A stretch of 64,000 bases of DNA from Blautia sp. Marseille-P3087 (GTDB lineage Bacteria; Bacillota; Clostridia; Lachnospirales; Lachnospiraceae): NCBI RefSeq assembly GCF_900120195.1, contig NZ_LT635539.1:1810649-1874648 (forward strand), given 5' to 3'. A model generated the notes under the pieces. The model was not told the DNA's origin and did not search any database. It saw only the letters and a list, made by a program, of their open reading frames with translations. The first letter of the stretch is position 1; the number at the start of each line of letters is the position of its first letter. Shown here in pieces: positions 1-64,000 of this stretch. The position numbers and the translations under genes were made by a program.

Positions 1-4321
<4,321 letters not shown>

Positions 4322-4522
4322 TGACGTTTCACCCCTGTTTTTTTATTTATTTTACAACATGATCCTGTTTACGGTTTGAGATAAACAGGCATATCCTTGC
4401 CATAATATAGCATTCTTCACTATAGCATAGCAATGTCAACCTGTCAACAACTTTTTTAAATTTTCGTCTTGATTTTTATCTCAAAAATGTTCCTGACATT
4501 TTTTCTATATACCATGTAACGC

Positions 4523-4550
4523 AAAAACAGGGACACCATAAGGTGTCCCC
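4523..4550 (-). terminator. Partial terminator/attenuator between rplL and rpoB
   Basis: On the minus strand an 8-bp perfect stem (GGGACACC with GGTGTCCC, loop TTAT) is followed by GTTTTTGCG. It lies 25 bp past the rplL stop codon. In many bacteria a leaky terminator here lets only part of the rplJL transcripts continue into rpoBC. I see no clear second promoter in the remaining gap (4322-4520), so read-through is the likely source of rpoBC mRNA. Confidence 0.75.
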
Positions 4551-4574
4551 GTATCGCTTCGTTCTTTAACAGAA

Positions 4575-4949
4575 TTATTTAAGAGTGATCTTAGCGCCTT
4601 CTGCTTCAAGTTTTGTTTTGATGTCTTCAGCTTCTGCTTTGGATGCGCCTTCTTTAACAACCTTCGGAGCACCGTCAACTACTGCTTTAGCTTCTTTCAG
4701 TCCAAGACCGGTAACTTCACGAACAACTTTGATAACTTTTACTTTGTTCGGTCCAACTTCTGTCAGTTCTACGTCGAACTCATCTTTTTCTTCTGCTGCT
4801 TCTCCAGCTGCTCCAGCTGCTGCTACAACAACACCTGCTGCTGCGGATACACCGAATTCTTCTTCGCAAGCTTTTACGAGTTCATTTAATTCTAATACAG
4901 ATAATTCTTTGATTGCTGCAATAAATTCTTCTGTTGTTAATTTTGCCAT
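4575..4949 (-). CDS. rplL: Ribosomal protein L7/L12
   Basis: 124-residue stalk protein of the large ribosomal subunit, which binds L10 as dimers and recruits translation GTPases. The N-terminal dimerisation segment ([23 protein letters not shown]), the Ala/Gly-rich hinge around residues 35-55, and the C-terminal domain with the factor-binding motif [20 protein letters not shown] are all present. It follows rplJ with a 117-bp gap that contains a small hairpin (arms 5041-5048 and 5052-5059). Length and sequence are ordinary. Confidence 0.98.
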
Positions 4950-5066
4950 TTTAATTTTCCTCCATTTTTTAGATTATTCTCATTAATCGCAGTTACTTAC
5001 GGGAACCGCGAACTCCGCTACGCTACGTTTGCGTATCGCAAATTTGATTACATCAAATTCACTTTA

Positions 5067-5582
5067 TTATTCAGCGGCTGCTTCTGTTTCAGCTGCTCCA
5101 CCATTTGCCTCTGCGATCTGATTAAGCACACGAGCAAAGTTGGTAATAGGAGACTGGATGCTTCCAAGAAGTTTTCCAAGAAGTTCTTCTCTGGACGGAA
5201 CCTGAGACAGAGCCTGGATTCCAGCCTGATCATTGTATGCTCCTTCAACTACACCTGCGATGAGTTCAAGAGCCGGGAACTGTTTTGCGTATTTAGCAAG
5301 GATTCTTGCCGGTGCTGTAGCATCTGTTGTAGAAATTGCAAGAGCGTTAGTTCCTTCCAGATGCTGGCTAAGTTCTTCACAATCAGTACCTGCGAATGCA
5401 CGTTTCATCATTGTGTTTTTGTAAACTTTGTACTGAACACCAGCTTCTCTTAATTCCTTACGCAGAATTGTATCCTGTTCAACTGTAAGACCACTGTAGT
5501 TAACAAGTACTACTGCCTGTGCGTCTTTAATGCTGTTTGAGATTTCTTCTACGATTGGTTGTTTCAGTTCTACTTTTGCCAT
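5067..5582 (-). CDS. rplJ: Ribosomal protein L10
   Basis: 171-residue L10, the base of the ribosomal stalk. The N-terminal RNA-binding domain (KQPIVEEISNSIKDAQAVVL, LTVEQDTILRKELREAG) and the C-terminal helix that binds L7/L12 dimers are visible. The last residues are an Ala/Glu-rich tail. The ATG is preceded by AAGGAGG. The gene sits behind a canonical L10 leader, through which L10 with L7/L12 is known to repress its own operon. No rplA or rplK lies directly upstream: the neighbour is the divergent tagF-like gene. Confidence 0.98.
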   Translation of the reverse strand: MAKVELKQPIVEEISNSIKDAQAVVLVNYSGLTVEQDTILRKELREAGVQYKVYKNTMMKRAFAGTDCEELSQHLEGTNALAISTTDATAPARILAKYAKQFPALELIAGVVEGAYNDQAGIQALSQVPSREELLGKLLGSIQSPITNFARVLNQIAEANGGAAETEAAAE

Positions 5583-5599
5583 AAATGGTACACCTCCTT

Positions 5600-5752
5600 A
5601 TAGATTTATACCGCCGCGTCAAAACATAAAAAAAGCCTTACTGCATGACAGTAAGGTCTCTGTAATCTTAAATAGAATACTTAGTCCTCGGTAGGCGTTT
5701 TGATCCTTATGCCTTACGGCACCTACTGTCTTCGGCAGCGTTCTGTATTAAC
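5600..5752 (-). ncRNA. Ribosomal protein L10 leader with terminator
   Basis: Untranslated leader of rplJ. It carries the hallmark segments of the L10 leader family: CTGCCGAAGACAGTAGGTG, then CCGTAAGGCATAAGGA, then CGCCTACCGAGGA. It ends in a terminator hairpin whose stem is 5636-5643 with 5649-5656 (CCTTACTG with CAGTAAGG), followed on the minus strand by a run of T. In this family, L10 bound to L7/L12 recognises the kink-turn and reduces expression of rplJL. Identification rests on remembered consensus, not on a covariance-model search. Confidence 0.9.
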
Positions 5753-5778
5753 TTATCACATCTTTTTCTTCATGTCAA
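5750..5778 (-). promoter_or_regulatory. Sigma-A promoter of the rplJ operon
   Basis: TTGACA (complement of 5773-5778), a 17-nt spacer, then TAAGTT (complement of 5750-5755). Transcription would start just before the L10 leader. The divergent tagF-like gene begins only 57 bp away, and TATAAT at 5803-5808 on the plus strand is its probable -10 box with a weak -35. Confidence 0.75.
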
Positions 5779-5834
5779 CTGTTTATTCCGATTTTTTTAT
5801 GATATAATATAGAAAAAATTTTTTCGGAGGACCT

Positions 5835-7463
5835 ATGACCGATCAGACACTTTCCACCCCGGCTGCGTCCTGCTCTCTGCGCTCCATCCGGATCCGCCAT
5901 GGAAACCTGAATATCCGCGCAGATCTTACAGCCGGTCCTTTTAAATATGTAAAAACTATTCTCTCCTATCAGAATAAACTGAACGAAGATGCCACTTCCT
6001 TTGATTTCCGGACAGAGCTCATTGCTGATAGAAAATCCACTGTGCGCCTGCAGATTTCGCTGAACCTTAAGGATCTGCTACTCAAAAGCCTGTACTGGCA
6101 CGTGTACATCATATTGGAAGATCCTGCATCCGGGGAGCTTGCAGAGATTCCTGTCCATATGGATACCCGGCAACGGCTTTTTCATAAATTCCTTTATAAC
6201 GGAGCGCATCATACCGAAAACGGCTTTTCTTTCTATCCATTTTATACCGGAGATAAAACGCTGGCATTCGCCTACCGTGAGTGTACTCCATACGACAGCA
6301 CTTCTCTTATTTATAAGGAAATATTTGCAGTCCTGCTCTACCGTCTCACTCGCAGCTACTGGAAAAAACAGCATATCTGCCTTGTATGTGAAAAATTTTC
6401 TTCCATGGCACAGGATAACGGCTATTACTTTTTCAAACACTGTATGGAAAATAACGAACAGTCTTATTTGAACAAGAAGATCCTCTATATTATTGACAGG
6501 AAATCACCGGACTATCCGAAAGTCTCACCTTACAGCAAAAATGTCGTACCATTTATGTCGCTCCGCCACATGTGCAGCCTTCTCGCCGCAGATCTGATCG
6601 TCAGTTCCGACTCTAAATATCATGCATATGCGACACAGTGTCGGCACAGTATTTTTAACCGCTATATAAAAAAGAAGAAATCTGTTTTTCTCCAACACGG
6701 CGTAACTGCCCTGAAACGTGTTGATTCTATTTATGGAAAAGGAAACCGCAGTGCCTGTGATCTCTTTATCGTCACAAATACGATGGAAGAAAAAATCATT
6801 CTCGACAATTTTGGTTATGAACCGGCTGAAGTCGCCAATACCGGCTTTGCACGCTGGGATGTTCTGAAAGATTGCTCTCAGGACAGCCATAATATCCTGA
6901 TTATGCCGACCTGGCGAAACTGGCTTGATTCTGTTTCAGATGAAGCATTCGAAGATAGTACGTACTTCCGAAACTATATGCTGCTTCTCAACTCCGGGCA
7001 TTTCAATGAAATATTGGAAAAGCATGACCTGCAGATTTATTTTTATCTGCATGCCAAATTCCAAAGTCACCTTAAAACATTCCATGCAGCCAGTGATCGG
7101 ATTCATGTGCTCTCCTTTGGCAATACACCCGTAAATGAGATGCTGATGAAATGCCGCATGCTGATTACGGATTATTCCAGTGTCTGCTGGGACATGCTTT
7201 ATCAAAACAAACCAACTCTGTTTTATCAGTTTGACCTTGACCAATATAACGAGGCACACGGAAGCTACATTGATATGCGCAAAGATCTGTTTGGCGACCG
7301 TGCTGAAACTTCCGCTGAACTGTTTGATTATATAGAAGAAGCTGCCGAACATGACTTCGCATTAAAACCAGTCTATGCCCGACAGCGTTCAGAATATTTT
7401 CAGTTCAAAGACCAGCAGCACAGCCGACAGATCTGCGTGGCTATCAAACGTCGTTTCTGCTGA
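5835..7463 (+). CDS. CDP-glycerol glycerophosphotransferase family protein (TagF-like), copy 1
   Basis: 542 residues. The family transfers glycerol-phosphate (or related polyol-phosphate) from a CDP donor to build or prime wall teichoic acid and similar polymers on the cytoplasmic face of the membrane. Two family signatures are clear: the histidine motif LQHGVTALKRVD near residue 287 and ITDYSSVCWDMLYQNKPTLF near residue 443, with the donor-binding stretch MPTWRNWLD between them. An N-terminal beta-rich region of about 130 residues precedes the catalytic domain and is shared with the two downstream paralogues. The ATG has a GGAGG six bases upstream. The 3' end overlaps the convergent acyltransferase gene by 20 bp. 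The acceptor and exact donor cannot be told from sequence. Confidence 0.88.
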   Translation: MTDQTLSTPAASCSLRSIRIRHGNLNIRADLTAGPFKYVKTILSYQNKLNEDATSFDFRTELIADRKSTVRLQISLNLKDLLLKSLYWHVYIILEDPASGELAEIPVHMDTRQRLFHKFLYNGAHHTENGFSFYPFYTGDKTLAFAYRECTPYDSTSLIYKEIFAVLLYRLTRSYWKKQHICLVCEKFSSMAQDNGYYFFKHCMENNEQSYLNKKILYIIDRKSPDYPKVSPYSKNVVPFMSLRHMCSLLAADLIVSSDSKYHAYATQCRHSIFNRYIKKKKSVFLQHGVTALKRVDSIYGKGNRSACDLFIVTNTMEEKIILDNFGYEPAEVANTGFARWDVLKDCSQDSHNILIMPTWRNWLDSVSDEAFEDSTYFRNYMLLLNSGHFNEILEKHDLQIYFYLHAKFQSHLKTFHAASDRIHVLSFGNTPVNEMLMKCRMLITDYSSVCWDMLYQNKPTLFYQFDLDQYNEAHGSYIDMRKDLFGDRAETSAELFDYIEEAAEHDFALKPVYARQRSEYFQFKDQQHSRQICVAIKRRFC

Positions 7464-8583
7464 CACACCAGAGCGCTCTGTCTGCCCATCCTATAATTCC
7501 ATCTGATATCTTTCCTGAAAGCCGTTCAAACCGAACGGCTTTTTTGATTCCTTCCAAAAAAATTGAAATCACGATGCTGCTCGCCATCAATACAAACCAG
7601 ATCAGAAATGCATGTCCAAAGGAATATACAAAATTTCCAATCCATTTTGCACGGATAAAACTATGTATGTAAAATACATTCGCAGAATGTTTTCCCATGA
7701 ACTGCAGGATTTCGCGAATTACCGGAAGATCGATCAAAAATTCATACGACCAGCAGATCACAGACACCGGAATCAGTCCATTCAGGACAAATTCAAAATG
7801 TTCTCTTCCCCACGCACTGTACCAGAATATAAAAAGCGCACACATAATGATTGTTTCTATCATAAATTTAATAAGTTTATTCAACCATTTGTTTCTGACG
7901 ATCATAAAATCTCGAATCCGCTCCAACACATCCTGATCCGCAAAGCACACTGCAAGCGGCATCACAAACAGGTATTTTGTAAGATGTACATTCTTTTCTA
8001 TCAGAAAACTTCCCGGAATCAGAAACATCAATACGATCAGCCAACTGTATTTTCTGTAAAAGCGCAGGACAAACGGAAGAAATACAATAAGAAGAACTTC
8101 CAGGCTTAAGTACCACCAGGTACTGATCAGCACCTGTGTACCAAAAAGATGTCCCACGCAGAAGAAATCCATGACAATGCTGACCAGTGTACTTACCAGT
8201 CCCTTCGCATAACTGGATGTATCTGTCAGAAATGTCACGCCCATACAGAAGAAAAACGGAACTGTAAAGAACAGTACCAGATGCAGATAGCGTTCCAGTA
8301 CAAGCAATGTTCCTTCACGGCCGCTGAACTCAAAGGACTGATATTTCTTTTTCACAGAACGTGTAAGTCCATAAACAGACAAAAAAGCAAACAGACCGAC
8401 ACACTGTACCATGCAGCGGCTGATCATCATTGCTGCTTCTCTGGAAAGCGGTGTAAAATCCACCGATGCCCCCCCACCCATTCTTGATGCCTGCGAGAAG
8501 CAATGATAAAAAAGCAAAAAAGAAATCGCAATTCCCTTTACTGCCAACGTATTATTCTTGGTAAATCTGCTTTCTGCCTTCAT
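7444..8583 (-). CDS. Acyltransferase 3 family membrane protein (OafA-like)
   Basis: 379-residue polytopic membrane protein of the family that O-acylates cell-surface sugars and polymers. The N-terminus has the family's start of the first membrane segment with the catalytic histidine (AVKGIAISFLLFYHCFSQ, His near residue 27), and about ten hydrophobic segments follow. The conserved WWYLSLEVLLIVF segment is near the middle. It lies between two TagF-like genes on the opposite strand, overlapping the first by 20 bp at the 3' ends. This suggests, without proof, that it modifies the same polymer. Confidence 0.8.
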   Translation of the reverse strand: MKAESRFTKNNTLAVKGIAISFLLFYHCFSQASRMGGGASVDFTPLSREAAMMISRCMVQCVGLFAFLSVYGLTRSVKKKYQSFEFSGREGTLLVLERYLHLVLFFTVPFFFCMGVTFLTDTSSYAKGLVSTLVSIVMDFFCVGHLFGTQVLISTWWYLSLEVLLIVFLPFVLRFYRKYSWLIVLMFLIPGSFLIEKNVHLTKYLFVMPLAVCFADQDVLERIRDFMIVRNKWLNKLIKFMIETIIMCALFIFWYSAWGREHFEFVLNGLIPVSVICWSYEFLIDLPVIREILQFMGKHSANVFYIHSFIRAKWIGNFVYSFGHAFLIWFVLMASSIVISIFLEGIKKAVRFERLSGKISDGIIGWADRALWCVSRNDV

Positions 8584-8660
8584 CCGTATTTTCCTTTCTG
8601 ATTTTCTGCCTTTCAGACTATTTTATCCCACGGCAATATCCTTTGTCAATTTTCTCCTCG

Positions 8661-8689
8661 TTGTTTTGCACTCTCCCCTATGTTATAAT
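8661..8689 (+). promoter_or_regulatory. Promoter of tagF-like copy 2
   Basis: TTGTTT (8661-8666), 17-nt spacer, TATAAT (8684-8689). The downstream gene starts at 8748 with AAGGAGG at 8738-8744. The promoter lies in the 164-bp divergent gap shared with the acyltransferase gene. Confidence 0.6.
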
Positions 8690-8747
8690 GAATACACAAA
8701 TTTCAGAAACTGTCCATCAGAAAGGACACATTACTCAAGGAGGCACT

Positions 8748-10847
8748 ATGCTCAGCAAAAAGATTTCACCATATGATCTGTCAGCAACAGATTGTATTAC
8801 CACAGAGATCATATCTGCTGCAAATGGAAAAATCGCTCTGAAACTTATAGACTTCTCTGCAGACCCAGATGCATCTCTTCGATTTATTTTAAAGCACAAC
8901 AAAACAGGCATGCAATTATTTCCGGAGGTTTCCCGTCCGGATCCGGACACATATCTTCTGGATTTTTCTTTTATAGAAGCTTTTTATGAGCTTACCGGCA
9001 CCAATTTTTTCTATCTGACTGTGGAGACCACAAGCAATTCAAATGTTCATCTGTACCGTCTCTGTCCACCATCCGAGACAGCAGGTTCTATAAAACCCGC
9101 TGTTCTTATAGAGGATATTTATCTCAAAGATGATATCAAAGAAATCCAGACCGAACGTATTGTATTGCTCCAGCCTGCTGCTGACGATTCCCATGCATTC
9201 TGGATTACTCTCTGCAGCCGTAACCGCTTTATTCAGGTAACCCATATCTGTGATCTGAGAGGGCTCAGTATGCGCGGCGGAATTTTGAAAATCACATTTG
9301 ATCTCAAACCGGATTCGCTTGAATATGTAAAAACGATTTTCCGCTTCCGCAATAAGCTTGCCGAAGCTGCCATAGCCTACGACTTCACCACAGTCAGCAC
9401 CAGAAAACATGGCAATATGCTCCGTATCAAAATCTCTCTGGATCTCCATACTGTCACATGGAATGGTCTTTACTGGGATATTTATGTAGAGGTTTTCGAT
9501 CCTGAAAATAATCGCACCAACCGTATACAGATCACAGTTCCCACGCGACGTCGTATGTTCATGAAATTTCTGTATAACGGTTCTTTCCATACACCGGATG
9601 ACTTTTATGTCTATCCTTATTACACCGGAGGTACCAAACTGGCACTGGTCAATCGTGCCCGCGAACAATACGATGGCTTTGATATCGTTTTGAAAGAATT
9701 TATTGCAATGTTTCTCTATAATATAGCAAAGCCTTATTGGAAAAAGAAACACATCTGCCTTGTAGACGAAAAATATTCCACCAGAGCTCAGGACAACGGA
9801 TATTATTTCTTCAAACACTGCATGGAAAATGACGAGGAAACCTATCTCGGACAGAAAATTTACTACATAATCACAAAGGATTCTCCTGATTACGATATGA
9901 TCCGTCCATATAAGAAAAATGTTGTACACTTTATGACGATCCGACACATGTGTTATATTCTTGCCGCAGAATTGCTCGTAAGCACCGATGCCCGCAGCCA
10001 CATTTATGCACAGCGAAGCCGCCACAGTATTTTTACCAGATATACGAAGAAACTGCCGTTTGTATTCCTCCAGCATGGGGTTACTGCGCTGAAACGGGTT
10101 GATTTCTTTTATGGCAAAGGCAAGCCGGGCAGCTGTGATCTTTTTGTTGTTACCAGTGAAAAAGAAAAACAGATCGTAATCGACAATTTCAATTATGAAC
10201 CAGATGAAGTTATCAATACCGGTTTTGCACGCTGGGATGTATTAAAAGATAAATCACAGGATTCACATGATATTCTGGTTATGCCGACGTGGAGAAGCTG
10301 GCTGGAAGGCGCTTCCGACCGCGAGTTTGAAGAAAGCGACTATTTCCGTCATTATGCAGCATTGCTCAATTCTCAACGTTTTAAAGATCTTCTGGAAAAA
10401 TATGATCTGCACGCAAACTTTTATCTGCACGCGATCTTCCAGGCACATACAGAATCTTTCCACATTGCAAGTGACCGTATTCACCTGAAATCGTTCGGTG
10501 ACACACCGGTAAATGAACTGCTTATGCAGTGCAAAATGCTGATCACGGATTATTCCAGTGTCTCCTGGGATGTCCTGTACCAGAACAAGCCGACTCTGTT
10601 TTACCAGTTTGATCTGGACAAATACAATGAAGCGCATGGAAGTTATATCGATATGAAGACAGACCTCTTTGGTGATCGTGCCGAAACACTTGATCAGCTG
10701 CTGGATTCCCTGGAAAAAACAATTCAGAACAACTTCCGTATGGAGCCCAAATACGAAAAAATGCAGCAGGAATACTTCCAGTTTGAAGATCATGAACACA
10801 GCAGACATATCTGTGAAGAAATCAAAAAATGGATGAAGCGGAAATAA
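8748..10847 (+). CDS. CDP-glycerol glycerophosphotransferase family protein (TagF-like), copy 2
   Basis: 699 residues, the longest of the three paralogues. The C-terminal ~540 residues closely match copy 1 (shared HICLV, YYFFKHCMEN, LQHGVTALKRVDFFYGKG near residue 442, FARWDVLKD, ITDYSSVSWDVLYQNKPTLF near residue 598). An extra N-terminal domain of about 155 residues is predicted to be beta-rich and has no motif I recognise. The start is placed at MLSKKISPYD because AAGGAGG sits 5-10 bases before it; a longer frame begins at 8643 but its extra residues have no ribosome-binding site. Copy 3 follows 30 bp later on the same strand, so the two are probably one transcript. Confidence 0.88.
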   Translation: MLSKKISPYDLSATDCITTEIISAANGKIALKLIDFSADPDASLRFILKHNKTGMQLFPEVSRPDPDTYLLDFSFIEAFYELTGTNFFYLTVETTSNSNVHLYRLCPPSETAGSIKPAVLIEDIYLKDDIKEIQTERIVLLQPAADDSHAFWITLCSRNRFIQVTHICDLRGLSMRGGILKITFDLKPDSLEYVKTIFRFRNKLAEAAIAYDFTTVSTRKHGNMLRIKISLDLHTVTWNGLYWDIYVEVFDPENNRTNRIQITVPTRRRMFMKFLYNGSFHTPDDFYVYPYYTGGTKLALVNRAREQYDGFDIVLKEFIAMFLYNIAKPYWKKKHICLVDEKYSTRAQDNGYYFFKHCMENDEETYLGQKIYYIITKDSPDYDMIRPYKKNVVHFMTIRHMCYILAAELLVSTDARSHIYAQRSRHSIFTRYTKKLPFVFLQHGVTALKRVDFFYGKGKPGSCDLFVVTSEKEKQIVIDNFNYEPDEVINTGFARWDVLKDKSQDSHDILVMPTWRSWLEGASDREFEESDYFRHYAALLNSQRFKDLLEKYDLHANFYLHAIFQAHTESFHIASDRIHLKSFGDTPVNELLMQCKMLITDYSSVSWDVLYQNKPTLFYQFDLDKYNEAHGSYIDMKTDLFGDRAETLDQLLDSLEKTIQNNFRMEPKYEKMQQEYFQFEDHEHSRHICEEIKKWMKRK

Positions 10848-10877
10848 TCGCTCTTTTCCATGTTCAGAAAGGTTTTT

Positions 10878-12431
10878 ATGGAACAGACACTTCATATTAA
10901 AAGCTTAAAAACAAAAAATAAAAAACTCATTCTGCTTCTGAGTCGTCCTGAGAAAGCCATACAGCTTCAGGCTTCAATCGTTTTTCAGAATACAGGGTTT
11001 CATTTTTCACATCCTGTGGAACTGTCGACAGACAATTCATCAGAAATGGTACTAAAGATTGACGCCTCTTTTCTGGAACAAAATGACGGTGACTGGACAC
11101 TGTTTTTTCAAGACATGACTTCCGATACTGTTTACACAACCATTCTTGACAGCAAAGTCCGTCTTGCACTCCTTCTCGGAAGGCACTATGTCCGTCTGGG
11201 TGATTTCGTGTATTTCCCGATGGGCGGCTCCGGTCACAGTTTCCTGCTCCGATGCCGTCACTGGCAGCCACATGACCGACTCAGTTTCCGAATAAAGGAA
11301 CTGTCCGCTTTTGCTATTTATAAAATATTCGGTAAACTCCTCAGGAAACGTCATATATGGCTGATCTACGAAAAATTCTGTGTCACCGCGCAGGAAAATG
11401 GTTTTTACTTTTTTGAATACTGTATGAAACAAAATGAAAAGAATGTCTACTTTATTCTGGACCGGAAATCTCCTCAGTGGAATGACATGCAGAAATACAG
11501 CCAGAACGTGATCCCTTTCTTAAGTTTTCGCCATATTCTGTATCTTTTGACTGCGGATCTGTATATTTCTCCGGACGGACGTCACCATGCCTATATCTGG
11601 AAACCGATGCCGAACCCTGTCACAAGAGAGATCAATAAACAAAAACTTTATTTTCTTCAGCACGGAGTACTGTACCTTAAAAATGTAGATAATCTTTTTG
11701 GGGTGCATTCTTCCTCGCCTGTGACATATTTTACGGCATCATCTGAATTTGAAAAAAATATCATCACACAGCATATGGAATATGAACCGTCCCAAGTCCC
11801 TGTTACCGGACTTGCACGCTGGGACAAACTGGAAAATACCGCTGATCCGGCACATCCGTTCATACTGCTGATGCCGACATGGCGAAGCTGGCTGGAAGGC
11901 CAGAATGATGAACTGTTTTGTCAGAGCAGTTATTATCGGCACTATACTTCCCTTCTGAATGATCAGGAGTTATTGGATTATCTGAAAGAAAAACAGATTC
12001 GGCTTGTATTTTATATTCATCCGAAGCTCAGGGAATTTATTGATAATTTCCACGCTGATAATAATCTGATCGAACTGATTTCTTTCAATTCCGAGCCTCT
12101 GAATCAGCTTCTTATGGGCTGTTCCATGATGATCACAGATTATTCAAGCGCCTGCTGGGATGCTTATTATCTGGAAAAACCGATACTTTTTTATCAGTTT
12201 GATCTAAAGCAGTACAACGAAACGAACGGAAGTTATGTAAATATGGAAAAAGACCTGTTCGGCGACCGCTGTACAAATCAGAATGAGCTGATACGTCTCA
12301 TCCGCGAGTATACAGAAAATGGTTTTCAGGAAAAACCTGCTTATGCCGCAATGCGTAACAATCTTTTTGTCGCCAGAGACCACGATAACTGCAAGAGAAC
12401 TTATGAATACATTAAAAGCCAGGGCTATTAA
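10878..12431 (+). CDS. CDP-glycerol glycerophosphotransferase family protein (TagF-like), copy 3
   Basis: 517 residues, more divergent than copies 1 and 2 but with the same core: RHIWLIYEKF, GFYFFEYCMKQNEK, FLQHGVLYLKNVDNLFG (His near residue 262), LARWDKLE, MPTWRSWLEG and ITDYSSACWDAYYLEKPILF near residue 418. The ATG at 10878 has AAAGG upstream and opens with MEQTLHIKSL. The last codons form the left arm of a terminator. It completes a three-gene set with no other teichoic-acid genes beside it (no TagO, TagA or TagD homologue in the window). Confidence 0.87.
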   Translation: MEQTLHIKSLKTKNKKLILLLSRPEKAIQLQASIVFQNTGFHFSHPVELSTDNSSEMVLKIDASFLEQNDGDWTLFFQDMTSDTVYTTILDSKVRLALLLGRHYVRLGDFVYFPMGGSGHSFLLRCRHWQPHDRLSFRIKELSAFAIYKIFGKLLRKRHIWLIYEKFCVTAQENGFYFFEYCMKQNEKNVYFILDRKSPQWNDMQKYSQNVIPFLSFRHILYLLTADLYISPDGRHHAYIWKPMPNPVTREINKQKLYFLQHGVLYLKNVDNLFGVHSSSPVTYFTASSEFEKNIITQHMEYEPSQVPVTGLARWDKLENTADPAHPFILLMPTWRSWLEGQNDELFCQSSYYRHYTSLLNDQELLDYLKEKQIRLVFYIHPKLREFIDNFHADNNLIELISFNSEPLNQLLMGCSMMITDYSSACWDAYYLEKPILFYQFDLKQYNETNGSYVNMEKDLFGDRCTNQNELIRLIREYTENGFQEKPAYAAMRNNLFVARDHDNCKRTYEYIKSQGY

Positions 12432-12444
12432 GCTCTGGCTTTTG
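12417..12444 (+). terminator. Terminator of the tagF-like genes, overlapping the stop codon
   Basis: Ten-bp stem AGCCAGGGCT (12417-12426) with AGCTCTGGCT (12431-12440), one mismatch, loop ATTA, then TTTTG. The TAA stop codon (12429-12431) lies in the loop. Confidence 0.8.
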
Positions 12445-12489
12445 TATGTACTCCTGTAATTCTTATTCATTTTTATATACTTCTCAAAT

Positions 12490-13275
12490 TCAGATCAGTT
12501 CTGTCAGTACTTTGACAAAGAAGATCACGATGACCACGATCATAACCGGTTTCACGATCTTGTGTCCATTAGATGCAAAACTGTGGCTTCCAAGATAATT
12601 GCCCGCCATATTGCATACCCCGGCTGCAATTCCCAATGGAAGAAGTACTTTGCCATTGATCAGAAATACGACAAGGGCCGTGATATTGGTTGTCAGGTTG
12701 ATCGCTTTTGTGGTTCCTGCTGCATCATTCAGTGTCATATGACAGAATCCCGTAAACAAAAGCATCAGAAATGTACCCGTTCCCGGTCCGTAAATACCGT
12801 CATATACACCGATTACGACCGCAATGATCACGCATTTAAAAATCAGCATTCCATCAATTACGTCTGTTGTATTTTCCTCATTTCCTTTAAGCGCGTTGCT
12901 CCTCAGAACATAAAACAAAATTATCGGCAGCACGATCAGCATGGCAATCTTCAAAATGCTCTCCGAAATCAGAAGTGCCAGATGAGAACCCATCCAGGAA
13001 CCGGCAATCGCACCAAAAACAGCAGGAATACAGATTCTCCACTTCATAAAGCCTTTTTTCATGTAGTAAAAAGACGATACAGAAGTCCCCATAAAGCTGC
13101 TCATTTTATTTGTTGCAATTGCTGTATGTACAGGCAGCCCTGCGATCATATATGCCGGAAGCGAGATCAGTCCGCCTCCGCCTGCAATCGAATCTACAAA
13201 TCCTGCCAGAAATACAAAAAAACATACTACCAGATAAACTAAAACCACATTCTCTCCCACGTTCCCTGTCCTCAA
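12490..13275 (-). CDS. TSUP family (TauE/SafE) membrane permease
   Basis: 261 residues, about eight membrane segments. The family exports or imports small sulfur- or carboxyl-containing anions; the substrate here is unknown. The two half-repeats each carry the family's glycine motif: GFVDSIAGGGGLISLPAY near the N-terminus and YDGIYGPGTGTFLML in the second half. The reading frame opens with TTG at 13275, with AAAGGAAA only three bases before it. A GTG at 13260 preceded by GAGGACAGGGAAC is an equally good start. It is the last gene of a run with the GNAT and small hypothetical genes upstream. Confidence 0.8.
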   Translation of the reverse strand: MRTGNVGENVVLVYLVVCFFVFLAGFVDSIAGGGGLISLPAYMIAGLPVHTAIATNKMSSFMGTSVSSFYYMKKGFMKWRICIPAVFGAIAGSWMGSHLALLISESILKIAMLIVLPIILFYVLRSNALKGNEENTTDVIDGMLIFKCVIIAVVIGVYDGIYGPGTGTFLMLLFTGFCHMTLNDAAGTTKAINLTTNITALVVFLINGKVLLPLGIAAGVCNMAGNYLGSHSFASNGHKIVKPVMIVVIVIFFVKVLTELI

Positions 13276-13315
13276 TTTCCTTTTGTATTTTTATTACTGT
13301 CTGTTATATTATTTG

Positions 13316-13879
13316 CTATTTCTTTTTCATCGCGATCAGTGTCGGGCGAAGAATCTGTACATATTCTTCATGCATTACTTCTCGCAGAAAATCTACATAT
13401 TCCCAGAAAGTCAGTTCACCGTCCGGTGTAAGGATTTCAAAATCCGTATCATACACATTTACAAACAATCCTGTCTCCCTAAGTCCGTTCCGAAGATAAA
13501 AAGCCTTTCTTCTTTTGCGTTCTTCGGCATTTTCTGCTTTTTCATCCTGTGTTTCTATTTCAAAAATATATTTATGATTTTTGAACTTTTTAAGCAATGC
13601 CTCCAGTCCCATGCTTCCATATCCGGAATTTCGTTTCTCCGGTGCGACCGCATAATAATCCAGAAGCGCCCGATTCTGCTCCGCATCAATCAGATTGATT
13701 GCCAGTCCTGCGAATTCATCTTCGTCGACCATGGCAAGCATCTCCATCTTTCCATCTGCTACCAGTTTTTCCATTACATGCAGGGGCTTTTTCTCCTGTT
13801 CCGGAAATGCTTTATCATACAGATCATAAAGCTGCCATTTATATTTTGCGCCTTCATCGGCAATGTTTACAAGTTTCAT
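13316..13879 (-). CDS. GNAT family N-acetyltransferase
   Basis: 187 residues with the GNAT fold: an N-terminal strand-helix (NIADEGAKYKWQLYDLYDKAFPEQEK), a central beta strand ALLDYYAVAPEKR, and the acetyl-CoA pyrophosphate-binding loop R-N-S-G-Y-G-S-M-G. The substrate is not evident. It lies 14 bp after the small gene at 13894 and shares its promoter. Confidence 0.8.
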   Translation of the reverse strand: MKLVNIADEGAKYKWQLYDLYDKAFPEQEKKPLHVMEKLVADGKMEMLAMVDEDEFAGLAINLIDAEQNRALLDYYAVAPEKRNSGYGSMGLEALLKKFKNHKYIFEIETQDEKAENAEERKRRKAFYLRNGLRETGLFVNVYDTDFEILTPDGELTFWEYVDFLREVMHEEYVQILRPTLIAMKKK

Positions 13880-13893
13880 TTTTTCTCTCCTGC

Positions 13894-14145
13894 TTAATTA
13901 TTGATCATATCCGGCCATGACAGAATTTCTCTGGCAATCTTTTCTTCATAATCGCCCTCAATATCCTCACTTCTGCCTGCCTCATAGATATTTGTCTCTG
14001 CACCCCAGACTCCATCGTGATATTCCCACACATGGAATTTCAGTCCGCGGAACATAAAATCCAGACTTCCGCAACCGTCTTCTTCGGTATATTCAAACTT
14101 GATATTTTTTTGTTTCAGTGCATCCTGTACAATCTGCAGTCTCAT
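13894..14145 (-). CDS. Small conserved-type hypothetical protein
   Basis: 83 residues, acidic, no signal peptide or membrane segment. It opens MRLQIVQDALKQKNIKFEY and has two aromatic, glycine-rich stretches (GCGSLDFMFRGLKFHVWEYH, DGVWGAETNIYEAGR). The length, codon use, ribosome-binding region and position as first gene behind a good promoter argue that it is real. I do not recognise a function. It heads an operon with a GNAT enzyme and a TSUP permease. Confidence 0.65.
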   Translation of the reverse strand: MRLQIVQDALKQKNIKFEYTEEDGCGSLDFMFRGLKFHVWEYHDGVWGAETNIYEAGRSEDIEGDYEEKIAREILSWPDMINN

Positions 14146-14235
14146 ATTTATCCCTCACCTTACATTTTTGTCTGCTGTAAATATTATTACAAATGTTGTC
14201 TGTTTGTTTCTGTTCACAATAACATCTGTTTTTCT

Positions 14236-14292
14236 AGTATAACACATCTTCGACGGTTGTCTATTGTAAAAAACGCTTCGATGATTTATTAT
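14236..14292. promoter_or_regulatory. Back-to-back divergent promoters
   Basis: Minus strand: TAGACA (complement of 14258-14263), 16-nt spacer, TATACT (complement of 14236-14241), facing the small gene at 14145. Plus strand: TTGTAA (14264-14269), 17-nt spacer, TATTAT (14287-14292), facing the aminotransferase gene. The two -35 boxes abut, so polymerase binding at the two promoters should compete. Confidence 0.55.
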
Positions 14293-14325
14293 AGTAAATA
14301 GCGAAAAAATGAGGAGTGTAACCTT

Positions 14326-15414
14326 ATGACTACAAAAATGGTTTTTCATGGAAGTGACATAGAAAAAATATGTGACTACTATCATTTAAATAAAGAAGAT
14401 ATCGTCAAATTTGGAGCAAACGTCAATCCGCTGGGACTCTCCGTCTCTGTAAAAAGAGCAATTGCAGAAAATGTGGATCTTTTTTCTTCCTATCCGGACA
14501 GAGATTATGTGTCTCTCAGAAATACGATCTCAGAATACTGCAGGATTCCCACTGAATTTATTTTACCGGGCAACGGTTCCAGTGAACTGATTTCACTTCT
14601 GATTCAGGAACGTGCGCCGAAACACACCCTGATTCTTGGACCGACATATTCCGAATATTCCAGAGAACTCTCTTTCTCCGGAAGCACACAGGAATATTAT
14701 CATCTGCGAGAAGAACGAAATTTCACTCTCGATGTAGAGGATTTGTGCAAAACTCTGGAAAACGGTTATGATTTCCTGATTCTCTGCAATCCGAATAATC
14801 CGACTTCCTCTGCGATCATGCAGGAGGATCTCCGCAAACTGATCGCATTTTGTGCAGATAAAGATATTTTTGTCATGATCGATGAAACTTACGTAGAGTT
14901 CGCACCGGATGTCGAAGAAATAACTGCGATTCCTCTGACCAGAGAATTTACCAATCTCATGGTACTGCGTGGTGTTTCTAAATTTTATGCTGCACCAGGC
15001 ATGCGTCTCGGTTACGGAATTACCGGAAATATGGAATTTCTTTCCAAAATGCGAGAAAAACAGACGCCATGGTCACTGAACAGTCTTGGTGCCTTTGCCG
15101 GAGAGCTGATGCTCCGTGACCACGACTACATTCAGGAAACGCGTGATCTGATTCTCGATGAGCGTGACCGCATGGAGCAGGAACTTCAAAATATCCCTAC
15201 TTTTAAAGTTTATCCTGCCTATGCCAATTTTATCTTATTAAAAATCCGCCGGGACGGTCTGACTTCCGCCGATGTCTTTGAGGCCTGCATCAAAAAAGGC
15301 CTGATGATCCGCGACTGTTCTTCCTTCCAGTGTCTGGACGGTGAATTTGTCCGCTTCTGCATCATGATGCCCGACGATAATACAAAACTCTTAAACGTAC
15401 TGAAGCAGCTGTAA
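14326..15414 (+). CDS. PLP-dependent aminotransferase, CobD/HisC-like
   Basis: 362 residues of fold-type I PLP enzymes. The N-terminal segment (FGANVNPLGLSVSVKRAI, YPDRDYVSLR, PGNGSSELI) closely resembles L-threonine-O-3-phosphate decarboxylase (CobD), which makes the aminopropanol arm of cobalamin; histidinol-phosphate aminotransferase (HisC) is the related alternative. The catalytic lysine is in GVSKFYAAPGMRLGYG, near residue 219, and CNPNNPTS is the PLP-contacting loop. No cobalamin or histidine genes are adjacent, so the pathway cannot be settled from context. The ATG is preceded by GAGGAG. Confidence 0.75.
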   Translation: MTTKMVFHGSDIEKICDYYHLNKEDIVKFGANVNPLGLSVSVKRAIAENVDLFSSYPDRDYVSLRNTISEYCRIPTEFILPGNGSSELISLLIQERAPKHTLILGPTYSEYSRELSFSGSTQEYYHLREERNFTLDVEDLCKTLENGYDFLILCNPNNPTSSAIMQEDLRKLIAFCADKDIFVMIDETYVEFAPDVEEITAIPLTREFTNLMVLRGVSKFYAAPGMRLGYGITGNMEFLSKMREKQTPWSLNSLGAFAGELMLRDHDYIQETRDLILDERDRMEQELQNIPTFKVYPAYANFILLKIRRDGLTSADVFEACIKKGLMIRDCSSFQCLDGEFVRFCIMMPDDNTKLLNVLKQL

Positions 15415-15471
15415 TCCAGCTGCTTCTTTTTTCATTGCATATCGAGGAGGCGCCAGGGTACGTCCGCCGGT

Positions 15472-15726
15472 TCAATGTTGCATATGAAGGTACTTCTCCC
15501 GGGTAGCCAGTCCGCCACGGATGTGGCGTTCTTCCTTATTGACATTAAGTATCTTACGGGCTTCCCCTGCAAGGCCGGGATTGATTTCGCTTAGCCGTTC
15601 TGTGACATCTTTATGTACCGTACTCTTGCTTATCCCGAATTTTTTTGCCGTCTGCCGTACCGTCGCTTTCGTTTCTATTATGTAGTACGCAATTTCCACT
15701 GCACGTTCTTCGATGTAATCTTTCAA
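15472..15726 (-). CDS. spoIIID: Sporulation transcription factor SpoIIID
   Basis: 84 residues from a TTG start. It is the mother-cell DNA-binding protein that activates and represses sigma-E and sigma-K genes during sporulation. The sequence LKDYIEERAVEIAYYIIETK, the helix-turn-helix TVRQTAKKFGISKSTVHKDV (about residues 22-41) and the basic RHIRGGLATREKY tail are characteristic. A GTG at 15747 lies in frame but precedes the GGAGG that sits eight bases before the TTG, so the TTG is preferred; it also gives the N-terminus and length expected of the family. Its presence marks the organism as a spore-former or a recent descendant of one. Confidence 0.92.
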   Translation of the reverse strand: MKDYIEERAVEIAYYIIETKATVRQTAKKFGISKSTVHKDVTERLSEINPGLAGEARKILNVNKEERHIRGGLATREKYLHMQH

Positions 15727-15793
15727 AGAAAAATCCTCCGAAGGCACTGTTTTTACAGTGTATGCGGAGGATTTTTGTGGTATGTCTTCTGTG

Positions 15794-16480
15794 CTATTTT
15801 CGCAGGGTCTTCAGATACTCCTTCTGCTCCGGTGTGATCCGGTAGCTCTCGATTGCTTTCTGGATAGTCTTACGGTGCACCCACTCTGACAACTTACGTT
15901 CTTCCAGATATGGAATGGTGGCATCCCACTGCTTCGCAAGCGCCGTTGCAAGATACCATGCGATCATCATATTTACATAATATTCTTCAGATTCGACATC
16001 TGCTGCCATTTTCAGATATTCCGGTCTGAAATCTTCATCCAGATAAAATGTCATCAGCATGCCGATTCCATAACGGATCGTATAAGTCTCATCTGACGCA
16101 ATCCAGCTGCGGATCTCCGGAAGCAATTCATCTTTATGTTTTACAAAAATCTTTGGTGCAGGGAGGTCACAGGTTGCCCAGTTATTTACATACGGAAGAA
16201 ATCTTTTCACTTCCGCAAGGCATTTTTCGTAATCTTTTATCCACGATGCGATCATTATATGCATATTGTTCTCTTCATAATATCTGTGTGGCAACTCCTG
16301 CATAAAAAGCTCTGCCTCCGGAGTCTTTGCATACTCTTTTGTAAATTTTCGAAGCTCCGGTGTGCGGATCCCGATAATCGTTTCTTTGTCGATTCCCGGA
16401 AGCAGCCTGCTGTGAAAATCCCTGTATTTCAGATCCTGCATTTCAAATAATTTCTTTTCCAGCTTTTCTATGAAACCCAT
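15794..16480 (-). CDS. DNA alkylation repair protein (AlkD-like HEAT-repeat glycosylase)
   Basis: 228 residues, all-helical. The AlkC/AlkD family removes alkylated bases such as 3-methyladenine and 7-methylguanine without flipping the base. Family features seen are LPGIDKETIIGIRTPELR near the N-terminus, VNNWATCDLPAPK, and a C-terminal YVNMMIAWYLATALAKQWD segment. The start is taken at MGFIEKLEKKL because GAAGG lies upstream and the longer frame (to 16564) is not family-like. It is divergent from ftsW. Confidence 0.82.
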   Translation of the reverse strand: MGFIEKLEKKLFEMQDLKYRDFHSRLLPGIDKETIIGIRTPELRKFTKEYAKTPEAELFMQELPHRYYEENNMHIMIASWIKDYEKCLAEVKRFLPYVNNWATCDLPAPKIFVKHKDELLPEIRSWIASDETYTIRYGIGMLMTFYLDEDFRPEYLKMAADVESEEYYVNMMIAWYLATALAKQWDATIPYLEERKLSEWVHRKTIQKAIESYRITPEQKEYLKTLRK

Positions 16481-16604
16481 AATCTTATTCTGCCTTCGTT
16501 TGATATATTCAAAATTATAGCACACCATTATTTTTGTACAATCCTTCATGTATATTTTCGGCATTTTTCATATAGCATTTAATAAAAGACTTTTGGGGTG
16601 CTTC

Positions 16605-17696
16605 ATGTCCGATCAGAAAAAGAACACACAGCCACCCGTTGATACTGCCCTTCTGATCCTCGTTCTTGTCCTGGCTGTTTTTGGGCTGATCATCCTCTTA
16701 AGTGCCAGCGAATATAACGGCCGGGTTCGCTTCCATGACTCTGCCTATTACTTCAAAAAACAGCTTTTCGCCACCTCACTCGGTCTTGGTGCCATGTATA
16801 TAATCTCCACCATGAATTATCGCTTTTTTGTCCGGCTTGCGCCTGCTGCCTATCTGCTCTCCCTGCATCTCTCTACCACAGTGCTGCTTGTCGGACAGGA
16901 GATCAACGGTTCAAAACGCTGGCTGAATCTCGGTCCTCTTTCCTTCCAGCCTTCAGAGTTTGCCAAAGTCGCTGTCATTCTCTTTCTCACCTGGCAGATA
17001 GAAAACTCCCGCAGACGAACGGACGGCTTCTGGTTCATGTGCCGCACGATGCTGACTCTACTCCCCATCACAGGTCTGGTCGGTTCCAACAACTTAAGTA
17101 CCGCGATCATCATTCTCGGAATCGGTGTCATTCTGATCTTCGCTTCCAGTCCACGCTACATGCAGTTCGTCGCGCTCGGCAGTGCCGGCATCGGTTTTAT
17201 CGCAGTCTTTCTCGCTGCAGAAAGCTACCGTCTGGAACGTCTCGCTATCTGGCGTAATCCGGAAAAATATGAAAAAGGATTCCAGACCATTCAGGGACTT
17301 TATGCGATCGGGAGCGGTGGGCTTTTTGGCCGTGGTCTCGGAAACAGCATACAAAAACTGGGCTTCGTCCCCGAAGCCCAGAATGATATGATTTTTTCAA
17401 TTATATGTGAAGAAACAGGGCTTGCAGGTGCCATTATCCTGATTCTGATCTTCGCCCTGCTGCTCTGGCGGCTCTGCGTGATCTCCATGCATTGTCAGGA
17501 GCTTTCCGGGGCACTGCTCTCCACCGGGATCATGGGACATCTGGCGATTCAGGTCATTCTGAACATTGCCGTTGTCACCAACACAATTCCCAACACCGGA
17601 ATCACACTTCCCTTCATCAGTTACGGTGGCACTTCCATCGTCTTTCTCCTCGGAGAAATGGGGATCGCCCTGAATATAAGCCGTTACCGAAAATAG
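16605..17696 (+). CDS. ftsW: SEDS peptidoglycan glycosyltransferase, FtsW/RodA family
   Basis: 363 residues, ten membrane segments. SEDS proteins polymerise lipid II with a class B penicillin-binding protein, in division (FtsW) or elongation (RodA). Signatures are LGPLSFQPSEFAK, GFQTIQGLYAIGSGGLFGRG and the C-terminal PNTGITLPFISYGGTSIV. GITLPFISYGGTS fits FtsW better than RodA, which usually has GLPLPF. The start at 16605 (MSDQKK) has GGGGTG upstream. It stands alone here, outside a division cluster, so a spore-cortex or elongation role is also possible. Confidence 0.85.
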   Translation: MSDQKKNTQPPVDTALLILVLVLAVFGLIILLSASEYNGRVRFHDSAYYFKKQLFATSLGLGAMYIISTMNYRFFVRLAPAAYLLSLHLSTTVLLVGQEINGSKRWLNLGPLSFQPSEFAKVAVILFLTWQIENSRRRTDGFWFMCRTMLTLLPITGLVGSNNLSTAIIILGIGVILIFASSPRYMQFVALGSAGIGFIAVFLAAESYRLERLAIWRNPEKYEKGFQTIQGLYAIGSGGLFGRGLGNSIQKLGFVPEAQNDMIFSIICEETGLAGAIILILIFALLLWRLCVISMHCQELSGALLSTGIMGHLAIQVILNIAVVTNTIPNTGITLPFISYGGTSIVFLLGEMGIALNISRYRK

Positions 17697-17751
17697 CAGT
17701 TTCACTATGATATCCTGCTCTCCCGGAAATTTCCATCAATACGATCAACTA

Positions 17752-20115
17752 TCAGAAGAAAAACCCACCGACCAGATGCACTACAAATGCAACTGCCCAT
17801 GCGATCACGCACTGTCCGATCACAACCCCGACTGCCCATTTGCCACCGAGTTCTCTTTTGACCGATGCAATTGCAGCAACACATGGTGTATACAGAAGGC
17901 AGAATGCAAGCAGGCTCGCGGCAGCCAAAGGCGTAATACAGCCCAGTAAAGTCGCAGTGCTTCCAAATAAAACGGAAAGCGTCGATACCACACTTTCTTT
18001 TGCCATAAATCCGGTGATCAATGCTGTAGAGATTCGCCAGTCACCGAATCCCATTGGTTTGAAAATCGGTGCAATCACACTTGCCACCATCGCAAGAATA
18101 CTGTCTTTTGAATCAGTCACAATGCTGAAATGCACATCAAAAGTCTGCAGGAACCAGATCACCAGGGTTGCCATAAATATAACAGTAAATGCTCTCTGCA
18201 GAAAATCTTTCGCTTTGTCCCAGAGCAAATGTCCGACATTCTTTGCACCCGGCATACGGTAATTCGGAAGTTCCATAACGAACGGCACTGCTTCTCCACT
18301 GAACAACGTTCTCCGCATCAGAAGTGCCATCAGGATTCCCATCAAAATCCCGCCAAAGTACAGAGCAATCATTACAAGTGCTCCATGTTTCGGGAAAAAT
18401 GCTGCCGCAAAAAATGCATAGATTGGAAGCTTTGCCGAACAGCTCATAAACGGAGTCAACAAGATCGTCATCTTACGGTCACGTTCCGACGGAAGTGTAC
18501 GGCTTGCCATAACACCCGGAACAGTACAACCGAATCCGACCAGCATCGGAACAATACTTCTTCCGGAAAGACCGATCTTTCGCAGCAGCTTGTCCATTAC
18601 AAATGCAACACGCGCCATATATCCGCTGTCTTCCAGCAACGATAAGAAGAAAAACAACGTCACGATAACCGGAAGAAAACTTAAAACACTTCCGACGCCG
18701 TTAAAAACTCCATCCATAACAAGCGAATGAATCACACCATTGACACCGGCCGCCCTCATCCACTGATCTACAATATTACCCAGTGCCGTGATGCCCATCT
18801 CAAGAAGATTCTGCAAAAATGCACCAATCACGCTGAAAGTCAGGAAGAAAACAAGTCCCATGATTCCGATAAAGCACGAAATTGCCGTATACTTTCCTGT
18901 CAGAATGCGGTCAATCTTCATACTCCTCAGGTGTTCTTTGCTTTCTTTTGGCTTTACGACTGTTTCATCACAGACTTTCTCGATGAAATCAAAACGCATA
19001 TGGGCAATAGCTGCTGCACGGTCAAGTCCACGCTCTTTTTCCATCTGTTTAACGATATGTTCCAGTGTCTCTTTTTCATTCTGGTCCAGTTTCAGACTTT
19101 CCATAATCAGCGAATCGCCTTCGGCAAGCTTCGCTGCTGCAAAACGTACCGGAATTCCGGCTGCCTTCGCGTGATCCTCGATTAGATGCATGATTGCATG
19201 AAGGCACCGATGTACCGCACCACCGTCTTCATTTACATCACAAAAATCAATTGGCTGCGGACGTTCCTGATATTTTGCCACATGAATGGCATGCTGTACC
19301 AGTTCATCAATTCCTTCATTCTTTGCCGCAGAAATCGGGATGACCGGGATTCCCAGCATATCCTCCATCTGATTGACCAGAATGGAACCGCCATTTTCCC
19401 GCACCTCATCCATCATATTCAACGCAAGAACCATCGGAATATCCAGTTCCATCAACTGCATCGTCAGATACAGATTTCTCTCAATATTCGTCGCATCTAC
19501 AATGTTGATGATTCCTTTTGGATGTTCATCAAGCACAAAATTTCGTGTTACGATCTCCTCGCTGGAATACGGTGACATGGAGTAAATACCCGGCAGGTCG
19601 GTGACCAGAGTATTGCTTTTTCCACGGATATTTCCATCTTTTCTGTCTACGGTAACGCCCGGAAAGTTTCCGACATGCTGGCTGGAGCCAGTCAGCTGAT
19701 TAAATAATGTGGTTTTACCGCAGTTCTGGTTTCCTGCAAGCGCGAACGTAAGAATTTCATTGTCCGGAAGCGGATGCTCCGTCTCTTTTTTGTGGTATTT
19801 TCCGCCTTCACCAAGTCCCGGATGCGGAATTGTCCTCGCTGTATTATTTTTATGTAACGCCCTGCTGTCCGGTACACTAACAGCGTCGCGTATATTCTCT
19901 ATCTCTATCTTTTCTGCATCTGCAAGTCGCAGCGTCAGTTCATAACTGTGGATACGAAGTTCCATCGGATCGCCCATCGGCGCATATTTCACCATGGTCA
20001 CTTCGCCCTTCGGGATCAGTCCCATATCCAGAAAATGCTGCCGCAATGCTCCCTCTCCACCGACAGAACGTATTGTTGCAGTCTTTCCAATCGGAAGTTC
20101 ACGTAATGATGTCAT
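17752..20115 (-). CDS. feoB: Ferrous iron transporter, FeoA-FeoB fusion
   Basis: 787 residues. Residues 1-75 are a FeoA SH3-like domain (LRELPIGKTATIRSVGG, HFLDMGLIPKGEV). A linker leads to the FeoB G domain: G1 GNQNCGKTT at 128-136, G3 DLPGIY, G4 NMMD. After about residue 410 comes the membrane part with two Gate motifs, including FLPVIVTLFFFLSLLEDSGY and GFGCTVPGVMASR. It takes up Fe(II) across the cytoplasmic membrane, which suits an anaerobe. FeoA is normally a separate small protein; here it is fused in frame at the N-terminus. Convergent with ftsW; no FeoC-like gene follows. Confidence 0.93.
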   Translation of the reverse strand: MTSLRELPIGKTATIRSVGGEGALRQHFLDMGLIPKGEVTMVKYAPMGDPMELRIHSYELTLRLADAEKIEIENIRDAVSVPDSRALHKNNTARTIPHPGLGEGGKYHKKETEHPLPDNEILTFALAGNQNCGKTTLFNQLTGSSQHVGNFPGVTVDRKDGNIRGKSNTLVTDLPGIYSMSPYSSEEIVTRNFVLDEHPKGIINIVDATNIERNLYLTMQLMELDIPMVLALNMMDEVRENGGSILVNQMEDMLGIPVIPISAAKNEGIDELVQHAIHVAKYQERPQPIDFCDVNEDGGAVHRCLHAIMHLIEDHAKAAGIPVRFAAAKLAEGDSLIMESLKLDQNEKETLEHIVKQMEKERGLDRAAAIAHMRFDFIEKVCDETVVKPKESKEHLRSMKIDRILTGKYTAISCFIGIMGLVFFLTFSVIGAFLQNLLEMGITALGNIVDQWMRAAGVNGVIHSLVMDGVFNGVGSVLSFLPVIVTLFFFLSLLEDSGYMARVAFVMDKLLRKIGLSGRSIVPMLVGFGCTVPGVMASRTLPSERDRKMTILLTPFMSCSAKLPIYAFFAAAFFPKHGALVMIALYFGGILMGILMALLMRRTLFSGEAVPFVMELPNYRMPGAKNVGHLLWDKAKDFLQRAFTVIFMATLVIWFLQTFDVHFSIVTDSKDSILAMVASVIAPIFKPMGFGDWRISTALITGFMAKESVVSTLSVLFGSTATLLGCITPLAAASLLAFCLLYTPCVAAIASVKRELGGKWAVGVVIGQCVIAWAVAFVVHLVGGFFF

Positions 20116-20358
20116 ATCGACTTTCCTTTCTGTCTTTTCCTATTTTTGTCTGATTCTTTGTTTTATTGATATTTTTTATCATTATATACAGATTAACGGT
20201 ATGCCAAATGAGAAAAATTGTCAATAGAATTTCCTGAGAATTTTCTTCCTTATATATCTACTTCATTTTTTATCAGAGATATAAATATATTTTTATAACA
20301 CTTTCGTCTCAAAAGAGCTTATAATAGATTCACGATATAAACTGAGGAGGACTTTATT

Positions 20359-22026
20359 ATGGAAAAAAAATGGTGGCATGAAAAAGTTGCCTATCAAATT
20401 TATCCAAAGAGTTTTTATGACTCAAACGGTGACGGAATCGGGGATATCCCGGGAATTATAGAAAAATTAGACTATCTGAAAGCTCTGGGTGTCGACATTG
20501 TATGGATTTCCCCATGCTATCCGTCTCCTTTTGCCGATCAGGGATACGACATCTCTGATTATTACAACATCAATCCTGTTTTCGGAACACTGGAAGACAT
20601 GGACCGTCTTCTTGTCGAGGCAAAGAAACGTGATATGTATATTCTTCTGGATCTCGTAGTAAACCACTGTTCTGATGAACATGAGTGGTTCCAAAAAGCC
20701 TGCGAAGATCCGGACGGAAAATACGGCAATTTCTTCTACATTACCGACAAAAAAGAAGGCGAACTGCCATGCAACTGGCGCAGTTACTTCGGTGGTCCTG
20801 TCTGGGAAACTCTGCCGGGGCATCCGGACAAACAGTATCTGCACGTTTTCCACAGGAAACAACCGGATCTGAACTGGGAAAATCCGGAGGTTCGTGAAGA
20901 AATATACAAAAATATCAACTGGTGGCTGGATCGCGGTGTCAGCGGTTTCCGTATCGATGCGATCATTAATATCAAGAAGAAATTTCCATTTGCGGACTAT
21001 CCCGTCGATCGTCCGGACGGCCTTTCCAGCATTCAGAATATGTTGAAAGAAGCTACCGGAATCGGTGAATTCTTAAGCGAAATGCAGGCGCGCACCTTTG
21101 GCCCGCACAATGCTTTTTCCGTAGGTGAAGTATTTGATGAAAAAGACGAAGAGCTTCCGGATTTCATCGGAGACGGTGGATATTTTTCCAGTATGTTTGA
21201 TTTCTCCACAACTGTTTTCGGCGGAAGCCCGAACGGCTGGTACGACCGCAAAACCATCACTCCTGATGACTACAAAGAATGCTGTTTCCACTCCCAGCAG
21301 CGTGTCGGGGATATCGGTTATCTTTCCAATATTATAGAAAACCATGATGAACCGCGTGGTGTCAGCCACTACATCCCGGACGGAGACCTTTCTCTCCACA
21401 GTAAGAAATTTCTTGCAACAATGTATTTTATGCTCCGCGGCCTGCCGTTTATCTATCAGGGACAGGAGATCGGTATGGAAAATATGCACTTCCAGTCCAT
21501 CGATCAGGTCGATGATATCAGCACAATCGACGAATATCATGTTGCAAAAAATGCCGGTCTGAACGAAAAGGAGGCACTGTCCTGCATCTCCAGATACAGC
21601 CGTGACAATGCCCGTACACCGGTTCAGTGGAACGACAGCGCCAATGCCGGATTTACCAGTGGAAATCCATGGCTTCCGCTCAACCCGAATTATAAAGAGA
21701 TCAATGTAGCTTCACAGGAAAACGATCCGGATTCTCTTCTTTCTTTCTATAAAGAACTGATTGCACTGCGTAAAAATCCGGAATATAAAGAAACCATTGT
21801 TTATGGCGAACTGATTCCTTATCTCGAAGAGCAGCACAACCTGATGTCTTACTATCGTAAAGGAGACAAAACCCTCCTTGTACTCGGCAATTTCCAGAAA
21901 GAGCCTCAGACTGTAAAACTGCCGTCTGCATGCCGCAAAGTTCTGCTCAACAATTATCCTCAGCTGAACATCAGCGACGACTCTGTAATTCTTGATAATT
22001 ACCAGGCGGTTGTAATCGAACTGTAA
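20359..22026 (+). CDS. Alpha-glucosidase, GH13 (oligo-1,6-glucosidase type)
   Basis: 555 residues, cytoplasmic (no signal peptide). It opens EKKWWHEKVAYQIYPKSFYD with the calcium-site DSNGDGIGDI motif typical of oligo-1,6-glucosidases and related GH13 enzymes. Catalytic residues are the nucleophile Asp in GFRIDAI near 199, Glu in SVGEVFDE near 257, and Asp in IENHDEPRG near 331. It hydrolyses short alpha-glucosides such as isomaltose or sucrose-type substrates; exact specificity is unclear. TATAAT at 20320-20325 is the likely -10 box. It is a paralogue of the GH13 at 36390-38060 but stands apart from any transporter. Confidence 0.9.
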   Translation: MEKKWWHEKVAYQIYPKSFYDSNGDGIGDIPGIIEKLDYLKALGVDIVWISPCYPSPFADQGYDISDYYNINPVFGTLEDMDRLLVEAKKRDMYILLDLVVNHCSDEHEWFQKACEDPDGKYGNFFYITDKKEGELPCNWRSYFGGPVWETLPGHPDKQYLHVFHRKQPDLNWENPEVREEIYKNINWWLDRGVSGFRIDAIINIKKKFPFADYPVDRPDGLSSIQNMLKEATGIGEFLSEMQARTFGPHNAFSVGEVFDEKDEELPDFIGDGGYFSSMFDFSTTVFGGSPNGWYDRKTITPDDYKECCFHSQQRVGDIGYLSNIIENHDEPRGVSHYIPDGDLSLHSKKFLATMYFMLRGLPFIYQGQEIGMENMHFQSIDQVDDISTIDEYHVAKNAGLNEKEALSCISRYSRDNARTPVQWNDSANAGFTSGNPWLPLNPNYKEINVASQENDPDSLLSFYKELIALRKNPEYKETIVYGELIPYLEEQHNLMSYYRKGDKTLLVLGNFQKEPQTVKLPSACRKVLLNNYPQLNISDDSVILDNYQAVVIEL

Positions 22027-22054
22027 ACCAAATTTTTTGTTTTTCTGATTTCAT

Positions 22055-22134
22055 ACAGTAAAAAATCCCCACAGGGATATGTATACTGAAATTCTTTAAA
22101 GTTTCAGCGCCTCATATCCTGTGGGGATTTCTTT
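22055..22134. terminator. Bidirectional terminator between the GH13 gene and fprA
   Basis: A long hairpin AAATCCCCACAGG-ATAT paired with ATATCCTGTGGGGATTT, enclosing a second small stem (CTGAAA with TTTCAG). A-rich and T-rich tracts on both sides fit use from both directions, which suits the convergent genes. Confidence 0.85.
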
Positions 22135-22137
22135 ATT

Positions 22138-23295
22138 TTATTTGCAAAGCTCTTCTGCCATCTGATCAAGTTCTTTGATGTTTTCTTCACTTAAGGAAGA
22201 CATGATCTTAACTGTGGTATCAAGCCATGTAATGTTTTTGCTCTTTTCAAATTCTGCTTTCATAACTTTGGCAGCATTCGGAGCCCAGCTTCCATTCTCA
22301 ATCAGACCGATCGTACGGTTCTGATAGTTTCTTTCTGTCAGATGGTCGATGTATGTTTTCATGAACGGAAAGATATCGGCATTGTAGGTGATTGTGGCAA
22401 GAACCAGTTTACCATAGCGAAATGCCTCTTCAACAGCTTCTGCCATATCATCTCTTGCAAGATCAAATACGGAAACTTTCGGGCAGCCTTTCTCTTCCAG
22501 CTTCTGTGCCAGAACTTCTACGGCTTTCTTTGTATTTCCATAAACAGATGAATATGCGATCACAACACCTTCACTCTCAACCTTGTAAGAGGACCAGATG
22601 TCATATTTCTCAATGTAATGTCCCAGATTCTCAGTCAGAATCGGTCCATGCAGCGGGCAGATCGTCTGGATATCCAGAGTTGCAGCTGCTTTTAGAAGCT
22701 TCTGTACCTGTGCACCGTATTTACCGACAATACCGATGTAATAACGGCGGGCTTCGCAATCCCAGTCTTCCTCTACATCAAGAGCACCAAATTTACCAAA
22801 TCCGTCTGCGGAAAACAGAACTTTGTCCGTGCTGTCATATGTAACCATAACTTCCGGCCAGTGAACCATCGGTGCAAATACAAATGTCAGGACATGTTTG
22901 CCCAGTGTCAGACTCTCTCCGTTGGCAACAACCAGTTTTTTGCCTTCCAGATCCATACCTCTGAAGAAATTTTCCATCATGGTAAAAGTCTTTGTATTTG
23001 CAACAACAGTGGTATCCGGATATGCTTTCATGAAGTTTTCAATGTTTGCCGCATGATCCGGCTCCATATGCTGTACAACCAGATAATCCGGCTTTGCTCC
23101 ATCCAGGACTTTGGCAACATTTCCAAGCCATTCTTCAGTGAAGTTTGCATCTACGGTATCCATAACTGCGATCTTTTCATCTTTGATCACATAAGAGTTA
23201 TAGGACATACCGTTCGGCACCTCATACTGTCCCTCAAACAGATCGACCTGATGGTCATTTACACCTACATAATAAATATCATTTCCGATTTTCAT
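22138..23295 (-). CDS. fprA: Flavodiiron protein (A-type flavoprotein, O2/NO reductase)
   Basis: 385 residues. It reduces oxygen to water (or nitric oxide to nitrous oxide) and protects anaerobes. The metallo-beta-lactamase domain carries diiron ligands H76-x-E78-x-D80-H81 (HMEPDH), a further His in APMVHWPEVM, Asp in FSADGFGKFG and His in CPLHGPIL. The C-terminal flavodoxin domain binds FMN through AYSSVYGNTKKAVE. No rubredoxin domain is fused, so the electron donor is a separate protein. AAGGAGG precedes the start. Confidence 0.93.
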   Translation of the reverse strand: MKIGNDIYYVGVNDHQVDLFEGQYEVPNGMSYNSYVIKDEKIAVMDTVDANFTEEWLGNVAKVLDGAKPDYLVVQHMEPDHAANIENFMKAYPDTTVVANTKTFTMMENFFRGMDLEGKKLVVANGESLTLGKHVLTFVFAPMVHWPEVMVTYDSTDKVLFSADGFGKFGALDVEEDWDCEARRYYIGIVGKYGAQVQKLLKAAATLDIQTICPLHGPILTENLGHYIEKYDIWSSYKVESEGVVIAYSSVYGNTKKAVEVLAQKLEEKGCPKVSVFDLARDDMAEAVEEAFRYGKLVLATITYNADIFPFMKTYIDHLTERNYQNRTIGLIENGSWAPNAAKVMKAEFEKSKNITWLDTTVKIMSSLSEENIKELDQMAEELCK

Positions 23296-23405
23296 CTTAA
23301 CAATGTACCTCCTTATTGATCCGGATTTTGTGTTATTTTAAAACATTTTCATTTCTGTCCACATTATATCCGCTCCCTTACCCGAAATCAATAGGGACCT
23401 TTTTA

Positions 23406-24278
23406 TTATCGACATTTTATAACCTTCATGTTATAAACAAACATCCCCAGTGATGCCAGAATGATCAGACCATATCCTATGAAACTATAGCAATCCGGAA
23501 TTTCACCAAACAGGAAAAATCCCAGAAGTGTCGCGAATATGATCTGCGAATAATCAAAAATAGAAATCTTACCTGCCGGTGCATACGTATATGCTGCTGT
23601 GATCGTAAACTGACCGCCTGCTGCAAAAAGCCCCGCCATCAGAAGCGTCACAAGCTGTTTTCCTGTCATCGGAGTATAATCAAAAATCAGATACGGAAGC
23701 ACAAACAGGCATGAAAATGCAGAAAAGTAAAATACAATGATCGGACCTTTCACTCCATGTGTTCCCAGCACACGCACCATTGTATATGCGATTCCTGCTC
23801 CAAGTCCTCCGCAGACTCCGATCAGCGCCGGAATCAGAGCTGCATTCTGAAATCCCGGTTTTACCACAAAAAGGCATCCGATAAATGCCAGCAGCACGCA
23901 GGTTCCCTGCATCGGAGTAATCTTTTCTTTCAAAATCAGAAAAGAAAAAATAATTGCAAAAAACGGGGACAATTTGTTCAGGATCGAAGCGTCGGCAACA
24001 AGCAGATGGTCGATCGCATAAAAGTTACAGAGGATTCCCAGTGTGCCGAACGCGCAGCGAAGGAGCAGCGCACCCCAGTACTGTTTCTGCACCTTTGGCA
24101 CAATATGATTTTTGCCTAAAATGATCGCTGCAAAAATTGCCGCCACCAGATTACGGAAAAAGCTTTTCTGAATGGATGGCAGATCTCCCGCCAGACGCAC
24201 ACTGACATTCATGCATGCAAAGAAAAATGCCGACAGAATGATCATAACCATTCCTTTTATATAATTTTCCTGTTTCAT
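23406..24278 (-). CDS. DMT superfamily transporter (EamA family)
   Basis: 290 residues with ten membrane segments in two EamA repeats. The first holds ACMNVSVRLAGDLPSIQKSF and FYAIDHLLVADASILNKLSP; the second LFAAGGQFTITAAYTYAPAG and ILASLGMFVYNMK. Family members export amino acids or other metabolites; the substrate is not evident. It follows fprA upstream on the same strand but with its own spacing. Confidence 0.82.
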   Translation of the reverse strand: MKQENYIKGMVMIILSAFFFACMNVSVRLAGDLPSIQKSFFRNLVAAIFAAIILGKNHIVPKVQKQYWGALLLRCAFGTLGILCNFYAIDHLLVADASILNKLSPFFAIIFSFLILKEKITPMQGTCVLLAFIGCLFVVKPGFQNAALIPALIGVCGGLGAGIAYTMVRVLGTHGVKGPIIVFYFSAFSCLFVLPYLIFDYTPMTGKQLVTLLMAGLFAAGGQFTITAAYTYAPAGKISIFDYSQIIFATLLGFFLFGEIPDCYSFIGYGLIILASLGMFVYNMKVIKCR

Positions 24279-24503
24279 TTCTATTTCACCAAGCCTCTCA
24301 TTATTTCTTCCTGTTTATCATATCACTAACTGCCGATGTGATACAAGCAGGATTCCTTTTGAATGAATTAAGGAAGTCTACTTTTCTGTAATTTTATATA
24401 GCGATTTCGATATTTTTCGGTTATAATGATATACGAATACACACTTAAAGAGACGCGGTACCATGCTACAATAATAAAGTTATCTCAGAACGGAGGAGAA
24501 ATT

Positions 24504-25109
24504 ATGGAAATTGTCTGTTTAGACCTTGAAGGCGTACTGGTTCCTGAAATCTGGATCGCATTTGCAGAAGAAACCGGTATCCCGGAATTAAAAAGAACAA
24601 CAAGAGATGAGCCGGACTACGATAAACTAATGAAATACCGTCTCAACATTTTGAAAGAACATGGCCTTGGACTGAAGGAGATTCAGGAAACCATTTCCAA
24701 AATCGATCCGATCCCGGGCGCCAAAGAATTTCTGGACAAGCTTCGCGAACTGACTCAGGTCATCATCATCAGTGATACATTTTCACAGTTTGCCGGACCT
24801 CTGATGAAAAAACTCGGTTATCCGACTATCTTCTGCAACTCTCTCGTAGTCGCAGACAACGGCGAGATCACAGACTTTAAAATGCGCTGTGAAAAATCCA
24901 AATACACAACCGTAAAAGCACTGCAGTCCATTGGATATGATACCATTGCAAGCGGTGACAGCCACAATGACCTCGGCATGATCCAGGCAAGCAAGGCAGG
25001 ATTTCTCTTTAAGAGCACCGATGCGATCAAAGCCGAATATCCTGAAATTCCGGCATATGAAACATACGACGAACTTTATGACGCAATCAAAAAAGTAATC
25101 GAGGGTTAA
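24504..25109 (+). CDS. thrH: Bifunctional phosphoserine phosphatase/homoserine phosphotransferase (ThrH)
   Basis: 201 residues of the HAD superfamily. ThrH dephosphorylates phosphoserine and can move the phosphate to homoserine. The N-terminus MEIVCLDLEGVLVPEIWIAF matches ThrH almost exactly, including the variant first motif D-L-E-G in place of D-x-D-x-T. Motif II is IISDTFSQF and motif IV is ASGDSHNDLGM. The start at 24504 is supported by GGAGGAG; a longer frame to 24426 has no such site. A possible -10 (TATAAT) lies at 24421-24426. The gene's end forms half of a shared terminator. Confidence 0.9.
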   Translation: MEIVCLDLEGVLVPEIWIAFAEETGIPELKRTTRDEPDYDKLMKYRLNILKEHGLGLKEIQETISKIDPIPGAKEFLDKLRELTQVIIISDTFSQFAGPLMKKLGYPTIFCNSLVVADNGEITDFKMRCEKSKYTTVKALQSIGYDTIASGDSHNDLGMIQASKAGFLFKSTDAIKAEYPEIPAYETYDELYDAIKKVIEG

Positions 25110-25128
25110 TCCCCCGATTACTTTTTTA
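25088..25128. terminator. Shared terminator built from the ends of thrH and the ABC exporter gene
   Basis: AAAAAAGTAATCGAGGG and CCCCCGATTACTTTTTT pair around TTAAT. The plus-strand stop codon of thrH is in the loop and the last codons of the convergent ABC gene form the other arm. The stem has A and T runs on either side, so it can act in both directions. Confidence 0.85.
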
Positions 25129-26866
25129 ATTCCTGTGTATGAACCAGTGATGCATATACCCCTTCTTTTTGCATCAGTTCGTTGTGCGATCCTTTTTCAA
25201 CAATCTGTCCCTGTTCGATAACCACGATGTCATCCGCACTCTTGACTGTAGAAAGTCTGTGGGCTATGATAATCGTCGTTCTTCCGACTGCAAGTTTCTC
25301 AAATGTTTCCTGGATTTTTGCCTCTGTCACACTGTCCAGCGCAGAAGTTGCCTCATCCAGAATCAGAATCGGCGGATTTTTCAGAAAAATACGTGCAATT
25401 GAAATTCTTTGTTTCTGTCCACCGGAAAGAAGTGCGCCTCTTTCTCCGACATTTGTATCAAATCCTTTCGGCATTTCCATAATATCGTCATAAATTTCTG
25501 CCATCTTGGCCGCCTGTATGATTTCATTCATTGTCGCATCGAGTTTTCCATAACGGATGTTCTCCGCAATACTGTCTGCAAAAAGGAAAACTTCCTGCTG
25601 CACAACACCGATATTTCTGTGCAGCGATTCCTGTGTAGCCTTTCTTACATCCATTCCATCAATGGAAATACTTCCGTCAGTCACATCATAAAATCGCGGA
25701 ATCAACTGACTGAGCGTAGTTTTTCCGCCACCGGAAGATCCTACAAACGCAATCGTCTCACCCGGTTTTATATGAAGGGAAACATCCTTAAGTACTGTCT
25801 GATCTCCCTCATAAGCAAATCCGACATGATCTATATCGATCTGTCCTCTGACATTCTGAAACTCCGTGGCATCCGGTGCATCCTTAAGTCCCGGTTCTGT
25901 CCGCATCAGTTCTACAAATCTGTGCAGACTGGCTGTTCCGTTCGCAATCAGTTCCACCGTCGTTGAAAGCTTACGTACCGGATTTACAAAAGTAGACACA
26001 TACAAACTGAATGTGATCAGGTCAATGATGTTCAACTGATCTGACATGATCAGTGCACCGCCGACCGCAATCACGATTGCTGAAAGAATACACATGAAAA
26101 ATTCCATTACGGAATTAAACATTCCCATTGCCCGATAAAAATCCGCTTTTGAATCACGGTAGCTCAAATTTGCAGAATCAAATTTGTCGAGTTCTTTTTC
26201 CTCATTTGCAAAAGCTTTCGCCGTACGAAGGCCGGAAAGTCCGGATTCAAAATCCGTATTGATCGCTGCCATCTCTTTTTTTACATTACGGGATGCATTC
26301 TGCATGGAAAAACGGCATTTCCACACGATCACAAGAAAAATCGGAATTGTCACCGCGATCACCAGCGCCAGTTTCCACTGGATTGTAAACATAATGATCA
26401 GCGCGCCAATGATCGTTACTGTTGAAATAAAAATATCTTCCGGTGCATGATGTGCAAACTCCGTAATATCAAATAGTTCCGATGTGAGCCGACTCATCAA
26501 CTGTCCCACGCGGGCATTGTCAAAATACGAGTAACTCAGCTCCTGAATATGCTGAAATAAATCACGTCGAAAATCTGTTTCTATCCGTACACCAAACGTG
26601 TGTCCCCAGTAAGTAATAATATAGGTAAAAACAGACCGCAGAATGTATGCACAAAATACGATTGCCATAACGGTCCAGAATATTCTCCACGCATTATCCG
26701 GCAAAAGTTTGTACATACACCATCTGGAAATAAATGGAAATGCCAGATCGATCATCGCAATTCCCAGTGCACATGCCATATCCAGAAAAAACAGTTTCCT
26801 GTGAGGTTTGAAATATGACAGAAATATCTGCATTTCACTTTTGTTTTTGAAATCTTTTCGATTCAT
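25118..26866 (-). CDS. ABC transporter, fused permease and ATPase (multidrug/lipid exporter type)
   Basis: 582 residues, a half-transporter. The six-helix type I exporter domain spans about residues 15-310 and includes the coupling segment FQHIQELSYSYFDNARVGQL. The nucleotide-binding domain has Walker A GSSGGGKTT near 377, the ABC signature LLSGGQKQR, Walker B ILILDEATSALD and the switch His in IIAHRLST. It should work as a homodimer since no partner gene is adjacent. The substrate is not deducible. Confidence 0.9.
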   Translation of the reverse strand: MNRKDFKNKSEMQIFLSYFKPHRKLFFLDMACALGIAMIDLAFPFISRWCMYKLLPDNAWRIFWTVMAIVFCAYILRSVFTYIITYWGHTFGVRIETDFRRDLFQHIQELSYSYFDNARVGQLMSRLTSELFDITEFAHHAPEDIFISTVTIIGALIIMFTIQWKLALVIAVTIPIFLVIVWKCRFSMQNASRNVKKEMAAINTDFESGLSGLRTAKAFANEEKELDKFDSANLSYRDSKADFYRAMGMFNSVMEFFMCILSAIVIAVGGALIMSDQLNIIDLITFSLYVSTFVNPVRKLSTTVELIANGTASLHRFVELMRTEPGLKDAPDATEFQNVRGQIDIDHVGFAYEGDQTVLKDVSLHIKPGETIAFVGSSGGGKTTLSQLIPRFYDVTDGSISIDGMDVRKATQESLHRNIGVVQQEVFLFADSIAENIRYGKLDATMNEIIQAAKMAEIYDDIMEMPKGFDTNVGERGALLSGGQKQRISIARIFLKNPPILILDEATSALDSVTEAKIQETFEKLAVGRTTIIIAHRLSTVKSADDIVVIEQGQIVEKGSHNELMQKEGVYASLVHTQELKK

Positions 26867-26984
26867 CTTTTTTCTCCTGTCTTGTATTTTCTATTGTTTC
26901 ATATTGATTTCACTCACTTTCTGACACTCATCTTAGCACAGATGATGTAAAAAATACAAGATAATGGGGTTCATGTCATAGATA

Positions 26985-27012
26985 AGAGGCAGGAACCGTA
27001 TGGTCCTGCCCC
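26985..27012 (-). terminator. Hairpin after the surface-protein gene
   Basis: GGCAGG (26988-26993) pairs with CCTGCC (27005-27010), with a further ACC/GGT inside. It lies 12 bp past the stop codon of the gene at 27024. The following T run is weak, so termination is likely but not certain. Confidence 0.55.
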
Positions 27013-27023
27013 TTATTCAGCTA

Positions 27024-30000
27024 TTATCTGTCTTTTTTTCTGATAAAGAAGATTCCGGCTGCGGCTGCAAGTGCTATGAAAGCTGCGCCGATATAACCTA
27101 AAATGTCGGTCGTATCGCCCGTTTTTACTGCGGATACGGTCGTGCTGTTTTTTACAGCTGTGCTCTGTGTACCACCGGATGTTTTATTTGTATTCGTCAC
27201 AGAAGTCGTATTTGTATTACTGTTTTGGTTGTTATTATTTGTGTCACCGTTCTTATTTGTATCCGATGTATCATCTTTTCCATCTGATTTATTTCCGGTG
27301 TCGCCCTTTGAATCATCCTTCTTTGAATCATCCTTTTTTGCAGGTGCAATTGTTACTTTGAGCTGCTGTACATCTGTTTCTCCATGCCCTTCGGCTCTGA
27401 CTACTTTGTAGGAAACTGTGTATTCTCCGGCTTCTGTCGCTTCCGGTATTTCTTCACTCCATTCGCCATCGCCGACTTTATACATCATCTTTCCTTCTGC
27501 CGTACTGCCCGGATTTACCAGTTTCTGTGCCTTGCCATTATAAACAAGCCCGGTGATTGCCGTCGGTGCCGTAACCGGTGCATGGTCTACGATAAGCTCG
27601 TAACCAGATACAGCTTCTTTGTACAGATCTGACTGTGCCGCTCTTATAATGATTTGCGTCGTTCCCGGTTTCAGTGCCGTGATAGCTCCGGTCTTTGGAT
27701 CTACCGTTGCTACAGTCGGATCGCTGCTCTCATAGGAAAGTTCCGTCTCTGCAGTAACCTCACGTGCCTCCAGTGTATCATTGCAATATGCATTCCTTGC
27801 TGTAGTGTCCACTGTGATTGTCTGATCAAGCCGATCCACCTTCGGATAGCGGACTGTAAATGTAAATGTCGTTCCGTCTGCACTGGCACCCTGTCCGTCT
27901 TTTACCAGAATCTCAACATTTGAATGTTTATTTTCGTCATTTGGAATATAATCCCAGTCTGTAGTGTCCGGCCATGTATGTACACTCATCTTCTGCGGAT
28001 CAAAAGTGCTGTCAAAATGCATATCTGATCCTGTTTTCAGGACAACCGTCAACTCCGGAATATCGTCTGCCATCCATTTCTTTTCGGCTGTGTTGCTGAA
28101 TCCACTCCATTCAGCACTTTTTCCATAAAGGTTCGGGGCTGTCGATAGATTTCCGTAAGGTTCTCCTACTTCCTGGTTGATAAACGGCTCATTCGCCACA
28201 GCAATCTTGCCGGCTGCGTCAGCTCTCTGTGAAACAATGATATATGTGCCATTATACTGTTTCTGGCCTTTCAGCTTATAAAGTCCTTTCTGTTTCTGTG
28301 CCTCTGTAAGCTGCACCTTATCCTGGACAGTATCTCCGGTACCTTCCGGAATTTCAAGTACTTTTAATCCTTTTGTAAAGTCATCCGCATTCACCTGAAT
28401 AGTAATCGGATCTGCGATCGTGATACTTCCATTGATACGGCTCGGGCGATTTTTTACAATGTTTAATGTATTATTTCCATTCGAAACAAAGTTATTGGTC
28501 TGGAATTTTCCGGAAAAAGAGGAATTATTTAATGTCAAAATATCGGCTGCGCTTAATACCCCATCCGCTGTTGTGCCAAGTGCAGAATTTTCCACCGTGA
28601 CGTTTGCAATACTATCCGCAATACTTGAAATTGTTCCGGTACAGTTGTTAAATGCAATATTTCCGATATTGCCCGCTGCTTTGCTGACTGTCAGTCCTTC
28701 AAAATTCACAGACGCAAAATTCACGCTTTTATATACATAAATATAGGAAGGATTGAATGTAAATTTATTTCCATCAGCACTTTTTATGGTAACACTTTTT
28801 TCAATTACGGCCGAACTGTTGCAATCACTCAGTAAGATGATTGTTCCGCCCTCAGCCACATGATCTATTGCCTCGCCGACAGTTTTTAATGCACTGGTCG
28901 TGGTGTCTCCGAGATTATTGTTATTACCATTATTTGCATCTACGTAGACGATATTCAGAAGCTTTTGGGTTACTGTTCCTTGTGCATCCAGGCTTCCCGG
29001 CGAACTGTTTCCACTTGTTTGCATGGCATAAGGTTTTTTTACACTGACATTCAGTTTCAATGTTCCTGCCTTTGTCAGCTTTGGACTTACTGCTTTATCA
29101 TATCTTTCAAAGGAATTTCCATCTTTCCATTTGAAGGTAAAAACACTTGCCAGATCAACACTTCCGATAATATTTGTAAATGTTGGTGTGATCGTATCTC
29201 CTACATACATCGTTGTCGGAAGCGCTACTGTCGGATATGCACTCTGATCATCCAGAACATTGATTCTATATGAACCTGTCAGCATTGTATCCGGTACGCA
29301 TCCATATCTGACATAAACCACGTCTGCAGTTGAACTTCCCAGCGTTCCACTTCCACTGGTGACTGCATTCCACAGACATATACCCCAGCTGCTTCGTGTA
29401 ACATTAACTGTACCATTATTTGTAACATCCCCACTAACAATCGCTTGCCAAGATGAAGACACTATAAAAGTAGCGCCACTTTCAATTTCCAGAGGCACAC
29501 TAAATGTACCCTTATAAACACTCCACGTGAAAGTTGATCCGTTTTTTACTACAATCCTTTTACTCGTGGTTAAAGAACCTGTATACATGATATTGCCCGT
29601 GATATTGATTGTATGAATGTTATCGTCATTCAATGCAGTCTCTAAGTCTGTCTTACTCACAACATCTTTCTCGCCCTCGTTTGCCTGTACCGCGATGTCT
29701 TTTGTATTTTTCTCGTCAGCGTTCTGTGCTGCCGCTTCTGCCTGTTTCTGCTCATCAGCATCCTGTGCCGTTTCGTTCTTCTGTGTATTCTCTGATTCGG
29801 GTGTTTCTTCTTTTTTCGTTTCGTCTTCTGATGTTTCTTCCTTTGATTTCTCTTCTGTTACTTTCTCTTCCTTTGGTGTGTCCTCTTCTGTCCCGGAAAC
29901 TGAATCTTCTTTTGTTGTATTTTCTTTTGCTGAATCTTCTTTTGTTGTATCTTCTTTTGCTGTATCTCCCGCCGGAGTTTCAACTTTTGCCTCACTGCTG

Positions 30001-30152
30001 CCGGCTTCTTTAGTATCTTTTGCAGAATCATCCTGCTGTGATACTTCCGCCGTAACTGCCACACTTCCCTCTTCTGCTCCAAACACTGTTGCCGGCATAG
30101 TTGATGAAGCCATGCAAAGTGTAAGCAATACACTGAATACCTGTTTCTTCAT
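27024..30152 (-). CDS. Large cell-wall-anchored surface protein
   Basis: 1042 residues. A signal peptide (MKKQVFSVLLTLCMASSTMP, cleaved after VFGA) is followed by ~130 residues of Thr/Glu/Lys/Ser-rich repeats (TKEDSAKENTTKEDS) that would form an extended stalk. The central ~500 residues have repeated short strands and many Asn/Ser/Thr (for example FNNCTGTISSIADS, LTLNNSSFSGKF), suggesting a beta-helix. Near 780-870 is a BIG_2-type Ig domain (ATVDPKTGAITALKPGT), then GLVYNGKAQKLVNPG-type domain, a Lys/Asp/Asn-rich spacer, a sortase-like signal (VKTGD instead of LPxTG), a hydrophobic helix and RKKDR. Ligand unknown. It starts 25 bp after the regulator gene at 30178 and is probably co-transcribed. 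Confidence 0.85.
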   Translation of the reverse strand: MKKQVFSVLLTLCMASSTMPATVFGAEEGSVAVTAEVSQQDDSAKDTKEAGSSEAKVETPAGDTAKEDTTKEDSAKENTTKEDSVSGTEEDTPKEEKVTEEKSKEETSEDETKKEETPESENTQKNETAQDADEQKQAEAAAQNADEKNTKDIAVQANEGEKDVVSKTDLETALNDDNIHTINITGNIMYTGSLTTSKRIVVKNGSTFTWSVYKGTFSVPLEIESGATFIVSSSWQAIVSGDVTNNGTVNVTRSSWGICLWNAVTSGSGTLGSSTADVVYVRYGCVPDTMLTGSYRINVLDDQSAYPTVALPTTMYVGDTITPTFTNIIGSVDLASVFTFKWKDGNSFERYDKAVSPKLTKAGTLKLNVSVKKPYAMQTSGNSSPGSLDAQGTVTQKLLNIVYVDANNGNNNNLGDTTTSALKTVGEAIDHVAEGGTIILLSDCNSSAVIEKSVTIKSADGNKFTFNPSYIYVYKSVNFASVNFEGLTVSKAAGNIGNIAFNNCTGTISSIADSIANVTVENSALGTTADGVLSAADILTLNNSSFSGKFQTNNFVSNGNNTLNIVKNRPSRINGSITIADPITIQVNADDFTKGLKVLEIPEGTGDTVQDKVQLTEAQKQKGLYKLKGQKQYNGTYIIVSQRADAAGKIAVANEPFINQEVGEPYGNLSTAPNLYGKSAEWSGFSNTAEKKWMADDIPELTVVLKTGSDMHFDSTFDPQKMSVHTWPDTTDWDYIPNDENKHSNVEILVKDGQGASADGTTFTFTVRYPKVDRLDQTITVDTTARNAYCNDTLEAREVTAETELSYESSDPTVATVDPKTGAITALKPGTTQIIIRAAQSDLYKEAVSGYELIVDHAPVTAPTAITGLVYNGKAQKLVNPGSTAEGKMMYKVGDGEWSEEIPEATEAGEYTVSYKVVRAEGHGETDVQQLKVTIAPAKKDDSKKDDSKGDTGNKSDGKDDTSDTNKNGDTNNNNQNSNTNTTSVTNTNKTSGGTQSTAVKNSTTVSAVKTGDTTDILGYIGAAFIALAAAAGIFFIRKKDR

Positions 30153-30177
30153 TGTTCTTCCTCCTGTCTGATAATAT

Positions 30178-32529
30178 TCAGATTAATTTTCTTTTTCGCG
30201 CTTCCGCGATTGCTGCTGTTTTATTTTTAACGCCTAATTTACGGTATGTTTCCCGACAGTGGTATTTCACTGTCGCTTCCGAAAGTTTCATGCTTTGGGC
30301 TATAGCCGCTGACGCCATGCCTTCTGCTTGTAATTTCAGTATTTTGACTGCATTGGTACTTAAAGAGATCTGCTCTTCTACTTCTTCCATAAGATAAGAT
30401 GGATATGCTTCTGCCATCTGCCGGCATTCTGTCAGAACCTGATTTTTGTACTCTGCATCCTGCCAGATAAATTTTTCTTTTTCAAGCATCTGCATCAGCA
30501 CCAAACCTTCTCTGGTCAGAACCCGTACGAAATGGTACTCTTCTGCCCTGCTTATGCACCCCTGCAGTGTTTCTTTCCACGCTGGCTGATTCATCCGGTA
30601 TTGTACGATTGCCAGAAGAAGCGTTGCTTCCATATATATGTAAGTTCGTTTCATCAGCTTTGCATAATACAGAATCTGCTGAATCAGACAATACGCTGCC
30701 TGATACTGCCCCCTCTGTATGTAGATTCTTACTTTCGTCAGATAACGGAAACGATCCATGGTACAAAATTCTCTGCTCTCATCCGGTGCCTGTGACATCC
30801 AGTCTGCCACATCTTTTCCCATGTATAAATGCACACGGCATAAAAAAGCATCTATATTAGGAAGCAGATTCGGTGCATCTTTCTTCGCCCGTTCCCGAAA
30901 ACTCAGCAACGTTTTTTCTGCACCTTCTGCATCTCTGTTTAAAACCGAAAGCCATGCAAGCAGACCGACACCGACAAAAAACATTTCCAGCTTGCCGCCG
31001 CTGTCTGTCTCCATTTTTCCTTTTTCTGCAAGCGAAAAAATCTCAAAAATATCCTGTCCCTTTTCCAGATAACTTTCTGCGAGTGCCATCGGAACAAGAC
31101 CTTTGCCATATTTGCCAAGAACAAATGCTACCGGTATGCCGATCCCGCACGCAAGTTCTTTGTCATGTTTGCTCCATTCACAGAAATCTTTTCCTCCATT
31201 CATCAGAGACGGAAGATTACTCGTAACAGAAAACTCCGGAAGTACTGCTTTTCGGTCGCGCAGTAACAAATCCGCATTCTTGAAAATATCGATCAGTCCG
31301 GCACTTCCCGTATGTGGCAATGCGATTTTCAGATAAAGAAGGCGGTTTCTTGCCTCCCGCTTCTCACTCCCCGTATGTTCCTCTGCATATTTTTCCAATG
31401 CGCGATACCAACGATTGCTTTCTTCGATATTCATCAACATTGACTGCAGTAAACTGAGTCCCGCCATAAGAACAGGACTGTTTTCCACAATGTTGTCCGG
31501 AAGTTCCAGGTAATATCTGCGAAGTTCAAAGTAATGCCCGCTGGAAGGATTTTTTCTTGCATTTGCAGTCAGAAGTCTTGAAATGCTATCCATATCATTA
31601 TATTTTTCATACATATCAAGTGCTTCCGGAATCTGGTCGTTAATCTCATAATATAACCCTGCACTGTAATATAGACGCTCGATCTGTTCTGCGGTTTTGC
31701 GTCTGCGAAGTCTCTGCTGCATAGATTTACGCATCGGCCAGCGGCATCTCCAGATTCCGTTTGTACCACATATTTCAAAGAAATTTCCTGTTTCTTCAGC
31801 CTGTGAGATCAACTTTTCTACATCACGCCTGCCGGTCAGCATTGTTGCAAGCTGAACTGTAAATTCTTCTACGACTGAAACATCCATAAAAAATTCCTGA
31901 AGCTGCAGATCCCACTGATCATATACATGAACCTCCAGATAATCCCACTGACGCTTAATCGTCCGCTCCAGATTACAGTTTTCCATGACATAAAAGAACA
32001 GCGACAATGGATTTCCGCCACCTATACTCCATGCCGCCTGATGTTGTTCATGCGGAAGTTCAAGTCCGAACTGCTCTATGTATGCAATCTGCTCATCAAG
32101 AGAAAAAAGAAAATCTTCTTCTTCGATTTCTACAAAGATATATTTTGCACGAAGTGGCAACAGCCAGCGTGGGCACGGACACCGTGAAATCAGGATCAGC
32201 CATATGTCTTCTCTGCCGAGCAGTTCTTTTATTTTTTCAAAATAAGCTTCTTTTTGGGAAGAATCCGCAAGTGACTGGAGATCATCGATCACAACAGTGT
32301 GCTCAGTAGTTTTCTTTTCTATATTGATCTCATCTGCAAGAATCGTTGTAGCACTGTAATAACTACATTTCTTCATATTAACATTATTTAAAATCAATGC
32401 AGTCTTCCCAATACCAGTCACTCCATAAAGATAAAGTGGAGTATGGAATTTCCGGGCTGAGCGGAATTTATACCCTGCTTTTTTCGGGCATATGTAGGTT
32501 TCGCTTACAGATTGAATGTTTTTCTTCAT
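30178..32529 (-). CDS. MalT-like LuxR-family ATPase transcriptional regulator
   Basis: 783 residues. Residues 30-300 are a STAND-type NTPase with Walker A GVTGIGKTA at 36-44 and Walker B VVIDDLQSLA. A helical repeat region follows, and the last ~65 residues are a LuxR-type helix-turn-helix (LSTNAVKILKLQAEGMASAA, then LSEATVKYHCRETYRKLGVK). Such regulators (MalT, AcoK, LAL types) are switched by a ligand plus ATP. The neighbouring downstream gene encodes a wall-anchored surface protein, the most likely target. The ligand is unknown. Confidence 0.87.
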   Translation of the reverse strand: MKKNIQSVSETYICPKKAGYKFRSARKFHTPLYLYGVTGIGKTALILNNVNMKKCSYYSATTILADEINIEKKTTEHTVVIDDLQSLADSSQKEAYFEKIKELLGREDIWLILISRCPCPRWLLPLRAKYIFVEIEEEDFLFSLDEQIAYIEQFGLELPHEQHQAAWSIGGGNPLSLFFYVMENCNLERTIKRQWDYLEVHVYDQWDLQLQEFFMDVSVVEEFTVQLATMLTGRRDVEKLISQAEETGNFFEICGTNGIWRCRWPMRKSMQQRLRRRKTAEQIERLYYSAGLYYEINDQIPEALDMYEKYNDMDSISRLLTANARKNPSSGHYFELRRYYLELPDNIVENSPVLMAGLSLLQSMLMNIEESNRWYRALEKYAEEHTGSEKREARNRLLYLKIALPHTGSAGLIDIFKNADLLLRDRKAVLPEFSVTSNLPSLMNGGKDFCEWSKHDKELACGIGIPVAFVLGKYGKGLVPMALAESYLEKGQDIFEIFSLAEKGKMETDSGGKLEMFFVGVGLLAWLSVLNRDAEGAEKTLLSFRERAKKDAPNLLPNIDAFLCRVHLYMGKDVADWMSQAPDESREFCTMDRFRYLTKVRIYIQRGQYQAAYCLIQQILYYAKLMKRTYIYMEATLLLAIVQYRMNQPAWKETLQGCISRAEEYHFVRVLTREGLVLMQMLEKEKFIWQDAEYKNQVLTECRQMAEAYPSYLMEEVEEQISLSTNAVKILKLQAEGMASAAIAQSMKLSEATVKYHCRETYRKLGVKNKTAAIAEARKRKLI

Positions 32530-32659
32530 ACTCCCCTCCTCTTGATTTTCAGATTTTATGTAGTGTATCTTTATTGTAGCAGAGTATTTTTCTTTATGGA
32601 ACTATCCGAAAGGATAGTTTTTTGTTTTTACGTGATTATGGTGACATTTTTTCATTACA

Positions 32660-32692
32660 GAACAAAGCGGACAAGTCCGCTTCAAACTCCCT
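32660..32692. repeat. 33-bp dispersed repeat, copy 1
   Basis: Begins GAACAAAGCGGACAAGTCCG and is identical over 33 bp to 52591-52623, in the same orientation. It contains the perfect inverted repeat AGCGGAC-AA-GTCCGCT. It lies in the 368-bp gap between the regulator gene and the hsp20 genes. That gap also holds a stem CCAGATGCA/TGCATCTGG with an inner hairpin TCTGC/GCAGA (about 32729-32776), the hairpin repeat and the hsp20 terminator, and no gene. Confidence 0.85.
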
Positions 32693-32776
32693 GAATCCCT
32701 CAATCTTTGAAGGACTTGTTACGCTTTGCGCGCCAGATGCAGTCTGCTTTAGCAGACATATTCCACATGCATCTGG

Positions 32777-32844
32777 TCGCATCCTCGCGGAGCGTTTTTG
32801 TGTAATAGGAACATTACGGAGTAATTTCCTATTACACAAAAAAA
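32777..32844. repeat. Structured dispersed repeat, copy 1 (conserved flank plus long hairpin)
   Basis: The flank TCGCATCCTCGCGGAGCG is followed by T5 and a hairpin: arm 32800-32811, one bulged C, five more pairs, loop GGA, closing arm 32826-32837, then A7. The stem totals 17 pairs plus T/A flanks. A second full copy is at 63078-63143 and the flank alone recurs at 59728-59750. Confidence 0.8.
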
Positions 32845-32867
32845 GCCGGGATCCTTACGGATCCCGG
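32837..32867 (-). terminator. Terminator of the hsp20 genes
   Basis: Perfect 9-bp stem CCGGGATCC (32846-32854) with GGATCCCGG (32859-32867), loop TTAC on the plus strand, followed on the minus strand by eight T. Its T run merges into the hairpin repeat beside it. Confidence 0.88.
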
Positions 32868-32897
32868 ACATATATGGGGAGAATAAGCATTGGAAGG

Positions 32898-33350
32898 TTA
32901 ACCTTCGATTGCAATGTAACCATTTTTTTCAACGGCTTTCGGTGCTTTCTTCGGAACAGAAAGTTTCAGAATACCGTCTTCGTATTTTGCATGAATATCT
33001 TCTTCGCTGACAGCATCGCCAACATAGAAGCTTCTGCTTAAGGTTCCTGCATAACGTTCGCGTCTGATGTAGTTACCTTCTTTATCTTTTTCATCTTTAT
33101 CCAGACCTTTGGCTGCTGCCAGTGTCAGGTAGCCGTCTTTCAGCTGAACCTTAATCTCATCTTTCTTAAATCCAGGAAGATCTACATCAAGTTCATAGCT
33201 GCCGTCGGTCTCACGGATATCTGTTTTCATCATGTTCTGTGCATGTTTACCATAAAGTGGATTTTTCTTGCCCCAAAACTCATCGTTAAACGGGAAGTTC
33301 ATCCAATCATCATCAAATAAGTTTTCTCCAAAAATACTAGGCATCAACAT
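32898..33350 (-). CDS. Small heat-shock protein Hsp20, copy 1
   Basis: 150 residues. ATP-independent chaperone that holds unfolding proteins as large oligomers. The alpha-crystallin domain runs from MMKTDIRETDGSYELDVDLPG to LKLSVPKK, with the hallmark G-x-L near GILKLSVP. The N-terminus MLMPSIFGENLFDD is identical to copy 2, a recent duplication. It is second in the pair, 163 bp downstream of copy 2. The gap has two copies of AAATCTATATTTAA and a CCCGAAG/CTTCGGG hairpin but no strong terminator. Confidence 0.93.
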   Translation of the reverse strand: MLMPSIFGENLFDDDWMNFPFNDEFWGKKNPLYGKHAQNMMKTDIRETDGSYELDVDLPGFKKDEIKVQLKDGYLTLAAAKGLDKDEKDKEGNYIRRERYAGTLSRSFYVGDAVSEEDIHAKYEDGILKLSVPKKAPKAVEKNGYIAIEG

Positions 33351-33513
33351 AAGTCATCTCTCCTTTTATGATAAAAAATCTATATTTAAGCCTTGCGGCT
33401 GTTGCCTTCAAATCTATATTTAACGGCACCGCCCGAAGTCTTCGGGCAGTACCATAAACTTTTACCTGTCAGATATTATCTGCCGAAATTCTGTCAAATC
33501 AGTTAGCCATCGA

Positions 33514-33972
33514 TTATTCAATGGTAATATACTTCGGATCGTTGGAAACTGGTTTTGCTTCTTTCTTCGGAACAAACAGTTTCAGGATACCGTGTTTGTA
33601 TTCACCTTTGATATCTTCCTGTGTGACATCTTCGCCAACATAGAAGCTTCTCTCGCAGGCTCCTGCATAACGTTCACGTCTGATGTAACGTCCTGTCTTC
33701 TTGTCATCCTCTTCTTCATCAAGACCTTTGGCTGCACTGACGGTCAGATAACCATCTTTCAGTGCTACCTTTACTTCATCTTTCTTAAATCCAGGTACAT
33801 CAATAACCAGTTCATAACCTTCCTTGGTTTCTTTGATATCTGTTCTCAGAAGATTCTGTGCTCTGTGTCCATAAAGTTTCTTTTCTGCTTTCTTCTCATC
33901 TTTGTCATCGTAATAGAACGGTGTAAAGAAATCATCAAATAAGTTTTCTCCAAAAATACTAGGCATTAACAT
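33514..33972 (-). CDS. Small heat-shock protein Hsp20, copy 2
   Basis: 152 residues with the same architecture as its neighbour: MLMPSIFGENLFDD, a charged N-terminal insert (DDKDEKKAEKK), the alpha-crystallin domain LLRTDIKETKEGYELVIDVP, and GILKLFVPKKE at the C-terminal end of the domain. It is the promoter-proximal gene. The leader of about 130 nt begins at a promoter embedded in a CIRCE element, so heat induction through HrcA is expected. Confidence 0.93.
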   Translation of the reverse strand: MLMPSIFGENLFDDFFTPFYYDDKDEKKAEKKLYGHRAQNLLRTDIKETKEGYELVIDVPGFKKDEVKVALKDGYLTVSAAKGLDEEEDDKKTGRYIRRERYAGACERSFYVGEDVTQEDIKGEYKHGILKLFVPKKEAKPVSNDPKYITIE

Positions 33973-34106
33973 AAGTCATCTCTCCCTTTTTTAATAATCT
34001 ATATTGAAATAAGTTTAATTCGGAACCCGGTTGGTATGAGTGATATCTAAGAGATTTTCTTTCATCTTCTTAGCTCTTTATCTCTCTTCCTTTGTTCTAG
34101 CTGTAA

Positions 34107-34149
34107 TATAACACGTATTGTTAGCACTGTCAAGAGGTGAGTGCTAATT
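34107..34149 (-). promoter_or_regulatory. hsp20 promoter with CIRCE operator
   Basis: TTGACA (complement of 34130-34135), 17-nt spacer, TATATT (complement of 34107-34112). The CIRCE inverted repeat spans 34123-34149: TTAGCACTG, nine bases, GAGTGCTAA, one base off the perfect TTAGCACTC-N9-GAGTGCTAA. The -35 box is inside the operator, so HrcA binding would exclude polymerase. The rest of the 411-bp gap (34150-34310) is A+T-rich with nothing I can call. Confidence 0.88.
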
Positions 34150-34308
34150 TTTTTGTGAAGATTTTGTGAACTCTCCCCAGATCAGTGGGCATTCATGACT
34201 ATTCACCATGAATATGCCGAAACATAACTATATTTTTATTTATCTTAGCAGATATTTTATTCCTGCAATAAACTAGTCAAATTATACTCAAACAGTACTT
34301 TACAATAA

Positions 34309-34348
34309 AGATTAAGGCTGACAGTCCCCTCACACGACTGTCAGCCTT
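34309..34348 (-). terminator. Terminator of the GH31/GH13 operon
   Basis: Perfect 13-bp stem AAGGCTGACAGTC (34314-34326) with GACTGTCAGCCTT (34336-34348), followed on the minus strand by AATCTTTATTG. It lies 36 bp after the stop of the GH31 gene. Confidence 0.8.
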
Positions 34349-34383
34349 AAATTCATCCAAACATATTCAATTTCATTATTACC

Positions 34384-36375
34384 TTATTTCGTCAGAATCC
34401 TATAATTTTCTTTCTTATCATAATCTTTATGGATTCCGTCATCTTCGTACAGAGTATAGCTGCTGCCTTCATATCCAAGCATCTTAAGCTTCTCTGTGTC
34501 AATATCCTTTACGCACTCAGCTGCTTCTGCAACCGGAATGCATTTGCCGCTTCGAATAAAAAGTGGTACTTCATTGAGGGCAACATCCACATAATGAACT
34601 CCTTTTGCAAGGACTTCTTCGAAAATGCTTCCATCTGGCATGAACTTGATGAATTTCATTTCTTCCGGCAGGTAAACGTAACGACCTCTTGCGTTCTGCT
34701 CATAAACCGGTGCGATCATAATCTCGTTGCCAAGCATCAATTGGTCTTCAACACGGATTGCCATCTTATCATCTGGATAAACAAATCCAAGTGGCTTAAA
34801 GTACATATCGTCATTCAACGCAGCTTTCATGTATTCACTGTAAAGATACGGCACAAGACGATATCTAGCGTTAATGACGCTGCGGAAATCTTCGATGTTT
34901 TCGAACTGGTAACATTCCTGTTCTCTTGTTCCTTCTGCCGCATGATCACGCATCAGAGGTGTAAACACACCGAGTGCAAGGAAACGGAGCAGAAGATCTC
35001 TGGTCGTGTCGTCACCAAATCCACCAAGGTCTGCGCCTGTGTACATAAATCCACACATATTCAGAGATGGAAGCATCTTCAGATTTAAAAGAATGTGTGA
35101 CCACCAGGATTTATTGTCTCCCATCCAGATTCCTCCGTAACGATGCATTCCAATATAAGAAGATCTGGAAAACATCAGGAAACGTTTTTCCGGATCAATG
35201 CGTTCGAATGCCTCTCCGGCTGCTCTTGTCATGTTATAACCAAAAAGATTATGCACTTTGTCGTGGCGGATTTTCTTACCATTTACATTGTGATAGAATC
35301 TTTTGTAATCCTCCGGACTGTTAGCAATATCTTTCATCTTTGCCTGCATAACCCACGGATGGATCTTGCCTTCCGCATCTTTTGCAAATTCTCCGGCAAG
35401 TTCTTTTGCCTCTGCAAGTCCTTCTGAAGAATAAAAGATTGCAGGCTCGTTCATATCATTCCAGAATCCTTCGATTCCCTGATCGATCAGAAAACGATAT
35501 TTATCCCCGAACCATTTACGGGCTTCCGGATTCAGCATATCCGGAAAGTGCGTATCTCCCGGCCACACAGCCGCAACAAAATCACTGCCGTCTTCTCTTT
35601 TACAGAAGTAGTTGTTTTTTACACCTTCTTCGTAAACCTCGTAGCCTTTTTCCACCTTGACACCGGCATCAATAATCGGGATCAGACGAAGCTCCTGGTC
35701 TTTCATTTCCTTTACAAATTCAGGAAAATCAGGGAAGTTTTTCTCATTAACTGTGAAGTCCTTAAAATCCTGCATGTAGTCAATATCCATGTAGATCATG
35801 TCGATCGGTATATGATTCTCACGATATCCTTTTGCCACCGCACGGAAATCTTCTTTTGTTGTATAACCCCAGCGGCTCTGTCCAAAACCAAAGGCAAACT
35901 TTGGCGGAATGTAGCTGCGTCCGATCACATGGCGGAACTGTTTTACGATATCGTAAGCATTCTCACCTTCAATCACATAAATATCCAGATCTGCATTTTC
36001 GCAGGACACTTTGAGGGTGTCCATTCTGGTATACCCGATATCAAAGGTCAGCTTTGACGGATAGTCAAAAAACAGGCCAAATGTAGTTTTACCGCTCACG
36101 ACAATGAAATTGTGAGCTCCATACAGAGAACGCTTGTCCTCTGTATGAATTGCGTCATCTGTGCAGTTGCTGATATAACAGTAACCCCTCTTGTTGATTC
36201 CACGGTTGGATTCGCCCAGGCCATAGACAATGTCATCTTCGTCCATAATATAGGTAAATGCAAATTCATCATTCTGGCTGATCTCTCCATATGGAAAAAC
36301 GCTCTCAGTTGTTTCGATTTTTTCGGTCAGTGCCTCCGTGTCAAACGGAGTTCCATATCTGTATTTTCTGATCAT
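34384..36375 (-). CDS. Alpha-glucosidase, GH31
   Basis: 663 residues, cytoplasmic. It releases glucose from the non-reducing end of alpha-glucosides such as maltose or isomaltose. The nucleophile is Asp in GFWNDMNEPAIF near residue 307, with upstream family segments FGFGQSRWGYTTKEDF and IDMIYMDIDYM. MWMGDN-type motif is seen as GIWMGDNKSWWSH, and LLRFLALGVFTPLMRDHA follows. It starts 14 bp after the GH13 gene and completes a two-enzyme operon under the LacI-type regulator. Confidence 0.93.
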   Translation of the reverse strand: MIRKYRYGTPFDTEALTEKIETTESVFPYGEISQNDEFAFTYIMDEDDIVYGLGESNRGINKRGYCYISNCTDDAIHTEDKRSLYGAHNFIVVSGKTTFGLFFDYPSKLTFDIGYTRMDTLKVSCENADLDIYVIEGENAYDIVKQFRHVIGRSYIPPKFAFGFGQSRWGYTTKEDFRAVAKGYRENHIPIDMIYMDIDYMQDFKDFTVNEKNFPDFPEFVKEMKDQELRLIPIIDAGVKVEKGYEVYEEGVKNNYFCKREDGSDFVAAVWPGDTHFPDMLNPEARKWFGDKYRFLIDQGIEGFWNDMNEPAIFYSSEGLAEAKELAGEFAKDAEGKIHPWVMQAKMKDIANSPEDYKRFYHNVNGKKIRHDKVHNLFGYNMTRAAGEAFERIDPEKRFLMFSRSSYIGMHRYGGIWMGDNKSWWSHILLNLKMLPSLNMCGFMYTGADLGGFGDDTTRDLLLRFLALGVFTPLMRDHAAEGTREQECYQFENIEDFRSVINARYRLVPYLYSEYMKAALNDDMYFKPLGFVYPDDKMAIRVEDQLMLGNEIMIAPVYEQNARGRYVYLPEEMKFIKFMPDGSIFEEVLAKGVHYVDVALNEVPLFIRSGKCIPVAEAAECVKDIDTEKLKMLGYEGSSYTLYEDDGIHKDYDKKENYRILTK

Positions 36376-36389
36376 CTCTGTGTTACCTC

Positions 36390-38060
36390 TTATTTTTTAT
36401 ATAGTACAAATGCTTCATATGGTTTTAAAACAGTTTTACCTTCAAATACAGTTCTGTCAAGATTTGTGATCAGACATTCTGCTCCTTTGAATTCTTCCGG
36501 AATATCCATCTCTGCATTTTTGTCACTGAAATTGCAGACTGTCAGAAGTTTTTCCTGTTCCTGTCTTCTTATGTATGCAAAAATCTGCTCGTTGTCACGG
36601 TAAAGCGGTTTAAATCCACCGTAAACAATAATGTCTTTTTCTTTACGCAAACGAATCAGTTTCTGATAATAATAGAAAATTGAGTTCGGATCTGCAAGCT
36701 GCTGTGCCGCATTGATTTCTTTATAGTTCGGATTCACTTTGATCCATGGAGCACCATCTGTAAATCCGGCCTGTGCAGAATCATCCCACTGCATTGGAGT
36801 CCGGGCATTATCACGGCTTCTCAGCATCAGACATTTCATCATGTATTCCGGAGTCATAAGACCTGATTCTGTAAGCTCTGTAAAGAAATTGATGCTCTCA
36901 ATATCACGATAATCTTCCAGTTTGTCAAAGTAAACATTTGTCATACCAAGCTCTTCGCCCTGATACACATATGGCGTTCCCTGCATCATATGAAGACAGG
37001 TTGCAAGCATTTTTGCAGAAGTTTCTCTGTATGCCGGATTATCATTTCCAAATCGGCTGACACTTCTCGGCTGATCATGATTTCCAAGAAACAGACTGTT
37101 CCATGCTTTGCCCTGCAGTTCTTCCTGCCATTTGATCATGATACGTTTGAACTCTTTGAAATCATATTTTTCAGTTGTCCACTTTCCATAATCACCGCTT
37201 CCGTTCTCAACATGTTCAAACTGGAATACCATATTCAGTTCATTTCTGGATTCACCTGCATATTTCTGTGCCTCTTCAATTGTTACTCCTGAGGTTTCAC
37301 CAACTGTCATAATATCGTATTTTGAAAGAACTTCTCTGTTCATTTCCTGAAGGAACTCATGAATTCTTGGGCCATGTACGCAGTATGGTCCAAAATCACC
37401 ATAAAGGCTGTTGTTCATTTCTCCGTCCGGGAATGACTGGTCTTTTGAGATCATACTGATCACATCCATGCGGAAACCATCGATTCCTTTATCGCACCAG
37501 AATTTCATCATATCATAAACTTCCTGGCGTACTTTTTCGTTTTCCCAGTTAAGATCCGGCTGCTTTTTGGAAAACAGGTGCATATAATACATCTGCGTCT
37601 GCGGATCATATTCCCACGCAGAACCGCCAAATACTCCACCCCAGTTATTAGGTTCTTTTCCGTTTACAGGATCTTTCCAAATATAATAATCACGATATGG
37701 GTTATCTTTTGACTTTCGACTTTCAACAAACCAGTTATGTTCATCCGATGTATGGTTGACTACGAGATCCATCAGGATTCTGATATCTCTTTTGTGAGCT
37801 TCTGACAAAAGTTCCTCGTAGTCCTCCATAGTTCCATATTCTTTATAAATCCTGCGGTAATCAGAAATATCATAGCCATTATCATCCTGAGGTGATTCCA
37901 GCATCGGAGATATCCATAACACATTTACGCCAAGCTCTTTGAGATAATCAAGTTTCTGTATGATTCCTCTGATATCCCCTACGCCATCTCCGTTGCTGTC
38001 TTTAAAACTTTTTGGATATATCTGATATACCACACTTTCTTTCCACCATTTTTTCTCCAT
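36390..38060 (-). CDS. Alpha-glucosidase, GH13 (oligo-1,6-glucosidase type)
   Basis: 556 residues. It starts MEKKWWKESVVYQIYPKSF; AGGAG lies nine bases before the ATG at 38060, whereas the longer frame to 38129 has no support. The DSNGDGVGDI motif is present, with catalytic Asp in GFRMDVI near 199, Glu in TVGETSG near 254 and Asp in GNHDQPRS near 330. It likely cleaves isomalto-oligosaccharides or related short glucosides in the cytoplasm. It is a paralogue of the gene at 20359. The transporter that should precede it is reduced to a remnant. Confidence 0.92.
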   Translation of the reverse strand: MEKKWWKESVVYQIYPKSFKDSNGDGVGDIRGIIQKLDYLKELGVNVLWISPMLESPQDDNGYDISDYRRIYKEYGTMEDYEELLSEAHKRDIRILMDLVVNHTSDEHNWFVESRKSKDNPYRDYYIWKDPVNGKEPNNWGGVFGGSAWEYDPQTQMYYMHLFSKKQPDLNWENEKVRQEVYDMMKFWCDKGIDGFRMDVISMISKDQSFPDGEMNNSLYGDFGPYCVHGPRIHEFLQEMNREVLSKYDIMTVGETSGVTIEEAQKYAGESRNELNMVFQFEHVENGSGDYGKWTTEKYDFKEFKRIMIKWQEELQGKAWNSLFLGNHDQPRSVSRFGNDNPAYRETSAKMLATCLHMMQGTPYVYQGEELGMTNVYFDKLEDYRDIESINFFTELTESGLMTPEYMMKCLMLRSRDNARTPMQWDDSAQAGFTDGAPWIKVNPNYKEINAAQQLADPNSIFYYYQKLIRLRKEKDIIVYGGFKPLYRDNEQIFAYIRRQEQEKLLTVCNFSDKNAEMDIPEEFKGAECLITNLDRTVFEGKTVLKPYEAFVLYKK

Positions 38061-38149
38061 GTTATTGATCTCCTGTTTTTTTATTCTTGTTTTGTTTACT
38101 GATAACTGCGAATCACTCCTCTGCTGCACTGCTTCCGTAATCTACACTC

Positions 38150-38260
38150 TTACTTGACTGCTCCGGCAACAACACCATTCATGATCCATTTCTGGCAGAA
38201 AAGATATACCAGAAGTACAGGAATAAGTACCAGCAGATAAGAAGCAAACGCCAGGTTATA
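38150..38260 (-). pseudogene. Remnant of a sugar ABC transporter permease (C-terminal end only)
   Basis: The last ~36 codons read YNLAFASYLLVLIPVLLVYL and end CQKWIMNGVVAGAVK, the standard C-terminus of MalG/MsmG-type permeases. Upstream the frame stays open to 38398 but the extra ~46 residues are not permease-like and overlap the promoter region. A full protein would be ~275 residues. The binding-protein gene, the other permease and most of this one appear to have been deleted, leaving promoter, permease tail, GH13 and GH31 in a row. Confidence 0.75.
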
Positions 38261-38368
38261 ATCTACTGAAAACTGTTCCAGCTCTGTTTTTCCACCCTTT
38301 GCAGAAGATTTTCCGTCGGATGATCCGCCACATCGGACACGTCTGTCCAGTTCCCTTTCGGTAGCTTT

Positions 38369-38417
38369 ATCATAAACCCTGTATCTCAGTAAAATCAACA
38401 GGTTTCTCGCGAAACTT
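38369..38417 (-). promoter_or_regulatory. Promoter and LacI-type operator of the alpha-glucoside operon
   Basis: An 18-bp imperfect palindrome at 38400-38417 (AAGTTTCGCGAGAAACCT on the minus strand, seven of nine half-site bases matching, CG at the centre) looks like a LacI-family operator. Directly after it come TTGATT (complement of 38393-38398), an 18-nt spacer and TATGAT (complement of 38369-38374). The divergence from consensus spacing makes the promoter call moderate. Confidence 0.5.
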
Positions 38418-38463
38418 AAAATCTAACCAAAGTTTTAATTTTGTTTTTATGCATATTAGACAA

Positions 38464-38498
38464 AAAAATAAGGACTCTGTCATTCTCTGACAGAATCC
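38464..38498 (-). terminator. Terminator at the end of the lacI-type gene
   Basis: GGACTCTGTCA (38472-38482) pairs with TGACAGAATCC (38487-38497), one mismatch, then TTATTTTTTT on the minus strand. The gene's last codons form the upstream arm. Confidence 0.8.
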
Positions 38499-39487
38499 CT
38501 CTTTACCAGATAAACCGGACTTTTTATATTTAATTCCTTCAATTCTTCTCCCTGAATCAGCTGCATCAGACGTTTCAGTGCCATATGTGCTTTTTGCTGG
38601 ATATTCTGATGAACTGTCGTCAGTTTTGGACGGACCATACTCGCATACATGCTGTCATCGTAACCTGTGATGGAAATCTGATCCGGAACCTTGATTCCCT
38701 TATCAAAGAAGAAGTTCATTGCTTCAATTGCATCATAGTCTGACGAAAAAGCCAGTGCCTTAGCTTCGAAGAAATGCGGTAAAAGTTCTTCGTATTTCCT
38801 GAGACGGTATTTTTTTTTACCCGGAACAACAATGTATCGGGAACGACTGCAGAATCCACCTTTCTTTTCCATCGCCTGCTTGAAGCCCATCCATCGATAA
38901 TAGTCACTGTCTCTATCCGTTTCTGCAATAAACAAAGCCTTTTTGTATCCACAGGAATAGAGATATTCTCCTATCTGGTATCCTCCAGAGTAATCATCTA
39001 CGCCGACATTCTGAAAGGTATATGCACCTTCAGGGTAAGCATCAATCAAAATCATTTTCTTATTCAGCTTACGTGAAAGACTGCGGTATCTTTCTTCATT
39101 ATACCCAAGGATGATCAGTCCCTCAACATTCCATTTTGAAGCAATGTCTACTACATTCTGAATGTCTTCGCCACCGATAAGCATAACATAATATCCTTTT
39201 TCTTCCGTTTCCATACGGATGTTTCCAATAAGTTCTCCCACAAACGGATCCTGAAGGGACTGCATGCCATGAGCATAAGTAAACCCCAGCACTACTCCTA
39301 TAATTCTGGAACCATGACCGGAAAGCATCACTGATCCCATATGCGGAACATAATTCTGTTCTTTAAGGATCGCTGTAATCTTATCAATCGTTTTCTGGGA
39401 AACTCTTTTGGTATTTCCATTTATGACATTTGATACGGTGGTACGGCTGACACCAGCCATTTCGGCAATATCCTGAAGACGAATCAT
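38480..39487 (-). CDS. LacI family transcriptional regulator
   Basis: 335 residues. The N-terminal helix-turn-helix and hinge are IRLQDIAEMAGVSRTTVSNV and NGNTKRVSQKTIDKI, followed by a periplasmic-binding-protein-like sensor domain (IIGVVLGFTYAHGM, VEGLIILGYN, FSSDYDAIEAMNFF, QISITGYDDSMYA). The preceding bases hold a GGAGG. It lies directly upstream of the GH13/GH31 operon with its own terminator and probably controls it through the palindrome at 38400. The inducer is likely an alpha-glucoside. Confidence 0.92.
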   Translation of the reverse strand: MIRLQDIAEMAGVSRTTVSNVINGNTKRVSQKTIDKITAILKEQNYVPHMGSVMLSGHGSRIIGVVLGFTYAHGMQSLQDPFVGELIGNIRMETEEKGYYVMLIGGEDIQNVVDIASKWNVEGLIILGYNEERYRSLSRKLNKKMILIDAYPEGAYTFQNVGVDDYSGGYQIGEYLYSCGYKKALFIAETDRDSDYYRWMGFKQAMEKKGGFCSRSRYIVVPGKKKYRLRKYEELLPHFFEAKALAFSSDYDAIEAMNFFFDKGIKVPDQISITGYDDSMYASMVRPKLTTVHQNIQQKAHMALKRLMQLIQGEELKELNIKSPVYLVKRDSVRE

Positions 39488-39548
39488 CTGTTATCCGGCC
39501 TCCTTTTATATCTTGTGTATGTTCAAATTCAAATGTTAAATATTTCTT

Positions 39549-40037
39549 TCATAAATTATCCAGAATGTATTCCATCTGCCTCTCTTTTGTTTTCATTCCC
39601 ATTTTTTCATAGAATTTTTCTGCGGAAGTATTTCCTGCCCATACATTTAATGTCACTTCATAGCAGTTCATTTTCCTGGCTTCTTCTTTTACATACTCAA
39701 ACAAACTTTCGCCGATATGCTGACCTCGTGCCTGCTGGTCAACGCAGAGATCATCTATGAACATCGTTTTAAACTGCACCATATTATTTGAGAAAGGCTG
39801 TTTCTGCAATTGACAAAAGGCATATCCTACACAAACATCAGTCTCGTTCACAGCAACATATATCGGTTTTTCTTTATTTTTTAAAAGCTCTGTTAATTCT
39901 TCTACTGTATATTTTGTTGTACCGGGAATAAAAATATCCGGTCTTATGTCCGCATGGATTTGCAACACCTGCCCCAGTAACTCAATAATTCTTGTAATAT
40001 CTTTTTCTTCAGCTTTTCTGATAGTCATGTTTCGCAC
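39549..40037 (-). CDS. GNAT family N-acetyltransferase
   Basis: 162 residues. N-terminal MTIRKAEEKDITRIIELLGQ, central IDDLCVDQQARGQHIGESLF with the acetyl-CoA loop R-G-Q-H-I-G, and C-terminal VTLNVWAGNTSAEKFYEKMG are classic GNAT segments. It resembles amino-acid or small-molecule acetyltransferases, and the substrate is open. It follows the MATE gene by 24 bp, probably in one transcript. Confidence 0.87.
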   Translation of the reverse strand: MRNMTIRKAEEKDITRIIELLGQVLQIHADIRPDIFIPGTTKYTVEELTELLKNKEKPIYVAVNETDVCVGYAFCQLQKQPFSNNMVQFKTMFIDDLCVDQQARGQHIGESLFEYVKEEARKMNCYEVTLNVWAGNTSAEKFYEKMGMKTKERQMEYILDNL

Positions 40038-40061
40038 CTCCGGTTAATACATCTGTCTTTT

Positions 40062-41417
40062 TTATTCAAAATCTCTGGTAATGTTTGTGAGCCATTTACC
40101 TCTGATATAGTGGATGAAGACCACCGGCATTTTTTCGAACTCATCCAGAGTCATTACAAAGTATACCCAGACAGGCGGCAGTTTTAAGACATATGCTGCA
40201 AGAAAGGTAAGTGGAACTGCAACAAGCCACATAAAGATGGAATCTATGATCATTCCAAATCTGGAATCACCACCCCCTCTGAAGCAGCCGCATATAAGGC
40301 AGGTATTGATGCCTTCTCCCACAAGGCGCCAGGTTGTCATAATTATAAAAATGCCAAGATAATAAATGGCCGTCTCTGTCAGTTTATCCCGATAGAAATC
40401 CAGTATCAGAGGACGAAGTGCCAGAATAATGACGCATCCGACCAGACTAACAACCATTGTTATTCTGAGCATGCGCTTTCCATATTCTCTTGCTGCATCA
40501 ATGTTATCTTTACCCAGTTCCTGACTGACAATGATAGTAGTCGCATTGGCAAAACCACGACAGGCGATCGCACCAATATTTACCACCATAACAGCAACCG
40601 CATTTGCGGCAACCATATCATCACCAATATGGCCGAGGATTGCTGCGAATGCTGAACTGGCAAAACTCCAGACAACATCATTTATTACAGCCGGGGTAGC
40701 AATTTTCATAAAGTCCTGGAACAGAATACCTGATTTCGCAAAGAAGTATTTGATCCGGAATCTGACATCGGAACTTCTTAATGAATAAATGAGGCAGATC
40801 AGTACTTCTGTGATTCTGGCAATGACAGTACCAAGAGCCACACCGGTAACGCCGAGCTTTGGAAATCCAAACAGACCAAAGATAAAGGTGGCATTACAAA
40901 TTACATTGACACAAAGCGAAACAATGTACGTGACAGAAGGCAGCATTATTTTTCCGATACTTCGAAGGGCGCTCATAAAAACCTGAGAGAATCCCATAAA
41001 CATAAATGAAAATGAAATTACCCTTAAGTATTCACTGCCGGCAGCAATCGTATCCGGACTGCTTGTAAAGATCTTCATGATCGTAGTTGGCATAGAAAAA
41101 GAAATCACGAAAAACACGAGGGAAACGATCAGTGAGATTCGTTCCGCCAGGCCGAGAATTCTTTCTACTGTCTTTTTATCACCTTTTCCCCAGTACTGTG
41201 CACATAAAACTGAAGCACCCGTGGCCATACCATAATATAAACAGAAAAGAATAAAAGTGTACTGGTTCGCAAGGGATGAAGCCGACATGGCAGTCTGGCT
41301 TACATACCCAAGCATTACCGTATCAGCAATGTTTACCAGAGTTCCGATCAGATTTTGGATCATGATCGGAAACGCCAGTTTTGAAGCGTATTTTAAGAAA
41401 TCTTTTTTATTTAGCAT
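40062..41417 (-). CDS. MATE family efflux transporter, copy 1
   Basis: 451 residues, twelve membrane segments in two six-helix halves. The family exports drugs and metabolites in exchange for Na+ or H+. Visible family segments include FPIMIQNLIGTLVNIADTVM, GMATGASVLCAQYWGKGD and RGFANATTIIVSQELGKDN. The start ATG follows a weak ribosome-binding region. Substrate not deducible; the only partner is the GNAT gene downstream. Confidence 0.88.
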   Translation of the reverse strand: MLNKKDFLKYASKLAFPIMIQNLIGTLVNIADTVMLGYVSQTAMSASSLANQYTFILFCLYYGMATGASVLCAQYWGKGDKKTVERILGLAERISLIVSLVFFVISFSMPTTIMKIFTSSPDTIAAGSEYLRVISFSFMFMGFSQVFMSALRSIGKIMLPSVTYIVSLCVNVICNATFIFGLFGFPKLGVTGVALGTVIARITEVLICLIYSLRSSDVRFRIKYFFAKSGILFQDFMKIATPAVINDVVWSFASSAFAAILGHIGDDMVAANAVAVMVVNIGAIACRGFANATTIIVSQELGKDNIDAAREYGKRMLRITMVVSLVGCVIILALRPLILDFYRDKLTETAIYYLGIFIIMTTWRLVGEGINTCLICGCFRGGGDSRFGMIIDSIFMWLVAVPLTFLAAYVLKLPPVWVYFVMTLDEFEKMPVVFIHYIRGKWLTNITRDFE

Positions 41418-41509
41418 ATATGATTTTCCTTAGTTCTTCGTATTCACAACCAATTGTATCATACACTTGCATTATAAATATATACCTTTTAGAATTATTT
41501 TTTTACAAA

Positions 41510-41562
41510 GTAAAAACGAGCAGCCGGTAAACTGGATTTATGCTTACTTGCTACTCGTTTGT
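41510..41562 (-). terminator. Terminator left behind by a lost gene
   Basis: AAACGAGTAGC pairs with GCTGCTCGTTT on the minus strand around an internal loop, followed by TTTTAC. It lies 40-90 bp downstream of the remnant at 41603 and upstream of the MATE gene, so it has no intact gene to serve. Confidence 0.6.
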
Positions 41563-41602
41563 TGTAATTATATTTCCTGTTTTTTAAATGTCAAACAGAA
41601 TT

Positions 41603-41755
41603 TTATTGTCCATTGTTCATAATGTACTCAATAATCGTTCTACATACTTCCTGTTTTGGTTTTCCAAGAGCAACTCCCAGCTCCATATATAACAGGTTTT
41701 CTGCCAGCTGAAAATACCTGGCATCTGTAGCAGTACACTTTTTTCCCTCAGTTTT
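41603..41755 (-). pseudogene. C-terminal remnant of an unidentified gene
   Basis: About 50 open codons ending ARYFQLAENLLYMELGVALG, then KPKQEVCRTIIEYIMNNGQ and a stop. There is no start codon and an in-frame stop lies just upstream. The amphipathic helical tail looks like real protein but I cannot name the family. A terminator follows it. The whole 405-bp gap between the MATE gene and the small gene at 41823 is otherwise empty. Confidence 0.35.
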
Positions 41756-41822
41756 TCATTGTTTACCCATGCCGTCGGAATTTCTGGATTTCACAAAACC
41801 CGCTCCTAACTGACCGGCACTT

Positions 41823-42044
41823 TTATTCCGTAAATGTATATCGTACAAAAGAACCGTTATTATCGCCTGTTACTATTACTACGTCTCCATTCTCATTACT
41901 TGTGGTTTCCAAGATCGGAAATCTTCCGTTTTCTTTTACATAAGCTTCCGGGCTGGCTGCCTCTGCCTCGATCAGTGTTTTTTTACTGTATTGTTCTCCT
42001 CCACAGGGATTTATATCCTCAATAAAAATTTCATACTCATGCAT
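41823..42044 (-). CDS. Small acidic hypothetical protein
   Basis: 73 residues, net acidic, no membrane segment. It reads MHEYEIFIEDINPCGGEQYS, then TLIEAEAASPEAYVKEN, and ends in DVVIVTGDNNGSFVRYTFTE. A GGAGGAAGC lies just before the ATG. Length and composition are coding-like but I do not recognise the family. Between it and the symporter gene (42045-42349) the sequence is A+T-rich with one perfect hairpin and no credible gene. Confidence 0.55.
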   Translation of the reverse strand: MHEYEIFIEDINPCGGEQYSKKTLIEAEAASPEAYVKENGRFPILETTSNENGDVVIVTGDNNGSFVRYTFTE

Positions 42045-42290
42045 ATGTGCTTCCTCCTGGAATTAATTTTATAAAAGCGAGCAACGTATTTTTTGCTTTA
42101 CTGCATGATTACGCTCCCCGCCGTTATGAATATTATAAAACTATTTTATCCTGGTTTCAAAAGCAGTTTTTACTAAAAAAATGTCTTATGTTTTTAGGCA
42201 TTATTACCATATGTTTAATATACTCAAACTTCTTCTACTGTTATTCCATGTTCTTTTTTTCCTTGAGATATCGTTTTATATTTAGGCTCC

Positions 42291-42332
42291 AGAACAAAAT
42301 TAATACTTACAATATTACTATAATTTTGTTCT
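42291..42332. terminator. Hairpin beyond the symporter gene
   Basis: Perfect 12-bp stem AGAACAAAATTA (42291-42302) with TAATTTTGTTCT (42321-42332), 18-nt loop. It lies 18 bp past the stop of the symporter gene. No T run follows, so it may stabilise the mRNA end rather than terminate. Confidence 0.45.
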
Positions 42333-42349
42333 GCAAACACCGTCCCCAT

Positions 42350-43714
42350 TCATTGACTTTTTCCTTTTTTCAGATCTTCTACGATTTCGTTATAGCGTTT
42401 TTTGTTTAATCGATAAAAGAATAAAACAATTGCCGTAACGATCCACAGAATTCCCGGTATTGTCGAGAATGCATGCTTCATGATTGCAATTACTTCCGGA
42501 TTCTGTGCCTGATTTGCTATATAACCATATTTTCCAAGCAATGCTGCGAGAAGCGCGGTGCCAATCGCCATTCCGATTTTATTTCCAAGAGAAACAAAAG
42601 CATACTGGAATCCATCATTTCTAAGTCCCGTCTTCCATTCACCATATTCCACACAATCCGGAATAATTGCATAAATTGCTGTATTAAACCCAGAGAAAAA
42701 AAACTGTGTAATCCCTGCAAGCGCATAAAATGCAACTGGTGATTCTTTGACATTAAAGAAGTACATTGCCAGCATTGCAATACCTGTGAGTAACGCAAAA
42801 ATCGATGCAGTTCTTCCTTTATTATTCAGCTTCCGAAATACTGGCTGAAAGCATGCCGCACCAATAATGGACGGAATGATAATACACATAGAATATGTTG
42901 TATAATAAGAGGCATTTCCCTCTACATAAGTAAAATAATATAAAATATCTGCATTTCTTCCATATAATGTAAATCCAAACAATACCTGCCCAACCAAAGC
43001 CAGAAGATATGGTTTGTTCTGCATAACTGCTTTCAACTGTACTTTTAATGAGATTTTTTCTTTCTCAGGAATTACTACCTGTTCTTTTGTCTTTGCGAAA
43101 CAGAAGAAATGACAGGCAGCAAAGATGCCTCCATAAATGATTGCAACTAACAGATAACCACTCTTTGCGCTGTTGCTTCCTAGCTTACTGATCAGGGGAA
43201 CTGTAACAATATTAATGATTCCTATCGCAATCATTGCTGACACAGAACGGGAAGTATTAATCTTGGCACGCTCATCAATATCCTGTGTCATAGCACCACA
43301 GAGTGTTCCATATGGAATATTTACACAGGTATAACCTAATACCAGGAGGCAATAGGTTATCACCATATAGATAATCTTCGCTGTATTTGACCAGTCTGGA
43401 TGTGCCCAGAAAGAAAGCACCAGAAGAATTGCTGTAATAGGCGCAGCTACAAGAAGCCATGGACGATATCTTCCCCATCTTGTATGCGTCTTATCCGTCA
43501 GACCGCCTACGATTGGATCATTGATCGCATCCCAGAATCTTGAAAAGAGCATCAGGGCTGACACTGCAGCCATACTGATTCCAAACACGTCTGTATAAAA
43601 AATCATCAGAAAATTACTGACAAACATCCAGCTGAAATTACAGCCTACATCTCCAAATCCATATGCGATCTTACTGATCAGTGGCACTTTCCCATTATTA
43701 CTTTCGTTCCCCAT
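42350..43714 (-). CDS. GPH family sugar:cation symporter (MelB-like MFS)
   Basis: 454 residues, twelve membrane segments. The glycoside-pentoside-hexuronide family moves sugars with Na+ or H+. Signatures are ISKIAYGFGDVGCNFSWMFV, FSRFWDAINDPIVGGLTDKT and HTRWGRYRPWLL between helices 2 and 3. The substrate may be a galactoside, glucoside or sugar alcohol. It follows the dehydrogenase gene by 32 bp and is probably in one operon with it. Confidence 0.9.
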   Translation of the reverse strand: MGNESNNGKVPLISKIAYGFGDVGCNFSWMFVSNFLMIFYTDVFGISMAAVSALMLFSRFWDAINDPIVGGLTDKTHTRWGRYRPWLLVAAPITAILLVLSFWAHPDWSNTAKIIYMVITYCLLVLGYTCVNIPYGTLCGAMTQDIDERAKINTSRSVSAMIAIGIINIVTVPLISKLGSNSAKSGYLLVAIIYGGIFAACHFFCFAKTKEQVVIPEKEKISLKVQLKAVMQNKPYLLALVGQVLFGFTLYGRNADILYYFTYVEGNASYYTTYSMCIIIPSIIGAACFQPVFRKLNNKGRTASIFALLTGIAMLAMYFFNVKESPVAFYALAGITQFFFSGFNTAIYAIIPDCVEYGEWKTGLRNDGFQYAFVSLGNKIGMAIGTALLAALLGKYGYIANQAQNPEVIAIMKHAFSTIPGILWIVTAIVLFFYRLNKKRYNEIVEDLKKGKSQ

Positions 43715-43746
43715 ATCTTCCTCCCTGTCAGAATGTTGTTGGAATT

Positions 43747-44775
43747 CTATTTTTCCTGAACGTTAATGATAACCTTCATGGTAGTCTCGCGGTTGTCATC
43801 AATATACTGATATGCCTTCAGATAATCCTTAAATGCAAATGTTTTGGATATCAAAGGTCTTAAATGTACCTTTTCATCATTTACAAGTGTGATTCCATCG
43901 ATATAATCATCGTGACGATACATCATAGTACTCTTAATATCCAGTTCATGATCATTTGCGACTGCAAGATCAATTGATGCCATGCCTGCAAATACAGCTA
44001 CCAGAACAATCACGCTTCCTTTTCTTGCATATTTGATAGCCTGTCCCATTGTGATATTATTTCCTGCACAATCATAGATCACATCCGCTTTATCCGGTCC
44101 AAATGCTTCAACCATTGCCTCCCCGAAATCTTTCTCTTTTGTATTTACACATACATCAATGCCGCATTCCTTCGCTTTATCCAGACGAAGATCACTGACA
44201 TCAGTAATCATAACCTTTGCTGCTCCCATTCCTTTCGCAGCCTGTGCAACCAGATTTCCAATCGGACCAGCACCAAGAACTGCAATGTTCATTCCTTTTA
44301 CATCGCCCATTTGCTTCACAGCATGTACAGCTACAGCAAGAGGCTCGATCATTGCACCTTCTTCATAAGACATCTCTTCCGGAAGCAGTGTTACCTTGGA
44401 TGCATCTACTGCAAAATACTCTGAAGCAGTTCCTGTTGTCTGGAATCCCATAACCTTCAATTCTTCGCAAAGATTGTATTTTCCGTGACGACATGGATAG
44501 CAGTGTCCGCAATAAACCTGCGGTTCAATTGTTACTTTCTGTCCCTCCCGAAAAACTGAAGCATCTTTTCCAACTTTTACGATTTCTCCTGATACTTCAT
44601 GTCCCTGCGTAACCGGATATTTGGTAAATGGATGTTTTCCATGATATACATGAATATCAGATCCACAGATTCCAATGTTCATGATCTTGACCAATACCTG
44701 ATCATCTTTTATTTCTGGAACCGGAACTTCTCTGAAAATAATTTCTCCTGGATTTGTCATTACCTGCTGTAGCAT
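43747..44775 (-). CDS. Zinc-dependent sugar-alcohol dehydrogenase (medium-chain, sorbitol DH type)
   Basis: 342 residues. Catalytic zinc ligands are in GICGSDIHVYHGKHP and GHEVSGEIVKVG; the structural zinc cysteines are in CGHCYPCRHGKYNLCE. The NAD(P)-binding fold starts VLGAGPIGNLVAQAAKGMGA. Oxidises a polyol or related secondary alcohol to a ketone. It is the first gene of the pair with the symporter, suggesting uptake then oxidation of one substrate. AGGAGG precedes the start. Confidence 0.9.
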   Translation of the reverse strand: MLQQVMTNPGEIIFREVPVPEIKDDQVLVKIMNIGICGSDIHVYHGKHPFTKYPVTQGHEVSGEIVKVGKDASVFREGQKVTIEPQVYCGHCYPCRHGKYNLCEELKVMGFQTTGTASEYFAVDASKVTLLPEEMSYEEGAMIEPLAVAVHAVKQMGDVKGMNIAVLGAGPIGNLVAQAAKGMGAAKVMITDVSDLRLDKAKECGIDVCVNTKEKDFGEAMVEAFGPDKADVIYDCAGNNITMGQAIKYARKGSVIVLVAVFAGMASIDLAVANDHELDIKSTMMYRHDDYIDGITLVNDEKVHLRPLISKTFAFKDYLKAYQYIDDNRETTMKVIINVQEK

Positions 44776-44952
44776 AATTAATTCCTCCTTTATTTATTAT
44801 CTTTTATTAATCGTTTTATTAAAGTAATTACATTATTATTCACTTGCCAGTATTTGTCAATATCCTTTTATTCACTTCTGCCTATTGCACAAGTTTGTTC
44901 CTCTGATTTTATGCATTTTTACTACAATATTAAGGAGTAATTTCCTTCAAAG

Positions 44953-45002
44953 CAAAAAATCCAGAAAGAAAACACTCTTTTCTGTGTTTTCTCTCTGGAT
45001 TT
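44953..45002 (-). terminator. Terminator of the ROK regulator gene
   Basis: AAATCCAGAAAGAAAACAC pairs with GTGTTTTCTCTCTGGATTT around an eight-base loop, one mismatch, followed by TTTTTTTGC on the minus strand. It separates the ROK gene from the dehydrogenase-symporter operon. Confidence 0.8.
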
Positions 45003-45027
45003 TAAATTTATGATGCTGACATCATGA

Positions 45028-46131
45028 TTATATATTTTTTATAAATTCCTGCAGGAAATGCTTTGCCGCCCCCACTGCAGATGCCTCTCTCTTGTAAGAA
45101 CACATTTTCAGATATCGCACATCATGGTCGAAACCATTATATTCCATTACTTTTTCTCCTAATGGAATCATATACTCTGTAAGATATCCTCCAATTTCAC
45201 CTCCCAGAATAATATCCATATCATATGCCATTCGTAAATTTGATATCAAAATTGCCAGATTTTTCAAATATTCCTGCCAGAGGTCTTCTGCTTTGGTTTC
45301 CTTATTTTCCAAACTCTTCATAAACTCTTCCAGTGTCTGGCATGTTTCATCTGTCAATGCACTCGCTGCACAATAAGCATCCGCACATCCCAGCTTTCCG
45401 CAATAACATTGCTTTCCTTCCGGGACCAGAATCATATGCCCAAATTCACCGGCTTTCTGATTCTCTCCCTGTATTAATTTTCCATCAATACAAAATGCTC
45501 CACCAAGAGTATTATTCAGAGACAGATACAGTGCATTTTTATATCTGTCTAAATCTTCTGCCATCATTGCTGCATTTGCATCGTTCACAAAATATACAGG
45601 AAGCGAGAATGTCTGCTCAAGAAAACCAAGACCATAGTTTTCTAATTGAAGCGCATGTGATTTGATCAGTATTCCATCACCTGGCTTTATAATTCCCGGA
45701 ACAGAAATACCAATTCCAAGAATTCTGTCCTGATTTTCTACATCTGCAAGAAAATGATGCAGTTCTTCTCTGAGCCGTGAATAATAAGAAGCTTCTGTTG
45801 AAAATTCCAGCCGGATTCTTTTATACTTTTCAATTTCGGATTTCAGATTTACAAGCACAAACTCTACATGTTTTGCAGTAATTCTAATTCCAACTGCATA
45901 ACGATATGCAGGATTGATACTGATCATTTTTGCTTTTCGTCCGCCTGTAGATTCATACTCTCCCATTTCAACTGCAATTCCACTGGCAAGCAGCTCATTT
46001 ACATTAGACAAGACCGTTGGCATACTGAGATTCAGATTCCTGGACAATTCCACTTTAGACGTTGCCTTATGATTTATAATATAATTGATAATTTGAAATT
46101 TTGTACTGTTTTTCTTTTCCGTTCCAGCCAT
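45028..46131 (-). CDS. ROK family transcriptional regulator (NagC/XylR type)
   Basis: 367 residues. An N-terminal winged helix-turn-helix (SKVELSRNLNLSMPTVLSNV) precedes the ROK sugar-kinase-like domain with ILGIGISVPGIIKPGDG and the zinc motif CYCGKLGCADAY (the usual Glu is Asp here). The sugar-binding loop is GHMILVPEG. Likely controls the dehydrogenase-symporter operon downstream or the alpha-galactosidase genes upstream. A sugar or sugar-phosphate would be the effector. Confidence 0.87.
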   Translation of the reverse strand: MAGTEKKNSTKFQIINYIINHKATSKVELSRNLNLSMPTVLSNVNELLASGIAVEMGEYESTGGRKAKMISINPAYRYAVGIRITAKHVEFVLVNLKSEIEKYKRIRLEFSTEASYYSRLREELHHFLADVENQDRILGIGISVPGIIKPGDGILIKSHALQLENYGLGFLEQTFSLPVYFVNDANAAMMAEDLDRYKNALYLSLNNTLGGAFCIDGKLIQGENQKAGEFGHMILVPEGKQCYCGKLGCADAYCAASALTDETCQTLEEFMKSLENKETKAEDLWQEYLKNLAILISNLRMAYDMDIILGGEIGGYLTEYMIPLGEKVMEYNGFDHDVRYLKMCSYKREASAVGAAKHFLQEFIKNI

Positions 46132-46228
46132 CTCAAAGTTTCCTTTTATAAAATATTTTATAAAAGAATCTTACCTTTTCCGAATGGATTTGTAAAGTCA
46201 CTTTTGTACAAAAAACATTATACTCCGC

Positions 46229-46390
46229 TTATTCCTCTCCAAGATAATATCTGCCATACGCATCTGCTGCCTTAATTGCTGCAAATACACTCTCCGGTGT
46301 AACTGTAAATGGCATATTGTGAAGTGTATCCCCTTCTGCACAGGGCGGCTTTGGCAACTTCCATCAGGGTATCAAAGCAAAGCTCTGCAG
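46229..46390 (-). pseudogene. Glycerol dehydrogenase remnant (C-terminus, frameshifted)
   Basis: From 46343 the frame reads CAEGDTLHNMPFTVTPESVF and ends AAIKAADAYGRYYLGEE-stop, the C-terminus of iron-containing glycerol dehydrogenase (GldA), whose consensus is H-N-M-P-F-x-V-T-P. Just upstream, in the neighbouring frame, FDTLMEVAKAA continues the same family; one extra C in a CCC run separates them. The remnant is fused to the 3' end of the broken GH36 gene. About 300 residues of GldA are missing. Confidence 0.65.
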
Positions 46391-48219
46391 GTGCCATAGC
46401 AGCACCTGTATACACTTTTCCAGTAACAACATCTTCATATTTCATATCTGCATCCAGACCCTGTGGGTAGAACAGATAGATATGTGGATTTGCTTCGCTG
46501 TGAAGTCTGACTCCGCATACAACAGTCTCTTTCTTATCCTTGGAAACAAACTGCCAGAGCACATGGTTGTTATTTTCAAATGGATTCACAAGACGATAGT
46601 AATCCCCGGTCTGCACCAGATGTTCCATCTCTTTATATTTCAGAATCTGCTCTCTTGCAATCTTTTTCTCTTCTTCAGACATCTTTATCAGATCCAGCTC
46701 GTATCCGAAAGTTCCTGCTGATGCTACGATTCCTCTTGTCTCAAACGGTGTGATTCTTCCGGACTGGTGGTTCGGACATACACTCACGTGAGACCCCATT
46801 GCACTGATCGGATATCCAAAAGATGTACCGTACTGAATCTTCAGTCTGTCGATTGCATCTGTATTGTCACTGCACCAGATCTGCGGAGAGTAATAAAGCA
46901 TTCCGGCTTCAAATCTTCCGCCACCGCCAGAGCAGCCCTCAAATAAAAGATCCGGATATCTCTGAACGAGACTTTCCATCATTTCGTAAACTGCAAGAAC
47001 ATATCTATGATAAACCTCTCCCTGACACTCTCGCGGAAGTGCTGCTGAGAAGACATTATCTACGCTGCGGTTCATATCCCATTTCACATAATCCACTTTG
47101 CATGCATCCAGAACACTGAATATCTGATTCATGACATGATCACGAACTTCTTTTCTTGTAATGTCCAGATTCAACTGATGACGGCTTCTGTTCATGGCAC
47201 GTCCCGGAATTTTTAATGCCCAGTCTGGATGTTCTCTGTAAAGATCACTGTCCTCATTGATCATCTCAGGCTCCACCCAGAGTCCAAATTTCAAGCCGAG
47301 ACCATGGATTCTCTCTGCAAGTGCCGGAAGTCCGCCTTTGATCTTCTCTTCGTTTACTACCCAGTCGCCAAGTGCACAGAAATCATTGTCTCGCTTGCCA
47401 AACCAGCCATCATCCAGAACAAACATATCAAGACCGATATTTTTCGCCTCTTCTGCGATATGATACAGCTTATCTGCGTCAAAATCAAAGTATGTAGCTT
47501 CCCAGTTATTTACCAGGATCGGTCTCGGCTGCTCCACATATTTACTGCGGATCAGGTTGCTTCTGTATGCATCATGATAATTTCTGGAAAGCTTTCCAAA
47601 ACCTTCTGCGGAATATGTCATGATCACTTCCGGAGTCTCAAAAATGTCTCCGTTTTCCAGAGTCCATCTCCATGGACATTGCTTTTTTTACTGTGACCGG
47701 TGCGGTACCTGTATTTTCCAGGCGTACTGCTCTTGTGATCACATCAAGCTGCGGAAATACTCCATAAAGAAGATGCGCACGCAATCCGCTTGCATGGTCT
47801 TTCAGAACGATTTCCAGTGTTTCTGCCTCATCTTCCTTTGCAAACATTGCCGGAAGTCCCTCGAGGCTGTATTTACCTTTTGAGATCTCATAGGATTCAT
47901 ATTTCAGATTTGCAGTGTCACTTCCGTCCGCCTGCTCTGTCTCCAGACCATTGATACGATAGTCTCCATTTCCATATGCTGTATATTCCTGTGGAAGTGT
48001 ATCCAGGGAAAATGTCTTATCTTTTCCTGCTTCATAAGGATTTCCGGAAAATCCTCTGTCCACACCAATGATTCTGTCTGTGATGAGTGTATCTCCTACC
48101 GGACTTCCATAATACAGATGAACCAGAGTATCATACTCTCTTACCTGCATCTGATAAGTGCTGTTTTTTGTTTTTAACTCAAATACTTTTTCTTTTTCGT
48201 GATACTTAATCCATTCCAT
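46272..48219 (-). pseudogene. Alpha-galactosidase GH36, broken by internal deletion and frameshift
   Basis: Two pieces of one gene. 47638-48219 is the N-terminal beta-sandwich (MEWIKYHEKEKVFELKTKNS to KKAMSMEMD). 46272-47627 is the catalytic barrel and part of the C-terminus, with nucleophile Asp in YVKWDMNRS and acid/base Asp in WCSDNTDAIDRL. Compared with the intact GH36 at 48772, about 95-100 residues between MSMEMD and LENGDIFETPEVIMTYS are missing and the join is out of frame. The true C-terminus is replaced by a gldA remnant. The second piece still has a Met start, but an independent product is doubtful. Confidence 0.85.
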
Positions 48220-48248
48220 AATCTGTACCTCTCGTTTATAAAATATTT

Positions 48249-48632
48249 TTAGAAGACGTATTGATCCGGTTCTGTATCTTTCACAAACTCTTCCCCGTCA
48301 TCCTGGGCAAAATACGGGCGGAACAATTTCCACATAAACCATGAATCTGCATAAGCTGTCAGTGAAAATCCCACCATCGGCCAGATCAGCATATATACCG
48401 GGAAAAGTTTGGCGTCTACAAGTGTCATTGTCATTGGCAGGATTGTAATCACTGCCAGAGCGCTTTTTTCCATATGGATCAGCACTCCGGCTGCCAGCAT
48501 CAGAATCCAGATAAGTGTCGACTGTTTAAAATTCTGTTTGAAACTCCTAAAAAAGTCATGAATTACTCTGATATCTCCATCTTTATGGAGCTTTAATGTA
48601 CAGTAGAATAATGCAATGGTCGATGCCCCTGC
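48249..48632 (-). pseudogene. YesL-like (DUF624) membrane protein remnant
   Basis: Open frame from about 48632: KAGASTIALFYCTLKLHKDG, then VIHDFFRSFKQNFKQSTLIW, and a C-terminal membrane stretch ending in SWFMWKLFRPYFAQDDGEEF. These match the YesL family that accompanies sugar ABC transporters and glycosidases in Firmicutes. The first membrane helix and start codon are gone (an in-frame stop lies before KAGAS), and the middle seems shortened. Normal length is about 210 residues; about 126 remain. Confidence 0.7.
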
Positions 48633-48660
48633 CTTTTATCACTTTTAATCATTTATTTTT

Positions 48661-48725
48661 TTAAAGTTTACCACCTGATGTTGCAATACCTTCGATGAAC
48701 TGCTTCTGGAAGATCAAATAATGAA
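48661..48725 (-). pseudogene. Second ABC sugar permease remnant (last 20 codons)
   Basis: Reads SAFHYLIFQKQFIEGIATSG then GKL-stop, the end of a MalG/MsmG-type permease. It is cut at 48725, exactly where the terminator of the intact GH36 gene begins. It is followed by the yesL remnant and the broken GH36, so the original order was permease, yesL, GH36. Confidence 0.65.
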
Positions 48726-48763
48726 AAGCAGATAGATGATCCTGTGTGATCATCTATCTGCTT
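48726..48763. terminator. Terminator of the intact GH36 gene
   Basis: Perfect 16-bp stem AAGCAGATAGATGATC (48726-48741) with GATCATCTATCTGCTT (48748-48763), loop CTGTGT, with T-rich sequence on both sides. Confidence 0.85.
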
Positions 48764-48771
48764 TTTTATCT

Positions 48772-50994
48772 CTACTCTGCAGTTAAAACATAGATTCTGG
48801 ATTCATAGTCAGTACAAGGCAGATCTTCGTTTGTCGGTTCTCCTGCCGTCACATCTGTAGTAAGTAACCCCAGATTCATCAGTTCATCTCCATAGTTCTC
48901 AGTTCCGTTATACTCATTTTTATAAATAAGATCCGGATCCAGTCCCTGCAGGCGAACTCTGGTGAACTCTGCATTTACAACATTTCTCTCTCTGTACCAG
49001 AATACAAGTGCTTTTCTCTTATCCTCGCTTACAGTCATCCACACTGTCTCATTTCCGTCAAACGGACTCTTAAGTCTGTAGAAGTTTCCAAATTGGATAA
49101 GCTCTCTGTATTCTTTCATAAATACGATCTGTGCTTTTACCTCTGCGATTTCCTCATCTGTTAATTTATTCAGATCCAGTTCATATCCAAAGGTTCCAAA
49201 GTACGCTACATTTGCCCGAGTATGCAATGATGTGATTCGGTTTAACTGATGATTCGGAACTACCGAAACATGGCTTCCCATAGAACTTATCGGATAGCAC
49301 ATGCTGGTTCCATACTGAATCCTTACACGCTCCGCCGCATCAGTATCATCACTGATCCATCCCTGTGGTGCATAATAAAGCATTCCCGGATCAAATCTTC
49401 CCCCGCCGCTTGCACAGGATTCAAACAGAATCTGTGGAAAAGCAGTGGTTAATCTGTCATACAAATTATAAACTCCCAGAATATATCTGTGAAATACCTC
49501 CCCCTGACGATCTGCCGGAAGTGCCACAGAATAGCATTCGGTAATGCTTCTGTTCATATCCCATTTGATGTAAGATATTTTTGACTCTGAAAGTATCTTG
49601 TACATCATATCATAAATGCAGTCCACAACTTCTTTTCTGGAAAAATCCAGTACATACTGATTTCTACCGTGGCAGGAAGCTCTCTGAGGTGCATGCAGAA
49701 TCCAGTCCGGATGTGCACGGTAAAGATCAGAATCTTTATTTACCATTTCAGGTTCAAACCACAGTCCGAATTTCATTCCCATTTCTTCTATACGGTCTGC
49801 CAGACCTTTGATTCCAAATGGTAACCTCTCTTTATTCGCTACCCAGTCACCCAGTCCCGTATAATCATTGCTTCTCTTTCCAAACCAGCCATCATCCAGA
49901 ACGAACAGCTCTACTCCACATTCTTTCGCTTTTGCTGCTATCTCAACCAGCCGGTCTTCCGTAAAATCAAAATAAGTTGCCTCCCAATTATTATTGAGAA
50001 CCGGTCTTGGCCGGTCTCTCCAATAGCCTCTCACCAGTCTCTTCTGATATAATTTATGGAAAGTCTGGCTCATTCCATTTAATCCCTGATTTGAAAATAC
50101 TACCACTGCTTCCGGCGTCTGAAAGCTTTCACCACAGTCCAGCTTCCAGTCAAAATTCTGCGGATTGATACCTGTTGTAACACGAGTTGTATTATGCGTA
50201 TCCACCTCTGCCTGCATTCTGTGATTTCCACTGTAAATTAGAGAGAATCCCATGACTTCCCCGGATGTTTCAGTTGTCGATGGCCGTCTCAACACAATAA
50301 ACGGATTATGCTCGTGTGAAGAATTTCCTCTGATGCTGCCAACTGCCTGAATTCCCTGTTCAAGTTTACGTTCTATGATATGGCGTTCCCTTGCCCATAC
50401 ACCAGAAAACTGCATCCACACATAATCACTGTCCGGCAGATCAAGACTAAGACTCATTGCATTTAACAAGTGTACTGGAGCGATTCCCTCATTGATAAAT
50501 CTGGCACTTCTGGCCAGAATGCCTTTTCCGGAAAAAATGCTATAGAGAAGCTCCAGCACTATGCCTGTCACCTCATCCTTCAGTCGCAGACACAGAGTCT
50601 GGGCTTCCTCTGGTTCTTCCACATAAGTAGCCGGAAGACCTGCAAGCTCCGGTTTGCCATCTGTGATCTCGTGACTGATATATTTAAATTCTGAGATTCT
50701 GCTTCCATTCTCCTGCAGGATCTCAACAGCAGGATTACGATAATCAGATGTTCCGTATACCGGATACTCCAATTTCAGATGTTCAAGTGAATATTTGCGG
50801 TTTCCCTCATAGACACACGCTGTCATCGGTCTCTGCTTTGATTCGATCAAATATGAAAAATCTTCTCTGTCATGAATTTTTTTACCAAAATACAAATTTC
50901 CGATATGTCCATTTGAAAGCACACAAATGATATAGCTGATCTCCTCATTAAACAGATGAAATGTTTTTGATCCTTCGTGGAAAATAATACTCAT
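48772..50994 (-). CDS. Alpha-galactosidase, GH36 (intact)
   Basis: 740 residues, the usual length of bacterial GH36 group I enzymes, cytoplasmic. It removes alpha-1,6-linked galactose from melibiose and raffinose-type oligosaccharides. The N-terminal beta-sandwich is followed by the barrel with LNNNWEATYFDF, FVLDDGWFGKRSNDY, nucleophile Asp in YIKWDMNRSI near 479 and acid/base Asp in WISDDTDAAERV near 548. The GGAGGAAAGG site precedes the start. With its broken paralogue next door, it is probably the only working copy. Confidence 0.94.
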   Translation of the reverse strand: MSIIFHEGSKTFHLFNEEISYIICVLSNGHIGNLYFGKKIHDREDFSYLIESKQRPMTACVYEGNRKYSLEHLKLEYPVYGTSDYRNPAVEILQENGSRISEFKYISHEITDGKPELAGLPATYVEEPEEAQTLCLRLKDEVTGIVLELLYSIFSGKGILARSARFINEGIAPVHLLNAMSLSLDLPDSDYVWMQFSGVWARERHIIERKLEQGIQAVGSIRGNSSHEHNPFIVLRRPSTTETSGEVMGFSLIYSGNHRMQAEVDTHNTTRVTTGINPQNFDWKLDCGESFQTPEAVVVFSNQGLNGMSQTFHKLYQKRLVRGYWRDRPRPVLNNNWEATYFDFTEDRLVEIAAKAKECGVELFVLDDGWFGKRSNDYTGLGDWVANKERLPFGIKGLADRIEEMGMKFGLWFEPEMVNKDSDLYRAHPDWILHAPQRASCHGRNQYVLDFSRKEVVDCIYDMMYKILSESKISYIKWDMNRSITECYSVALPADRQGEVFHRYILGVYNLYDRLTTAFPQILFESCASGGGRFDPGMLYYAPQGWISDDTDAAERVRIQYGTSMCYPISSMGSHVSVVPNHQLNRITSLHTRANVAYFGTFGYELDLNKLTDEEIAEVKAQIVFMKEYRELIQFGNFYRLKSPFDGNETVWMTVSEDKRKALVFWYRERNVVNAEFTRVRLQGLDPDLIYKNEYNGTENYGDELMNLGLLTTDVTAGEPTNEDLPCTDYESRIYVLTAE

Positions 50995-51033
50995 ATCCTT
51001 TCCTCCGTCACTTTGAAATTATCAATATGATAT

Positions 51034-51156
51034 ATTAATTATTATCGTATGTCCATCGTTATAACACTGCTTCCAGTATTTATAGGTCTGTTTTTATGGA
51101 ATCAGTTGCCAGATTCTCATTTAGTATGGTCTGACCGTTTCAACTGGCGTATTTGA
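51034..51156 (+). pseudogene. SdpI-like (DUF1648) N-terminal remnant
   Basis: The codons from 51049 read MSIVITLLPVFIGLFLWNQL then PD, typical of the first membrane segment of DUF1648 in SdpI-type proteins (LP-x-x-x-G-x-x-LW-x-x-LPD). The frame stops at 51156. A second hydrophobic stretch (VSGFFGSLIVAVIVAKLTTE, 51162-51231, different frame) follows and may be another gene's tail. No complete gene lies in 50995-51220. Confidence 0.35.
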
Positions 51157-51220
51157 AATTGTTTCAGGATTCTTTGGAAGCCTGATTGTAGCTGTTATTG
51201 TTGCAAAACTAACTACTGAG

Positions 51221-51781
51221 TTATCTTTGTAAAAACGACAACCCCAGTTTCATAATCCCTGCGAAAACCATAACCCCTATAGGATTCATCTTTAATTTTT
51301 GCAGCAATGCAAAACATATCACAAAAATTATCATCAGACTCCAATTTGTATTTATCAATTTAATGGCTGCATTCCCCCAGAATGCAGTTATTAAAATTGA
51401 TATACCTGCAGAAGCGATCATCGCTATGACTGCCGGTCTTAAGGCATTCAATATTCCCTGCAGCATTCCCATTTTTCTATACTTCAAATATACTTTCGCA
51501 ATGATCATAACGATCACACAGGATGGCAGGACACATCCTCCTGTAGCTACAATTGCTCCCGGAATCCCTGCAATTTTGATCCCAACAAAAGTCGCCGCAT
51601 TTATTGAGATTGGCCCCGGAGTCATCTGAGAGAGCGTAACCAGATCTGTAAATTCTGATATATCCAGCCAGTGATGGATAGTCACCACCTGTTCCTGGAT
51701 CAGCGGCATTGCCGCATATCCACCTCCAAAGCTGAACATTCCCACCTGCAAAAAACTTACAAACAAATATAAATAGATCAT
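51221..51781 (-). CDS. Chromate transporter family protein (CHR), second half
   Basis: 186 residues, about six membrane segments. The CHR motif FSFGGGYAAMPLIQEQV is near the N-terminus, and QMTPGPISINAATFVG follows. Short CHR proteins come as tandem pairs that together equal one long ChrA; the natural substrate may be chromate, sulfate or another anion. It overlaps the upstream gene by four bases (ATGA), typical of translational coupling. Confidence 0.85.
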   Translation of the reverse strand: MIYLYLFVSFLQVGMFSFGGGYAAMPLIQEQVVTIHHWLDISEFTDLVTLSQMTPGPISINAATFVGIKIAGIPGAIVATGGCVLPSCVIVMIIAKVYLKYRKMGMLQGILNALRPAVIAMIASAGISILITAFWGNAAIKLINTNWSLMIIFVICFALLQKLKMNPIGVMVFAGIMKLGLSFLQR

Positions 51782-52344
51782 TTCTCTCCTCCCTTCTTTG
51801 AAAGGAAGGTTCTGATTACACCAATCATTCCACAGACAATGATTATATATACAACATTGATCTTATATACGCACGAAGCTGCAAATGCTCCAGCCATGAT
51901 CAATAGCGAAATCTTGTCTTTTTCCTGTGCAATTCCCACACCCATTTCATAAACCACTGATGCAATCACAGCTCCAACACCAGCCTGCATTCCTTCAAGT
52001 ATCTGACTGATAAAATAACTGTCACTGAAAGAATGATAACCAACTGATATCACGGAAATGATCAGAAACGGTGGAATGATCGTTCCCAGGATTGCGGTCA
52101 CAGCACCCAAGATCCCAGCCAGTTTATATCCAATAACAATTGCACCATTTACTGCGATCGGCCCTGGTGAAGATTGGGCAATTGCAACCAGATCCAGCAT
52201 TTCATTCTCATCGATCCAATGATAATCATCCACAAATTTCTTTTTCATCAAGGTCACGATCACATAGCCGCCGCCAAATGTAAATGTGCTGAGATATAAA
52301 CATGAAAAAAATAATTTTCGTAGTATACTTTTCTTATTTTTCAC
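51778..52344 (-). CDS. Chromate transporter family protein (CHR), first half
   Basis: 188 residues from a GTG start at 52344, chosen because AAGGGG lies seven bases upstream; the frame is open to 52440 but those residues are not family-like. Motifs are STFTFGGGYVIVTLMKKKF and AQSSPGPIAVNGAIVIGYK, with six membrane segments. Paired with the next gene by a four-base overlap. Confidence 0.83.
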   Translation of the reverse strand: MKNKKSILRKLFFSCLYLSTFTFGGGYVIVTLMKKKFVDDYHWIDENEMLDLVAIAQSSPGPIAVNGAIVIGYKLAGILGAVTAILGTIIPPFLIISVISVGYHSFSDSYFISQILEGMQAGVGAVIASVVYEMGVGIAQEKDKISLLIMAGAFAASCVYKINVVYIIIVCGMIGVIRTFLSKKGGEK

Positions 52345-52463
52345 AAGTTTTCCCCTTCTCAATCTTATACTTTCATATGAACTCTCGTAATTCATATCTA
52401 GTATACCAGAATTCGGTTCATAAAGAAAAGCCCCTGGCATTTTGCCACAGACTTTCTTCTTAT

Positions 52464-52590
52464 TTATGGAAGATATTTCACAGCCTCATCTTTAGAAATT
52501 ACTCTCTTTTCTGTTTGTCTGCTCTCTGCCAGTCCCAGAACTACCTGATTTTCTCCGTCATGAGCAGTTAATCCGCTGACATGCACTCGA
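52464..52590 (-). pseudogene. C-terminal remnant, possibly Gfo/Idh-type oxidoreductase
   Basis: About 40 open codons: VHVSGLTAHDGENQVVLGLA then ESRQTEKRVISKDEAVKYLP-stop. The ending resembles the tail of Gfo/Idh/MocA oxidoreductases (G-x-x-A-V-x-LG-A-x-S). The open frame is cut at 52590, exactly at the edge of the 33-bp repeat. Confidence 0.35.
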
Positions 52591-52623
52591 GAACAAAGCG
52601 GACAAGTCCGCTTCAAACTCCCT
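52591..52623. repeat. 33-bp dispersed repeat, copy 2
   Basis: Identical over 33 bp to 32660-32692 in the same orientation. Here it sits between the nspC terminator and a truncated gene tail. The flanks outside the 33 bp differ from copy 1. Confidence 0.85.
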
Positions 52624-52626
52624 TTA

Positions 52627-52658
52627 CATAAAAAAGGAAGCCGTTATTCACGGCTTCC
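52627..52658 (-). terminator. Terminator of the polyamine operon
   Basis: Perfect 9-bp stem GGAAGCCGT (52636-52644) with ACGGCTTCC (52650-52658), followed on the minus strand by TTTTTTATG. The last codons and stop of nspC are in the hairpin. Confidence 0.88.
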
Positions 52659-53858
52659 AAGTCTTTCCTTAAAATCCATATAACCAAAATCTGTAAGCTG
52701 CTGCATCGTATTGTCAGCACGTCTGAGCCAGATATCCGGCAATGGCATTCCATTAAATGTATTGTTTTTGCAGGTAGTATAGATGGCCATATCTCCAAAC
52801 ATAAGGATATCTCCGTATTCCGGGAACTGCCTGAATTTATAATCCCCGATCACATCTCCTGACAGGCAGGTCGGTCCTCCAAGGCGAACTGTAATCCCGT
52901 TTTCTTCTGTCTCATCTGTTCCCAAAAGCGGTGGAAGATAAGGCATTTCCAGTACATCCGGCATATGACAGGCTGCGCTGGCATCTACGATCGCGATCTG
53001 TGTCTCTCCGTTTTTCAGGACATCCAGTACGCTGGTCAGCAGAAAGCCTGCATTTAATGCCCACGCTTCTCCGGGTTCAAGATAAACCTCTGCCTTCCAT
53101 TCCTCTTGTACCATCCGGATACAGCGTTCCAGTCGTTCAATATCATAGCCTGGTCTTGTAATATGGTGGCCGCCGCCAAAATTGATCCACTTCATTCTGG
53201 AAGCGAGATCACCAAAATGCTTCTTTACGGAAACAAGCGTTGTCTCCAGATCATCGGAATCCTGCTCACAGAGAGTATGGAAATGAAGTCCGTCGAGTAA
53301 ATCCAACAGTTCAGGATTTTTCTGAAATGCTTCATCCCACTGTGCTCTTGTTGTACCCATACGGCTTCCCGAAGCACAGGGATCATAGATATCGTGTCCT
53401 TCCTGGGTAGAACATTCCGGATTGATCCGCAGTCCGACGCTCTTTCCTGCTTCCTTTGCCCTTACACCAAAACGCAGAAGCTGAGAGGGTGAATTAAACA
53501 CAATATGATCCGCATACTGAAGAAGTTCTTCAAATTCATCAGCCCGGTAGCCTGCACAGAATACATGAACCTCTTTTCCCGGCATTTCCTCTGCTCCAAG
53601 CCGTGCCTCAAACAGCCCGCTTGCCTCTGTTCCTGCAAGATATGGTTCAAAAAAACGATAGCAGTCATAATTGCTGAACGCTTTCTGTGCCAAAAGCATC
53701 TTACATCCTGTCCGTTCAGATACTTCACCGAGCAGCTTTGCATTTTTTATAAGTGCTTTTTCATCCAGAATGTAGCAGGGTGTTTTTATGTTCTGGAATT
53801 CCGGCGGAATGATTCCGCCGGTGGCTGTAAACGGAGCTCTTTTATCCAATCCTTCCAT
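52644..53858 (-). CDS. nspC: Carboxynorspermidine/carboxyspermidine decarboxylase
   Basis: 404 residues, PLP-dependent fold III barrel (alanine-racemase/DABA decarboxylase type). It decarboxylates carboxyspermidine to spermidine, or carboxynorspermidine to norspermidine. The N-terminal TPCYILDEKALIKNAKLL and MLLAQKAFSNYDCY (Lys near 59 forms the PLP Schiff base) are characteristic, as are FHTLCEQDSDDLE, NFGGGHHITRPGYD and LEPGEAWALNAGFL. It is the last gene of the operon and overlaps the synthase gene before it by one base (TGATG). Confidence 0.92.
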   Translation of the reverse strand: MEGLDKRAPFTATGGIIPPEFQNIKTPCYILDEKALIKNAKLLGEVSERTGCKMLLAQKAFSNYDCYRFFEPYLAGTEASGLFEARLGAEEMPGKEVHVFCAGYRADEFEELLQYADHIVFNSPSQLLRFGVRAKEAGKSVGLRINPECSTQEGHDIYDPCASGSRMGTTRAQWDEAFQKNPELLDLLDGLHFHTLCEQDSDDLETTLVSVKKHFGDLASRMKWINFGGGHHITRPGYDIERLERCIRMVQEEWKAEVYLEPGEAWALNAGFLLTSVLDVLKNGETQIAIVDASAACHMPDVLEMPYLPPLLGTDETEENGITVRLGGPTCLSGDVIGDYKFRQFPEYGDILMFGDMAIYTTCKNNTFNGMPLPDIWLRRADNTMQQLTDFGYMDFKERLGSRE

Positions 53859-55117
53859 CAGTCTACCAGCTTCGGATCATAACTTTCACTGCGTGGCAGA
53901 CCATAACGGTCAAGAGCATCCAGGAACGGATCCGGATCAAATTCTTCTACGGTATATACACCTGGTCTGATCCATTTTCCTGTCAGCATCATAAGTGCTC
54001 CGCACATTGCCGGAACACCTGTTGTATAGCTGATTGCCTGACTTCCTACTTCGTGATAGCATTCCTGATGATCACATACATTGTAGATATAGTATGTTTT
54101 TTCTTTTCCGTCTTTTACACCGGTAAAGATACAGCCAATATTTGTTTTTCCTTTTGTACGTGGTCCAAGGCTTGCCGGATCCGGAAGCAGTGCTTTCAAA
54201 AACTGGATCGGAACAATTTCCTGTCCATTGTACTGGATCGGTGTTGTAGAAAGCATTCCTACATCTTCAAGACAACGCATGTGATCCAGATAGCTCTGTC
54301 CAAAAGTCATGAAGAAACGGATACGTTTTACACCTGGGATTGTTTTTGCAAGAGACTCAATCTCTTCATGGTGGAGCAGATACATATCCTTGTCGCCAAC
54401 CTGGTCGAAGTTATATTCTCTCTTGATATCCATCGGCGGGATTTCCACCCAGTGTCCATCTTCCCAGTAGCTTCCCGGTGCACTTACCTCACGAAGATTG
54501 ATCTCCGGATTAAAGTTTGTCGCAAATGCATATCCATGATCACCGCCGTTGCAGTCCAGGATATCAATTGTATCAATCTGGTCAAATTCATGCTTTAATG
54601 CATAGGCACAATAAGCCTGTGTAACACCCGGGTCAAATCCACATCCAAGAAGTGCTGTAAGTCCTGCATCTTCGAATTTTTTACGGTATGCCCACTGCCA
54701 GGAATAATCAAAGTATGCGGAAAAGCCTTCTTCTTTGCAGCGTTTTTCATAGATGGCACGCCACTCTGGATCATCGGTATCTTCCGGCTCATAGTTTGCT
54801 GTATCCATATAATTTACGCCACATGCCAGACACGCATCCATGATTGTCAGATCCTGATAAGGAAGGGCGATGTTCATTACCAGATCCGGTTTATAGCTGT
54901 TGATCAGTTCGATCAGCTGATCTACATCATCTGCATCCACCTTAGCTGTAGTAAGGACAGTTTTTGTCTTTCCTTTCAGTTTTTCTACAAGCGCATCACA
55001 TTTTTCCTTTGTACGGCTTGCAATACACATTTCTGTAAATACCTCATCAACCTGGCAACATTTCTGAATTGCCACACTGGCTACTCCACCGCAGCCGATC
55101 ACTAATACTCTGCTCAT
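53858..55117 (-). CDS. Carboxynorspermidine/carboxyspermidine synthase (saccharopine dehydrogenase family)
   Basis: 419 residues. It condenses putrescine or diaminopropane with aspartate semialdehyde and reduces the product with NADPH. The Rossmann fold begins RVLVIGCGGVASVAIQKCCQ; family segments are DTANYEPEDTDDPEW, GCGFDPGVTQAYCAY and NGGDHGYAFATNFNPEIN. The product goes to the decarboxylase encoded next. AAGGAG precedes the start. This is the S-adenosylmethionine-independent route to spermidine found in gut anaerobes. Confidence 0.92.
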   Translation of the reverse strand: MSRVLVIGCGGVASVAIQKCCQVDEVFTEMCIASRTKEKCDALVEKLKGKTKTVLTTAKVDADDVDQLIELINSYKPDLVMNIALPYQDLTIMDACLACGVNYMDTANYEPEDTDDPEWRAIYEKRCKEEGFSAYFDYSWQWAYRKKFEDAGLTALLGCGFDPGVTQAYCAYALKHEFDQIDTIDILDCNGGDHGYAFATNFNPEINLREVSAPGSYWEDGHWVEIPPMDIKREYNFDQVGDKDMYLLHHEEIESLAKTIPGVKRIRFFMTFGQSYLDHMRCLEDVGMLSTTPIQYNGQEIVPIQFLKALLPDPASLGPRTKGKTNIGCIFTGVKDGKEKTYYIYNVCDHQECYHEVGSQAISYTTGVPAMCGALMMLTGKWIRPGVYTVEEFDPDPFLDALDRYGLPRSESYDPKLVD

Positions 55118-55202
55118 AATTCTTCTCCTTTTTATGTTGATATGTTACTGTTTTCTCTTAATGTTGTTTTATGATGTCGGGACTTTTGACCCTGGTATCA
55201 TT

Positions 55203-56060
55203 CTATTTTGCAATTGCCAGAAGCAGTTCACGAAGAACCTTGCAGGCTGTTGCAGTTGAAACACCACTCGCATCCAGCATGGGTGCAAGTTCATTGACAT
55301 CTGCCCCTACCACATTTGCCTGAGAAACGGTACGGATTGCTTTAAGAAGCTCTAAAAAGCTCACACCTCCCGCCTCCGGAGTTCCTGTCCCCGGAAATAC
55401 CGATGGATCCAGGCAGTCCAGATCAATTGTAAAATATACCGGAACCTGTTTCTCTTTCAGTTCTCTGATGGTCTCTTCCAGTCCTTCAAAAGTAAACGGA
55501 TGAAAATCTGTATGTCTGGAAGCAAACTGAAATTCTTCCCTCTCTCCGCTTCGGATACAGAACTGATGGATATGGCCATCTCCCACAATTTCATGGCATC
55601 TGCGAAGAACACAGGCATGACTTAATTTTGCTCCGAGATAATCATCTCTTAAATCTGCATGAGCATCAAAATGGATAATATGAAGATCCGGATATTTTGC
55701 GGCTACAGCACGCACCGCTGCCAGTGTTACCAGATGTTCTCCTCCAAGAAGCAACGGGAATTTTCCTGCTCCCAGGATTTCTTCTGCTCTCTTTTCAATG
55801 TCTGAAAGTGCCATTTCACTGCTGCCAAAGCAAAGCTCCAGATCCCCGCTGTCAAATACGCTGATGTCCATAAGATCTTTATCCTGATACGGACTGTAGG
55901 TCTCCAGGCCAAAGCTCTCATGGCGCATGGCTGATGGGCCAAATCGGGCACCCGGACGAAAACTTGTTGTAGAATCAAACGGTGCACCATAAAGAACAAT
56001 GGATGCTTCCTCAAAACTGCTTTCGCAGCCGATAAAGGTTTCTATATTAGGTAAAATCAT
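55203..56060 (-). CDS. speB: Agmatinase
   Basis: 285 residues of the ureohydrolase family. Converts agmatine to putrescine and urea. Dimanganese ligands are in GGEHLV, HFDAHADLRDDYLG and TIDLDCLDPSVFPGTGTPEA. Length and motifs fit bacterial SpeB. It starts 3 bp after speE and feeds putrescine to the following synthase. Confidence 0.94.
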   Translation of the reverse strand: MILPNIETFIGCESSFEEASIVLYGAPFDSTTSFRPGARFGPSAMRHESFGLETYSPYQDKDLMDISVFDSGDLELCFGSSEMALSDIEKRAEEILGAGKFPLLLGGEHLVTLAAVRAVAAKYPDLHIIHFDAHADLRDDYLGAKLSHACVLRRCHEIVGDGHIHQFCIRSGEREEFQFASRHTDFHPFTFEGLEETIRELKEKQVPVYFTIDLDCLDPSVFPGTGTPEAGGVSFLELLKAIRTVSQANVVGADVNELAPMLDASGVSTATACKVLRELLLAIAK

Positions 56061-56063
56061 AAA

Positions 56064-56924
56064 TTAATCCTCCACTTCTTTCAGCATGTCTTCCAGAAAA
56101 GCCGGAAGATAAAATGCCCCTTTATGGAGTCTGGTCGTATAGTAGCGTGTACGAAGATTTAATGCGTTCCAGGCCTCTGCATCCAGATCATCTACCGGAT
56201 GATATTTTTTACTTGCAAATCCGAACAGCCAGTAACCTGCAGCAAAGGTTGGAATATGTGCCTGATAAACACGGCTGATCTGGAAGGTACTGGCAATCCT
56301 TTTATGGCTGCGCTGCATGGCATGTGCATCTTCTGCATAAAACGGGCTTCCCTGCTGGTTTACCATAATCCCGTCATCCTTCAGTGCATTATAACAGTTT
56401 CCGTAAAATTCACGGGTAAACAATCCTTCAGACGGACCAAACGGATCAGAGGAATCCACGATGATAAGATCATATTTTGCTTCACATCTTCGGATAAATC
56501 TCAGCGCATTTTCATAATGAAGATGAACTCTTCTGTCATCCAATCTGCAGGCATTTCCCGGAAGATAGGCACGACAGGCCTCAACAACCATAGGATCCAT
56601 TTCTACAAGATCAATATGACGTACTCTGTCATATCTGGTCAGTTCACGGACAACGCCACCATCTCCGGCACCGATCACCAGAATATCTTTTGCTTCTTTA
56701 TGGACCGACATCGGCACATGCGTGATCATCTCATCATAAATAAATTCGTCACGCTCTGTCAGCATTACATTTCCGTCCAGAGTCAGCACACGGCCGAATT
56801 CCGGTGTCTCAAAAATATCAATTCTCTGATACTCACTCTGTCTGGAATAAAGATGGCGGTTTACCCGGATACTGTGTTTCACATCCGGTGTATGAAATTC
56901 TGAAAACCACATTTCCATTGTCAT
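56064..56924 (-). CDS. speE: Spermidine synthase (aminopropyltransferase family)
   Basis: 286 residues. N-terminal beta barrel (YQRIDIFETPEFGRVLTLDG, MLTERDEFIYDEMITHVPM), then the methyltransferase-like fold with VIGAGDGGVVRELTRY and the catalytic IIVDSSDPFGPSEGLF loop. It transfers an aminopropyl group from decarboxylated S-adenosylmethionine to putrescine or agmatine. No SpeD is encoded in the operon. It overlaps speA by four bases (ATGA). Confidence 0.93.
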   Translation of the reverse strand: MTMEMWFSEFHTPDVKHSIRVNRHLYSRQSEYQRIDIFETPEFGRVLTLDGNVMLTERDEFIYDEMITHVPMSVHKEAKDILVIGAGDGGVVRELTRYDRVRHIDLVEMDPMVVEACRAYLPGNACRLDDRRVHLHYENALRFIRRCEAKYDLIIVDSSDPFGPSEGLFTREFYGNCYNALKDDGIMVNQQGSPFYAEDAHAMQRSHKRIASTFQISRVYQAHIPTFAAGYWLFGFASKKYHPVDDLDAEAWNALNLRTRYYTTRLHKGAFYLPAFLEDMLKEVED

Positions 56925-58390
56925 TCCCTCCCTGTCAGAACATTCAGTCTCAAAATATCAGGATCTTCAGGTCCCGTCATGTTACAGCCCTTTGCTTTGG
57001 CATATTCAATATAATCCAGGATCTCTGCTGTGATACGTTCCCCCGGTGCAAGAATCGGAATTCCAGGCGGATAGCACATCACAAATTCACTGCAGACCTT
57101 ACCCTCGGTTTCACGAAGCGGCAGACTGCATTTATCCGCATAAAAAGCATCCTGCGGGCTGGTCACTACCTGAGGATCAATATATTCCTGACTCAGAAGT
57201 CCTGAACCATCTGTCTGAAAACGTCTGCGGATCTCTGCGAGCGCACTCACAAGCCGCTCTACTTCCTGTGCACGGTCTCCTATGGAAAGGTAGGCAAGAA
57301 TATTACCGATATCTCCAAACTCTATCTGAATATCATATTCGTCACGCAGAATATCATACACTTCGATTCCTGCAAGTCCGATATCCAGCGTATGTACGCT
57401 TAATTTAGTTATATCAAAATCAAAAACAGAGTTTCCGTTTACCAGTTCTTTGCCAAACGCATAATAACCGCCGATCGCATTGATTTCCTCTCTGGCATAT
57501 TCTGCCATATCTGCTACCTGATGAAAGATCTGACGGCCGCGCTGTGCAAGGTTTCTTCTTGAGATATCAAGGCTTGACATCAGAAGGTAGCTTCCTGAGG
57601 TCGTCTGTGTCAGATTGATGATCTGGCGCACATAGCCGGCATGTACATCCGGACCTGTAAGAAGAAGGCTTGACTGTGTAAGACTTCCTCCACTCTTATG
57701 CATGGACACAGCTGCCATATCTGCACCTGCTGCCATAGCAGAGACAGGAAGACCTCCTCCAAAATAAAAATGCGTTCCATGTGCCTCATCTGCCAGACAA
57801 AGCATTCCTGCATCATGAGCCATCTTAACGATCGCACGCAGGTCACTGCATATTCCGTAATAAGTCGGATTGTTTACCAGTACTGCAACTGCCTTTGGAT
57901 GTTCTTTTATCGCTTTCTCCACCTGTTCCCTTTTCATTCCAAGGGAGATTCCAAGCCGCTGATCTACTTCCGGGTTTACATAAACAGGAATCGCACCACA
58001 CAAAACAAGTGCATTCAAAACACTCCTGTGAACGTTACGTGGCAGTATGATCTCATCTCCACGTTTGCAGGCAGTCAGGACCATCGTCTGAACAGAACTT
58101 GTCGTGCCTCCTACCATCAGAAATGCATGTGCTGCTCCAAAGGCATCTGCTGCCAGTTCTTCTGCCTCCCGTATTACAGATACCGGATGACAGAGATTAT
58201 CCAGTGGCTTCATACTGTTAACATCAACACCTACACATTTTTGTCCCAGAAATTCTGTCAGCTCCGGATTGCCTCTTCCGCGCTTATGGCCAGGTACATC
58301 AAATGGTACAACCCTCATACGACGGAAAGTCTCCAGAGCTTCATGTATCGGTGCATGATTCTGATTTAATTTAAAACGACTTCCTTTCAT
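56921..58390 (-). CDS. speA: Arginine decarboxylase (Orn/Lys/Arg decarboxylase, fold type I)
   Basis: 489 residues from ATG at 58390, preceded by GGAGGA; an ATG directly before it (58393) is possible. The longer frame to 58441 extends into the leader terminator and has a poor ribosome-binding site. Converts arginine to agmatine. Family segments are VVPFDVPGHKRGRGNPELTE, MVGGTTSSVQTMVL, LCLADEAHGTHFYF and the PLP lysine in AVSMHKSGGSLTQSS near 231. The C-terminal wing has PPGIPILAPGERIT. Length matches the Bacillus SpeA class. Lysine decarboxylase is the main alternative, but agmatinase in the operon favours arginine. Confidence 0.9.
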   Translation of the reverse strand: MKGSRFKLNQNHAPIHEALETFRRMRVVPFDVPGHKRGRGNPELTEFLGQKCVGVDVNSMKPLDNLCHPVSVIREAEELAADAFGAAHAFLMVGGTTSSVQTMVLTACKRGDEIILPRNVHRSVLNALVLCGAIPVYVNPEVDQRLGISLGMKREQVEKAIKEHPKAVAVLVNNPTYYGICSDLRAIVKMAHDAGMLCLADEAHGTHFYFGGGLPVSAMAAGADMAAVSMHKSGGSLTQSSLLLTGPDVHAGYVRQIINLTQTTSGSYLLMSSLDISRRNLAQRGRQIFHQVADMAEYAREEINAIGGYYAFGKELVNGNSVFDFDITKLSVHTLDIGLAGIEVYDILRDEYDIQIEFGDIGNILAYLSIGDRAQEVERLVSALAEIRRRFQTDGSGLLSQEYIDPQVVTSPQDAFYADKCSLPLRETEGKVCSEFVMCYPPGIPILAPGERITAEILDYIEYAKAKGCNMTGPEDPDILRLNVLTGRE

Positions 58391-58392
58391 CA

Positions 58393-58767
58393 TTCCTCCA
58401 ATTCCAGTTTCCTTTGTATCACCCCTTAATATACATTCCACAGACTGAATAAAAAAACGCAGATCAGGGCACTAAGCCACAAACCTGCGTTTGATCTGTA
58501 TTCGCATGCGTATCAGAGTCTATATAGCAATCATACTTTTACTACTCTTATTGATCGTTTCACAAGTCTGCGCTTCTGACGCATCTCGGTTATCAAAGGA
58601 ACCTACTTATAAAATTTGAGCTTTTAACTCAATCAATAAGGTAACCAAAGTTACCATAATCGGCAGTGGACCCGGCTGTCCGTATGGCCTTAACCCTGAC
58701 GGGTGGTCCCAAACAATTGCTTTGAAAAGACTCTGTCTGTTACTCTGCATCTTCGTCTCTCAAAATT
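58393..58767 (-). ncRNA. Long structured leader of the polyamine operon (candidate riboswitch or attenuator)
   Basis: About 375 nt from the promoter to speA. Pairings seen on the minus strand: GGACC with GGTCC enclosing a ~35-nt branch; the hairpin GGTAAC-TTTG-GTTACC; TTGAG-TTAAAAG-CTCAA; TGCG-TCAGAAG-CGCA; and long-range CAGAGTC with GACTCTG closing most of the region. It ends in an intrinsic terminator. I find no T-box (AGGGTGG), lysine, SAM, TPP, cobalamin, FMN, glycine or guanidine-I signature. The length and the terminator argue for conditional control of speA onward. It is not protein-coding on either strand. Confidence 0.6.
58449..58493 (-). terminator. Terminator within the speA leader
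   Basis: AAACGCAG pairs with CTGCGTTT on the minus strand around a ~21-nt loop, followed by a run of T. CAGATC just upstream can also pair with GATCTG in the downstream arm, offering an alternative (antiterminator-like) fold. It lies 60 bp before the speA start. Confidence 0.8.
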
Positions 58768-58773
58768 GACCTA

Positions 58774-58802
58774 ATCATATCATGTTGAAAAAAAACTGTC
58801 AA
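58774..58802 (-). promoter_or_regulatory. Sigma-A promoter of the polyamine operon
   Basis: TTGACA (complement of 58797-58802), 17-nt spacer, TATGAT (complement of 58774-58779). A near-consensus promoter; transcription should start around 58767, giving the long leader. Confidence 0.82.
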
Positions 58803-58849
58803 GTTCCGCTTCATCCTCAACATGTGGAATCAAAAATCCCTATAACGTA

Positions 58850-58891
58850 AAAATGTCGTCTCACCATCCTTAGACAGTAAAACGACATTTT
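58850..58891 (-). terminator. Terminator of the truncated Rpn gene
   Basis: AAAATGTCGT (58850-58859) pairs with ACGACATTTT (58882-58891). The same hairpin follows the second Rpn gene at 63141-63183 in a stronger version. Confidence 0.65.
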
Positions 58892-58959
58892 CTTACTTAC
58901 ATCTTTTGATTTGGTTTGTTTCCATTTTTAGCTTTATTAAATGATACGGTATTTCTATA

Positions 58960-59581
58960 TTACTTCTGTTCCTGACTCTTTAACAGCTTCCTGAGACGCT
59001 GAATTTCCTCTTCAAGCGCATTTGCTCGCTCTTCTGCCTCAATCTTTAACTGTTTTTCCTCATCCGCGCGCTGTTTCTCTTCATCCGCGCGTTGCTTCTC
59101 TTCATCCGCGCGTTGCTTCTCTTCATCCGCGCGTTGTCTTTCAGCCTCTGCACGCTGTTTCTCTCTCGCAGTATTTCTTTTTTGAGCCCCTATGTCTATT
59201 TCTTCCATATTCTCAAACAAATATCCCATACCACGACCTCCTATTCCACCCATTAGCTCCCGGGCATTCTCACTTGGTACTTTCATTTTCATTAGTAAAG
59301 ACCACAGTATCTTTTTATAAATTTCCTTTATTTCGTCTGGTGCATTCACATAAATAGAATCCACCATTGTTTCGGAGACTTTTTGAAATTCCTTAGTATC
59401 CTCCGAAGACTGTATTTTATTAATCAGCATTACCAAAGACATTTCATCATGTTTCTTGCTGAGCTCCTCATTCGTATATTTATTCAAACTCACTACCTGG
59501 TATGTAAAATCTGGTATATACTCGATCATTTCCTCAGAAAAATCAATTCTGTCTTTCAAATGCAGTCCCGCTGTCCACTCG
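58960..59581 (-). pseudogene. Rpn-type nuclease/transposase, N-terminally truncated copy
   Basis: About 205 residues remain: EWTAGLHLKDRIDFSEEMIE, NEELSKKHDEMSLVMLINK, a linker, GGRGMGYLFENMEEIDIGA, then a charged coiled coil of QRADEEK units and a final LRKLLKSQEQK. The same segments occur in order in the gene at 63254, which belongs to the Rpn (recombination-promoting nuclease, PD-(D/E)XK) family. The nuclease domain is missing and homology stops at base ~59581, where a hairpin begins. An internal ATG could still express the C-terminal part. Confidence 0.75.
59055..59140. repeat. 21-bp tandem repeat coding for QRADEEK heptads, copy 1
   Basis: Four near-identical 21-bp units (TTGCTTCTCTTCATCCGCGC type) each encode QRADEEK or a close variant, making a highly charged alpha-helix. 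Unit number differs from the paralogue at 63310, a sign of slippage. Confidence 0.85.
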
Positions 59582-59639
59582 ATATTTGTAACTGTTCAGT
59601 TCCCTCGCGGGATACTGCCTGCTGAATAGTTACAGATAT
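59582..59639. repeat. Hairpin element at the truncation point of the Rpn gene
   Basis: Arms ATATTTGTAACTGTTCAG (59582-59599) and CTGAATAGTTACAGATAT (59622-59639) match in 16 of 18 pairs. A second small stem TCCC-TCGC-GGGA lies in the loop. The element starts exactly where homology to the intact Rpn paralogue ends. Confidence 0.7.
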
Positions 59640-59727
59640 TTACATTTTTATTGTAACATGTTGATTTTGATGGAACAACTGAAAACTTTCTAAAATACAA
59701 AAACTATCGCTCAATTCCCTGCTCTTG

Positions 59728-59750
59728 TCGCATCCTCGCGGAGCGTTTTT
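59728..59750. repeat. Structured dispersed repeat, copy 2 (flank only)
   Basis: TCGCATCCTCGCGGAGCG followed by TTTTT, as at 32777 and 63078, but without the long hairpin. It lies against the broken end of the eda remnant. Confidence 0.75.
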
Positions 59751-59799
59751 CTGAATATGAATATGTATATTAACTCCGATTATTTTCGGATAGAAGCAG

Positions 59800-60170
59800 G
59801 AAAGATACTCTTCAAGATTTTTTGCATTGATTCCGCCTGTCGGCATAAACTTAAGTCCTCTTTTAACTGCCTGAGCAACCTCAGATGGTGAAACACATCC
59901 CGGGTAAACAGGGATTTCTTTTTTCAGACAGTAGTCTACAATCTCCGGATCAAATCCAGGGCTAACTATGAACTTGGCACCTGCTGCTGCAGCTGCATCA
60001 ACCTGTTCCTTAGTGAGAACAGTTCCTGCTCCTACAAGCATATCCGGAAACTGCTCTGCCATAAGACGGATAGATTCTTCCGCTGCCTCAGTACGAAATG
60101 TAACTTCTGCACATGGAAGTCCACCTTCAACAAGTGCCTTTGCAAGCGGAACTGCATACAGCTCAGCAAA
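59800..60170 (-). pseudogene. eda: KDPG aldolase (Eda) remnant lacking its catalytic lysine region
   Basis: Open frame reading AELYAVPLAKALVEGGLPCA, EVTFRTEAAEESIRLMAEQF, DMLVGAGTVLTKEQVDAAAA, KFIVSPGFDPEIVDYCLKK, GCVSPSEVAQAVKRGL, KFMPTGGINAKNLEEYLSC. This is 2-keto-3-deoxy-6-phosphogluconate aldolase, but about 25-30 residues between KRGL and KFMPTGG are gone, including the KFFPAE segment that carries the Schiff-base lysine. The first ~20 residues and the C-terminus are also lost. It cannot be a working aldolase. A downstream ATG at 60062 gives 140 codons that run into unrelated sequence. Confidence 0.8.
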
Positions 60171-60215
60171 ACCCTAAATGTCTGAGTCAATAGAGTTCTT
60201 TTATGGCACACAAAT

Positions 60216-60245
60216 TTGGATTTCCATGTGAATTTGTGATATGAT
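60216..60245 (+). promoter_or_regulatory. Probable promoter of the DegV gene
   Basis: TTGGAT (60216-60221), 18-nt spacer, TATGAT (60240-60245). It lies 87 bp before the ATG of the DegV gene. Confidence 0.5.
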
Positions 60246-60331
60246 TACAGATATACAAAAGAGATATGCGTGAATACGCAAAAACTGTTATACCTTGTCA
60301 ACGGAATAAATACAGAAAGGACCTATCTCAT

Positions 60332-61180
60332 ATGGTAAAGATTATTTCAGACAGCACCTGCGACCTCTCTCCTGAGCTGATTGCAAAATATGATATCGAC
60401 ATCCTGCCGCTCCACATTCTTCTCGGCGAGGACGAATATGAAGATGGCAGAAACATTACGCCGCAGCAGATCTATGACTGGTCTGATGCACACAAAACAA
60501 CGCCCAAAACATCAGCCCCGTCTCTGGCTGAAGCCATTGATCTTTTTCGCCCATATATAGAAGAAAAACGTGAAATCGTCTGTTTTTCCATTTCCGGCAG
60601 CATGTCCACTTCCGGAAATGTCATGCGCCTTGCGGCTGAAGAATTAGAAGCATCTGATCTTGTTACGGTCGTTGATTCGGCAAACCTCTCTACCGGAATT
60701 GGGCTTCTCGTCATAGAGGCAGCAATTATGGCCGAAAAAGGACAGTCCGCAGCCGAAATCGCAGCTACAATAGCATCTTTAAAACCCAATATCCGCGCAA
60801 GCTTTGTCGTCGATACACTTACTTATCTGTACCGCGGTGGCCGATGCAACGCTGTTTCTGCCATGGCAGGCGGAGTTCTGAGACTCCACCCGAAAATCGT
60901 CGTCGAAAACGGTGCCATGGACGCGTCCAAAAAATATCGTGGCAAAATACATTCTGTCATTATGTCCTATGTAAAAGACATGGAAGAGGATTTAAAATCA
61001 GCAAGACCTGAGCGCGTATTTATCACACATTCCGGCTGTGACCGCACCACCGTTGATGCCGTCCGCTCCTACCTGGAAAGTCTCGGGATCTTCCATGAAA
61101 TATTAGAAACCAGGGCCGGCGGTGTTGTTTCCAGCCACTGCGGTCCTGGTACACTTGGTGTTCTGTTTATTGCAAAATAA
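60332..61180 (+). CDS. DegV family fatty-acid-binding protein
   Basis: 282 residues. DegV/FakB proteins bind a fatty acid and present it to the FakA kinase for phospholipid synthesis. Seen: VKIISDSTCDLSPELIAKYD at the N-terminus, TSAPSLAEAIDLF, CFSISGSMSTSGNVMRLA, VVDSANLSTGIGLLVIEAA, LYRGGRCNAVSAMAG and SSHCGPGTLGVLF. The start at 60332 (MVKIISDS) is supported by AGAAAGG and family length; the frame opens at 60266. No fakA is adjacent. Confidence 0.88.
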   Translation: MVKIISDSTCDLSPELIAKYDIDILPLHILLGEDEYEDGRNITPQQIYDWSDAHKTTPKTSAPSLAEAIDLFRPYIEEKREIVCFSISGSMSTSGNVMRLAAEELEASDLVTVVDSANLSTGIGLLVIEAAIMAEKGQSAAEIAATIASLKPNIRASFVVDTLTYLYRGGRCNAVSAMAGGVLRLHPKIVVENGAMDASKKYRGKIHSVIMSYVKDMEEDLKSARPERVFITHSGCDRTTVDAVRSYLESLGIFHEILETRAGGVVSSHCGPGTLGVLFIAK

Positions 61181-61204
61181 ACGATTACACCGGATGCGGT
61201 CTGC

Positions 61205-62557
61205 TTAAGACAGGATTGACTTCCGCTGTTCAGTCTGATTCAGATATATAAAGAATCCTACGTTCAGGACGATTCCCACAGTCGTTGCCACCGGAGCAGC
61301 CAGACCGATCTTTGTCAGGCTTGCGTTCGGCTGGATACTCATAAAGTATGCAAGCGGCAGACGTACCAGAAGTGTCTGGATCAGGCCCTGCGTCATAACC
61401 CAGACAGTCTTGTTATTTCCATTGAAATAACCAACCATACTGAATAGGATCGCTGTCACAAGTGTCTCCGGTGCAAAACCTTTCAGATATGCAAATCCAT
61501 TCTGGATAACCGCTGCATCTGTAGAAAAAGCACTGCACAATACATCACCTTTAAACAGAACCAGTACAAATACCACACAGCCGACAGCCAGACCCACACC
61601 GATTCCTGTAAACATAGACTGTTTCGCACGTTTTTTCTTGCCTGCACCTATATTCTGGGAAACGAAAGATGCCATTGACTGCATCAGTGAACTCGGTACG
61701 AGCATTGCAAAGTTAACAATTTTACATGCAACTCCGTAACCGGACGAAGCTTCCAGTCCAAGTCGGTTGACAAATGCACAGAGTGCCAGGAAAGAAATCT
61801 GTGTCAGAAATTCCTGCAGTGCAAGCGGAAGACCGATCTTCAGGAATTTCCGGCACTGTGGGTTCAGGCGAAACTCCTTCTTTGTGATCGCAAACGGAAG
61901 ATCTTTTTTCAGCAAAAGCATTACTGCAAATACTACGCTGAGCGCCTGTGCGGTAACTGTTGCGATCGCAGCTCCTGCTGCATCCATGTGAAGACCGGCT
62001 ACCAGTACCAGGTCGCCGATAATATTTACGATACATGCCACCAGTACAAAAAGAAGCGGTGATTTACTGTCTCCCAGTCCACGGAAGATTGCAGACAACA
62101 GGTTGTACGCTACAATAAAGAAAATACCTGCACCGCAGATTCTTACATAACTTGCAGTCAGATCTACAGCCTCCGCCGGTGCCTGCATCAGAACGGAAAT
62201 AGGACGGGCAAATCCAACCATCGCAATAAACAGCACGACAGACATCATGGTAAATACCACTGTTCCACCACCAATGACAGCCCCGATCCTTTCCGGTCTT
62301 TTTTCACCGAGATAGCGAGCGATCAAAACGGTGATACCCATTGCGAACTGAATTACTACAAATGTCACCAGATTCAGTACCTGGCTTCCGGTGGAAACCG
62401 CAGAAAGTCCGGATGTGGAACCAAATCTTCCTACAACCAGCAAGTCGACTGCGCCGTATGCCGCCTGCAGAATCAACGCCCCGAGAACCGGCATCATAAA
62501 GGCGACCAATTTCTTCAGTATATTTCCCTGTGTAAAATCAGCTTTATCATTTGTCAT
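61205..62557 (-). CDS. MATE family efflux transporter, copy 2
   Basis: 450 residues, twelve membrane segments. Start MTNDKADFTQGNILKKLVAF with GGAGG seven bases upstream. Family segments: GALILQAAYGAVDLLVVGRF, MGITVLIARYLGEKRPERIG, GLGDSKSPLLFVLVACIVNI and the second-half SMASFVSQNIGAGKKKRAKQ. It overlaps the end of the marR gene by 11 bp, so the regulator and pump form one operon. Only distantly like the MATE at 40062. Confidence 0.9.
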   Translation of the reverse strand: MTNDKADFTQGNILKKLVAFMMPVLGALILQAAYGAVDLLVVGRFGSTSGLSAVSTGSQVLNLVTFVVIQFAMGITVLIARYLGEKRPERIGAVIGGGTVVFTMMSVVLFIAMVGFARPISVLMQAPAEAVDLTASYVRICGAGIFFIVAYNLLSAIFRGLGDSKSPLLFVLVACIVNIIGDLVLVAGLHMDAAGAAIATVTAQALSVVFAVMLLLKKDLPFAITKKEFRLNPQCRKFLKIGLPLALQEFLTQISFLALCAFVNRLGLEASSGYGVACKIVNFAMLVPSSLMQSMASFVSQNIGAGKKKRAKQSMFTGIGVGLAVGCVVFVLVLFKGDVLCSAFSTDAAVIQNGFAYLKGFAPETLVTAILFSMVGYFNGNNKTVWVMTQGLIQTLLVRLPLAYFMSIQPNASLTKIGLAAPVATTVGIVLNVGFFIYLNQTEQRKSILS

Positions 62558-62999
62558 GATGACTCCTCCTCTCGCACATGATCTGATAAAATTTTTCAAT
62601 CGTGCGGATCATACAGTCTGCATCTTCTTCTGAAATGTCACTCAGATCTGCAGACAGTTCACCGAAATATTTTTCATCATACTTACAAAACAGCTTCCAG
62701 CCCTCTTCTGTGATAGATATGTAAGTGACGCGTCCGTCATCCGGGGATGCAATCTTGCTAAGATAACCTTTTTTCTCCATCTCTTTTACCGTTCTGGTGA
62801 CTCCCGGCCTTGGGAGATTCATTACATCGCTGATATCAGACACTTTTACACGAATGTCTTTTTTTTCCAGTTTCTGGATTGCATCCAGATATTGAATATA
62901 AGACGGCATCACCCCTTCCGGCAGAGGCGGCAGCATCTCCCGGATCCGCTTCGCCTGATAACATGCATCAAGCATTTCTTTGATTTTTTTGGTTGTCAT
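62547..62999 (-). CDS. MarR family transcriptional regulator
   Basis: 150 residues. The winged helix-turn-helix includes KVSDISDVMNLPRPGVTRTV and the wing LSKIASPDDGRVTYISITEE. The start at 62999 (MTTKKIKEM) is chosen because GGAGG lies eight bases upstream; an ATG at 63014 is in frame but has no site. It probably represses itself and the MATE pump, released by a drug-like ligand. Confidence 0.9.
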   Translation of the reverse strand: MTTKKIKEMLDACYQAKRIREMLPPLPEGVMPSYIQYLDAIQKLEKKDIRVKVSDISDVMNLPRPGVTRTVKEMEKKGYLSKIASPDDGRVTYISITEEGWKLFCKYDEKYFGELSADLSDISEEDADCMIRTIEKFYQIMCERRSHHDK

Positions 63000-63012
63000 A
63001 ATATATGCCTCC

Positions 63013-63071
63013 ATATAATTATCATTGTTAATTACCTTTGATAATTATATAGGAAACTGAGGATTTGTCAA
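63013..63071 (-). promoter_or_regulatory. marR-MATE promoter with inverted-repeat operator
   Basis: TTGACA (complement of 63066-63071), 16-nt spacer, TATAAT (complement of 63044-63049). Perfect 11-bp inverted arms ATATAATTATC (63013-63023) and GATAATTATAT (63040-63050) are separated by 16 bp; one arm covers the -10 box, the other is between the start site and the ribosome-binding site. This fits MarR autorepression. Confidence 0.72.
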
Positions 63072-63077
63072 GAAGTA

Positions 63078-63143
63078 TCGCATCCTCGCGGAGCATTTTT
63101 ATGTAATAGGAACATTACGAAGTAATTTCCTATTACATAAAAA
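63078..63143. repeat. Structured dispersed repeat, copy 3 (full)
   Basis: TCGCATCCTCGCGGAGCA, T5, then arm 63101-63112, bulged C, five pairs, loop GAA, arm 63127-63138, then A-rich. Same design as 32777-32844. The base pair at the foot of the stem is A-T here and G-C there, a compensatory change. Confidence 0.8.
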
Positions 63144-63183
63144 ATATCGTTTTACCATCATTTAGACAGTAAAACGATATTTT
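63141..63183 (-). terminator. Terminator of the Rpn gene
   Basis: Perfect 15-bp stem AAAATATCGTTTTAC (63141-63155) with GTAAAACGATATTTT (63169-63183), followed on the minus strand by a T run that merges into the dispersed hairpin. Confidence 0.85.
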
Positions 63184-63253
63184 CTTACTTACATCTTTTG
63201 ATTTGACTTGCTTCCATTTTTAACTTTATTGATATGTTACGGTATTCTATATG

Positions 63254-64000
63254 TTACTTCTGTCCCTGAATCTCTAACCGCTTCCTGAGTCGCTGAAGTT
63301 CCTCCTCTAGTGCATCCGCTCGCTGCTTCTCTTCATCCGCTCGCTGCTTCTCTTCTTCTGCCCGCTGCTTCTCTTCATCCGCTCGCTGCTTCTCTTCTTC
63401 TGCCCGCTGCTTCTCTTCTTCTGCCCGCTGCCTTGTTAAGGCAACCTTCCTTTTTAGAGCCCCAATATCTATTTCGTCCATATTCTCAAACAGATATCCC
63501 ATACCATGACCTCCAATCTCGCCTATAATATTGCTGGCCTCCTCATTCGATACTTTTAATTTCATTAGTAATGACCATAATATTTTCTTATATATCTCTT
63601 TTATCTCATCCGGTGCATTTCCATAAGTGGAATCTACCATTTCCTCCGAGACCTTTCTAAACTCCGAAAGATCTTCCTCCGTCTGTATCTTATTAATCAG
63701 CATCACCAATGACATTTCATCATGTTTTTCGCTGAGTTCTTCATTTGTATATTGTCTCACACTCACTACCTGATATGTAAAATCCGGAATATATTTTTCC
63801 ATTTCTTCTGAAAATTCAATGCGGTCTTTCAGGTTCAAATCTGCAGTCCATTTCCGTTTTCCCTCATAATATACAATTGGAATAATCAGAGGATAACGAA
63901 AATTTTTACGTCGGCTGCTTCCTTCCTGGATTTTATTCTGAGTCGCTTTATATTCCTGCCAGATTACACACATGTACCGAAGCAACTGCATCGCCACATC
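63254..64000 (-). CDS. Rpn family recombination-promoting nuclease/putative transposase (partial)
   Basis: C-terminal ~248 residues; the gene runs off the right edge of the window. Seen are RYPLIIPIVYYEGKRKWTAD, DRIEFSEEMEKYIPDFTYQV, NEELSEKHDEMSLVMLINKI, GHGMGYLFENMDEIDIGALK and a coiled-coil tail of QRAEEEK/QRADEEK units ending LQRLRKRLEIQGQK. In this family the PD-(D/E)XK nuclease domain is N-terminal and therefore outside the window. It shares its terminator design and 3' flank with the truncated copy at 58960. Confidence 0.8.
   Translation of the reverse strand, partial: DVAMQLLRYMCVIWQEYKATQNKIQEGSSRRKNFRYPLIIPIVYYEGKRKWTADLNLKDRIEFSEEMEKYIPDFTYQVVSVRQYTNEELSEKHDEMSLVMLINKIQTEEDLSEFRKVSEEMVDSTYGNAPDEIKEIYKKILWSLLMKLKVSNEEASNIIGEIGGHGMGYLFENMDEIDIGALKRKVALTRQRAEEEKQRAEEEKQRADEEKQRAEEEKQRADEEKQRADALEEELQRLRKRLEIQGQK
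63310..63433. repeat. 21-bp tandem repeat coding for QRAEEEK/QRADEEK heptads, copy 2
   Basis: Five to six 21-bp units alternating two variants (CGCTGCTTCTCTTCATCCGC and CGCTGCTTCTCTTCTTCTGC types). More units than in the truncated paralogue. They encode a long charged helix at the C-terminus of the Rpn protein. Confidence 0.85.

Follow-up and report, generated by a model that had tools for sequence, protein, structure and literature searches.

The polyamine operon on the minus strand of the window (the whole 64,000-nucleotide stretch of Blautia sp. Marseille-P3087 analysed here) is preceded by a long leader. This raises the question of whether the leader is a structured RNA that conditionally terminates transcription and, if so, which signal it reads. 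The near-consensus promoter and the terminator about 60 nt ahead of speA that the sequence-only reading had placed at the two ends of the leader are both present (Table 1). It described some 375 nt as free of genes, which is almost correct: there is a 47-codon ORF (58750-58607), but it is not conserved in relatives. The 375-nt leader folds with a z-score of -2.48 relative to shuffled copies, two of 100 shuffles being equal or better. Upstream, an inverted repeat (AAAAUGUCGUUUUACUGUC...GACGACAUUUUU, 58848-58890) adjoins the promoter and is perhaps the terminator of the neighbouring unit. Downstream, the product of the first operon gene has the lysine decarboxylase LdcC as its top NCBIfam match, with a score (79.4 bits) far under the cut-off of 968. 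No match to the E. coli-type SpeD (TIGR03331) was found in the window genome, although the operon carries speE.

Table 1. Positions of the leader, its RNA elements and the operon genes in the window
Feature	Position	Strand	Remark
Promoter TTGACA-N17-TATGAT	58802-58774	minus	11/12 consensus matches, TG ahead of the -10
Leader	~58767 to 58393	minus	~375 nt, from the predicted start site
Conserved RNA element	58514..58735	minus	~240 nt; modules A and B, closed by P1/P1b
P1 5' strand CAGAGUC	58729..58735	minus	pairs with 58520-58514
P1 3' strand GACUCUG	58514..58520	minus	near-invariant strand
P1b 5' strand GCAAU	58716..58720	minus	
P1b 3' strand AUUGC	58527..58531	minus	pairs with P1b 5' strand
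Module A (RF02440)	58660..58709	minus	holds P2, P3, P4 and possible pseudoknot
P2	58709-58705/58672-58668	minus	within module A
P3	58704-58701/58696-58693	minus	within module A
P4	58689-58687/58676-58674	minus	within module A
Possible pseudoknot	58682-58680/58663-58661	minus	strands never vary, hence without covariation evidence
P5 hairpin GGUAAC/GUUACC	58640..58655	minus	two-sided changes
P6 5' strand UUAUUGAUU	58631..58639	minus	pairs with 58556-58548
P6 3' strand GAUCAAUAA	58548..58556	minus	pairs with 58631..58639
P7 hairpin GAG/CUC	58618..58630	minus	helix of the covariation test
P8 5' strand UUAUAAGU	58605..58612	minus	pairs with 58567-58560
P8 3' strand ACUUGUGA	58560..58567	minus	shared with the antiterminator
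Highly conserved stretch AAGAGUAGUAAAAGUA	58534..58549	minus	unpaired in the proposed structure; first two bases close P6
Antiterminator 5' strand AAGCGCAGACUUGUG	58561..58575	minus	15 pairs with 58489-58474
Antiterminator 3' strand	58474..58489	minus	in the terminator 5' arm and its loop side
Intrinsic terminator and U tract	58451..58492	minus	stem 58492-58482/58465-58455
7-U tract of the terminator	58457-58451	minus	~60 nt upstream of speA
speA-like Orn/Lys/Arg decarboxylase	56921..58390	minus	first operon gene; start at 58393 or 58390
speE	56064..56924	minus	NCBIfam match above cut-off
speB (agmatinase)	55203..56060	minus	NCBIfam match above cut-off
Carboxy(nor)spermidine synthase (CASDH)	53858..55117	minus	E 3.6e-122; 408.5 bits, cut-off 800
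nspC (carboxy(nor)spermidine decarboxylase)	52644..53858	minus	402.6 bits, cut-off 409.05

The sole Rfam 15 match in the leader is RF02440 (SpF59_sRNA, 'ldcC RNA'), which coincides with module A and scores 68.9 bits against a gathering cut-off of 37.2 bits. The match is full-length, with model positions 1-54 of 54 covering about 50 nt of the leader. The validated riboswitch classes in Rfam 15 gave no match at the element, and module B of the window matches no Rfam family at E up to 5. The claim that the leader matches no riboswitch class thus holds for riboswitches, whereas it fails for Rfam families at large. Formally the search returns the confident Rfam match that the sequence-only reading had named as refuting it, but RF02440 does not explain the leader because it is a 54-nt model typed 'Gene; sRNA'; the model corresponds to the optional module A only, to which the window leader adds module B, P1 and the terminator.

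The pneumococcal RNA known as F59, SN20 or srn235 appears to be the SpF59 of RF02440. SN20 (869478-869791) is tabulated with a promoter and a terminator between SP0915 and SP0916, and its authors considered it a possible FMN switch owing to a shared motif (PMC2887815); SP0916 is reported to be an arginine decarboxylase (PMC7990898). Like the window leader, which stands before a speA-like gene, this RNA lies next to an arginine decarboxylase gene and is listed with a promoter and a terminator. It has been catalogued as an sRNA (PMC3395615, PMC12323649), which, together with the Rfam type, would suit a terminated leader that acts in trans on other mRNAs. The same-strand synteny with polyamine genes and the pairing of the RNA with its own terminator, both described below, point instead to cis action, and a trans-acting sRNA is a very unlikely explanation, although the leader may have a trans role as well. 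The label 'ldcC RNA' suggests that someone had already linked the RNA to ldcC; neither a source for this label nor, among the papers listed by the literature searches, a description of the leader RNA as a polyamine switch was found.

In the flanks of the RF02440 loci, strong conservation was found over a further stretch of more than 100 nt downstream, which pairs back upstream. Comparison of relatives shows that module A is optional and module B constant, and that the leader RNA is common to many gut and soil bacteria. A pattern for module B only recovers at least 119 loci in GTDB genomes, all of them from Bacillota among the matches listed (85 Clostridia, 31 Bacilli, one Negativicutes, one Erysipelotrichia and one without a class). 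By a strict test, 74 of these loci carry module A about 110 nt upstream; eight others start too near the locus end, and the remaining 37, judged by eye, comprise about 27 without module A and about 10 in which it is altered. Eighteen of the pattern loci were searched against Rfam at the gathering cut-off, and only RF02440 was found at the element, in 15 of them. A covariance model of module B, R1, detects the element in 69 of 299 same-family genomes and 24 of 398 same-phylum genomes, as compared with 50 and 18 for RF02440. The R1 genomes include 48 of the 50 and all 18 of the RF02440 genomes, an overlap that is partly by construction, since 10 of the 20 loci from which R1 was built came from genomes found with RF02440.

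The window genome holds one copy of the element according to R1. The elements of L207 and L208, which precede speD, are the most strongly reduced among the relatives: what can be recognised is limited to P1b and the stretch ACUUGUGAA to GACUCU, without P5-P7. The AAGAGUAGUAAAAGUA stretch is retained in both, and these loci would be useful for defining a minimal aptamer. No match to the element was found in viral contigs with the exact pattern or in phages by blastn. Among plasmids, one Paenibacillus record contains the element at a place with no annotated feature, where the predicted ORFs correspond to CASDH-nspC. A tandem pair in locus L241 (810-1600) was considered as a case of cooperative switches and rejected, as it is a 390-bp duplication of the whole element.

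The structure was evaluated on a start set of 186 loci, 181 of them distinct by core sequence. Of these 186, 139 contain module A together with the module B landmark (20 of the 139 lack another landmark), and 97 have standard spacings, of which 72 remained after the removal of near-duplicates (>92% alike). L174, in which the P2 strand was not found, was left out, which yielded 71 sequences for the covariation scan; four loci with a long P3 were left out of alignment A2, which thus contains 67 elements. In these, 95.4% of the cells of the 53 named pairs are paired, a measure that is biased in favour of the structure because the latter was read from the same sequences. Two-sided changes are the better measure, and were found in 23 pairs, against a shuffle mean of 11.0. 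On each of five measures the real alignment outdoes all 500 shuffles, and pairing falls to 27.9-44.4% when partners are slid. The covariation test on the leaders of relatives that the sequence-only reading had proposed therefore supports a conserved structure.

An all-against-all covariation scan of the 71 sequences, with 60 tree-simulated alignments as the null, places its top four pairs in P3, P3, P2 and P5 (E-values of 0.02, 0.02, 0.02 and 0.15), no other pair having an E-value below 1. Both sides of P4 and P2 change together, from GGC..GCC to GCC..GGC. Covariation says little for much of P6 and P8 and for the whole of the possible pseudoknot, as the bases are invariant: in P6, five of nine pairs never vary and three vary on one side, and in P8 four of eight pairs never vary. 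Both strands of a local pairing in module B, AGAGU/ACUCU, hardly vary. The long-range stem CAGAGTC/GACTCTG recognised in the sequence-only reading is present as P1 at the base of a real helix, P1b, but P1 itself is strongly complementary in no more than 42 of the 101 loci examined. In the same 101 loci, the P1b strands pair with their own partners at -9.08 kcal/mol versus -6.43 kcal/mol with swapped partners (partner-swap z -14.5; control strands, -1.8 and +1.6).

The relatives also bear on the possibility that the leader works by leader-peptide attenuation, either via the 47-codon ORF or via a GUG ORF (MKRSIRVVKV) in module B. The former is intact in the window, where it lies over the Rfam match, and the invariant core reads LRPYGQPG in its frame. 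However, an ATG, GTG or TTG is found upstream in frame in only 28 of 65 readable loci, loop lengths vary by non-multiples of three, and the two-sided pair changes show that it is the RNA structure that is kept. The frame of the GUG ORF is broken by a change of GUG to GUA and by insertions of 1-2 nt (L021, L012, L033, L048). Both ORFs were rejected on the relatives, which contain no conserved translatable ORF, and attenuation by a leader peptide is largely refuted and scarcely credible.

Signals for the start and the end of transcription accompany the element in relatives. In 69 of 133 loci a promoter-like sequence with 10 or more of 12 matches immediately precedes it, compared with two of 133 for a control region 200 nt further upstream. 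A terminator-like hairpin is found downstream of the element in 174 of 184 loci and was not found in the other 10; in control regions, the same detector finds such a hairpin in 35 of 128 cases upstream and in 33 of 121 at 1 kb downstream. After the removal of identical pairs, 169 of the loci with a terminator were available for partner swapping. Duplexes between the module B strand that ends in ACUUGUG and the terminator 5' arm of the same locus have a mean energy of -13.96 kcal/mol, versus -11.47 kcal/mol for swapped partners (z -13.5 and -13.9; the lowest of 5000 permutation means is -12.3). Kinship among the loci inflates these scores, but the control offsets carry equal kinship: nine other offsets, two of them slightly overlapping, give z from -1.8 to +1.6, and a heavily overlapping one gives -12.8. 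For 70 non-redundant loci the z-score is -9.8, with 0 of 5000 permutations reaching the observed value. The antiterminator of the window has a calculated energy of -18.3 to -18.6 kcal/mol. By contrast, the alternative fold drawn in the sequence-only reading, CAGATC (58498-58493) with GATCTG (58465-58460), finds no support in the comparison and was rejected; both strands are present in the window, but the sequence just upstream of the terminator and the terminator 3' arm give z +0.6 over the 169 loci.

The antiterminator strand overlaps P8, which makes the two folds mutually exclusive, and a folded module B should therefore leave the terminator free. An expression platform that is exclusive with the aptamer fold, as is typical of riboswitches, is thus seen in the comparison, whereas the computed energies show no balanced switch. 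In nearest-neighbour calculations, the folded module B is about 7-13 kcal/mol more stable than the antiterminator once the terminator 5' arm has been made, at every length examined from 58478 onward, and a switch operated by equilibrium energy alone was set aside for this reason. Given that calculation favours the OFF fold, either the ON state would depend on kinetic trapping or on the aid of a factor, or the energy model fails for this fold. A structured leader with conditional termination ahead of the polyamine operon, as had been proposed from the sequence, is well supported by the comparative evidence, and there is little doubt that the leader represents a real, widespread, structured attenuator.

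That the ON fold seems, from the computed energies, to need help would agree with a scheme in which a protein bound to the RNA, an antiterminator or a polyamine-responsive RNA-binding protein, sets termination without direct binding of a metabolite. A binding site for a protein would also be compatible with the conserved bases that are left unpaired. Little speaks against this scheme; the element loses whole modules while the same genes are kept, a weak argument for a compact core site, be it for a protein or for a metabolite. A bound protein is an unlikely explanation when set beside an RNA that itself senses a metabolite.

The genes that follow the element in relatives give an indication of the metabolite. 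Loci were chosen by the RNA alone, and gene calls were made with seven reference proteins. Among the 181 distinct loci, speA is the first gene to be recognised in 71 (plus one in which it lies farther off), speD in 64, CASDH in 34 and potA in five, and six loci have none; the figures for all 186 loci are 73 (plus one farther off), 64, 37, five and six, respectively. The element leads to speA, speD, carboxyspermidine synthase or potA in 175 of the 181. Five of the six loci without a recognised gene end within 164 bases. In the sixth, L019, the element precedes a peptidase-like ORF. Loci derived with R1 agree with this picture: in one set, all 16 readable loci (of 17), 14 of which were not found by RF02440, and in a second set 12 of 13, the remaining one lying near a contig edge. 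The leader thus lies, conserved and structured, in cis to related metabolic genes, as riboswitches do. Where more than 4.5 kb of downstream sequence was available, 17 of 54 loci show only CASDH-nspC. Spermidine is the product common to the speD/speE and CASDH/nspC routes, and the pot genes import it.

Structure, promoter position, terminator, antiterminator complementarity and gene association are each borne out by the comparison of sequences; from them we infer direct small-molecule binding, spermidine as the ligand and an OFF polarity. The leader is, on balance, probably a putative cis-acting, transcription-attenuating, riboswitch-like RNA that senses spermidine directly. RNA polymerase would start at the promoter and make about 240 nt of RNA that would fold into P1/P1b, the optional module A and module B. 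With module B folded, the P8 strand would be engaged, the terminator would form and transcription would stop before speA. If module B were not stabilised, 58575-58561 would pair with 58489-58474 and the polymerase would read on. Spermidine would be the most likely stabiliser of module B, and feedback on its synthesis and import would result.

Among the signals named in the sequence-only reading, spermidine is the best candidate, whereas the occurrence of the RNA before potA, and before operons with CASDH-nspC as the only genes recognised, makes arginine and agmatine less likely. The same attenuator with another ligand (putrescine, cadaverine, agmatine, arginine or an aminopropyl intermediate) is a reading for which speA, as the commonest first gene, speaks; the CASDH-nspC-only and potA contexts tell against it. 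So does pneumococcus, where DFMO is reported to have lowered agmatine and putrescine without raising the operon genes for which values are given (PMC10887117). A ligand other than spermidine is accordingly improbable.

Pneumococcal expression data bear on the proposed direct sensing of spermidine. Under AMXT 1501, a treatment reported to lower spermidine, SPD0809, 0811, 0813, 0814 and 0815 rose 1.4-1.9 fold by RNA-seq, and three genes rose 2.4-3.3 fold by qRT-PCR, while DFMO lowered SPD0813 and 0815 by 1.5 fold; both drugs are reported to reduce agmatine, putrescine and cadaverine (PMC10887117). Deletion of speE is described as raising the arginine decarboxylase protein (PMC7990898). The rise under AMXT 1501 and the effect of the speE deletion, as given in these reports, would be expected of a switch that spermidine turns off. 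The opposite is reported for deletion of SP_0916 or of putrescine synthesis, after which the products of polyamine or spermidine synthesis genes fall instead of rising (PMC10887117, PMC7990898). Polarity caused by loss of the first gene could account for the fall after deletion of SP_0916, but these reports slightly lower our confidence in a direct spermidine sensor. The published pneumococcal data used here thus fit spermidine repression in part, and come from studies that were designed for other aims and used drugs with wide effects.

In layout, the leader resembles large attenuating riboswitches such as those for lysine and adenosylcobalamin, which combine a long aptamer, many conserved unpaired bases and peripheral modules with a terminator/antiterminator platform; no family match to these was found at the element. 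Polyamine riboswitches have long been expected. The nearest functional counterpart is the SAM-I-derived spermidine riboswitch, which precedes ldcC, speB, speD and speE, gene kinds like those behind the leader, and for which spermidine-triggered transcription termination has been reported (PMC10853860). That riboswitch has a SAM-I fold, with a consensus drawn from 13 representatives according to its description (PMC10853860); the window leader is of another architecture, and a search of 58300-58900 for the SAM-I fold (RF00162) was negative up to an E-value of 5. Judged by the published account (PMC10853860), the two RNAs differ in both fold and breadth. The odc1 motif of alphaproteobacteria is likewise an RNA element before a polyamine gene, but is described as a hairpin with a pseudoknot, is filed as a uORF motif and belongs to a phylum other than that of the leader (PMC8632094).

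The validated polyamine class is rare, and in the words of its authors it seems certain that there are others (PMC10853860). There is about an even chance that the leader is a second natural spermidine riboswitch class in Bacillota, structurally unrelated to the first and far more widespread. The constant core, which shrinks to some 55 nt and P1b in the smallest forms encountered, would then be the sensor, and the detachable module A would be a tertiary-contact or second-input domain. If so, a separate and common class would exist in gut Clostridia, Bacillus, Paenibacillus and probably Streptococcus, it would explain how such bacteria hold spermidine steady, and an RNA filed as an sRNA would become a cis switch.

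Two further features of the window were recorded apart from the polyamine leader. A ribosomal protein L10 leader (RF00557, 77.8 bits) lies at 5753-5620 on the minus strand. Two similar ORFs on the minus strand, 58960-59559 and 63254-63997, carry long EEKQRADEEKQRAD-type repeats near their C-termini and probably belong to one family.
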